Positions 1 to 33,391 of a stretch of 33,391 bases of DNA are shown here, piece by piece. Position numbers and translations under genes: made by a program. Every line of letters begins with the position of its first letter. Within the stretch, counting starts at the first letter, position 1. The notes beneath the pieces are model-generated. The model ran no database searches. It was not told where the DNA came from and worked only from the letters and a program-made list of their open reading frames with translations. The DNA is taken from positions 1-33,391 of the forward strand of contig JAHHGY010000039.1 in assembly GCA_019359635.1 (NCBI GenBank), written 5' to 3'. This DNA comes from Chroococcus sp. CMT-3BRIN-NPC107 (lineage in GTDB: Bacteria; Cyanobacteriota; Cyanobacteriia; Cyanobacteriales; Chroococcidiopsidaceae).

Positions 1-105
1 TTTCGGATTTTAGCTGAACGCTATCGTAACCGCCGCAAACGTTTCGGACTACGATTTAACTTAATTGCAGCGCTTCTCAACTTTGAGCTTGCTACCCCCT
101 CGTGA
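1..105 (+). CDS. IS5-type transposase, C-terminal end only
   Basis: This is the last 34 codons of a transposase whose remainder lies outside the window. Frame 1 is open from base 1 to TGA at 103-105. It contains the arginine-rich stretch RYRNRRKRFGLRFNLIA followed by an NFEL tail, which is characteristic of the C-terminus of IS5-family DDE transposases common in cyanobacteria. The catalytic residues are not visible, so activity cannot be judged. The gene ends just before a disrupted chromosomal frame, which fits an insertion into that gene. The family call rests on recall of the C-terminal motif only. Confidence 0.75.
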   Translation, partial: FRILAERYRNRRKRFGLRFNLIAALLNFELATPS

Positions 106-122
106 TTCACGCAAGAGGTCTA
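1..122 (+). mobile_element. Right end of an IS5-like insertion sequence
   Basis: The transposase tail is followed within 20 bases by GCAAGAGGTCTAA (111-123), after which an unrelated open frame begins at 124. The inverse complement of this stretch, beginning AGACCTCTTGC, resembles terminal repeats of cyanobacterial IS5-type elements. The left end is outside the window, so neither the matching inverted repeat nor the target duplication can be checked. Confidence 0.5.
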
Positions 123-123
123 A

Positions 124-714
124 TCTGGTCAAAAAATACCAATTTACTTTCAAGGTTTAATACCTGGATACGAAGAATCTTTCTTTTTAGGTCAATTTAA
201 TTGGCACAAGCCTACAGAGATTCACTTATTAATCAATGCCCTCGAAGAAAACTTTACAACTGTAGATTCTTCTGGAGATGTGTTAATTAGCGAACTTGCT
301 CCTTTTAACATTGGGGTACTCAACCAATATTTACTAAATTTTCAAGAATTATTAGCGAATCCAAATTTGGCAGAAATTGAAATTAAGCATCATTTAGCAG
401 GAGTTGTAAAAAATATAGTTAGTTCTAGCTTTGCTTGGAGTTCTGTGCATCAACTGTTAAGCATTTTGAGATGGGGAGTTGATAAAAAAAGATTGAAAGC
501 AGAAGGTAGTTCTATAACTGCTCATAAAGATATTGTTGAGTTGCTTGTGCAACAGCTACATGGCAGAATAACAATTGAAACATTAGCCCAAGCTAAAATA
601 AGTCTCGATCGCTTTGATTCTGCTATCGAAATGCTGGCAAATTTACCGACAATAGAACAATCAGTTATTTATTTTAAAACTATATCTGAGAATTTTAGGA
701 ATGTAGTTGTGTAG
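124..714 (+). pseudogene. Gene of unknown function, 5' end removed by the IS
   Basis: The frame is open from just after a TAA at 121-123 to the TAG at 712-714 (196 codons) but has no ATG near its beginning; the first usable start is GTG at 280. The upstream part (residues such as IPIYFQGLIPGYEESFFLGQ) has normal protein-like composition and continues smoothly into the rest. The true gene therefore probably began further upstream and was cut by the IS. The remaining protein is mostly helical, with no signal peptide, membrane segment or recognisable motif. I do not recognise the family. If anything is made now, it would start at GTG 280 and give 144 residues. Confidence 0.6.
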
Positions 715-738
715 GACATCTAAACAAAATAATTAGTT

Positions 739-900
739 TCAGTTACTAAGTGTATCTAAGGTACGACTATCATCAAGGGAGTTTAACTTGACTGGTTGCG
801 CTCTAGCATCAATTAGCTTTTGGACGCTAATTAATGCCCGATTTAACTCATAGGTTCGTTGCGTTGGCTCTTTTAAATAAGCTTGTTGTTCCTCCATCAT
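739..900 (-). CDS. Small hypothetical protein overlapping the uvrA stop
   Basis: A 53-residue frame begins [20 protein letters not shown] and ends TLSN. Its ATG overlaps the TGA of uvrA in the classic four-base ATGA arrangement (897-900), which suggests translational coupling to uvrA. A second ATG follows directly. The product is hydrophilic, probably helical, and has no cysteines or membrane segment. I do not recognise a family. It is short, so it could be chance, but the position and the normal amino-acid composition favour a real gene. Confidence 0.5.
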   Translation of the reverse strand: MMEEQQAYLKEPTQRTYELNRALISVQKLIDARAQPVKLNSLDDSRTLDTLSN

Positions 901-3839
901 GTTGAATGTTGTTGCAATACTTGTTTTAAATATTGTCCCGTGTAAGAGCGCGGATTATTTGCTACTTGTTCGGGTGTACCTACTGCAACTAATTCGCCGC
1001 CTTTATCTCCACCTTCTGGTCCTAAATCTATTACCCAATCGCAACAACGAATTACATCTAAATTGTGTTCGATAACTAAAATTGAATTGCCTTTATCTAC
1101 CAGTCTTTGCAATACATCTAGTAATTTATGCACGTCATAAAAAGATAAGCCTGTAGTTGGTTCATCAATTAAATAAAGAGTTTTTCCCGTAGCGCGACGG
1201 GATAATTCTGAAGCTAATTTTACTCGTTGCGCTTCACCTCCCGATAACGTAGTTGCAGGTTGTCCTAGTTTCACGTACCCCAAGCCTACATCTACTAAAG
1301 TTTGCAATCTATTTACTGCTCTAGGAATATTTGTAAAAAATTCTAGACTTTCTTCTGCGGTCATATTCAAAACATCAGCAATAGATTTATCTTTGAATTT
1401 GACTTGCAAAGTTTCGCGGTTGTAACGCGCACCTTTGCAGACTTCACATTGCACGTAAACATCCGGTAAAAAATTCATTTCAATGACATTTACCCCTTGT
1501 CCGCCGCAAGCTTCGCAACGTCCGCCTTTGACATTAAAAGAAAATTGTCCCGCTTTGTAACCTCTAGCTTTTGCTTCAATGGTTTGGGTAAATACTTCGC
1601 GGATGACATCAAAAACTCCTGTATAAGTTGCGGGGTTAGAACGAGGAGTACGTCCGATGGGTGATTGGTCAATGACGATCGCTTTATCAACGGCATTAAG
1701 TCCTTCAACTGCATCTAAACCTTGAGGTAAAGGAACTTTGCGTGTTAGTTGATGTTGCAAAGCTGGGTAAAGTAAATCGTTAACTAAAGTAGATTTTCCT
1801 GAACCCGAAACTCCGGTAACGCTAACAAGTTTACCTAGGGGAATATCTACATCAATGTTTTGTAAGTTGTTGCGACAAGCATTTTTAATCGCTAAATTTC
1901 GCCCGTTTCCTTCCCGGCGCTGCTTGGGAGTTGCGATCGCTCTTTTTCCTGATAAATACGCACCTGTAAGCGAATCTTCGGCATTTAATAAGGTTTCTAA
2001 ATTCCCTTGAGATGTAATATAACCGCCATGAATGCCAGCACCAGGTCCAATATCTACCAAGTAATCGGCGGCTCTAATTGTTTCTTCATCGTGTTCGACC
2101 ACAATTAGCGTATTACCCAAATCTTTTAGTTTGGTTAATGTCTGCAATAAACGTCCGTTGTCTCGCTGATGCAAACCGATACTCGGTTCATCTAAAACAT
2201 ACAATACTCCTGTTAACCCCGAACCAATTTGTGTTGCCAACCTAATTCGCTGTGCTTCGCCTCCTGAAAGCGTCATCGCCGGACGATCGAGGGTGAGGTA
2301 GTCTAAACCAACATCTAAAAGAAATTGCAGCCTAGCTTTGATTTCTCGTAGCACCAAGTCGGCAATTTGTAAGGCGCGATCGCTTAGTTTCATTTTGAGT
2401 AACTTTTGCTGACATTCCCCTATCGATGCCGCCGTTAAATCCGTGATTCTATACTGTCCTAACCTCACCGCCAGCGCTTCGGGTTTTAACCGTTTACCCT
2501 TGCAGACTTCGCAAGGCTGGTTAATTAAATACTGCTCTAACTTTTGCTTTTGCAACTCCGAACTTGCTTCGTTGTACTGCTTCTGAAGTATAGGCAGCAC
2601 CCCCGCATAACGCCTGTAATCTTTACGATCTTCAATCCATACAGGTTTGTCGCTACCGTTTAAAACTACTTGCTGCTGTTCGGTTGTAAGTTTGTGCCAA
2701 AGAGTTTGAATCTCAAACCCGTGCGCTTGTCCGACGCTGTAAAGCAGCGATAGGTAGTAAGAGTTGTCTTTTTCCGACCAAGGAGAAATCGCCGCATATA
2801 CAGGCGCTTGGGGGTCGGGAACTACAAGTTCGGTCGCAAATTTCTGTAAACTTCCCAATCCGTGACAGTTTGGACACGCACCGTAGGGAGAATTAAAAGA
2901 AAATAAACGCGGCGATAGTTCTTCCATGACTGCGCCATGTACTGGACACGCAAAGTTTTCCGAAAATATCAATTCTTGTTGATAGGAAGTAGGCGTATTT
3001 GTAGAAGTTAAATCGTCATTTTCATTGGCTATTTTTTCGCTAGTTAGGTTATACTTACTATCAGCTTGGACTCCAGCTACATTACCAGATGTATCATTTA
3101 GTAAGTCAATAACCGCAATTCCACTAGAAAGACGCAAGCAAGTGGCAAGAGAATCGGTCAAACGCTCTGCAATACCTGGCTTTTTAATCAGCCTATCAAT
3201 AACAATTTCAATAGTATGAGTATGATTTTTATCTAAATCAATGTTGTCGGATAGCTCCCGAACCTCATTATTTACCCTGGCTCTCACCCAACCTTCAGAA
3301 GCTAAGCTTGAGAGTAATTTACGATGAGTTCCTTTTTTACCACGAATGACGGGAGCAAGGATTTGGAAGCGCGTACCATCGGGTAATTCCATAATGCGAT
3401 CGCACATTTGGTCGACAGTTTGCGGCGCAATCGAGCGATCGCAAATCGGACAATGAGGTTCTCCCGCCCGTCCAAATAACAACCGCAGATAGTCGTAAAT
3501 TTCTGTAACTGTACCCACCGTAGAGCGAGGATTATGGGAAGTAGATTTTTGATCGATAGAAATAGCCGGACTTAAACCCTCAATCGCTTCGACATCCGGC
3601 TTATCTAGCTGTCCCAAAAATTGCCGAGCGTAAGCGCTAAGAGATTCTACATAACGGCGCTGACCTTCTGCAAAGATAGTATCAAAAGCTAGGGAAGACT
3701 TACCCGAACCCGAAACCCCCGTAAACACAATTAAGCGATCGCGCGGTAGTTCTAAATCGATATTTTTGAGGTTGTGCTGTCTAGCGCCACGAATGCGAAT
3801 AGTATTGTTAGCGTCGGGAGTAGAGGCAGAAGGAGACAT
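897..3839 (-). CDS. uvrA: UvrA, excinuclease ABC ATPase subunit
   Basis: Damage-recognition subunit of nucleotide excision repair; with UvrB it scans DNA and loads UvrB at lesions. The 980 residues carry two ABC ATPase halves: Walker [10 protein letters not shown] at about 41-49 and GVSGSGKST near 675-683, each with its LSGGEAQR signature. Zinc-binding cysteines include [15 protein letters not shown] and the C-terminal [14 protein letters not shown] pair; one N-terminal pair reads CPVH, with histidine in the last position. An extra low-complexity stretch of roughly 40 residues rich in N, S, T and D lies before CPVH, making the protein slightly longer than the usual 940-970. Start ATG at 3839. 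uvrC lies in the same window but in a separate transcription unit. Confidence 0.98.
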
Positions 3840-3895
3840 AAAAGCAGCGCGTAATAGTCCCTAATAATTTTAACGCTGCCGCTTGCTCATCTTTG

Positions 3896-5290
3896 TTAAG
3901 CATCGAAAGCAATCAACTTTAGATGACTGGGATTAGCAATCAATTCCTTAGCTAACAAGTAACCTGCAATAGTCCAAGTTTGATACTTTCGGGCTTCTTT
4001 ACCAATGAGGCGACCATCGGGGCCATCGTAGTATTCAGGCCAGTGATCTGCAACTAATCTTCTTTCGGCAATTGCGATCGCATGATGGGCTAATTCGCCT
4101 CTATCCATTTTTTTCGCCGCCGCCGTTAGCATCCATAATAAAACTGGCCAACTACCACCATTGTGATAAGACCAAGGACGATTTTTTGGATCGGCTCCAG
4201 TAATAATTCTCCATTCAATATCTTCTAAAGCTGGATAACAAAGTTTCATTGGCATCTCACCAATTAAATCGCTCCACCGCAATTCAATTAAGTTTAAAAT
4301 TCTATGAGATTGTTGCTCGTCAGTCAAAGATGAAACGATTGCCATCAAATTACCCAATGAAAAAAACCGACAATCTAGCTGACTTGGCCCTAAATTTCCT
4401 GCTAAATAACCTCCAGCTTCGGGAAGCCATTTCGCCAACCGATAGAAAGGGATGGAATCAGAATAAATATTAAACTGATTGAGAGCTTCTTCGCCATACT
4501 CCTCTACTTTAAAGCGATAAATTACATTCAATCGCTCTGAATCTAACCAGTAATTTTCCCGCAGTTGCTTGAGTAAAGGATCTAAGCGATTACGCACGGC
4601 TTGAATAATTGCTTGATTCTCTCTAATCGGAGTTAGCAATTCTAAACTGGCTTTGAGTGCGGCATAAAATAGCGACTGAATATCTATTGGGTGTCCGTAT
4701 AGTCCCAAACGACGGTCAATCATACTCGCACCATCGGGAACTAACACCATTGGATACATATCAAACCGAGTAACTAAACACAGTTCTAAAATTAAGCGAA
4801 TACCCTCTTGAAAATCGCCGCGAGACGCAAACTCTTTACTTTCAGTAGAGATAGTGTAAGCACGCAATAAAATAATCCACCACAAACCCCCATCCGCCGG
4901 AGCAACTCTACCGATCGCATGGTCGCCAAAGTCAGCCTTTAAATATTCTTGTCCGTTGGCAAATCCAACTTTAAAACTAGCTGGCATTAACCCACGACTT
5001 GGTTTTAAACAATCTAATTGCGTTGTTTTCGGCTGCAATTTTAGTGTTTCTTCTAGAAAAAAACGGACAATATCGGCTTTACCTTTAATCAGAAAAACGA
5101 GAGCAGAGGAGACAAAATCTCGAATAAAACACTGATCGTAGTTTGCAGCATCAATACCTGGATCGAGAGCGGCTATAGTGCCAATAGGTTTCTCATGATA
5201 ATAGATGATTGATTTTTCTAGCGTTTCCCAAGCTTGTTCTTCTACGGCTAAAGATGCTTCGCTCAAATTCTCTCGTCCTCTTAACTTCAT
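3896..5290 (-). CDS. Neutral/alkaline invertase, glycoside hydrolase family 100
   Basis: Predicted cytosolic enzyme that hydrolyses sucrose to glucose and fructose. The 464 residues match cyanobacterial GH100 invertases (about 460-480) in length and motifs: CFIRDFVSSALVFL near the N-terminus, then APADGGLWWIILLRAY, a pattern carrying the catalytic acid of the family, DRRLGLYGHPIDIQSLFYAA, and the C-terminal GKEARKYQTWTIAGYL with its conserved glutamate. There is no signal peptide. It is transcribed divergently from a glucose-dehydrogenase-like SDR across 139 bases, so a shared regulatory region and a link in glucose handling are plausible but inferred. No clear Shine-Dalgarno precedes the ATG at 5290. 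Confidence 0.93.
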   Translation of the reverse strand: MKLRGRENLSEASLAVEEQAWETLEKSIIYYHEKPIGTIAALDPGIDAANYDQCFIRDFVSSALVFLIKGKADIVRFFLEETLKLQPKTTQLDCLKPSRGLMPASFKVGFANGQEYLKADFGDHAIGRVAPADGGLWWIILLRAYTISTESKEFASRGDFQEGIRLILELCLVTRFDMYPMVLVPDGASMIDRRLGLYGHPIDIQSLFYAALKASLELLTPIRENQAIIQAVRNRLDPLLKQLRENYWLDSERLNVIYRFKVEEYGEEALNQFNIYSDSIPFYRLAKWLPEAGGYLAGNLGPSQLDCRFFSLGNLMAIVSSLTDEQQSHRILNLIELRWSDLIGEMPMKLCYPALEDIEWRIITGADPKNRPWSYHNGGSWPVLLWMLTAAAKKMDRGELAHHAIAIAERRLVADHWPEYYDGPDGRLIGKEARKYQTWTIAGYLLAKELIANPSHLKLIAFDA

Positions 5291-5429
5291 AGCTTGAGGA
5301 TAAACAAAGTTTTCAATTAGAGCAAATATTTAGGGCTTTATCTCTATTTTGGTTGAGGTTTTAACTATTTGGATAGTCTAAAATCTGTACGGTTTGATTG
5401 CGCCAATAAAAATCTAGAGGGGTTTTTAG

Positions 5430-6197
5430 ATGAAGCTAGATGGTAAAATTGCTGTAGTAACGGGTAGCGGTCAGGGAATCGGTCAAGGAATCGCTAGTAG
5501 TTTAGCCGCCGCCGGAGCAAGCGTTGTCATAAATTATCGCTCTGATATTACGGAAGCTGAAGAAACTTTAAAACAAGTAGAAGCAACCGGAAGCAAAGGC
5601 TTCATCGTTAAAGCTGATGTTGGAGTGGTGAAAGAACTTCGTCACCTAATTGACCAAGCAATTGAGCATTTTGGTCAGTTAGATATTTTAGTAAATAATG
5701 CTGCCGTAGAAATCAATGCCCCTTTTTGGGAAGTAACGGAAGAAGATTATGACAAGGTGCTAGATATTAATTTAAAAGGTTGCTTTTTTGCGACGCAATT
5801 TTTTGTGCAGCATCTCATGCAAACAAAGCACACCGGGAAAATTATTAATATTAGTTCTGTACACGAGGAGTTACCTTTTCCTAACTTTACAGCTTACTGT
5901 GCTAGTAAAGGCGGCTTAAAAATGATGACCCGCAACTTAGCAGTAGAATTAGGTCCTTACGGCATCACCATTAACAACATCGCGCCGGGAGCCATTGAAA
6001 CACCAATAAATAGCAAACTATTAAATAATCCAGTTGCTTTAGGCGCTTTACTAAAAAATATTCCCCTCAATCGCTTAGGACAACCCAAAGATGTCAGTGC
6101 GATCGCAACTTTTTTAGCTTCCTCCGATGCCGATTACATCACTGGTTCAACTTTTGTGGTTGATGGGGGATTACTTTGGAATTATCAAGAGCAATAG
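5430..6197 (+). CDS. SDR-family oxidoreductase, glucose 1-dehydrogenase-like
   Basis: NAD(P)-dependent short-chain dehydrogenase of 255 residues. The cofactor motif TGSGQGIG is at 11-18, NNAA at 89-92, the active-site serine in ISSVHE at 142-143, and the catalytic YxxxK at Y156/K160. N114 completes the tetrad. The segments SSVHE and NNIAPGAIETPIN are close to Bacillus-type glucose 1-dehydrogenases, which oxidise beta-D-glucose to gluconolactone; substrate in this organism is not proven. A strong GAGGGG Shine-Dalgarno (5417-5422) sits seven bases before the ATG. Its divergent neighbour is an invertase that would supply glucose. Confidence 0.88.
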   Translation: MKLDGKIAVVTGSGQGIGQGIASSLAAAGASVVINYRSDITEAEETLKQVEATGSKGFIVKADVGVVKELRHLIDQAIEHFGQLDILVNNAAVEINAPFWEVTEEDYDKVLDINLKGCFFATQFFVQHLMQTKHTGKIINISSVHEELPFPNFTAYCASKGGLKMMTRNLAVELGPYGITINNIAPGAIETPINSKLLNNPVALGALLKNIPLNRLGQPKDVSAIATFLASSDADYITGSTFVVDGGLLWNYQEQ

Positions 6198-6232
6198 TAA
6201 AAAACAACTTTTAGCCGATTAATTACCTTACT

Positions 6233-6532
6233 TTATTTGGGTTTAGTTATTACGCTCACTGGCCCATTTACTAAAACTTGACAAGCTAACCGATAGGTGG
6301 TTGGTTTTTTCTTCAATTTGCGATTTTCAAAGTCTGTCTTCGGAGATAAATTTTCTATACCTTCGGCTATATTTACAATGCACGTACCGCACTGTCCATA
6401 GCCGCCGCAGTTCATCATTTTCCCTCTAAGGGTATAAATATCTATACCGTTTTCCATTGCTTTGATGCGAAGATTTGCTCCATCTGCCGCGATCGCTTCT
6501 TTTTCTTCGTTAATAAACTTGATATTAGCCAT
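6233..6532 (-). CDS. [2Fe-2S] plant-type-fold ferredoxin
   Basis: A 99-residue soluble electron carrier. The cluster ligands are C42, C48, C51 and C84, giving spacing CX5CX2CX32C. The first spacing resembles adrenodoxin-like ferredoxins rather than the CX4CX2C of photosynthetic PetF. The family signature reads [11 protein letters not shown] and the last ligand lies in RLACQ. The basic KLKKKP stretch before the last cysteine is unlike the acidic surface of PetF, so a different redox partner is likely. An AAGGGA Shine-Dalgarno lies before the ATG. Convergent with the SDR gene, 35 bases apart. Specific partner unknown. Confidence 0.9.
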
Positions 6533-6860
6533 TTTTCCCTTAGTGACTCGCCATTGCTGCTATTTTTGAGCAATTTATCTGTAAATATTTAACGCTCTTA
6601 AACCATCGTTATATCAGTCCAACACCAAGACCATAATTAATTTTGTGTTGTTAGACTTCACTTGAGTGACAGATTTTATCTTTTCCGACTTGCGCTAAAA
6701 TTAAGCATACCAAATATTTAGATAACTTAATAAACTGGCACAAAAATTGAGATATACCATCTTAATTATGAAGTTTGTGAGTAAAAACTGTTTATTGGCA
6801 TGTCGTAGCCCAGAGCAAACAGTAATTTTACTACTAAGTGCCTTCCTAGGAGCAGAATGA
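6533..6860. promoter_or_regulatory. Divergent spacer between ferredoxin and efflux operon
   Basis: 328 bases that must contain promoters for both the ferredoxin gene and the RND operon. Visible dyads are AACAC/GTGTT (about 6620 and 6643) and CACTTGAGTG near 6659-6668. No regulator gene is adjacent. The last 93 bases are an open frame, described separately. Confidence 0.35.
6768..6860 (+). CDS. Possible 30-residue leader peptide before the efflux operon
   Basis: ATG at 6768 opens 30 codons (MKFVSKNCLLACRSPEQTVI and so on) that end in TGA at 6858-6860, immediately next to the ATG of the adaptor gene at 6861. The adaptor's AGGAG ribosome site (6848-6852) lies inside this frame, so translation of one could control the other. 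The peptide has a short hydrophobic tail. No Shine-Dalgarno precedes it, and it may be a chance frame. Confidence 0.3.
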   Translation: MKFVSKNCLLACRSPEQTVILLLSAFLGAE

Positions 6861-8192
6861 ATGAGTGAAATCGTGCGACTTCCCAAACCAGCAAATACAA
6901 AACATCATCGCCACTTGTTGAGTGTTTTAGTAGTTGGTATAGCAATTCTTGGCGGTAGTTGCAGTTCTCCCAAAGAAGCCGCCGATGCTCAATCGCAACA
7001 AGCAAATCGACCTACGGCGGTAGATGTAAGCATTTCTCGCACCGAAGCATTAGTTTCTGCACCTACTTATACAGGTAGTACCGAACCAATTAGAACCGTA
7101 TCCTTGCGAAGTCAAGTAGAAGGGCAATTGTTGGGTTTAAATGTAGACGTGGGGGATTTTGTCAAGCAAGGGCAGATAGTTGCCCAATTAGACGACGAAA
7201 TTTTGAGAACGCAATTAAATGAGGCAGAAGCAGAACTTGCAGCTTTAAGAAGCGAAGTAGCTAGAAGCAATAGTCAAGTTAGCAACGCCCGCGCCCAAGT
7301 AGAAAGCGCCAGATTGGAATTAGCTCAAGCGCAAGCAGATTCGCAAAGACAGCAAAGCTTATTAAAAGAAGGGGCGATCGCACTTCAAGTAGCCCAGCAA
7401 GCCCAAACCGAAGCTAGAACCGCCGCCCAAACCCTCCGAGCCGCTCAGGAACAAGTCAGCACCGAACAACAAGCTGTAGCCGCCGCTCAAGGTAGAGTGG
7501 TAGCCCAGCAAGCGGTAGTCGCTCAAGAACGAAAAAGGCGATCGTATACTCGGTTAGTAGCGCCGATTGCTGGATTAGTTTTACAACGATTGCAAGAACC
7601 CGGCGATTTAATTCAGCCTGGTAATGAAGTGATCCAAATTGCCGACTTTAGCCGCATCCAGGTACGGGTTGAAGTTTCCGACAAAGAACTAGGAAATATT
7701 ACCATTGGGCAAGCAGTAAGCGTAAAACTAGATGCTTTTCCCCAGGAAACCTTAAACGGACAAGTTACTCGCATTTATCCCGCCGCCGATGCTACAGCGC
7801 GTTTGATACCCATAGAAGTAGTGATTCCCAATAGCAATGGTCGTATTGGTAGTGGATTGCTGGCACGAGTAAGTTTTGTAAATTCAAACCAACAATCTGT
7901 TGTAGTAGCGCAATCGGCTTTGGGTGGACAGGAGAGTAGGGGAGCAGGAGAACAGGGCGAACAAGAGCAAAGCAAGACGGGCACAGTGTTTGTAGTCACT
8001 GAAGCAGAAGGTAAAGCCAAAGTCGTAGCGCGTCCGGTAACATTGGGCGATCGCGCTGATGGCAAAGTAGAGGTTTTATCGGGGCTAAAAGTAGGCGAAA
8101 GGTATGTTTCTCGAAGTAGCAAACCATTAAAAAATGGCGAAACTGTAAACATATCAATTATTTCCAGGAAAGCAGCACCGAAAGGACAGTAG
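6861..8192 (+). CDS. RND efflux periplasmic adaptor (membrane fusion) lipoprotein
   Basis: Bridges an inner-membrane RND pump to an outer-membrane channel. The 443 residues begin with a lipoprotein signal whose lipobox LGGSC puts the lipidated cysteine at 34. Next come the split biotinyl-lipoyl domain (VEGQLLGLNVDVGDFVKQGQ at about 90-110 and the returning half APIAGLVLQRLQEPGD), a long alanine/glutamine-rich coiled coil at about 125-220, a beta-barrel domain, and a membrane-proximal domain. AGGAG at 6848-6852 sets the start. The pump gene starts two bases after the stop, so they form an operon. A low-complexity glycine/glutamate insert sits at about 355-370. Substrate is unknown. Confidence 0.92.
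   Translation: MSEIVRLPKPANTKHHRHLLSVLVVGIAILGGSCSSPKEAADAQSQQANRPTAVDVSISRTEALVSAPTYTGSTEPIRTVSLRSQVEGQLLGLNVDVGDFVKQGQIVAQLDDEILRTQLNEAEAELAALRSEVARSNSQVSNARAQVESARLELAQAQADSQRQQSLLKEGAIALQVAQQAQTEARTAAQTLRAAQEQVSTEQQAVAAAQGRVVAQQAVVAQERKRRSYTRLVAPIAGLVLQRLQEPGDLIQPGNEVIQIADFSRIQVRVEVSDKELGNITIGQAVSVKLDAFPQETLNGQVTRIYPAADATARLIPIEVVIPNSNGRIGSGLLARVSFVNSNQQSVVVAQSALGGQESRGAGEQGEQEQSKTGTVFVVTEAEGKAKVVARPVTLGDRADGKVEVLSGLKVGERYVSRSSKPLKNGETVNISIISRKAAPKGQ
7928..7968 (+). repeat. G-rich short repeat inserted in the adaptor coding region
   Basis: A purine-rich run with repeated GGAG/GCAGGAG/ACAGGG units, of the kind usually found as short tandem repeats between cyanobacterial genes, lies in frame here. 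It codes for residues QESRGAGEQGEQEQ, which look unlike the rest of the beta-barrel domain. Confidence 0.5.
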
Positions 8193-8194
8193 TA

Positions 8195-11100
8195 ATGCAG
8201 GACAACGTAAAAGCCCCAGGATTTAGTATTAGTGCGATCGCAATTAAACAGCATATTGGTACTCTGATGCTGACTCTTGCGGTTGTTGTGTTGGGAATAT
8301 TCTTTTTTACAACTATTCAAGTCGATTTGCTGCCATCAATTACTTATCCGCGTATTGGGGTTAGGCTTGATGCGCCAGGGATATCGCCGGAAGTTGCTAT
8401 TGATGAAATTACTCGACCCTTAGAGGAAGCTTTGGCGGCGACAGAAAATGTCGAGCAAGTGTTTTCTCGCACTCGTGAAGGACAAGTTAGTTTAGACTTA
8501 TTTTTTCAGCCGGGAGGAAATATCGATCAAGCGCTCAATGACGCTACGGCGGCTTTTAACCGGGCTAGAAGTAATCTTCCCGATACGGTTGAAGAACCAA
8601 GAATATTTAAGTTCGATCCTTCTCAGTTACCTGTTTATGAATTGGCGCTAACTTCTACCTCCTTGACGGGTAAAGACTTGCGAGTGTTTGCAGACGAAGA
8701 ATTAGCCCGCGAATTAAGCGTTGTTCCTGGCGTGGCGGCGGTAGATGTATCGGGGGCGGCGGCAGAAGAAGTAAGTGTAAATGTTGACCTCAACCGCTTG
8801 CAGGCTGTGGGGGTTGGTTTAGTTGATGTTTTAAATGGTTTAAGAGATCGCAATCAAGATATTTCGGGTGGACGCATTCAAGGAGACAATTCCGAACCCT
8901 TGACTCGGACTGTAGGACGGTTTCAAAACGCCGAAGAAATCAATAATTTATCTTTTGATGTGGGGACGGCTAATGCGGAAACGCCCCGCCGTCAAGTTTA
9001 TTTAAGAGACTTTGCCCAAGTAAATGATGGTACGGAAGAGCAAAGAATTTCAGTTTTTCTCAACCGTCAACCCGCCGTAAAATTATCGATTCAAAAACAA
9101 CCTGATGCTAACACTATTAATATTGTCGATGGAGTGAAGGCAAGAATTGAGGAGTTGCGGCAGTCTGGCTTGATTCCCGCAGATATGGAGCTAACACCAA
9201 CTTCGGATGAATCTCGATTTATTCGTAATTCCTTAGCCGATGTAACCAATTCTGCTGTTACCGGGGCATTACTAGCCGCCGCCGCCGTGTTGTTATTTTT
9301 AGGCTCTCTGCGGCAAACATTCATTATTACTTTGGCAATTCCCCTTTGTACGTTGGCGGCAATTATTTTAATGAGTCTGTTTGGACTAACTTTAAATGTA
9401 TTTAGTTTGGCGGGTTTGACTTTAGGAATTGGTCAAGCTATCGATACATCAGTAGTTATTTTAGAAAATATTGCCGTTAATACTGGCAAAACTTCGGGCA
9501 TTGGCGATCGCCCGCCCACAGCTACCGAAACTACTGCTAATGCCCAAGAAGCGGCTCAAGAAGTAGAATCAGCTTTAGTTGCAGCTACTAGCGCCAACTT
9601 AGTTTCAGTGCTGCCATTTTTGCTTATTGGTGGCTTTATTTCCCTATTATTTAACGAACTGATTTTAACTATTAGTTTCGCCGTTGCTGCTAGTTTATTA
9701 GTTGCAATTACTATCGTCCCCATGCTGGCTTCGCGGCTATTATCAATTCCTTGGTCTAGTAATGTAGGCAATTTTTGGCTATTTCGTACCTTTAACGATC
9801 GCTTTGAAGCCGCAACCCAAGGCTACGCTAGATTTTTGGGGCGAGTAGTGCGCTATCGTCTGATTGTAGTTGCCACTGCTGTAATTATTTTAGGTGGCGG
9901 TACGGTATGGATGATCGGGCAAATTCCCCAAGAAATTCTCCCCCGTATTAGTACCGGACAAGTTAATCTCCGCGCTCAGTTTCCTGCGGGTACGCCTTTA
10001 GCCACAAGTCAATATGTAATGGAAATTGTTGATGGTATCCTCCGCAGTCAACCAGAAACGGAGTATGCGTTTACTACGGTGGGTGGTTCCTTATTTGGTA
10101 GCAATACAACCGAAAATCCTCTACGCAGTAGCAGCACAATTACCCTAAAACCAGGAGAAGATACGGAAGCTTTTGCAGAGAAATTGAAGCCAGAATTTGC
10201 CAAACTTAACTTAGTTGGAACCCGGTTAAATATTACTCCAGGTCAAGTACGAGGGCTAATTCTAACCAATACTCCGGCTCAAGGATCGGAAATTGATGTA
10301 ATTTTACAAGGTGAAAGCGATCGCGCTTTAAGAGAAGCAGGCGCTCAAGTTCTCCAAGCATTAGAAGGCGTAAAACTCGCTCAATTCCGCCCTGATGCTG
10401 ACCCCCGCCAGCCAGAAATTCAAATTCGCCCCGATTGGGAACGAGTGGCAGATTTAGGACTAACAACGCAATCTATTGGCGATACAATTCAAACGGCTAT
10501 TGAAGGCTCTGTACCAACGCAAATTCAAAGGGGAAATCGTTTAGTTGATGTGCGCGTCCAGTTCGAGCGCGAGTCTATCAAACAACCTTCTCAGTTAGAA
10601 AGCTTGCCCTTATTTGTCCAAGATAATCAGCAAATTCGCCTTGCAGATATCGCCACTATTACAACGGGACAAGCACCAGGAGAAATTCAAAGAATAAATC
10701 AAAGACAAGCTTTTATTATTGCCGGAAATCTCAGCGAGGGCGCAAGTTTGGGCGATGCGCTGGCGGAGGTTCAGCAAATTGTGAGCAATGTTCAATTACC
10801 CGAAGGCGTTTCTCTTGTCCCTAGTGCGGCGGCCCAAACTAATCAAGAGTTGCAGAAATCTTTGCAACTTTTGGGAGGGCTGGCAACTTTCTTGATTTTT
10901 GTGGTTATTTCTGTACAATACAACTCGCTCATCGATCCATTGGTAATTATGCTAACCGTCCCTCTAGCATTAGCTGGTGGATTGTTTGGGCTTTATATTA
11001 CCAAAACTGCGATCGGTGCAACAGTTCTAGTAGGTGCTGTGCTACTGGTGGGTATCGTCGTAAACGCGGCGATTTTGATGGTAGAACTTGCTAATCAAAT

Positions 11101-11470
11101 TTTGCAAGAGCAGCAAAACGATACTATTTCTCTGCAAGAAGCGCGCACGGCAGCAATTTTACAAGCAGCGCCCCAACGCTTGCGCCCCATTATGATGACA
11201 ACAATTACTACTATTTTGGGTTTGTTTCCTCTGGCGCTAGGAATTGGTGAAGGTACAGAATTTTTGCAACCACTAGGAATTGTAGTTTTTAGTGGCATGG
11301 CGATCGCAACAATGCTTACTTTATTTATCATCCCTTGCTTTTATATCTTGCTACACGGTGTTTTTGGCAGGGATTGGGCAAAGCTATTGAGTGTCAAATA
11401 TAAAACAATAAGTAAATTGATGAGCCGCAAAAGTACAGCAATACGGAAAAAAAAGAAAAGAGCTAACTAA
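8195..11470 (+). CDS. RND-family efflux pump, inner-membrane transporter
   Basis: Proton-driven exporter of the AcrB/HAE superfamily, 1091 residues, with the usual duplicated plan: TM1 near 20-40, a large periplasmic porter region, TM2-6 at about 335-520, a second periplasmic region, and TM8-12 at about 870-1060. The TM4 motif reads QAIDTSVVILEN: D417 occupies one of the two AcrB proton-relay aspartates, while the second is threonine. In TM10 the AcrB lysine position is asparagine (VVNAAIL). A hydrophilic insert rich in T, A and E follows TM4. AAAGGAC at 8181-8187 serves as ribosome site. The basic C-terminus (RKKKKRAN) is cytoplasmic. No outer-membrane channel gene is nearby; substrate unknown. 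Confidence 0.94.
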   Translation: MQDNVKAPGFSISAIAIKQHIGTLMLTLAVVVLGIFFFTTIQVDLLPSITYPRIGVRLDAPGISPEVAIDEITRPLEEALAATENVEQVFSRTREGQVSLDLFFQPGGNIDQALNDATAAFNRARSNLPDTVEEPRIFKFDPSQLPVYELALTSTSLTGKDLRVFADEELARELSVVPGVAAVDVSGAAAEEVSVNVDLNRLQAVGVGLVDVLNGLRDRNQDISGGRIQGDNSEPLTRTVGRFQNAEEINNLSFDVGTANAETPRRQVYLRDFAQVNDGTEEQRISVFLNRQPAVKLSIQKQPDANTINIVDGVKARIEELRQSGLIPADMELTPTSDESRFIRNSLADVTNSAVTGALLAAAAVLLFLGSLRQTFIITLAIPLCTLAAIILMSLFGLTLNVFSLAGLTLGIGQAIDTSVVILENIAVNTGKTSGIGDRPPTATETTANAQEAAQEVESALVAATSANLVSVLPFLLIGGFISLLFNELILTISFAVAASLLVAITIVPMLASRLLSIPWSSNVGNFWLFRTFNDRFEAATQGYARFLGRVVRYRLIVVATAVIILGGGTVWMIGQIPQEILPRISTGQVNLRAQFPAGTPLATSQYVMEIVDGILRSQPETEYAFTTVGGSLFGSNTTENPLRSSSTITLKPGEDTEAFAEKLKPEFAKLNLVGTRLNITPGQVRGLILTNTPAQGSEIDVILQGESDRALREAGAQVLQALEGVKLAQFRPDADPRQPEIQIRPDWERVADLGLTTQSIGDTIQTAIEGSVPTQIQRGNRLVDVRVQFERESIKQPSQLESLPLFVQDNQQIRLADIATITTGQAPGEIQRINQRQAFIIAGNLSEGASLGDALAEVQQIVSNVQLPEGVSLVPSAAAQTNQELQKSLQLLGGLATFLIFVVISVQYNSLIDPLVIMLTVPLALAGGLFGLYITKTAIGATVLVGAVLLVGIVVNAAILMVELANQILQEQQNDTISLQEARTAAILQAAPQRLRPIMMTTITTILGLFPLALGIGEGTEFLQPLGIVVFSGMAIATMLTLFIIPCFYILLHGVFGRDWAKLLSVKYKTISKLMSRKSTAIRKKKKRAN

Positions 11471-11481
11471 CTCTTTTCTTT
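11452..11481 (+). terminator. Hairpin terminator with the pump's stop codon in its loop
   Basis: An 11-bp perfect stem, AAAGAAAAGAG (11452-11462) with CTCTTTTCTTT (11471-11481), closes an 8-base loop. The TAA stop at 11468-11470 lies in the loop. The stem is AT-rich and no long U tract follows, so efficiency is uncertain. Confidence 0.6.
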
Positions 11482-11488
11482 CAGGTAA

Positions 11489-11550
11489 TAGCGATCGCTA
11501 GTTATTTAGCTATACTTGCCTTCTCACAGCCTAATAACCAGCGATCGCTA
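11489..11550. repeat. HIP1-containing inverted repeat
   Basis: Arms 11489-11506 and 11533-11550 are inverse complements at 17 of 18 positions, and each contains GCGATCGC. The spacer is 26 bases. It can form a cruciform or RNA hairpin just after the efflux operon. It may add to termination or be an incidental pair of HIP1 sites. Confidence 0.55.
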
Positions 11551-12192
11551 AATGTTTTTAAAAAATGCTTAAAAACTAATGTCTCTAACTTTCAATAAAA
11601 TTTTATTTTAGATTTCTTTATAAATGTTTAGGCAAAACTTTATTTAAAATTTATCAGCCTCTCAAAATTTGTTGCTAGTATTTTGTTGTCAGGTAAAAAA
11701 ATGTCCTCGCATCGGGTGTTTCTATTGCGATTATAGATAAAAACTATAAATACCGTATATAAGAAAGCCGCCACAAAAGACAGGAGATACCTATTTATTT
11801 GCCTCAAATGGTAATAAAATTTAGAACCCGGTCAAAGGTCGAGCATTGTCACTTGTAAAGTAAGTAGATAATTCTATAAAACTTTATAAGGTTGGGAGCG
11901 ATCGCTTTTAAATTAGAGCTAGAGTAACATTGATTAGCATTGCAGTTGTTAAAAGGGAATAAAAAATTAATCCCAAGCGATAGGCAATTAAGCAGTAATT
12001 GACTGCAATTGACTACAGTAGATTCTTCTACAGGCTACAGAAAATTTTAATTAAGCAACTAATTTTTGGGCAATATCCTTTGCACTAAATACTAAAAGTA
12101 TTAGCCTCAATCTTAATTTTATTCATAGTGACATTAATACCTTTTAATACTAAGCAACACTTTATAAGTTGAAGTTGGAAAAAAATAAAACT
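11551..12192 (+). promoter_or_regulatory. Long leader/promoter region of acetyltransferase copy 1
   Basis: 642 AT-rich bases with no credible gene. The interval 11715-11870 is related to the leaders of the two downstream paralogs and is described separately. The remainder (11871-12192) shows one HIP1 site near 11900 and nothing else that I can name. Confidence 0.5.
11715..11870 (+). ncRNA. Candidate structured leader RNA, copy 1
   Basis: Related to the segments at 13280-13440 and 14917-15060. Shared elements in order are: TTTCTAT (11719-11725) able to pair with ATAGA (11733-11737), an unpaired GAAAGCCGCCA (11763-11773), then CTATTTATTTGCC (11791-11803) leading to AAATGGT, and a later ATTTA stretch. 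The second stem is weak in this copy and the third hairpin is not evident, so this is the most diverged member. About 320 bases separate it from the ATG at 12193. Class unknown. Confidence 0.4.
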
Positions 12193-12906
12193 ATGATCTT
12201 TAATTACACTAATAAATTGATACGCGCAAAAGAGCTTATTATTACTACTTGCGTAGATTGGATTCCATTAATCGCTGGTGGAGTATTTATCCGAAATCTT
12301 ATCTACCGTCTATTGTTCAAGAAAATGGGAGCCTCAGTTTACATTCAACATGGCGCTGAGTTTATCGGAACTAACTGCATTGAACTTGGTAGCAAATCTT
12401 TTATTGCTCGTGGTACGAACATAACCATCCGTAATTTTGACAGTAAAGTGATAATTAGAACTAATGTCAAGCTTGACAAGGGAGTCGTGATAGATACTGC
12501 GGGTGATAATTGTTGTGTTGAAATTGGCGAAGACACATTTATTGGACCCTATACCTGCATAGCAGGTAGCGTCAAAATTGGTAAGTACTGTTTAATTGCT
12601 GGACATTCAGGCATCATTGCGAATAATCGCATTTTCTCCAATCCTACAGAAATGATTTGCCAGCAAGGAGTAAATCGTCAAGGTATAGTGATTGAAGATA
12701 ATTGTTGGCTGGGTTTTGGAGTAAAAGTATTAGATGGTGTAACGATTGGCGAAGGTAGTGTAATTGGCGCAGGAGCAGTAGTAACTAAAGATATTCCTGC
12801 TTATTCTGTTGCTGTTGGTATACCAGCGAAAGTAATTCGCAGTCGCCAGCATGAGAGCCAATCAACTAACTTTATGGAACGTAAGTTGAAACAAATTGCT
12901 TCTTAA
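12193..12906 (+). CDS. Hexapeptide-repeat acyl/acetyltransferase, tandem copy 1
   Basis: 237-residue left-handed beta-helix acetyltransferase of the WcaF/maltose-acetyltransferase-like type, probably transferring acetyl groups from acetyl-CoA to a sugar of an exopolysaccharide or glycan; the acceptor is inferred only from the family. The N-terminus VDWIPLIAGGVFIRNLIYRL is a shared hydrophobic helix, followed by hexapeptide rungs and the C-terminal active-site region VLDGVTIGEGSVIGAGAVVT and GIPAKVIRSRQ. I start at ATG 12193, since MIFNYTNK aligns with MSFNYAT of copy 2; an upstream TTG at 12169 would add eight unmatched residues. No close Shine-Dalgarno is visible. First of three tandem paralogs, each with its own leader. 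Confidence 0.88.
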   Translation: MIFNYTNKLIRAKELIITTCVDWIPLIAGGVFIRNLIYRLLFKKMGASVYIQHGAEFIGTNCIELGSKSFIARGTNITIRNFDSKVIIRTNVKLDKGVVIDTAGDNCCVEIGEDTFIGPYTCIAGSVKIGKYCLIAGHSGIIANNRIFSNPTEMICQQGVNRQGIVIEDNCWLGFGVKVLDGVTIGEGSVIGAGAVVTKDIPAYSVAVGIPAKVIRSRQHESQSTNFMERKLKQIAS

Positions 12907-13057
12907 AGCGTACTGCCGTTTATCTAGAAGGCAAAAATAACATTGGTAGATGTTTATTTAGCTTTGTACTTAGCTTGAATAAAAAGCATAAGACTGTTGT
13001 TTTTGCAGCTAAATATTACTTAAGCTTATTTGGTAGCTAAAGTAACTGATTTTTAAC

Positions 13058-13063
13058 TATAAT
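13058..13063 (+). promoter_or_regulatory. -10 box (TATAAT) for predicted small RNA A
   Basis: A consensus TATAAT inside the stretch TTTAACTATAATCGTGGT, which is repeated almost unchanged at 14695-14700. No good -35 is seen at the usual distance. Confidence 0.45.
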
Positions 13064-13068
13064 CGTGG

Positions 13069-13138
13069 TTTTAAGATAGAAAACTAGATGTAATATATAA
13101 TTTTAGAAATACAGAAAATCTAATCTTTCTGCATTTTT
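13069..13138 (+). ncRNA. Predicted small RNA A, about 70 nt
   Basis: Starts about six bases after TATAAT. A first hairpin is formed by GTTTT and AAAAC around 13068-13084, followed by an AT-rich linker and a terminator hairpin CAGAAA (13112-13117) with TTTCTG (13126-13131), then five T. The same layout recurs at 14706-14776 with compensating base changes in both stems. It could instead be part of the 3' untranslated region of the preceding gene. Confidence 0.45.
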
Positions 13139-13279
13139 GCTTAAAAGTTGCTTAAGCTCGTCTTTATCATTTATTTATATACTTCTAGGGACAGATTTAT
13201 CTTAGCTTTATAAAATTCTCGGCATATATTGTTAGCATGGCTTTAGCGAAGTAAACTTAAACGGTCTTCAGGCAAGCTT

Positions 13280-13440
13280 TTTCTATGGCGATCGCAGCAA
13301 AAAACTATAGAAACTGGATACAGGAAAGCCGCCACCGCAGCCGGGGAAGCATATATTTATTTGCCCCAATGGTGGAATTTAATGTCATGTCAAATGTTGG
13401 GGATTGTCCCCCATAAAGTAGGTAAATACTTGTAGGAAAA
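13280..13440 (+). ncRNA. Candidate structured leader RNA, copy 2
   Basis: Best-preserved copy. P1: TTTCTAT (13280-13286) with ATAGAAA (13307-13313). Next comes GGAAAGCCGCC. P2: CCACC (13332-13336) with GGTGG (13371-13375), enclosing GGGG (13343-13346) with CCCC (13364-13367) and a loop containing ATATATTTATTTG. P3: TGGGG (13398-13402) with CCCCA (13409-13413). P3 is also formed in copy 3 with different bases (GGTG/CACC). About 300 bases separate it from the ATG at 13737. It may be a riboswitch, a protein-binding leader or a separate RNA; it does not match a class I can name. Confidence 0.5.
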
Positions 13441-13736
13441 TTTACAGACTTGGAAAGTATCGTTCTTAATTTAGCGCCCTAAAAGGCATTTTTAGTATTG
13501 CGCTTACTAAATAAAAATGAAGCTATCAATTTTATCAATTGAGTAAAGCTGCTGCATAGTGAGTCGCATTAGTCACAAGCTAAAAAAAACTGTTCGTTCG
13601 AGCAGTTGGTTTTTAGGCAATCGCCTTTTTCCAAATTCTGATTTATTAGTCTAAATTTGCCTTGCTATCAATTAAGGCACGAGTTTACATACGCCAATAC
13701 CAATCAACAGCACTTCATAAGTAGAGCTATAAAATT

Positions 13737-14456
13737 ATGAGCTTCAATTACGCTACTATGTCGACCCATGTCAAAGAACTTGTTATTACCACTTGCGTGA
13801 ATTGGATTCCAGTAATTGCTGGTGGAGTATTTATCCGAAATCTTGCTTATCGTTTACTCTTTAAAAAGATGGGAAATTCAGTTTATATTCAAAACGGCGC
13901 TGAATTTTCTGGAACTAACAATATTGAAGTAGGTAGCGAAGCTTTTATTGCTCGTGGTGCAAGTATCGTTATCCGCACTCCCAATACTAGAGTGGTACTT
14001 GGAAACAAAGTCGCGCTCGATAAAGGAGTAATTATCAATGCTTCGAGTGACAACTGTTCTATTTCAATTGACGAAAACACATATATTGGGCCTTATACCT
14101 GTATAGGAGGTCCAGGCCCAGTCAAAATTGGCAAACACTGTTTAATTGCCGCCCATTCAGGCATTGTTGCCAATAACCACATCTTTTCCGACCCAACAGA
14201 GTTGATTCGTAATCAAGGAGTAACTCACCAAGGTGTAGTAATTGAAGATAATTGTTGGCTAGGTTATGGAGTAAAAGTATTAGATGGCGTAACGATTGGC
14301 GAAGGTAGTGTAATTGGCGCAGGAGCAGTAGTAACTAAAGATATTCCTGCTTATTCTGTTGCTGTTGGTATACCAGCAAAAGTAATTCGCAGTCGCCAGC
14401 ATGAGAGCCAATTAACTAACTTTATGGAACATAAGTTAGAACAGATCGTGTCTTGA
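13737..14456 (+). CDS. Hexapeptide-repeat acyl/acetyltransferase, tandem copy 2
   Basis: 239 residues, the same architecture as copy 1: hydrophobic N-terminal helix VNWIPVIAGGVFIRNLAYRL, then hexapeptide rungs, IGPYTCIGGPGPVKIGKHC, HSGIVANNHIFSDPTE and the C-terminal rung region. H-containing segments AAHSGIVANNH match the catalytic histidine zone of the family. The last 160 bases of the gene differ from copy 1 at only about four positions, whereas the middle of the gene differs much more and instead resembles copy 3, so the gene is a mosaic. The start ATG at 13737 is common to copies 2 and 3 (MSF). Predicted role is polysaccharide O-acetylation; acceptor unknown. Confidence 0.88.
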   Translation: MSFNYATMSTHVKELVITTCVNWIPVIAGGVFIRNLAYRLLFKKMGNSVYIQNGAEFSGTNNIEVGSEAFIARGASIVIRTPNTRVVLGNKVALDKGVIINASSDNCSISIDENTYIGPYTCIGGPGPVKIGKHCLIAAHSGIVANNHIFSDPTELIRNQGVTHQGVVIEDNCWLGYGVKVLDGVTIGEGSVIGAGAVVTKDIPAYSVAVGIPAKVIRSRQHESQLTNFMEHKLEQIVS

Positions 14457-14694
14457 ACCATGCTGCAATTTATCTAGAAACTGATGATATAGCGTTATCT
14501 AAATTAATTGCCAACGTTGTAGAGAGTGGCATTGCGCCCCTACGGTTAATATTTATAAATCAAATATTATTGCTTTGTAAATATAAATGTTTTGTCCACT
14601 CTTACACCCAGTCTAAATAAAAGAATAAAATAGTTATTATAGTTATAAATAGTATCTAAGCTTACTTAATAGCTAAAATAGCTAATTTTTCAAC

Positions 14695-14700
14695 TATAAT
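14695..14700 (+). promoter_or_regulatory. -10 box (TATAAT) for predicted small RNA B
   Basis: Second occurrence of the block ACTATAATCGTGGTTTTAAG, identical to that at 13056-13075. Confidence 0.45.
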
Positions 14701-14705
14701 CGTGG

Positions 14706-14776
14706 TTTTAAGCTGGAAAACCAAATGTAATAAATAATTTTAGAAATGCAGGAAAATTCAATTTTCCTGCATTTTT
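14706..14776 (+). ncRNA. Predicted small RNA B, about 70 nt
   Basis: Paralog of small RNA A. The first hairpin is GGTTTT with AAAACC (perfect here), followed by an AT-rich linker and a strong intrinsic terminator. Copy A has one fewer pair in the first hairpin and a shorter terminator stem with different but still pairing bases. Confidence 0.5.
14746..14776 (+). terminator. Strong intrinsic terminator
   Basis: Twelve-bp perfect stem, ATGCAGGAAAAT (14746-14757) with ATTTTCCTGCAT (14761-14772), a 3-base loop and a T tract. It ends small RNA B and any read-through from acetyltransferase copy 2. Confidence 0.85.
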
Positions 14777-14916
14777 ACTTAAAAACTGCTTAAGCTCGTC
14801 TTCATGATTTATTTATGTATTACTACGGTGAACTTCATTTTAGCTTCATAAAGCTCTCGAAATATATTGTTAATATTACGTAGAAAAGCAAACTTAAATG
14901 GTCTTCAGACCAGATT

Positions 14917-15060
14917 TTTCTATAACGAGCGCGATAAAATAGGACAGAAGCTGAATACAAGAAAGCAGCAACTACTGCCAAAAAAGCATAAATTTATTTG
15001 CCTAATAGCGAAATTTAATGTGATATCAATAGGTGGATGTTTTCACCCCAAAAATGAGTA
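14917..15060 (+). ncRNA. Candidate structured leader RNA, copy 3
   Basis: P1 is reduced to CTAT (14920-14923) with ATAG (14939-14942). The unpaired block reads GAAAGCAGCAAC. The P2 region keeps GCATAAATTTATTTGC but has lost the CCACC/GGTGG pairing. P3 is GGTG (15032-15035) with CACC (15044-15047), a compensatory change relative to copy 2. It lies 80 bases before the ATG of copy 3. Confidence 0.4.
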
Positions 15061-15139
15061 GCTAGTTTTAAAGAGTAAATCGACCGCGTCAATAACAAGT
15101 AGCTGCAATTATCAACCAAGAAATTAGAACTGCAAAACC

Positions 15140-15847
15140 ATGAGCTTTATTAAAACTGCTAAGAAGTTGATACGAGCAAAACTAATAGCTGCAAAAGAGC
15201 TTTCAGTGACTACTTGTGTAGATTGGATTCCAGAAATTGTTGGGGGAGTATTTATCCGCAATTTTGCTTACCGTCTACTCTTTAAAAAGATAGGAACTTC
15301 AGTTTATATTCAAAACGGTGCTAAATTTTTTGGAACTAATGGCATTGAAGTTGGCAACGAAGCTTATATTGCTCGCGGCGCGAATATAATTATCCGCGGT
15401 CGCTATAGTAAGGTAACGCTAGGCAATAAAGTCAAGCTTGATATCGGAGTAATTATCGATTCGGCCACTTCTAACTGTTCTATTTCAATTGACGAAAACA
15501 CATTTATTGGGCCTTATACCTGTATAGGAGGCCCAGGGCCAATCAAAATTGGCAAATATTGCTTAATTGCCGCTCATTCAGGCATTATTGCAAATAGTCA
15601 TATTTTTTCCGATCCTATAGAGATGATTCGCAAACAAGGATTAACCCGCGAAGGTGTAGTAATTGGAGATAACTGTTGGCTAGGTTATGGAGTAAAAGTA
15701 TTAGATGGCGTAACTATTGGCGAAGGTAGTGTAATTGGCGCAGGCGCAGTAGTAACCAAAGATATTCCTGCTTATTCTGTTGCTGTTGGAATACCAGCTA
15801 AAGTAGTCCGCAGTCGCCAGAGGGTAGAAAGTCATTTAGTTAACTAA
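15140..15847 (+). CDS. Hexapeptide-repeat acyl/acetyltransferase, tandem copy 3
   Basis: 235 residues, third member of the tandem family. The N-terminus is slightly longer before the shared CVDWIPEIVGGVFIRNFAYRL helix (MSFIKTAKKLIRAKLIAAKE). Hexapeptide rungs, IGPYTCIGGPGPIKIGKYC, AAHSGIIANSHIFSDP and the final GIPAKVVRSRQ are conserved. The C-terminus is shorter than in copies 1 and 2, which share a tail containing NFME. The gene ends inside a 12-bp palindrome (15836-15847) that also supplies the stop codon of the convergent gene, so the two coding regions overlap by eight bases. Confidence 0.88.
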   Translation: MSFIKTAKKLIRAKLIAAKELSVTTCVDWIPEIVGGVFIRNFAYRLLFKKIGTSVYIQNGAKFFGTNGIEVGNEAYIARGANIIIRGRYSKVTLGNKVKLDIGVIIDSATSNCSISIDENTFIGPYTCIGGPGPIKIGKYCLIAAHSGIIANSHIFSDPIEMIRKQGLTREGVVIGDNCWLGYGVKVLDGVTIGEGSVIGAGAVVTKDIPAYSVAVGIPAKVVRSRQRVESHLVN

Positions 15848-17381
15848 AAAGATCGTACCCCGAACCAAATTGCCATTTATCTATGAGCCGATGATAATAA
15901 TATTGCTTTGTTGGCGGCAAAGATTTTACCCAGTTTTGCAGCACTCCCAACTTAAATAAAGCTGTGTAAATTCCCAAGTTGATGTAGTGAATAGTCCAAT
16001 CAATTAAGCTTAATATACCAACTTGAGGGATGACTCTAGCAATTAGTAAAGGATGATTGAGGGCAGTTTTAAGTAAAGTTTGCGTTAAGCCAGAAAATTG
16101 CACCACATCTTGCAAAAATGGCTTCAAAACTGGTTCGCCTAGTTGTTGCATTTGGTCAAATACGGCAGAAAGCAAGCTATTAATTTGCTTAGAGTCGAGT
16201 TTTCGATCTATCCCTGCTCTCATTGCCTTTTGAAATAGCCAAGTAACGCTTAAATTAGGCTGATATGGTTGTAAGAGTTTCAGTGCTGACGGTGATAGTT
16301 GTTCGGTTGCTAAAGCTTCATGAATGCCTAAAGTTAAACGCTTTAGATGACGCACCATTGAGCCAAAACCACCAAAGCTTAAGGGTGATTGATTTCCACT
16401 ACTGTCGCCGACGGGAAGAATTCGCCCCCAAGGGAAATATAATTGCTGACTGTAAGCAGGAAAAAACCCAAATAACGCCCTTTGTAGTTGTAGTTGACTT
16501 AGTTCTACTCCTTGATAATCTGGTAATAAACGCAGATATTCAACAAATAATGTCTCAAGTCCAATATGTTGCTTGTCTAAGTCCATGTAGGTAAATAAAT
16601 AAGTAGTTCTGCCATCCCGCGCCGGAAAAGCTTCCCAAAAGTATTGACAATTATTGAGTATTGGCGTGAATGATGCTAACAAGTCGCCCGTATTATTTGG
16701 CTGGAAACCTTGAGCGCAACTACCGACTACTAAACAAATACCATCAGGCTTTTTTGCTTGTCTTGCTTGTTGAACTATTGGGGAAAAATTACCCATCGCA
16801 TCTAATAACAAGCGGGTGCTAAAAGTGTTGGAGACTAATACGCCATTAGGATGAACTACCGCACTATCAAAGGCAGTATTTTCAAATAACTTACCACCCG
16901 CCGCGAGAAATTTATTTTTAACGGTTTCTAATAAATAAATAGGATCTACGCCAATATTGAGAACATCATTTACCCAAACTTCTGTACCACCAAGGAAGCT
17001 AACACGAGCGGGGTTGTAGTGAGTTGCGATCGCATTTTCCAATTCTTGCTTAGTTAACAAGTCTAATTCTAAAAATACTTCTAATTCCGAGCGCGATATA
17101 TTCCATTCTTGCTCTCTCCCGCGCAAAACTCCTCTTTCTAACAAAGCTACGCGCCAGCCTCGTTTAACCAAAGCACAACCGATTAAAATTCCCAACGTCC
17201 CGCCGCAGATGACTACATCCCACTCTATGTTGTCTAGAGGTACATTGCTTTGAGTAACTACTTGGGGAATGGGTGCTGTGTTTTCGCGCAGGGAATTGAG
17301 CAGGCGATCGCTTTTTCTTAATCCGCCTAAAACATCGCCTGGCAATTGGTTTAAAACTTCTTCAATTAAGTTCACGCTCAA
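15840..17381 (-). CDS. cruP: CruA/CruP-family FAD-dependent lycopene cyclase paralog
   Basis: 513-residue FAD-binding oxidoreductase. The N-terminal Rossmann motif CGGTLGILIGCALVKRG at about 60-75 is followed by LLERGVLRGREQEWNISR, a signature I associate with the CruA/CruP carotenoid cyclases of cyanobacteria and plants. The second flavin-contact region reads LLLDAMGNFSP, and the GD motif occurs in LPVGDSSGNQSP. The length of about 510 fits CruP better than the longer CruA. CruP homologs can cyclise lycopene in a bacterial assay and in plants are linked to stress tolerance; the role here is inferred. Start is TTG at 17381 or, with better spacing from GGAGAG, GTG at 17375. Confidence 0.72.
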   Translation of the reverse strand: MSVNLIEEVLNQLPGDVLGGLRKSDRLLNSLRENTAPIPQVVTQSNVPLDNIEWDVVICGGTLGILIGCALVKRGWRVALLERGVLRGREQEWNISRSELEVFLELDLLTKQELENAIATHYNPARVSFLGGTEVWVNDVLNIGVDPIYLLETVKNKFLAAGGKLFENTAFDSAVVHPNGVLVSNTFSTRLLLDAMGNFSPIVQQARQAKKPDGICLVVGSCAQGFQPNNTGDLLASFTPILNNCQYFWEAFPARDGRTTYLFTYMDLDKQHIGLETLFVEYLRLLPDYQGVELSQLQLQRALFGFFPAYSQQLYFPWGRILPVGDSSGNQSPLSFGGFGSMVRHLKRLTLGIHEALATEQLSPSALKLLQPYQPNLSVTWLFQKAMRAGIDRKLDSKQINSLLSAVFDQMQQLGEPVLKPFLQDVVQFSGLTQTLLKTALNHPLLIARVIPQVGILSLIDWTIHYINLGIYTALFKLGVLQNWVKSLPPTKQYYYHRLIDKWQFGSGYDLFS

Positions 17382-17557
17382 AATACTCTCCTAATGAATT
17401 TATTTTGGCTGATTGAGCCTGTATAAGTTGAATTTCATTTAGATCGTGGATATACAAAGGTTGTTTACGTGCGAATCCGCCGGCTTACAACCACTTGTCT
17501 ATCGTCAAGCTTGAATGATCAGTTGTTAAAATAATTTCGGGCGATCGCACTTTTTTA

Positions 17558-17944
17558 TCAATTCGACCAATTCGTTAGTCCAAAAACTTTAGCAAAACCA
17601 CCCAAAACCGCTAATAGTAAACCAATAATTACACCGCGATTGATAAATTTTTGGGTATCTACTCACTTGGTTATGCCCTCAACTTTTTCTGCTAAAATCT
17701 CTATTTCACCTTTTAGAGAGTTTTCAACTCTGGTTAAATCTGTCCTCAAAGCGCCAAAGCCTGCGGTCATATCTGACCTCAAAGCGCCAAAATCCTCAGC
17801 TACTTTTATTTTGAAATCACTAAGGTCTTCGGCAACTTTATCGATTTTTCCATCCAGTCTATCTATCTTTGTCTCCAGCTTGTCAAATCTGCCTTCTAGC
17901 CTTGTAAATATCTCTTTCAAATCGTACTCAATGGTATTGGTCAT
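17558..17944 (-). pseudogene. Coiled-coil/membrane-anchor protein split by an in-frame TGA
   Basis: From ATG 17944 the frame encodes MTNTIEYDLKEIFTRLEGRF and a regular heptad coiled coil with repeats around GALRSDMTAG/GALRTDLTR, then meets TGA at 17663-17665. The same frame continues for 34 more codons, VDTQKFINRGVIIGLLLAVL and onward to a natural TGA at 17558-17560. That tail is exactly what family members of this kind have: a conserved FxNRG motif followed by a single transmembrane helix. The stop stands where arginine or tryptophan would be one base away (CGA or TGG). The product would be a soluble coiled coil of about 93 residues unless the stop is read through. Function of the family is unknown to me. 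Confidence 0.75.
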
Positions 17945-17985
17945 TTTACTTATCATTTTGAGTGGCAACAGATAGCAATTTTAGG

Positions 17986-19920
17986 TTACGCCGGATGAAA
18001 ATAGTTGTAAATTTCTTGGGCTAAGTACGAACCAATACCTGGCGCTTGGGTTAACTGCTCTGGTGTGGCTTGACGGATATAATCAACGGAGCGAAAATGC
18101 GCGAGTAATTGTTTTTGTCTGTGGTATCCTAAACCCGGAATATCATCTAAACGCGATCGCTTTAATTTGTCACTTCTTTGCTGCCTGTGAAAGGAAATTG
18201 CAAATCTATGGGCTTCATCCCTTAACCTCCGCAACAACTGCACTCCTGGCTGCTCTGATTGAGTTTCTACTGGTTTAGATTCTCCAGGTAAAAATATTTC
18301 CTCTCGCTGCTTTGCCAAACTCACAACGTGCAAATCTTCTAGCAAGTTCATCTCTTGCAAAACTTCTACCACCGACGATAGTTGACCTTTACCGCCATCA
18401 ATCATCACTAAATCGGGCCAATCGGAATTTCCGACCCGCGCCAATTGCGGCTCTTGAGCGTACTTGCGAAAGCGCCGACCAATAACTTCAGCTAGACTGG
18501 CAAAGTCATCAGAATGTCCGGCGGTAACGGTGGGATTTTTAATCTTGTAGTGACGATAGTATTGTTTAGCTGGCAACCCATCGATAAATACTACCTGAGA
18601 GGCAACGGCGTTAGCTCCTTGAATATGAGAAATATCGTAGCCTTCAATGCGGCGCGGCAATTCGGGCAAATCTACAATGGCTGCCAAATCTTCCATTGCT
18701 TGCGAATTAGCATCGCTTAATTTTTGCGTCCGCGCTAACTCGTACTCGGCATTGCGTTCGACCATTTCAATTAATTCTGCCTTTGTCGAGCGTTGGGGAG
18801 TGAGTATCGCTACTTTTCGCCCTTTACGCTCGCTCAAAACTTCTGCCAACATTTCGGTTTGCGGCAATTCGTGCTGAACTAATATTTCTGTAGGTATCTC
18901 TACAGAGTCCGCCGTTTGATAGTGTTCTTCTAATACTCTTTGTAAAATTGCTCCCGCATCGGCATGATTATCGGCAACAAAACCTAGTCTTCCTACCAAT
19001 TTTCCGGCGCGAATTTGAAATAATTGAATGCAGGCGTGTTGCTCGTTAGCAGCAAGGGCGATCGCATCTCTTGACACGGTATCATCAGGCAAGGAAACTT
19101 TTTGATTGGCATTGAGGGACTTTAACCCAGCTATTTGATCGCGGATCCGTGCTGCCGATTCAAAGTTCATTTCCTCAGCAGATTTTTGCATCTGCTCGGT
19201 TAATATATCAATCAATTCTTGCGCTCGTCCTTGAAATACCATTGCGACTTTTTGCACGGTTTTTCGGTATTCTTCGGGAGTAATCAGTTTTTGACATACC
19301 CCCGGACAGCGCCCCAAATCGTAGTTCAAACAAGGACGATCTTTAAATAGTGGCTGCGGACGCTGCTTGAGAGCAAAAAGGCGTTTAGCTATGCGTAATA
19401 TGCTCCGCAATAGTCCCGCATCGGTGTAAGGGCCGTAAAACTTATCTTTTTCTTTACCTATTCGGCGGTTGCGAGTAATAAAGATGCGCGGATATTCTTC
19501 CGACCAAGTAATGCAGACATAGGGATATTTTTTATCATCCTTAAGTAAGACATTAAAGTAAGGCTGGTGCTGTTTAATTAAATTTGCTTCTAAAGCTAAA
19601 GCCTCGGCTTCGGTATCGGTAACAATAAACTCAATTTCTGTTACTTGCCTAACCATCATGGCAATGCGATCGCTTAATTTTTGTGCTTGCCTAAAATACG
19701 AACTAACTCGCGATCGCAGCGCTCTCGATTTGCCTATATACATAATGCGATCGCTAATGTCTCGCATTATATAAACTCCTGGTTCTCTAGGAATCTCCTT
19801 CAGCCGAGCGGCTAAACGTTCTCGATCTTTTACTAATGGTAATTGGCTAATTATTTTTTTGGTTGGTGTTGTTTGTGGCGGGAACGAATGTTGTTCTGGC
19901 GATGTCTGTGTACTTGTCAT
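17986..19920 (-). CDS. uvrC: UvrC, excinuclease ABC endonuclease subunit
   Basis: Makes both incisions around a lesion in nucleotide excision repair. The 644 residues show the GIY-YIG nuclease for the 3' cut (GVY at 48-50, YIG at 61-63), a cluster [13 protein letters not shown] typical of UvrC, a UVR/UvrB-binding helix ([15 protein letters not shown] at about 235), the RNase H-like 5' nuclease domain (GYDISHIQG and [10 protein letters not shown]), and two C-terminal helix-hairpin-helix motifs ([13 protein letters not shown] and [10 protein letters not shown]). Start ATG at 19920. Monocistronic by appearance. Confidence 0.98.
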
Positions 19921-20307
19921 AGCGTTACACTCATTAATAGCAGTGCTGATTTGTCGTAATCTGCAAACGAAAACTTTGTTTGGGATTTAACCAAAAGACG
20001 GTTTTGCGCTTCTGTGTTGCTCTTAAATTACACCGCTTCTTAATTCTACTTTGGCTTGCAGGTATCCAACGGCTTTCTAACTCAAATAGCAGGTTCTATT
20101 TACTCCTTATTCAGTGCAAATACTGAATTCTCCATTTCAAGAAGTGTTAAAATATACTTACTATTGTTATGTAAAGTTGTTAATAATTTTTTGATTTTTA
20201 AGATGAAATTATTAAAATTCAGCCTGATTTTTCTATCTTTCAGATTAGATTAGTTGAAGGAGTTAAATTAATATTTTCAGTACCTTAACAATATTTTAGT
20301 TATAAAT
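19921..20307. other. Intergenic region upstream of uvrC and of a small gene
   Basis: 387 AT-rich bases between divergent genes. It should hold the uvrC promoter on the minus strand and a promoter for the gene at 20308. A 65-codon frame at 20056-20253 has a membrane-like but low-complexity composition and no ribosome site, so I treat it as chance. No firm regulatory element is visible. Confidence 0.4.
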
Positions 20308-20487
20308 ATGAACTTAGATGAATTTGAAAACCAATACCGTCGCGCCCTTGATGCTAACCTCAATCGGCTGCAAACAGCAGTTTTCTTAATAGCTCAATTA
20401 GAAGCTATCGTTGCTGATGTTGGGCAAGATTTGCAAAATCTAACCTTAAATTTTGAAGAATATGTAAATGAGCAAAGATCGAAGTAA
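20308..20487 (+). CDS. Small conserved-looking helical protein, 59 residues
   Basis: ATG 20308 to TAA 20485-20487 encodes MNLDEFENQYRRALDANLNR followed by LQTAVFLIAQLEAIVADVGQ and a final acidic helix. The hydrophobic heptad pattern suggests an amphipathic helix bundle or coiled coil. I recall similar short proteins as cyanobacterial orphans without assigned function. It converges with the response regulator gene, 17 bases apart. No clear Shine-Dalgarno is seen. Confidence 0.7.
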   Translation: MNLDEFENQYRRALDANLNRLQTAVFLIAQLEAIVADVGQDLQNLTLNFEEYVNEQRSK

Positions 20488-20504
20488 GTTTTATTTATTA
20501 GCTG

Positions 20505-20942
20505 TTAATTGGACTGATTAGTTAGTTCTTGAGCAATAGCTTGTTTTAGATCGTTCAGATTTACTGGTTTAATAAAATACTGACGCGCACCCAAGTTAAA
20601 AGCACGTTGGCGATCGGATTTAAAAGCAAAGGCAGAAACAATAATTACAGGAATATTTTGCCATTTTGGGTTTAGTTGTAGTTTTTCTAAGAGCAGATAA
20701 CCATCAACGTCTGGTAACCTCAAGTCTAATAAAATTAGGTGAGGCTGAAAACTAGCTAATTCCTCAAACAAACTAGCTCCACAAGCCAAGCTAAGGACTT
20801 GATAGCCACAAAAAGTTAAATAGTCATCGAGCATCAATCGATTGAGGTTGTTATCTTCAACGACTAATAAACGTTTTAAAGCACTAGAGGAGAGTGGATC
20901 TGTACCAGACTTTACATTTGGGCTTTTTCTGTTACTATTCAC
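20505..20942 (-). CDS. Single-domain (CheY-like) response regulator
   Basis: 145 residues consisting of a receiver domain with a 20-residue N-terminal tail. Acidic pocket residues E29/D30, phosphoacceptor D73 in LLDLRLPDVDGY, switch serine S103 and lysine K125 (FIKPV) are all present, so it should be phosphorylatable. There is no output domain, so it acts through protein contact or as a phosphorelay intermediate. No histidine kinase gene is adjacent. The start is GTG at 20942; the tail before ALKRLLVVED is not conserved-looking, so a later start is possible. Confidence 0.9.
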   Translation of the reverse strand: MNSNRKSPNVKSGTDPLSSSALKRLLVVEDNNLNRLMLDDYLTFCGYQVLSLACGASLFEELASFQPHLILLDLRLPDVDGYLLLEKLQLNPKWQNIPVIIVSAFAFKSDRQRAFNLGARQYFIKPVNLNDLKQAIAQELTNQSN

Positions 20943-21266
20943 GAGTTTATCAGTTATGGAACTCGATTAAAAAAATGCTAACAAGTTAAATGTATGTTAA
21001 ACAGCTTAAACTTTAGAGGGTAACTTTACAATCTATTGTAACTGAAGCATAGTTATATAACTTCGTAAAGATTACTTGTATTACTCAACACTTTAGCAAA
21101 AAATCGAAATCTGAAAAATTCCTTCTAAAGAAAGATAACAAATTTATTAATGCCGAGTACCCGCGATCGCAAATCTCCGCTCAAATAGATAAATACTATG
21201 AGAGTTAAATATCTAACTACTAGACTTTTCTCTATCTTTGAGCATTCTAATTATTCAGCCTCAACT
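20943..21266. other. Intergenic region between response regulator and aminotransferase
   Basis: 324 bases holding the promoter side of the response regulator and the 3' end of the thioredoxin-aminotransferase unit. One HIP1 site lies near 21165. No hairpin terminator or other element stands out. Confidence 0.4.
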
Positions 21267-22454
21267 TTAATAGCGAGAAGATATTGTAGGAGTAAGTACT
21301 TCAGCTATTTTGTTAGCAGCTAGTTTTAAAATAGCTGGTTCGTGTACCAAAGCAAACCTAACGTAGCCCTCGCCAAATTTTCCAAACCCAAAACCTGGAG
21401 ACGCAGCTACTCCGGTAGTTTCTACTAAATGAGTGCAAAAATCGATAGATTTGCTAGACCAAAAAGCGGGTAGCTTTGCCCAAATGTACATAGTAGCGGC
21501 GGGAGTTGGAACTTGCCAGCCAATTTGGTTTAAAGCAACAACGAAGGCATCTCGACGTTGGCGAAAAGTCTGATTGGCGGCTTTAACCCCCGCTTGAGAA
21601 CCCGTCAAAGCGGCGATCGCCCCGTTCAAAATCCCTTGATACTGATTGAAGTCTACGGCAGCTTTTACCTGTCTTAGCGCTTTGATTAGCTGCGAGTTAC
21701 CGATCGCATAACCAACCCTAAAACCGCCCATATTGTACGACTTAGATAGAGTAAAAAACTCAATAGAAACGCTTTTATCAGGATCTGCTTGCAAAACTGA
21801 AGGTGCTACTTGTTCGTCAAATACCATGTCCGCGTAAGGGAAATCATGGACTAAAACTAAATTATGCTGCTGGCAAAAAGCAACGGCACTTTGAAAAAAA
21901 CTAAGCGGCGCGATCGCACTTGTCGGATTATGAGGATAGCTAAGTACCATCATTTTCGATTGCGCCAAAACTGTAGCCGGAATTTCTGTAAACACTGGCA
22001 AAGAACCATTTTCAGCGCGTATAGGCATCGGGTAAATTTGCCCGCTTGCTAGATAAACGCCCCCCGCATGAGAAGGATAGCCCGGATCGAGCAATAAAGC
22101 GTAATCCCCAGGATTTAATATAGCTAGAGGTAAGTGAGCCGTACCTTCTTGAGAGCCAATTAGGGGTAAAACTTCGGTTTCAGGATCTACCGCAATGCCA
22201 AATTTTTGCTCGTACCAATTAGCCGCCGCTTGACGAAATTTTTGCGTGCCATTAAATAGCAAGTAACCATGAGTGCTAGGGTCGTGCAAAGAGTGAGTAA
22301 TTGCTTCGATGACGTGAGGAGCGGTTGGCAAATCTGAAGAACCCAAAGACAAATCAATTATGTCTTTTCCCGCCCCTCTAGCTTTTGCCTTTGCCTTGTC
22401 CATATCAGCAAATACATTAGCTTGCAGGAAATCTATTCTTTTAGCAAATTCCAT
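21267..22454 (-). CDS. Class I/II PLP-dependent aminotransferase
   Basis: About 395 residues from ATG 22454 (MEFAKRIDFL). A TTG at 22484 would add ten residues overlapping the thioredoxin end, which seems less likely. Fold-type I features are present: LSLGSSDLPT near the N-terminus, SYPHNPTSA as substrate/PLP binding, the D of VHDFPYADMVFDE, and the Schiff-base lysine in TLSKSYNMGGFRVGYA. The general pattern resembles the LL-diaminopimelate/aspartate aminotransferase group, but substrate cannot be read from motifs. It follows thioredoxin on the same strand with a gap of about 30 bases, so the two are probably co-transcribed. Confidence 0.9.
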   Translation of the reverse strand: MEFAKRIDFLQANVFADMDKAKAKARGAGKDIIDLSLGSSDLPTAPHVIEAITHSLHDPSTHGYLLFNGTQKFRQAAANWYEQKFGIAVDPETEVLPLIGSQEGTAHLPLAILNPGDYALLLDPGYPSHAGGVYLASGQIYPMPIRAENGSLPVFTEIPATVLAQSKMMVLSYPHNPTSAIAPLSFFQSAVAFCQQHNLVLVHDFPYADMVFDEQVAPSVLQADPDKSVSIEFFTLSKSYNMGGFRVGYAIGNSQLIKALRQVKAAVDFNQYQGILNGAIAALTGSQAGVKAANQTFRQRRDAFVVALNQIGWQVPTPAATMYIWAKLPAFWSSKSIDFCTHLVETTGVAASPGFGFGKFGEGYVRFALVHEPAILKLAANKIAEVLTPTISSRY

Positions 22455-22484
22455 AAACAATTTCGGATAGTGCGAAGTCGCCAA

Positions 22485-22808
22485 TTAGTTGAGATGAGGA
22501 TCGAGAAAGCTAATTAATTTTGGTTTGGCGATCGCTCCTTCTGATGATGCTATTAGCTGCGAATCTCTAAACAAGCGCAGTGCAGGTACGCCTTCTACCT
22601 GGTATTGCTTCACCGTAACTTGATTGGGGTCTACTTCCATTTTGACTACTTTAAGATTATTGTAGTTTTCTGCCGCCCAGTCTATAACGGGAGCCATCAA
22701 CCGACAAGGGCCGCACCAAGCAGCCCAAAAGTAAACTAAAACTGGCTGACTTGCTTGGATTACTTCGCTATCAAATTCTGGATCGTTAATGGCGATCGCG
22801 TTACTCAT
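22485..22808 (-). CDS. Thioredoxin
   Basis: 107-residue thiol-disulfide reductant. The active site WCGPC has C32 and C35, with the usual preceding FWAAW, the DPNQ loop and the cis-proline VEGVPALRLF. There is no signal peptide, so it is cytosolic. It is upstream of the aminotransferase on the same strand. Which of the several cyanobacterial thioredoxin classes it belongs to is not clear from motifs alone. Confidence 0.95.
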   Translation of the reverse strand: MSNAIAINDPEFDSEVIQASQPVLVYFWAAWCGPCRLMAPVIDWAAENYNNLKVVKMEVDPNQVTVKQYQVEGVPALRLFRDSQLIASSEGAIAKPKLISFLDPHLN

Positions 22809-22879
22809 AAAAAATTTATTGTTTAAGCCTTTTCTACAATAAACCGAACTGAGCGCTAAAAATTATTACTATATCTAAA

Positions 22880-22914
22880 GCACTCTAATAGCTAATAACA
22901 GTTTATTAGAGTGC
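22880..22914 (-). terminator. Terminator between vipp1 and thioredoxin
   Basis: GCACTCTAATA (22880-22890) pairs with TATTAGAGTGC (22904-22914), eleven perfect base pairs with a 13-base loop. On the minus strand it follows the vipp1 stop by 14 bases and is followed by TTTAGATA, a modest U tract. Confidence 0.75.
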
Positions 22915-22928
22915 TGATTTGGCGCAAC

Positions 22929-23711
22929 TTAAAGGTTATCTAACTGCTTGCGTAACTGCTCTAATTCCGCATCTACAACTTCGTTAGATTTTGCAGGAGT
23001 CGATTTATCGGTAGCTTCAGGAAGTATTGGCGTACTAGCGGAAGTAGCAGGGCCTAAAGACATTTGAGCTTTGAGGGCGGCTAATTCATCATCTACACCG
23101 CTACCCGATTCTAACATCGCAAATTGGCTTTCTAAATTTGAGCCTGCCAATTCTTGAGCCGACTGAGCGCGGGCTTCTTGCATCAATACTTTTTCTTCCA
23201 TCCGCTCAAAAGCTGCCATCGCGCTACTGGTTCCCAATCTCCCCACTGTACTTTGGAGGTTTTCTTGGGCTTTAGCTGCCGCACTGCGGGCTTTGAGCAT
23301 ATCTTTTTTAGTTTTTGCCTCAGAAATTTTGCTTTCAAGGCCAATTAAGCTGCGCTTAAGAGTGTCAATTTGACCAACTTGAGAATCTAAGCTAGTTTTT
23401 AGAGTATTAGCATTTTCACTAAAGCTTTTTTTGCGCTCTAAAGCTTGACGGGCAAGACTTTCATCGCCTTTTTGCAGTGCTAATTGAGCGTTGCGCTGCC
23501 ATTTATCGGCTTCTTTTTGTGCCTGAGTGTACTGTTGCTCTGAACGTTTTTGGGCAGCGATCGCTTGGGCGACTCCTTGACGCAATTGTACTAAGTCTTC
23601 TTGCATTTCCAAGATCGACTGCTCTAACATTTTTTCTGGGTCTTCAGCATTACTGACCATATCGTTCAGGTTTGATCTGACCACTCGGCTAATGCGATCG
23701 AATAATCCCAT
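22929..23711 (-). CDS. vipp1: Vipp1/IM30, thylakoid-membrane ESCRT-III-like protein
   Basis: 260-residue PspA/IM30 family protein that assembles into rings and rods on membranes and is needed for thylakoid biogenesis and repair. The N-terminal amphipathic helix is MGLFDRISRVVRSNLNDMVS, followed by the helical hairpin core (EDPEKMLEQSILEMQEDL and so on) and helices to about 215. A linker rich in S, T and P is followed by VVDAELEQLRKQLDNL. That extra C-terminal helix distinguishes Vipp1 from PspA, and the neighbouring paralog lacks it. Start ATG 23711. The paralog lies 178 bases upstream on the same strand. Confidence 0.88.
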   Translation of the reverse strand: MGLFDRISRVVRSNLNDMVSNAEDPEKMLEQSILEMQEDLVQLRQGVAQAIAAQKRSEQQYTQAQKEADKWQRNAQLALQKGDESLARQALERKKSFSENANTLKTSLDSQVGQIDTLKRSLIGLESKISEAKTKKDMLKARSAAAKAQENLQSTVGRLGTSSAMAAFERMEEKVLMQEARAQSAQELAGSNLESQFAMLESGSGVDDELAALKAQMSLGPATSASTPILPEATDKSTPAKSNEVVDAELEQLRKQLDNL

Positions 23712-23889
23712 AACTATTATTAATTCCGTATCAGGTTTACAAGGGTTTATGGACGGGGCGCTAAACGCTTAGTTTAAATTGGATCGACTATCCCATGCTG
23801 TTATTTTTAACCTAAGCTCAATTTTTTACTTCTGCTACAAGCAATGGTAATTTAAGCAATTTTTCCTACTAGCTATATTAACAATTCTT

Positions 23890-24588
23890 CTATAATTCTT
23901 CTATCGATTTTGGCGGTAACTGAGGAGGGTTTGATGAGATTTGGGCTTTCATGGCAGCAAGTTCGGCATCGACATCGCTGGCGGAGGCTAAAGAATTGAA
24001 TTGTTTTTGCAGGTCATCGGTTCCAAGTTCGGCGATCGCTTCTGATTGTGCCTCAAGTTGCAATACTTTTTCTTCCATTCGAGCAAAAGCATTTAAGGAA
24101 CTGGTGGTATTTACTCCTCCTAGCATTTCATTTAGCCTTTGGGAAGCAGTTGCCGATCGCGCCCTAGCGATATACATATCTTTTTTGGTTTTTAGTTCGC
24201 CAATTTTTAATTCTAAAGTCTGCATATCTTTTTTAATTCTATTAACGACACTGCTTTGCTCGCCTATTTGAGCTTTCAAAGCTGTAGCCGTTTCTTGGTA
24301 AGATTTACGCTTAGTTAGAGCTTCTTTTGCTAAAACTTCATTATTTTGGTTTAAGGCTAGTTGAGCGCGGCTGTACCAGTCTTGGGCGACAGATTCCGCT
24401 TGATTTGCCTGCCTTTCGGTACGTTTTTGGGTAGCGATCGCACTAGCTACGCCTTGCCTTAGTTGTACTAAGTCGTCTTGCATTTCGGCAACAGTTTGCT
24501 CTAGCACTTTTTCTGGATCTTCGGCTTTGTTAACTAGATCGTTAGTATTAGCGCGAATTACTCGTTTAATGCGGTCAAATAGTCCCAT
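23890..24588 (-). CDS. pspA: PspA, phage-shock-type membrane stress protein
   Basis: PspA/IM30 family protein without the Vipp1 C-terminal helix; it ends after helix 6 with a short proline-rich tail (SSNPPQLPPKSIEEL). I place the start at ATG 24588 (MGLFDRIKRVIRANTNDLVN), giving 232 residues, because the amphipathic helix begins there and GGAG lies nine bases upstream; the ATG at 24603 would put MESRY in front. Expected role is protecting the cytoplasmic membrane under stress. The tandem arrangement with vipp1 points to an old duplication. Confidence 0.88.
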   Translation of the reverse strand: MGLFDRIKRVIRANTNDLVNKAEDPEKVLEQTVAEMQDDLVQLRQGVASAIATQKRTERQANQAESVAQDWYSRAQLALNQNNEVLAKEALTKRKSYQETATALKAQIGEQSSVVNRIKKDMQTLELKIGELKTKKDMYIARARSATASQRLNEMLGGVNTTSSLNAFARMEEKVLQLEAQSEAIAELGTDDLQKQFNSLASASDVDAELAAMKAQISSNPPQLPPKSIEEL

Positions 24589-24763
24589 GTAACGGCTCTC
24601 CATTCACGTTGCTCGGTAGTGCGATCGCCCTTTACCGCAGTGCGGGTTTACTATAAATAAGTAGGATTTGGGCAATTAAATTTATCCTATCGCTTCTTTC
24701 GGCAAAGTCTTCTTTAAATAACGGCGGTTGCTGAATTATTTATTACCTATTACCCACTATCCA

Positions 24764-25315
24764 ATGTCCTTAAATTCTATCGATCGCATTCTAGCTATTG
24801 CCTTTGGGCAAAGCCGCGCTCAACAGCAACCTTTTCAAATAGCACTGCAATACTGGTCGCAAGTTGTGGGCAGCGCCGTTGTACCTCATACTCAACTATT
24901 GTCTATTCAAAAAAATGTATTGTGGGTGGCGACTTCTAGCGCTGCTTGGGCGCAAACTTTGACTATGGAGCGATCACGCATCTTAACCAAGTTGAATGTT
25001 TATTTACCTAATCCTTTAACAGATATTCGTTTTTCTACAGCCCAATGGCAGCGTCCAGAAACTATTGCCAAGGAGCGAGAGGTTTCTGATAATTTTTTTG
25101 GGGGCGCTCATCCTAGCACTTTAGCTCCAACAAGCTCAAGTCAAGCCAAACCAACAAAGAGTAACGATCCTCAAACAGCCTTTAGCCAGTGGGTAAAAAC
25201 AACGCAGCAAAAAAATCACAATTTACCTCTTTGTCCTCAATGCCAAGCTCCTACTCCTCCGGGTGAATTGCAACGTTGGCGAGTTTGTTGTATGTGCGCT
25301 GTTAAAGAGTTTTGA
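24764..25315 (+). CDS. DciA-like DUF721 protein with C-terminal zinc-ribbon-like motif
   Basis: 184 residues from ATG 24764 (MSLNSIDRIL). An upstream TTG would add twelve residues of poor quality. The N-terminal half (ALQYWSQVVGSAVVPHTQLL, then VLWVATSSAAWAQTLTMERS) matches the DUF721 fold, whose bacterial member DciA loads or operates the replicative helicase DnaB. A variable linker follows, then CPQCQAPTPPGELQRW and CCMC, four cysteines able to bind zinc. The helicase-loader role in this organism is inferred from the family. Divergent from pspA. Confidence 0.8.
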   Translation: MSLNSIDRILAIAFGQSRAQQQPFQIALQYWSQVVGSAVVPHTQLLSIQKNVLWVATSSAAWAQTLTMERSRILTKLNVYLPNPLTDIRFSTAQWQRPETIAKEREVSDNFFGGAHPSTLAPTSSSQAKPTKSNDPQTAFSQWVKTTQQKNHNLPLCPQCQAPTPPGELQRWRVCCMCAVKEF

Positions 25316-25798
25316 TTGTAAGCGTCACAGCTAGAGATTCTCAAAACATTCTTAATTATTTATTGTTGTTTCCGTAAAATTACTGGTTCTTTAGTCGTGG
25401 ATAGCAATTCGTTAATATTTACCACCTAGAAAGTACTGAAAAAAGACTATTTTATAATTATTTTTTCGCTTTTATACTACTTCTTTTGATTGAATCTAAG
25501 CTTGATTCACTTTTTTATAATATAGTTTTTTGTAAATTGCAGCCAATGTTACAGCAATAAAAAGTAGTTTTGCATTGATCCCCAAAGCGAATGTCTTAAC
25601 ATTAATAACTGCGTTGGATGCTTTATGTCGAAATATTACTAAAAATCAGTTGAATCTCATAACAATCTAAAGAAAGTATGAAATAAATTTTGCTTGGGGA
25701 TCGCTACAAACTAGGTATCATAATGCTTTGATCGAGAAAACTCACTTTTTTCATAGAAGCAGAATAAAAGTTATAGATAGTTCATCAGTAATTTTTTT
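25316..25798. other. Intergenic region upstream of the cysteine-rich small protein
   Basis: 483 AT-rich bases without a gene. A TATAAT at 25516-25521 is a possible promoter, and a long-range inverted repeat at 25565-25713 may be a structured leader, described separately. The first 200 bases show nothing I can name. Confidence 0.45.
25565..25713 (+). ncRNA. Candidate structured RNA or leader closed by a long stem
   Basis: TAGTTT (25565-25570) pairs with AAACTA (25708-25713), and after a small internal loop GATCCCCAAAGC (25577-25588) pairs with GCTTGGGGATC (25692-25702) with one bulged A. The enclosed 103 bases are AT-rich. It lies about 45 bases after a TATAAT and 85 bases before the next ATG. 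It could be a leader RNA, an independent RNA, or chance. Confidence 0.35.
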
Positions 25799-26041
25799 AT
25801 GAAAACCTCAAACCTCCTTGTATCTGCTTGCCGTTATTGCCGTTATTACAAGTCAGAAGGACGACGTGGTGGTACGTGCCAATTGCTGGATGTATCAGTT
25901 CACGGAGGTTGGAAGGCTTGTAATTTGGTGATCCCCGCTTTTGCTCCCTCGTGGGAAAATTTAGAAGATATGATGAATCTGCCCGATGCAACCCCCGCCA
26001 TAGCTGCATCTAATTCTCTAGTTTGTGGCAACAGAATCTGA
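25799..26041 (+). CDS. Small cysteine-rich protein, cyanobacterial type
   Basis: 80 residues. Four cysteines in the first half, C11 and C14 (CRYC), C27 (GGTCQ) and C42 (WKACNL), could hold zinc or an iron-sulfur cluster, followed by IPAFAPSWENLEDMMNLPDA and a last cysteine in SLVCGN. Conserved tryptophans and the GRRGG motif suggest a real family; I recall similar short proteins in cyanobacteria but no function. No strong Shine-Dalgarno precedes the ATG (a T-rich run is present). A strong shared terminator follows. Confidence 0.8.
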   Translation: MKTSNLLVSACRYCRYYKSEGRRGGTCQLLDVSVHGGWKACNLVIPAFAPSWENLEDMMNLPDATPAIAASNSLVCGNRI

Positions 26042-26170
26042 CAAAGTTAGTAATTTTACAGCAAATATACAATTAGATAGATGCAGTGCTGGATAAATAT
26101 GTAAATATTTTTTTAGTCCGCTCAAAGTCTCAGATTTGCTATTTTCATGTACTGATTTAACATCTAAATT

Positions 26171-26206
26171 AAAATCGCACCTCTAACTATTAGAGGTGCG
26201 ATTTTT
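26171..26206. terminator. Bidirectional intrinsic terminator
   Basis: Sixteen-bp perfect stem from 26171-26186 and 26190-26205 with a CTA loop, flanked by A4 and T6, so it works in both directions. It separates the small cysteine-rich gene from convergent menB. Confidence 0.93.
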
Positions 26207-26250
26207 TACGTTAATTATAAATTTTAAAAGTAATTTATAAAAGCTTGAAT

Positions 26251-27084
26251 TTAAGGCAACCAAGGGAAAGAACGAAAGTTAGGAGGGCGTTTTTCTAAAA
26301 ATGCTTGTTTGCCCTCAGCGCCTTCTTGGGTCATGTAATACAGCATAGTGGCATTGCCTGCAAGTTCTTGTAAACCTGCTTGTCCATCGCAATCAGCATT
26401 AAAAGCAGACTTCAAACAGCGAATTGCGATCGGGCTTTTTTCTAATATTTCCTTTGCCCATTGGAGGCCTTCTAGTTCTAGTTGTTCCACTGGGACGATG
26501 GTGTTAACTAAACCCATTTCTAGTGCTTGAGTAGCGGTGTACTGGCGGCATAAATACCAAATTTCTCGCGCCTTTTTTTGCCCTACAATCCGCGCCAGAT
26601 AACTAGCGCCAAATCCACCATCAAAACTACCAACTTTAGGGCCTGTTTGCCCAAATATAGCGTTATCGGCAGCAATGGTGAGATCGCAAATTAGATGTAA
26701 AACATGACCGCCACCGATCGCATATCCTGCAACTAAAGCAATAATAACCTTGGGCATAGAGCGAATTAGTCGTTGCAAATCTAAGACATTGAGGCGAGGA
26801 ATACCATCATCATCTATATATCCCGCATCGCCGCGCACGCTTTGATCGCCGCCAGAACAAAAGGCGTATTTGCCATCGGTATGCGGGCCCGCGCCTGTAA
26901 ATAGAACTACACCAATACTTGTATCTTCTCTAGCATCAACAAACGCATCGTAGAGTTCAAACACCGTTTTTGGGCGGAAGGCGTTGCGTTTGTGGGGACG
27001 ATTGATGGTAATTTTAGCAATGCCATCAGTTTTATGATAGAAGATGTCTTCGTAGGTTTTGGCGGTTTCCCAATTTATTGTCAT
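26251..27084 (-). CDS. menB: MenB, 1,4-dihydroxy-2-naphthoyl-CoA synthase
   Basis: Crotonase-fold enzyme that cyclises o-succinylbenzoyl-CoA in phylloquinone/menaquinone synthesis; phylloquinone is the photosystem I secondary acceptor in most cyanobacteria. From ATG 27084 ([20 protein letters not shown]) it has 277 residues, the usual length; a longer frame to 27174 would add 30 residues of poor quality. Motifs: [12 protein letters not shown], the oxyanion region [31 protein letters not shown], and [12 protein letters not shown] with the catalytic aspartate, ending in the typical RSFPWLP. Monocistronic and convergent with the preceding gene. Confidence 0.95.
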
Positions 27085-27186
27085 AGTAGCGGCTTCTTGT
27101 TTTAGCCCCAGAATTTTAACGCGCGTCGTGACTTTGAACCAAAAACCTAAAATTATTGCTCCAACTCTTGACATCTAAAAATACAT

Positions 27187-27204
27187 GTACTACATTTGTA
27201 ATAC
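27187..27204. promoter_or_regulatory. Inverted repeat in the menB / Y-RNA divergent spacer
   Basis: GTACTACA and TGTAATAC flank TT; the half-sites match at 7 of 8 positions. It lies about 105 bases upstream of the menB ATG and 75 upstream of the first RNA gene. Size and symmetry fit a dimeric regulator site; the regulator is unknown. Confidence 0.35.
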
Positions 27205-27208
27205 AAAA

Positions 27209-27246
27209 CGTTTCACCGAGTCATTACAAGTGAATTTGGCGAAACG
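27209..27246. promoter_or_regulatory. Second inverted repeat upstream of the RNA array
   Basis: CGTTTCACC (27209-27217) and GGCGAAACG (27238-27246) are inverse complements at 8 of 9 positions, separated by 20 bases, just upstream of the first -10 box. Operator, upstream element or weak hairpin. Confidence 0.35.
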
Positions 27247-27266
27247 ATTGATATTAGAGATGAGGA

Positions 27267-27272
27267 TTTAAT
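27267..27272 (+). promoter_or_regulatory. -10 box for Y-like RNA 1
   Basis: TTTAAT ending six bases before the predicted first base at 27278. No convincing -35. Confidence 0.4.
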
Positions 27273-27277
27273 TACTT

Positions 27278-27406
27278 GTGGCAGGTAGCTCAATTGGTAG
27301 AGCGCCAGCTTTTGCCTGAAAAGGACGCAGAATTGAGGGTTATCGCTGAAAATCGAACACCTTAATTCGCCGGGGGTGCGGGTCCAATTCCCGCTCTGCT
27401 ACACCA
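27278..27406 (+). ncRNA. tRNA-like Y RNA candidate 1 (129 nt)
   Basis: Acceptor stem TGGCAGG (27279-27285) pairs with TCTGCTA (27395-27401); an extra G:C pair at 27278/27402 makes eight pairs, and the 3' end ACCA is encoded. D arm: GCTC (27288-27291), loop AATTGGTA, GAGC (27300-27303). T arm: GCGGG (27378-27382), loop TCCAATT, CCCGC (27390-27394). In place of the anticodon loop, the stem CAGC (27306-27309)/GCTG (27345-27348) encloses the 34-nt module at 27312-27345. A variable-arm hairpin CGAA/TTCG follows. There is no usable anticodon, and the Ro60 gene lies downstream, so I read it as a Y RNA rather than a tRNA. Confidence 0.75.
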
Positions 27407-27438
27407 AAAAATCTAAACAACTAAAGAAGTAGGGCTAG

Positions 27439-27444
27439 TATACT
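27439..27444 (+). promoter_or_regulatory. -10 box for Y-like RNA 2
   Basis: TATACT within the perfect palindrome CTAGTATACTAG (27435-27446), ending six bases before the predicted first base at 27451. Confidence 0.5.
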
Positions 27445-27450
27445 AGGTAT

Positions 27451-27593
27451 GTAGCAGGTGGCGAAATCGAAATGGTAAACGCGCTAGTTAAAAGCCTTAC
27501 TTCGACATCTTGCCCGTAAGGGACGTAGAGTTGAGGGTTATCGGTTGCTAGTACCGCAAGGTTTATAGGTTCAAGTCCTACTCTGCTACACCA
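27451..27593 (+). ncRNA. tRNA-like Y RNA candidate 2 (143 nt, leucine-tRNA-like)
   Basis: Acceptor TAGCAGG (27452-27458) pairs fully with TCTGCTA (27582-27588), plus G:C at 27451/27589, and ACCA is encoded at the end. The D arm has only three pairs, GCG (27461-27463) and CGC (27480-27482), with a large loop, as in tRNA-Leu. T arm: TAGG (27566-27569), loop TTCAAGT, CCTA (27577-27580). The anticodon stem CTAG (27484-27487)/CTAG (27548-27551) encloses about 60 nt with the 34-nt module at 27510-27543. A variable-arm hairpin ACC-GCAA-GGT follows. The final 16 bases are identical to those of RNA 1. Confidence 0.75.
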
Positions 27594-27605
27594 AAAATTA
27601 CCTAT

Positions 27606-27734
27606 GGGGTGGGGATTCTAGATATTGTTGAATAGGCAATTTTTAGAGAAAAATTCCTTGTTCTTAACTTGTCTTTTAATACCGAAGAATTGAGGATTAT
27701 CGGTTTATAGGTTCGACTCCTAACCCGCCCCCAA
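27606..27734 (+). ncRNA. tRNA-like Y RNA candidate 3 (degenerate)
   Basis: Terminal stem GGGGTGGG (27606-27613) with CCCGCCCC (27724-27731). D-arm-like hairpin ATTC/GAAT. T arm: ATAGG (27707-27711), loop TTCGACT, CCTAA (27719-27723), with one end mismatch. An extra hairpin AATTTTT/AAAAATT (27638-27655) occupies the 5' part of the central region. The 34-nt module is at 27669-27702 but its hairpin has lost one pair and the tetraloop. No clear -10 is seen, and it starts 12 bases after RNA 2, so it may be co-transcribed or decaying. Confidence 0.55.
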
Positions 27735-27735
27735 A

Positions 27736-27741
27736 TATACA
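27736..27741 (+). promoter_or_regulatory. -10 box for Y-like RNA 4
   Basis: TATACA, eight bases before the predicted first base at 27750. Confidence 0.45.
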
Positions 27742-27749
27742 ACTTTCTT

Positions 27750-27876
27750 GTGATGGGTAGCTCAGTGGTAGAGCGCTAAACATCCTTAATTTATAACCTT
27801 GTCTGCAAAGACCGACTAATTGAGGGTTATCGACTTCTAATCGTAGTGGTCGCAGGTTCGAGTCCTGCTCCATCAC
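27750..27876 (+). ncRNA. tRNA-like Y RNA candidate 4 (127 nt, most canonical arms)
   Basis: Acceptor TGATGGG (27751-27757) with TCCATCA (27869-27875) plus G:C at 27750/27876; no CCA is encoded (ACAT follows). D arm GCTC-AGTGGTA-GAGC (27760-27774). T arm GCAGG-TTCGAGT-CCTGC (27852-27868) with a canonical T loop. The 34-nt module lies at 27799-27832; its hairpin GTCT-GCAA-AGAC has a GNRA loop. The segment ATAACCTT (27793-27800) can pair with AGGGTTAT (27823-27830) to enclose the hairpin. It ends 34 bases before the Ro60 ATG. Confidence 0.78.
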
Positions 27877-27883
27877 ACATATT

Positions 27884-27905
27884 TTGCCTGCAAAGGCTGA
27901 GGATA
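27884..27905 (+). promoter_or_regulatory. Y-module-like hairpin on the Ro60 ribosome binding site
   Basis: TTGCCTGCAAAGGC forms the hairpin GCCT-GCAA-AGGC (27886-27897), followed at once by TGAGGATAC. This matches the first 14 and last positions of the 34-nt module with the middle eight bases missing. The GAGGA (27899-27903) is the Shine-Dalgarno of the Ro60 gene, so any protein binding this element would block translation. Confidence 0.5.
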
Positions 27906-27909
27906 CATT

Positions 27910-29511
27910 ATGAATTACAACTTTTTTACGAAAAAGTCTGGAACTCCCCAAAATCAACCTATTTCTGGACGGGAAACAGAGATGATTAAAGGACGTTCTG
28001 GTGGCTATACTTTTGATGCTGGCATTTGGAGTATGCTGCGTCGCTGCTTGCTAATTGGGACGGCGCAAAGCACCTACTACGCTGGTAAGAAAGAATTAAC
28101 CGATGACTTTGCAAATGTACTGGTAAGTGCGATCGCATCTAACCCCACCCGTGTAGCCGAAGAAATTGTCTATGCTAGTGATGGTCGCTCTATCAATAAC
28201 AGCGCTCCTATTTTGGCTTTGGTGCTGCTCTCGATGGGCGAAAGCAAAGAAGCAAAGCAAGGGTTTCAGGAAATATTTTCTACAGTTATTCGTACTGGTA
28301 GCCATTTCTATGAATGGTTGAGCTATACCAAATCTATGCGCGGCTTTGGTAAAGTGGTGCGAGAATCGGGCAAACATTGGTTATCGCGGGAAGATGTCAA
28401 ACGCTTGGCTTACCAGCTATTGAAGTATCAACAGCGTCAAGGCTTTACTCACCGAGATGCTTTGCGATTATTTCACGTCAAGCCACCCACCGAAGAACAC
28501 CGTCAGTTGTTTGAGTGGGTAGTGAAAGGGTGGCAAGAATTGCCTAAAGAAATTCCTACACCCGCTCTTGCTCAAATTTGGTGGTATGAATGGCTGAAGC
28601 GCAACCCCGAAGAAACTTCTCAAGCTATTTCTCAAGGACACTTGACTCATGAAATGGTGGCTCCCGTAGGCAAAATGGATAAAGCTGCATGGCAATTACT
28701 GTTTGCAGAAATGCCCATCGGCGCAATGTTGCGTAACTTAGGCTCGTTAACTCAATTAGATGTATTGCGAACCGATGAACGCGCTAACTTAAAGCGTCTA
28801 GAAGCAACATTAAATAGTAAAGAACGTTTGCGAAGTGGACGCATTCATCCTATTGATGTTCTTAAAGCGCTGAAAACCTACAAATCTGGGGGACAACTCG
28901 GACGCAGCCAAAAAACTTGGCAACCCGTACCTCGAATTGTAGACATTTTAGAAAAGGCGTTAGAAATGTCTTTTGAGGTTGTAAAACCCACAGGTCAAGT
29001 GTTTATGCACGCGGTAGACGTTTCCGGTTCAATGTCTGGTCAAGTAGTAGGTTCTGTTGGTTTGAGTTGCTGCGAGATTGCGACAGCGATGGCTTTGGTG
29101 ACAGCTAAAGCGGAGAAAAACTACGAAATTCGCGGTTTTGCTACCGACTTTCGTTATCTAGGAATTACCGCCACAGATACGTTTAGTTCGGCGCTGAAGA
29201 AGTCTAGCAATCAAAACTTTGGGGGAACAGATGCGTCTGTTGCTTACGACTGGATGATTAAAAACAAGTTCAAAGCCGATGTAATTTGCTTTTGGACTGA
29301 CTCGGAAAGTTGGGCGGGAAATAAGCACCCCTCGGAAGCTTTAGCGCAGTACCGTAAGAAAATCAACCCAGACATCAAAGCGGTGTATATTACCCTTGCA
29401 CCTTACCAATTAACTTTGGTAGATCCAACCGATCCTTTGTCTTGGGATATGGGAGGTTTCGATCCGGGAATCCCTCGCATTATTCAAATGCTGGCGAGTG
29501 ATGAGCTATAG
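27910..29511 (+). CDS. rsr: Ro60 ortholog (Rsr), TROVE plus von Willebrand A domain
   Basis: 533-residue ring-shaped RNA-binding protein. Bacterial Ro60 proteins bind Y RNAs and can tether to polynucleotide phosphorylase for structured-RNA decay, as shown in Deinococcus. The N-terminal TROVE/HEAT-repeat domain spans about 20-350, with YTFDAGIWSMLRRCLLIGT, GGRS-like region DGRSINNSAPILALVLLS and TKSMRGFGKVVRESGKHW. The C-terminal vWA domain has an intact metal site DxSxS (D370, S372, S374 in DVSGSMSG), T440 and D464. GAGGA lies six bases before ATG 27910. It is bracketed by five tRNA-like RNAs, so function in a Ro-Y RNA particle is strongly suggested. Its leader carries a module-like hairpin. 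Confidence 0.93.
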   Translation: MNYNFFTKKSGTPQNQPISGRETEMIKGRSGGYTFDAGIWSMLRRCLLIGTAQSTYYAGKKELTDDFANVLVSAIASNPTRVAEEIVYASDGRSINNSAPILALVLLSMGESKEAKQGFQEIFSTVIRTGSHFYEWLSYTKSMRGFGKVVRESGKHWLSREDVKRLAYQLLKYQQRQGFTHRDALRLFHVKPPTEEHRQLFEWVVKGWQELPKEIPTPALAQIWWYEWLKRNPEETSQAISQGHLTHEMVAPVGKMDKAAWQLLFAEMPIGAMLRNLGSLTQLDVLRTDERANLKRLEATLNSKERLRSGRIHPIDVLKALKTYKSGGQLGRSQKTWQPVPRIVDILEKALEMSFEVVKPTGQVFMHAVDVSGSMSGQVVGSVGLSCCEIATAMALVTAKAEKNYEIRGFATDFRYLGITATDTFSSALKKSSNQNFGGTDASVAYDWMIKNKFKADVICFWTDSESWAGNKHPSEALAQYRKKINPDIKAVYITLAPYQLTLVDPTDPLSWDMGGFDPGIPRIIQMLASDEL

Positions 29512-29512
29512 T
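29507..29512 (+). promoter_or_regulatory. -10 box for Y-like RNA 5, overlapping the Ro60 stop
   Basis: TATAGT, whose TAG at 29509-29511 is the Ro60 stop codon, ends six bases before the predicted first base at 29519. Confidence 0.45.
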
Positions 29513-29518
29513 CGGTTT

Positions 29519-29628
29519 GTAGCGGGAAATCCTCGTTCAATTATTGCCCTTACGGGACGAAGAATGTAGGGTTATCGATAACTCCCACATTTGGGGGTTT
29601 GCGGGTGTAAAACCTCCACTCCCGCTAC
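29519..29628 (+). ncRNA. Y RNA candidate 5 (110 nt, reduced tRNA likeness)
   Basis: Nine perfect terminal pairs: GTAGCGGGA (29519-29527) with TCCCGCTAC (29620-29628). The 34-nt module is at 29544-29577 with hairpin CCC-TTAC-GGG. A second hairpin follows, in which GGGTTA can pair with TAAC and TCCC downstream, then CCC/GGG around TTTGGGGG. A T-arm-like element with loop TGTAAAA is partly paired; no D arm is visible. It starts seven bases after the Ro60 stop and is the least tRNA-like copy, closest in form to a simple Y RNA. Confidence 0.65.
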
Positions 29629-29661
29629 TTTAATTAATGCGATCGCACTCAATGCTTAAAG

Positions 29662-29682
29662 TGCTAAAAACAGCAGTTTTTT
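29662..29682 (+). terminator. Weak terminator-like hairpin after the Ro60 locus
   Basis: TGCT (29662-29665) and AGCA (29672-29675) form a short stem followed by six T. It may end transcripts from the Ro60/Y RNA 5 region. Confidence 0.35.
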
Positions 29683-29793
29683 AAGTTTATACAAATAGTA
29701 ATCTCCCTTCTCAAGTCGTAACTACTTTGAAGGATGAAAATCTTGCTTTAAATACTTAACGTAGATCGAAGTCGAATAATTTACTGGTTATAA

Positions 29794-29994
29794 ATGATCT
29801 ATCCAAATCCTGGTCCCTTACCCGAACCAAATCCCCAGCCACCCCTACCAGAACCTATTCCTGAACCATCTCCCGATCCCTTACCAAGTCCAATTCCCCA
29901 ACCCGTTCCCGCACCCATTCCTGAACCTGTACCTGCGCCGATTCCGCAGCCAGTACCTGCACCAATACCCCAAACAATTCCTACACCAGTTTAA
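29794..29994 (+). CDS. Proline-rich repeat protein, 66 residues (uncertain)
   Basis: ATG 29794 to TAA 29992-29994. About every second residue is proline in a PxP pattern ([20 protein letters not shown] and on). The C-terminal half contains three copies of an eight-residue unit IPQPVPAP or IPEPVPAP, encoded by 24-bp repeats. It has no signal peptide or membrane segment. Such sequence forms an extended polyproline-like rod, as in linkers; as an isolated protein it is unusual. No good Shine-Dalgarno precedes it. It could be the remnant of a longer protein, or a non-coding repeat that happens to be open. Confidence 0.45.
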
Positions 29995-30125
29995 AAGCTG
30001 GGCGATCGCACCTGGTTAGTTTCGGCAAAGTGCGAAGCCCTGCGTGCGCGCCAGCGCGATCGCTCAAAATCATAGTGGCTTACACTTTTGATATCCTGAC
30101 AATAGTACAGAAAAGAAAAAGTGTT

Positions 30126-31217
30126 ATGCTCAGAGCCGGAATTGTTGGACTACCTAACGTCGGAAAATCTACCTTATTTAACGCATTGGTTGCCAATGCC
30201 AAGGCGGAAGCTGCCAACTTCCCATTCTGCACGATTGAACCGAATGTAGGGATTGTATCGGTTCCCGATCAGCGATTACAAGTTTTAGCAGATATTTCTA
30301 AGTCAGAGCAAATTGTCCCGACGCGGATAGAGTTTGTTGATATTGCTGGATTAGTCAAAGGTGCAAGTCAAGGAGAAGGGTTAGGCAATAAATTTTTGTC
30401 TCACATCCGCGAAGTAGATGCGATCGTTCATGTAGTACGGTGTTTTGATAACGATGATATTATTCATGTTGCAGGCTCGGTAGATCCGGCTAGAGATATT
30501 GAAATTATCAATTTAGAGTTGTCTTTAGCCGATTTAGACCAAATCGATCGTAAAAGCGATCGCACTCGCAAGCAAGCACGATCTAGTAAAGATGCACAAG
30601 CAGAGTTAGTAGTATTAGAAAAAGTGAGTGCGGCTTTAAATGAAGGCAAACCCGCGCGTCAACTTAATTTAACCGAAGAAGAATTAGGAGCGATTAAAGA
30701 TTTAGGGTTGCTAACCAATAAACCAATTATTTATGCAGCTAATGTATCGGAAGAAGAACTAGCAACAGGTAACAAGTGGGTAGAACAAGTAAGAGAAATT
30801 GCTGCTCAAGAAAAGGCTCAAGTTGTAATAGTTTCGGCGCAAGTAGAAGCAGAATTAGTAGAACTACCTGCTGAAGATAGAGCGGATTTTCTAGCATCGT
30901 TAGGTGTAGAAGAAGGCGGTTTAAAATCTTTAATTCGCGCCACTTACGAACTTTTAGGATTGCGTACCTATTTCACCGCCGGGCCAAAAGAAACTCGTGC
31001 TTGGACTATCAACGCCGGAATGTTTGCACCCCAAGCTGCCGGAGTAATTCACTCAGATTTTGAGCGGGGGTTTATTCGGGCAGAAACGGTAGCTTATAAA
31101 GATTTAGTAGCAACTAAATCGATGGGTGCAGCAAAAGAAAAAGGCTTAGTTCGCAGTGAAGGTAAAGAGTACATTGTACAAGAAGGCGATGTATTGCTAT
31201 TTAGATTCAATGTTTAG
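30126..31217 (+). CDS. ychF: YchF/OLA1-type GTP/ATP-binding protein
   Basis: 363-residue P-loop protein of the Obg-related YchF family, which binds ribosomes and prefers ATP over GTP in characterised members. Walker A is GLPNVGKST at 8-16; the switch region carries [11 protein letters not shown], the G3 [10 protein letters not shown], and the NxxE-type G4 variant lies in [10 protein letters not shown] coiled-coil insert is followed by the TGS domain with [19 protein letters not shown] sequence and a final VLLFRFNV. I start at ATG 30126, which gives exactly the family length; an upstream TTG at 30030 would add 32 residues from a HIP1-rich spacer. A terminator follows. Confidence 0.96.
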
Positions 31218-31264
31218 AATTAGCTTGTAATTATAAAGCTGCAAACATTCGTAGTAACCGAGCG

Positions 31265-31290
31265 ACACTCCCAAAAGGAGTGTTATTTTT
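31265..31290 (+). terminator. Intrinsic terminator of ychF
   Basis: ACACTCC (31265-31271) pairs with GGAGTGT (31277-31283), loop CAAAA, followed by TATTTTT. Confidence 0.88.
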
Positions 31291-31332
31291 AATTAGGCTA
31301 CATTGTTAGTTGAGTAAGTAAAAAGGATAGAA

Positions 31333-32259
31333 ATGCTGGGATTCTTATTTGGAGGTTTAGTTAAAAAATTTGAACGTGCTGCGAAGAATATCTCACAAAA
31401 TTTTGGTGAATCCACTAAAAAAGAAGTAGATTATTTATTTGACATAAAACTTACTCCTTTTGCAGAGCAACTTGATTATACGCTCAAAAACCGCGTCTTA
31501 GAATCTAACTATGAAGTAGAAAAGTTAGAAACTAAAGTTAAAAATGATATAGAAAGCTTGCTCAATAATGTTGATACAAAAACAAATAAAAACATTGAAC
31601 GCATCAATCGACTTAGGCAAGATGCAATTGATGGCTTAGAACAAACAATTGATAAAACTGATAATTACTTAGTAAACAGAATTAATCAAATATCTCTGGT
31701 AGTAATGGAAACTTTAGCTTCTACGGAAGGAATAACCAAAGAAATTTTATTAGAAATAAGCGAGTTAGAAGATAAATTATTTAAAGATGCAGAGCAATTA
31801 ATAAATAAATTAATAGATGCGATTTACTACTTAGATAAATCGATAGAAGCTAAAATTGAGCGAATACAAAACGAGGTTAAAAAATATTTAGCTCATCCTT
31901 TTCCCAATCCCTTTGACAAGTGCAAGCAGAGGCTCAATATTCAATGGAAGTATGGTAGCAGAATTTCAGATATTGAACTTTATAAACTTAGCAATTGCTA
32001 CGAGCTAAATAAGTTAAATGAACAAACACCAATTGATGACGTAATAGAAATATATGGTCAACTCCAATTAAATGCACTAAGAATGGTAGTTTTAGTAAGC
32101 GAATCTCCTGAGTTAAAAAGAAGAGCTATTCAAGATTGGATTGAGTACGGTATGCTTTGCGATTTTTGGCTGAATATAGCTAGAAAGTACGCTTCAACTG
32201 ATTTTTTTATAGAAGGACTGCAAACAAATCAAAAGTTATTAGTAAACCCAAAAGATTAA
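31333..32259 (+). CDS. Coiled-coil protein of unknown function, 308 residues
   Basis: Starts at ATG 31333 behind AAGGAT. A short hydrophobic start (MLGFLFGGLVKKF) is followed by a long, highly charged helical region at about 35-190 with heptad character (VEKLETKVKNDIESLLNNVD, and later IEAKIERIQNEVKKYLAHPF). A globular-looking C-terminal third follows with W215, C185/C222-type isolated cysteines and DWIEYGMLCDFWLNIA. No catalytic motif is apparent. The gene is AT-rich and HIP1-free, as is the broken GUN4-domain gene that follows 37 bases later, so the two may have arrived together. I do not recognise the family. Confidence 0.8.
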   Translation: MLGFLFGGLVKKFERAAKNISQNFGESTKKEVDYLFDIKLTPFAEQLDYTLKNRVLESNYEVEKLETKVKNDIESLLNNVDTKTNKNIERINRLRQDAIDGLEQTIDKTDNYLVNRINQISLVVMETLASTEGITKEILLEISELEDKLFKDAEQLINKLIDAIYYLDKSIEAKIERIQNEVKKYLAHPFPNPFDKCKQRLNIQWKYGSRISDIELYKLSNCYELNKLNEQTPIDDVIEIYGQLQLNALRMVVLVSESPELKRRAIQDWIEYGMLCDFWLNIARKYASTDFFIEGLQTNQKLLVNPKD

Positions 32260-32296
32260 AAATATGATTAGAAATAATAAAAACTGAAAAAATCCT

Positions 32297-33226
32297 TTGG
32301 GATATTATGAGAAAGCGATTACCGAACTAACCAAAGCACACCAAGAAATTCAAACAGAACTACAAAATATCCAATTGATTCGTACTTCTCATCTGGAATT
32401 GCAATAAGTAAAAAGAGAAATAGATAAGCAAGGTATAAAACTAAAGGAACTAAATACAGAACTTCAAGAAACAAAAAATAGTCTCAAAACAACTGAATTT
32501 GTAGCTAGTGTTGCTCAGTCTGAACTAAAGATGCTAAAAACAGAGCTTCAAAATATGAAAGAGCAGCAAATAGAAAGTAACAAGCAAATTGTTGAAAAAT
32601 TAGCGGAAGTAAAAAAACAATTATCTGAGAAACAATCTCAAACCCAACAATCTTTGCAACTAGATGAATTTAACGCTTTTAAAGCAGAGCTTTCTCAATC
32701 TTTATCAGATTTGCAGTTAAAAATTTCCAAACTAGCAGCAAAGGCAGGATTGGTTTCTTCAGCTACAGGCGTAGACTATAGCTTATTAGACAATTTACTA
32801 GCAGCAGAAAATTGGCAAAAAGCTGATGAAGAAACCCGTCTCCTGATGTGGAAGATATCAAATCGAGGCGCTCTGGGTTCGCGTTTTCTGGATGATGGAG
32901 ATATTAAAAAATTTCCCTGGCAAGACATTCATATTATTAATCAACTTTGGGTAGAGTATAGTAGGGGTCATTTTGGCTTTAGCGTCCAAAAGCAAATATG
33001 GCAAACGGTAGAAGTTCCAAGCCATCGTAATTTTGAAGCAGAAAAAAGCTTGAGCCGTCGTGTTGGTTGGCGTGTAAATGATGACTGGCTTAGTTATAGC
33101 GAATTTACATTCAACCTTAATGCTGCTAAAGGTCATCTTCCTTCTACATTGCATTTATTAGGTAGAGAATCTGGGAGAGTAGAACATCGAATGAAACTTT
33201 TTTTCTCCCATCGAACAGATTTGTAG
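32297..33226 (+). pseudogene. Coiled-coil GUN4-domain protein interrupted by an in-frame TAA
   Basis: The C-terminal half is a GUN4 domain, a porphyrin-binding fold that in GUN4 itself stimulates magnesium chelatase: LDNLLAAENWQKADEETRLL, then FPWQDIHIINQLWVEYSRGH, FGFSVQKQIWQTVE, VGWRVNDDWLSYSEFTF and KGHLP. It is preceded by a long glutamine/glutamate/lysine coiled coil. That coiled coil starts in the same frame upstream (YYEKAITELTKAHQEIQTEL at 32303-32362), is broken by TAA at 32405-32407 where CAA would restore glutamine, and continues without shift. The only later start is ATG 32531, giving 231 residues with no ribosome site. Original start is unclear (TTG 32297 or further up). Confidence 0.72.
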
Positions 33227-33258
33227 ATACAGCATAGAATTACTTTCACTTTATCGAG

Positions 33259-33381
33259 ATGTTTTTTATAGAACCCATTTGGGATCTATTTAACCAGTCG
33301 CCAATCTTTGAAGCATCAGTCGAACAAAACAAAGATTAACCTTGGTGGTGGCGTGAGCGAGAGTTCTTTCAAAATTCTTGA
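33259..33381 (+). pseudogene. Possible degraded frame after the GUN4 gene
   Basis: ATG 33259 opens 26 codons (MFFIEPIWDLFNQSPIFEAS and on) to TAA at 33337-33339. The same frame then gives PWWWREREFFQNS and TGA at 33379-33381. The tryptophan- and arginine-rich continuation looks coding, which suggests another nonsense codon, but the piece is too short to be sure. Confidence 0.25.
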
Positions 33382-33391
33382 CCAAACTTTT

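What the first reader, a model, noticed from the sequence alone, without database searches (positions are those of the whole stretch)
27267..29628. Ro60 gene embedded in an array of five tRNA-like Y RNA genes
Four RNA genes lie upstream and one downstream of an intact Ro60 gene. Bacterial Y RNAs near Ro60 that contain tRNA-like domains are known, but five copies at one locus, several with complete acceptor stem, D arm, T arm and even encoded CCA, is unusual. An array of adaptors could give Ro60 a choice of partners or target it to tRNA-processing enzymes.
Basis: partly seen in the sequence, partly recalled or inferred. Interest (0 to 1): 0.93.

Follow-up and report, generated by a model that had tools for sequence, protein, structure and literature searches.

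The report
tRNA-bodied Y RNA array beside Ro60
Beside the Ro60 gene of this cyanobacterium lie five sequences shaped like RNA genes, at least three of them whole transfer-RNA bodies whose anticodon arm is replaced by a stem that likely binds Ro60, and most Ro60 genes examined in related cyanobacteria have such elements too, so these RNAs would act as tRNA-shaped handles for Ro60, one of them predicted to be loadable with alanine.

Summary
The five elements are real: Y1 (27278-27406), Y2 (27451-27593), Y3 (27606-27734) and Y4 (27750-27877) precede an intact Ro60 gene (27910-29511); Y5 (29519-29629) follows. Y1, Y2 and Y4 have acceptor stem (8 bp), D arm and T arm, with a conserved Y domain in place of the anticodon arm; Y3 and Y5 are degenerate. 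Y1 and Y2 encode ACCA; 0 of 28 parsed tRNA genes here encode CCA. Such elements are the rule: in 100 genomes of the order, 21 of 21 with full-length or split Ro60 have 1 to 11 nearby. The surprise is topology. Known YrlA Y RNAs are circularly permuted tRNA mimics, and 7 of 10 non-cyanobacterial Ro60 loci fetched show that form. The cyanobacterial ones are unpermuted: acceptor strands pair within elements (119 of 122; across neighbours 38 of 61). Rfam's YrlA model fits, below its cut-off, the Y3/Y4 junction, so tandem copies could bridge the two forms. Y1 has G3:U70, A73 and CCA, the alanine identity set of tmRNA; its link with CCA across relatives is not secured against shared ancestry. Expression, Ro60 binding and charging are untested; the founding papers could not be read.

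The parts
27168..27196 (+). promoter-like site (TTGACA, 17-nt spacer, TACATT) upstream of Y1
   Evidence: 10 of 12 consensus positions; 6 sites found in the region against a shuffle mean of 5.2, so weak
27278..27406 (+). Y1: acceptor 27278-27285/27395-27402 (G3 at 27280, U70 at 27400), D arm 27288-27303, Y domain of class B, T arm 27378-27394, A73 27403, encoded CCA 27404-27406
   Evidence: RF00005 42.9 bits; 65.3 bits
27330..27345 (+). conserved Y core GAATTGAGGGTTATCG of Y1
27451..27593 (+). Y2: acceptor 27451-27458/27582-27589 (A3:U70), D arm that resembles tRNA-Leu (comparison from memory), class A Y domain, T arm 27565-27581, A73 27590, encoded CCA 27591-27593
   Evidence: (87.6 bits)
27606..27734 (+). 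Y3: acceptor-like GGGGTGGG/CCCGCCCC (27606-27613/27724-27731), T arm 27707-27723, degenerate 5' half
   Evidence: (63.5 bits)
27678..27808 (+). hit of Rfam YrlA (RF02553) spanning the 3' half of Y3 and the 5' half of Y4; below gathering
   Evidence: 30.6 bits, gathering 69, E 4.8e-4
27750..27877 (+). Y4: acceptor 27750-27757/27869-27876 (G3:C70), D arm 27760-27774, class A Y domain, T arm 27852-27868, A73 27877, no encoded CCA
   Evidence: 44.0 bits; 121.7 bits
27910..29511 (+). Ro60/Rsr gene, 533 aa, TROVE plus vWA
29519..29629 (+). Y5: acceptor-like GTAGCGGG/CCCGCTAC (29519-29526/29621-29628), Y core, no D arm, degenerate T arm
   Evidence: fold z -5.26; 43.0 bits, matched from 29494

Best explanation
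The locus carries an array of five Y-RNA-like elements, at least three of them with an unpermuted tRNA layout, in which a domain that likely binds Ro60 stands where the anticodon arm should be. Shown from sequence: in Y1, Y2 and Y4 the acceptor, D and T arms stand in normal tRNA order and the Y domain sits between D and T arm. Inferred: the array is transcribed, probably together with Ro60, and cut out like a tRNA operon (RNase P at the 5' end; CCA encoded in Y1 and Y2, trimmed and added for the others). Inferred: the Y stem docks on Ro60 and the exposed tRNA body serves as handle for tRNA-binding partners and for PNPase (gene present in this genome), so that different bodies give one Ro60 ring different partners in stress-linked RNA quality control. 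Inferred, least certain: Y1-type members, with G3:U70, A73 and CCA, are substrates of alanyl-tRNA synthetase, as tmRNA is.
For: Unconstrained folding of 37 class A elements returns acceptor, D stem, Y stem, apical hairpin and T stem; 97.8% of cells paired, 19 of 26 pairs with changes on both sides, 0 of 500 shuffles reach this, slid versions at most 52.7% paired. Rows had been selected on acceptor and T-arm pairing, T loop and Y strands; the D stem (3 of 3 pairs) and apical hairpin (3 of 3) were not, and also change on both sides. Register test without an acceptor criterion: at least 7 of 8 pairs within elements in 119 of 122, across neighbours 38 of 61. tRNA core bases U8, A14, G18, G19, A58 invariant or nearly so (numbering from tRNA knowledge; TTC of the T loop was a selection criterion and does not count). 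Model hits of at least 54 bits and 105 nt lie beside Ro60 in 21 of 21 genomes with full-length or split Ro60, in 0 of 2 with Ro60 remnants, and in 1 of 77 without (a decayed remnant) (thresholds set after seeing the list). PNPase gene at C63. In 8-bp elements G3:U70 is in 41 of 62 with encoded CCA against 6 of 81 without; A73 in 59 of the 62. Own genome: G3:U70 only in the 3 tRNA-Ala among 28 parsed tRNAs, encoded CCA in 0 of 28. Erythromycin, a translation inhibitor, raised TROVE-gene mRNA dramatically in Chlorogloeopsis fritschii (PMC6424891, passage).
Against: No transcript, Ro60-binding or charging data. RF02553 is not met at its gathering score, although it is not met by the permuted loci examined here either. 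In a narrower register script 3 of 9 elements of the largest array (L152) found no acceptor partner within the element, and 4 of 10 cyanobacterial junctions could pair at 8 bp across. Only 34 of 74 loci with a parsed element have an alanine-type element, so charging cannot be a general need. The CCA/G3:U70 link holds within loci (permutation p 5e-5) but is not secured against relatedness: cluster-level p 0.05-0.29; on supported branches of an unresolved tree only 5 independent pairs, on average 1.1 going the same way, 0.0 the other, 3.9 not differing. The 8-bp acceptor, as in tRNA-Sec, could weaken EF-Tu binding (established knowledge).
Confidence: 0.72

Rival explanations
1. The real transcripts are permuted YrlA RNAs read across neighbours: 3' half of one element, closed acceptor, 5' half of the next.
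For: RF02553 aligns to the Y3/Y4 junction at 30.6 bits and to junctions in relatives, up to 52.1 bits in L026, all below gathering; 38 of 61 neighbour junctions could pair at 7 or more of 8 positions (68 of 89 in a set chosen on acceptor pairing).
Against: Within-element pairing is much better (119 of 122); in the 62 elements of the 8bp+CCA class CCA follows the within-element acceptor; 20 loci have one parsed element only, though partners may be missed; Y3/Y4 acceptors do not pair across.
Confidence: 0.06
2. They are tRNA genes with an insert that is spliced out, giving working tRNAs.
For: Rfam tRNA aligns with a long insert at the anticodon arm, and the flanks of Y4 can form a few pairs there.
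Against: The insert is the most conserved part and has compensated pairs in its hairpin, and it is linked to Ro60; ARAGORN finds no tRNA.
Confidence: 0.04
3. They are tRNA decoys that soak up anticodon nucleases or tRNA enzymes, with Ro60 only stabilising them.
For: Hughes 2020 (PMC7790460, passages) names YrlA as a possible competitive inhibitor of such a nuclease; TROVE and RtcB genes were both among the top-raised genes in one far-red coculture (PMC11423583, passage).
Against: The anticodon loop, the site cut by such nucleases, is the part that is replaced.
Confidence: 0.12
4. The array is mostly duplication noise: one or two members bind Ro60, the rest are decaying copies.
For: Y3 and Y5 are degenerate; copy number varies from 1 to 8 parsed per locus.
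Against: Divergent paralogues keep compensated stems; distinct D-arm and variable-region types recur in several genera.
Confidence: 0.15

Closest known systems
YrlA Y RNA (Rfam RF02553; Salmonella YrlA structure 6CU1)
   Same: Next to Ro60; Ro60-stem strands, T arm, D arm and acceptor helix align piece by piece
   Different: YrlA is circularly permuted relative to tRNA (PMC11472068 passages), with 5' and 3' ends paired in the Rsr-binding stem (PMC8394870 passages); here the ends are at an open acceptor stem, with CCA in some. RF02553 gathering score not reached
tmRNA (RF00023)
   Same: tRNA body with G3:U70, A73 and CCA, anticodon arm replaced by something else (Y1-type)
   Different: No tmRNA call by ARAGORN or Rfam at gathering; 8-bp acceptor; partner is Ro60, not SmpB (recalled)
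tRNA (RF00005)
   Same: Y1 and Y4 pass the gathering score
   Different: No anticodon arm; 8-bp acceptor; CCA encoded in Y1 and Y2 although 0 of 28 parsed tRNA genes of this genome encode it
Ro60-Y RNA-PNPase particle (RYPER) of Deinococcus radiodurans
   Same: Ro60 of the Rsr type, Y-RNA-like elements, PNPase gene in the genome
   Different: Assembly not tested here; Y RNAs of another topology and in an array

Membership tests
Ro60/Rsr proteins | TROVE and Ro60-type vWA domains; full-length similarity to Rsr | tested here: met
   (residues 12-531 of 533 align to 2nvo)
bacterial Y RNAs | encoded beside Ro60 | tested here: met
bacterial Y RNAs | tRNA-like domain with D and T arms | tested here: met
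   for Y1, Y2, Y4; not for Y5
bacterial Y RNAs | binds Ro60 | not testable with these tools
   inferred from alignment of the Y strands to RF02553
YrlA (RF02553) | score over the family's gathering cut-off | tested here: not met
   30.6 against 69 bits, and across a junction; none of 16 relatives over the cut-off; the permuted phage, actinobacterial and alphaproteobacterial loci also stay below it (36-51 bits)
YrlA (RF02553) | permuted order with closed acceptor hairpin | tested here: not met
   acceptor pairs within elements, 119 of 122
tRNA | RF00005 gathering score | tested here: met
   Y1, Y4; not Y2, Y3, Y5
tRNA | anticodon arm | tested here: not met
   replaced by Y domain; ARAGORN 0
tmRNA | alanine identity G3:U70, A73, CCA | tested here: met
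   Y1 only
tmRNA | match to the tmRNA family, with tag-encoding part | tested here: not met
   no tmRNA by ARAGORN or Rfam at gathering; one relative element (L026) has 26.6 bits, below gathering 47
alanine acceptor RNA | charged by AlaRS | not testable with these tools
   needs biochemistry

The most novel reading that the evidence does not exclude
Cyanobacteria have a second alanylated non-tRNA besides tmRNA: CCA-bearing, G3:U70 Y RNAs that carry Ro60 in place of an anticodon arm, so that alanyl-tRNA synthetase, and perhaps EF-Tu, recognise the Ro60 particle and link it to stalled translation. The tandem arrays are also the living intermediate through which an unpermuted tRNA-type Y RNA and the permuted YrlA turned into one another.
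Probability: 0.27. Interest if true: 0.93.

Novelty: new variant of a known kind. Interest (0 to 1): 0.74.

Why it matters
The origin of the permuted, tRNA-mimicking bacterial Y RNA is, as far as I know, unsettled. Cyanobacterial Ro60 loci with the same parts in normal tRNA order, in tandem copies whose junctions resemble YrlA, give a concrete route and a way to test it. It also makes function testable: elements that look like finished tRNA ends, two with encoded CCA in a genome whose parsed tRNA genes lack it, can be checked for end processing, modification and aminoacylation in culturable relatives (Picosynechococcus PCC 7002, Chlorogloeopsis, Nostoc). If the alanine set is used, Ro60 would be tied to translation in a way that I did not find in the passages I could read.

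Tried and rejected
Rfam at gathering and ARAGORN alone see two of five elements, or none. MAFFT of the five window elements alone is not informative, and single-sequence minimum-energy folds miss the tRNA layout of Y2. An attempt to show that the CCA/G3:U70 link is independent of relatedness failed for lack of power: clusters chain together, and the 133-row tree has 14 starred of 127 inner branches. My parser is loose: its hit rate at control positions is 11-13%, and of the 184 parsed elements three (L015 5172, L028 2342, L051 820) look false on reading; they stayed in the counts and fall out of the 133-row set by its filters. The same parser missed Y5 and found no partner at 17 core sites, some of which may be chance. 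For the class A alignment I gave 37 of 38 picked rows (of 91 candidates; L036 left out); for class B 19 rows, of which 18 of the 19 picked (of 29 candidates), L026 exchanged for a second L007 element. The search for encoded CCA in 60 genomes of the order has background near the signal in many genomes and shows that some relatives carry tRNA clusters with CCA; I rest the CCA contrast on the own genome only (28 parsed of 30 called of 35 tRNA hits there). Counts for one search were read by eye from its printed list, whose tail is cut near 44 bits; the thresholds (54 bits, 105 nt) were set after seeing it; only 34 candidates per genome were scored, so absence in genomes without Ro60 is a weak statement. 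The covariance model R2 also matches permuted loci (L150 50.0 bits, L004 up to 40.1 bits) about as well as RF02553 does (51.0 and 41.2 bits), so model scores alone do not tell the two orders apart; the register test does. Literature: searches listed no paper whose title or abstract is about cyanobacterial Y RNA arrays, unpermuted Y RNAs or Y RNA aminoacylation; the founding papers (Chen 2013, Chen 2014, Wang 2018, Sim and Wolin 2018, Sim 2020) are not held and may already describe part of this.
Full report
What is there. The window is contig C46 of a cyanobacterial genome of 3.44 Mb in 100 contigs, 88% complete (cyanobacterial from the Ro60 relatives, and GUN4). An intact Ro60 gene (27910-29511; TROVE and vWA_Ro60; best solved match D. 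radiodurans Rsr 2nvo, E 2.9e-71) lies between an enoyl-CoA hydratase-like gene (26251-27174, minus strand) and a YchF-type GTPase gene (30030-31217). Four elements precede Ro60 within 640 bases; the fifth begins 8 bases downstream of the last base of its stop codon.

Anatomy. Y1, Y2 and Y4 are tRNA bodies: 8-bp acceptor stem, U8 and a purine, D arm, T arm, A73; Y1 and Y2 also encode CCA. The Y domain stands between D arm and T arm. It has two forms. In class A (Y2, Y4) a strand like CCTTAATT, a hairpin of the TTGCC...GGCCGA type and the strand GAATTGAGGGTTATCG follow one another. In class B (Y1) the hairpin comes first, then GAATTGAGGGTTATCG, a loop and CCTTAATTC, so the two stem strands have swapped order. 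All 26 class B rows fall in one supported set of 28 rows (SH-aLRT 97; the other two are class A). Y3 is degenerate in its 5' half. Y5 lacks a D arm.

Is it real structure? On 37 class A elements RNAalifold, without guidance, returns acceptor, D, Y, apical and T helices. 97.8% of cells pair, 19 of 26 pairs have changes on both sides, no shuffle of 500 reaches this, and slid versions drop to 44-53%. The rows had been picked with acceptor, T arm, T loop and Y strands readable, so those parts are favoured; the D stem (3 of 3 pairs) and the apical hairpin (3 of 3 pairs) were not selected on and still change on both sides. The basal Y helix (4 pairs) has no both-sided change and rests on conservation. 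On 19 class B elements 10 of 28 pairs have both-sided changes. Single sequences fold only modestly better than shuffles for Y1-Y4 (z -1.6 to -2.8) and clearly for Y5 (-5.26).

Distribution. A scan of named species genomes gave 175 confirmed relatives of Ro60, of which the best 80 were kept. In these and the window 74 of 81 loci have at least one parsed element: 20 loci have 1, 21 have 2, 18 have 3, 11 have 4, and 4 have 5 to 8 (three parsed elements look false on reading). Aliterella atlantica (L007) has 8. In 100 genomes of the order 23 have a Ro60 match. Of these, 21 are full length or split, and 21 of 21 have at least one long model hit (54 bits or more, 105 nt or more) within about 3.3 kb on the same strand, up to 11 in G044; 0 of 2 with remnants; 1 of 77 without Ro60. 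The thresholds were set after seeing the list, and only 34 candidates per genome were scored. The one exception, G084, holds remains of a class B and a class A element and no Ro60. Listed hits away from Ro60 with tRNA-like spans (77-90 nt) reach at most 53.5 bits; one long one (G041, 170 nt) has 45.0 bits and was not followed. Picosynechococcus PCC 7002 has three such elements upstream of its plasmid Ro60 gene, none in the PLSDB gene table, which omits RNA genes.

Topology against the known family. YrlA is a circularly permuted tRNA mimic (PMC11472068 passages) whose 5' and 3' ends pair in the Rsr-binding stem (PMC8394870 passages). Rfam's YrlA model hits the window only across the Y3/Y4 junction: Y3's core strand and T arm, then Y4's D arm and Y strand (30.6 bits, gathering 69). 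It does the same in other arrays, up to 52.1 bits in L026. The register was tested directly. With elements found by core, D arm and T arm only, acceptor strands pair at 7 or more of 8 positions within the element in 119 of 122, and between neighbours in 38 of 61. A second script on five cyanobacterial loci found a helix of 7-8 bp within the element in 18 of 21 cases (the 3 failures in L152) and of 8 bp across in 4 of 10. Outside cyanobacteria ten Ro60 loci were fetched (seven viral, Bosea, Rhizobium, Nonomuraea). In seven of them (L004, L141-L144, L148, L150) an acceptor closes as a hairpin between a T arm and the next D arm (L142 and the second L150 element by eye). In L004 this held at 5 of 6 junctions, with 0 of 4 within-element helices over 5 bp; the first L150 element gave 8 bp across, and a 6-bp match within the neighbouring one. 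L145, L146 and L149 had no RF02553 hit at the E-values used and were not put through the script. In Nonomuraea one closing loop reads CCACCA, which could be a relic of a CCA end (one of twelve stretches printed). So the same parts occur in two circular orders, and tandem copies supply both at once: losing the outer halves of two neighbours would turn one form into the other. The direction of change is not shown. Scores of the covariance models do not separate the two orders by themselves (R2 50.0 and RF02553 51.0 bits in L150).

Alanine identity. In the 62 elements with 8-bp acceptor and encoded CCA, the third pair is G:U in 41, A:U in 12 and G:C in 9, and A73 is present in 59; in 81 without CCA it is G:U in 6 (Fisher p 4e-14 without regard to relatedness). 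In the 54 of the 62 with a canonical T loop, G:U per acceptor position is 0, 0, 37, 0, 1, 3, 0, 23; in the 67 of the 81 it is 8, 1, 6, 0, 4, 4, 1, 19. In this genome G3:U70 marks only the three tRNA-Ala among 28 parsed tRNAs, and 0 of the 28 encode CCA. Against this: 40 of 74 loci lack an alanine-type element, and the link with CCA is not secured against shared ancestry. That G3:U70, A73 and CCA are the alanine identity set is established knowledge; that the tmRNA tRNA-like domain is charged with alanine is also stated in PMC8394870.

Mechanism. Committed reading: a tRNA-like operon gives a set of tRNA-shaped RNAs; Ro60 takes the Y stem; the tRNA body is the handle for tRNA enzymes and, as Y RNA does in D. 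radiodurans, for PNPase (PMC7790460 and PMC8058203 passages). PNPase and RtcB genes are present elsewhere in this genome. A hint of a link to translation stress: the TROVE gene rose dramatically after erythromycin in Chlorogloeopsis fritschii PCC 9212, 'for unknown reasons' in the authors' words (PMC6424891, passages). Its near relative PCC 6912, in this set as L049, has a class B element with G3:U70, A73 and CCA (closeness of the two strains is from memory). Every functional step is inferred.

Novelty. tRNA-like Y RNAs next to Ro60 are a known kind of thing; unpermuted, CCA-bearing members beside cyanobacterial Ro60 genes are not the subject of any paper that the searches listed. The key papers are not held, so the claim is limited.

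Noticed in passing
elements with core at L005 542, L006 2750, L007 2443: The same GC-rich hairpin of about 50 nt (CTCTGTGGAAGGAAAC.TTCCCCACAGAC) sits inside the Y domain of Y elements in three cyanobacteria, in two element types, as if a small palindromic repeat inserts into Y RNAs.
   Followed up: no
L004 9298-9554 and L141 4974-5395: tmRNA genes lie within about 4 kb downstream of Ro60 in an uncultivated viral contig and in Gordonia phage Sixama.
   Followed up: no
L150 2766-2787: Nonomuraea permuted YrlA-type element: acceptor hairpin CAGGCCGG/CCGGCCTG closed by the loop CCACCA, possibly a CCA relic.
   Followed up: partly
window 27209-27246: Inverted repeat with arms CGTTTCACC and GGCGAAACG between the promoter-like site and Y1; a possible operator (read by eye).
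   Followed up: no
window 29794-29994: Small proline-rich reading frame with PEP/PAPIP-type repeats downstream of Y5 (read by eye).
   Followed up: no
L152 (G044:C426:18501-21698): Largest array seen: 11 model hits over 3.2 kb upstream of Ro60.
   Followed up: partly
L151 3600-4100: Remains of a class B and a class A element in a genome (G084) without a Ro60 match: likely remnants after loss of Ro60.
   Followed up: partly
upstream elements nearest Ro60 in Nostocaceae, e.g. L009 2904, L026 2904: The element next to Ro60 lacks encoded CCA and ends CCTGCCAC-CTT; it can be read with an 8-bp acceptor or as a 7-bp acceptor with a G-1:C73 pair like tRNA-His (comparison from memory).
   Followed up: no
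G041:C1:3487688-3487857: A long-span hit of model R2 (45.0 bits) in a genome without a Ro60 match; may be chance.
   Followed up: no
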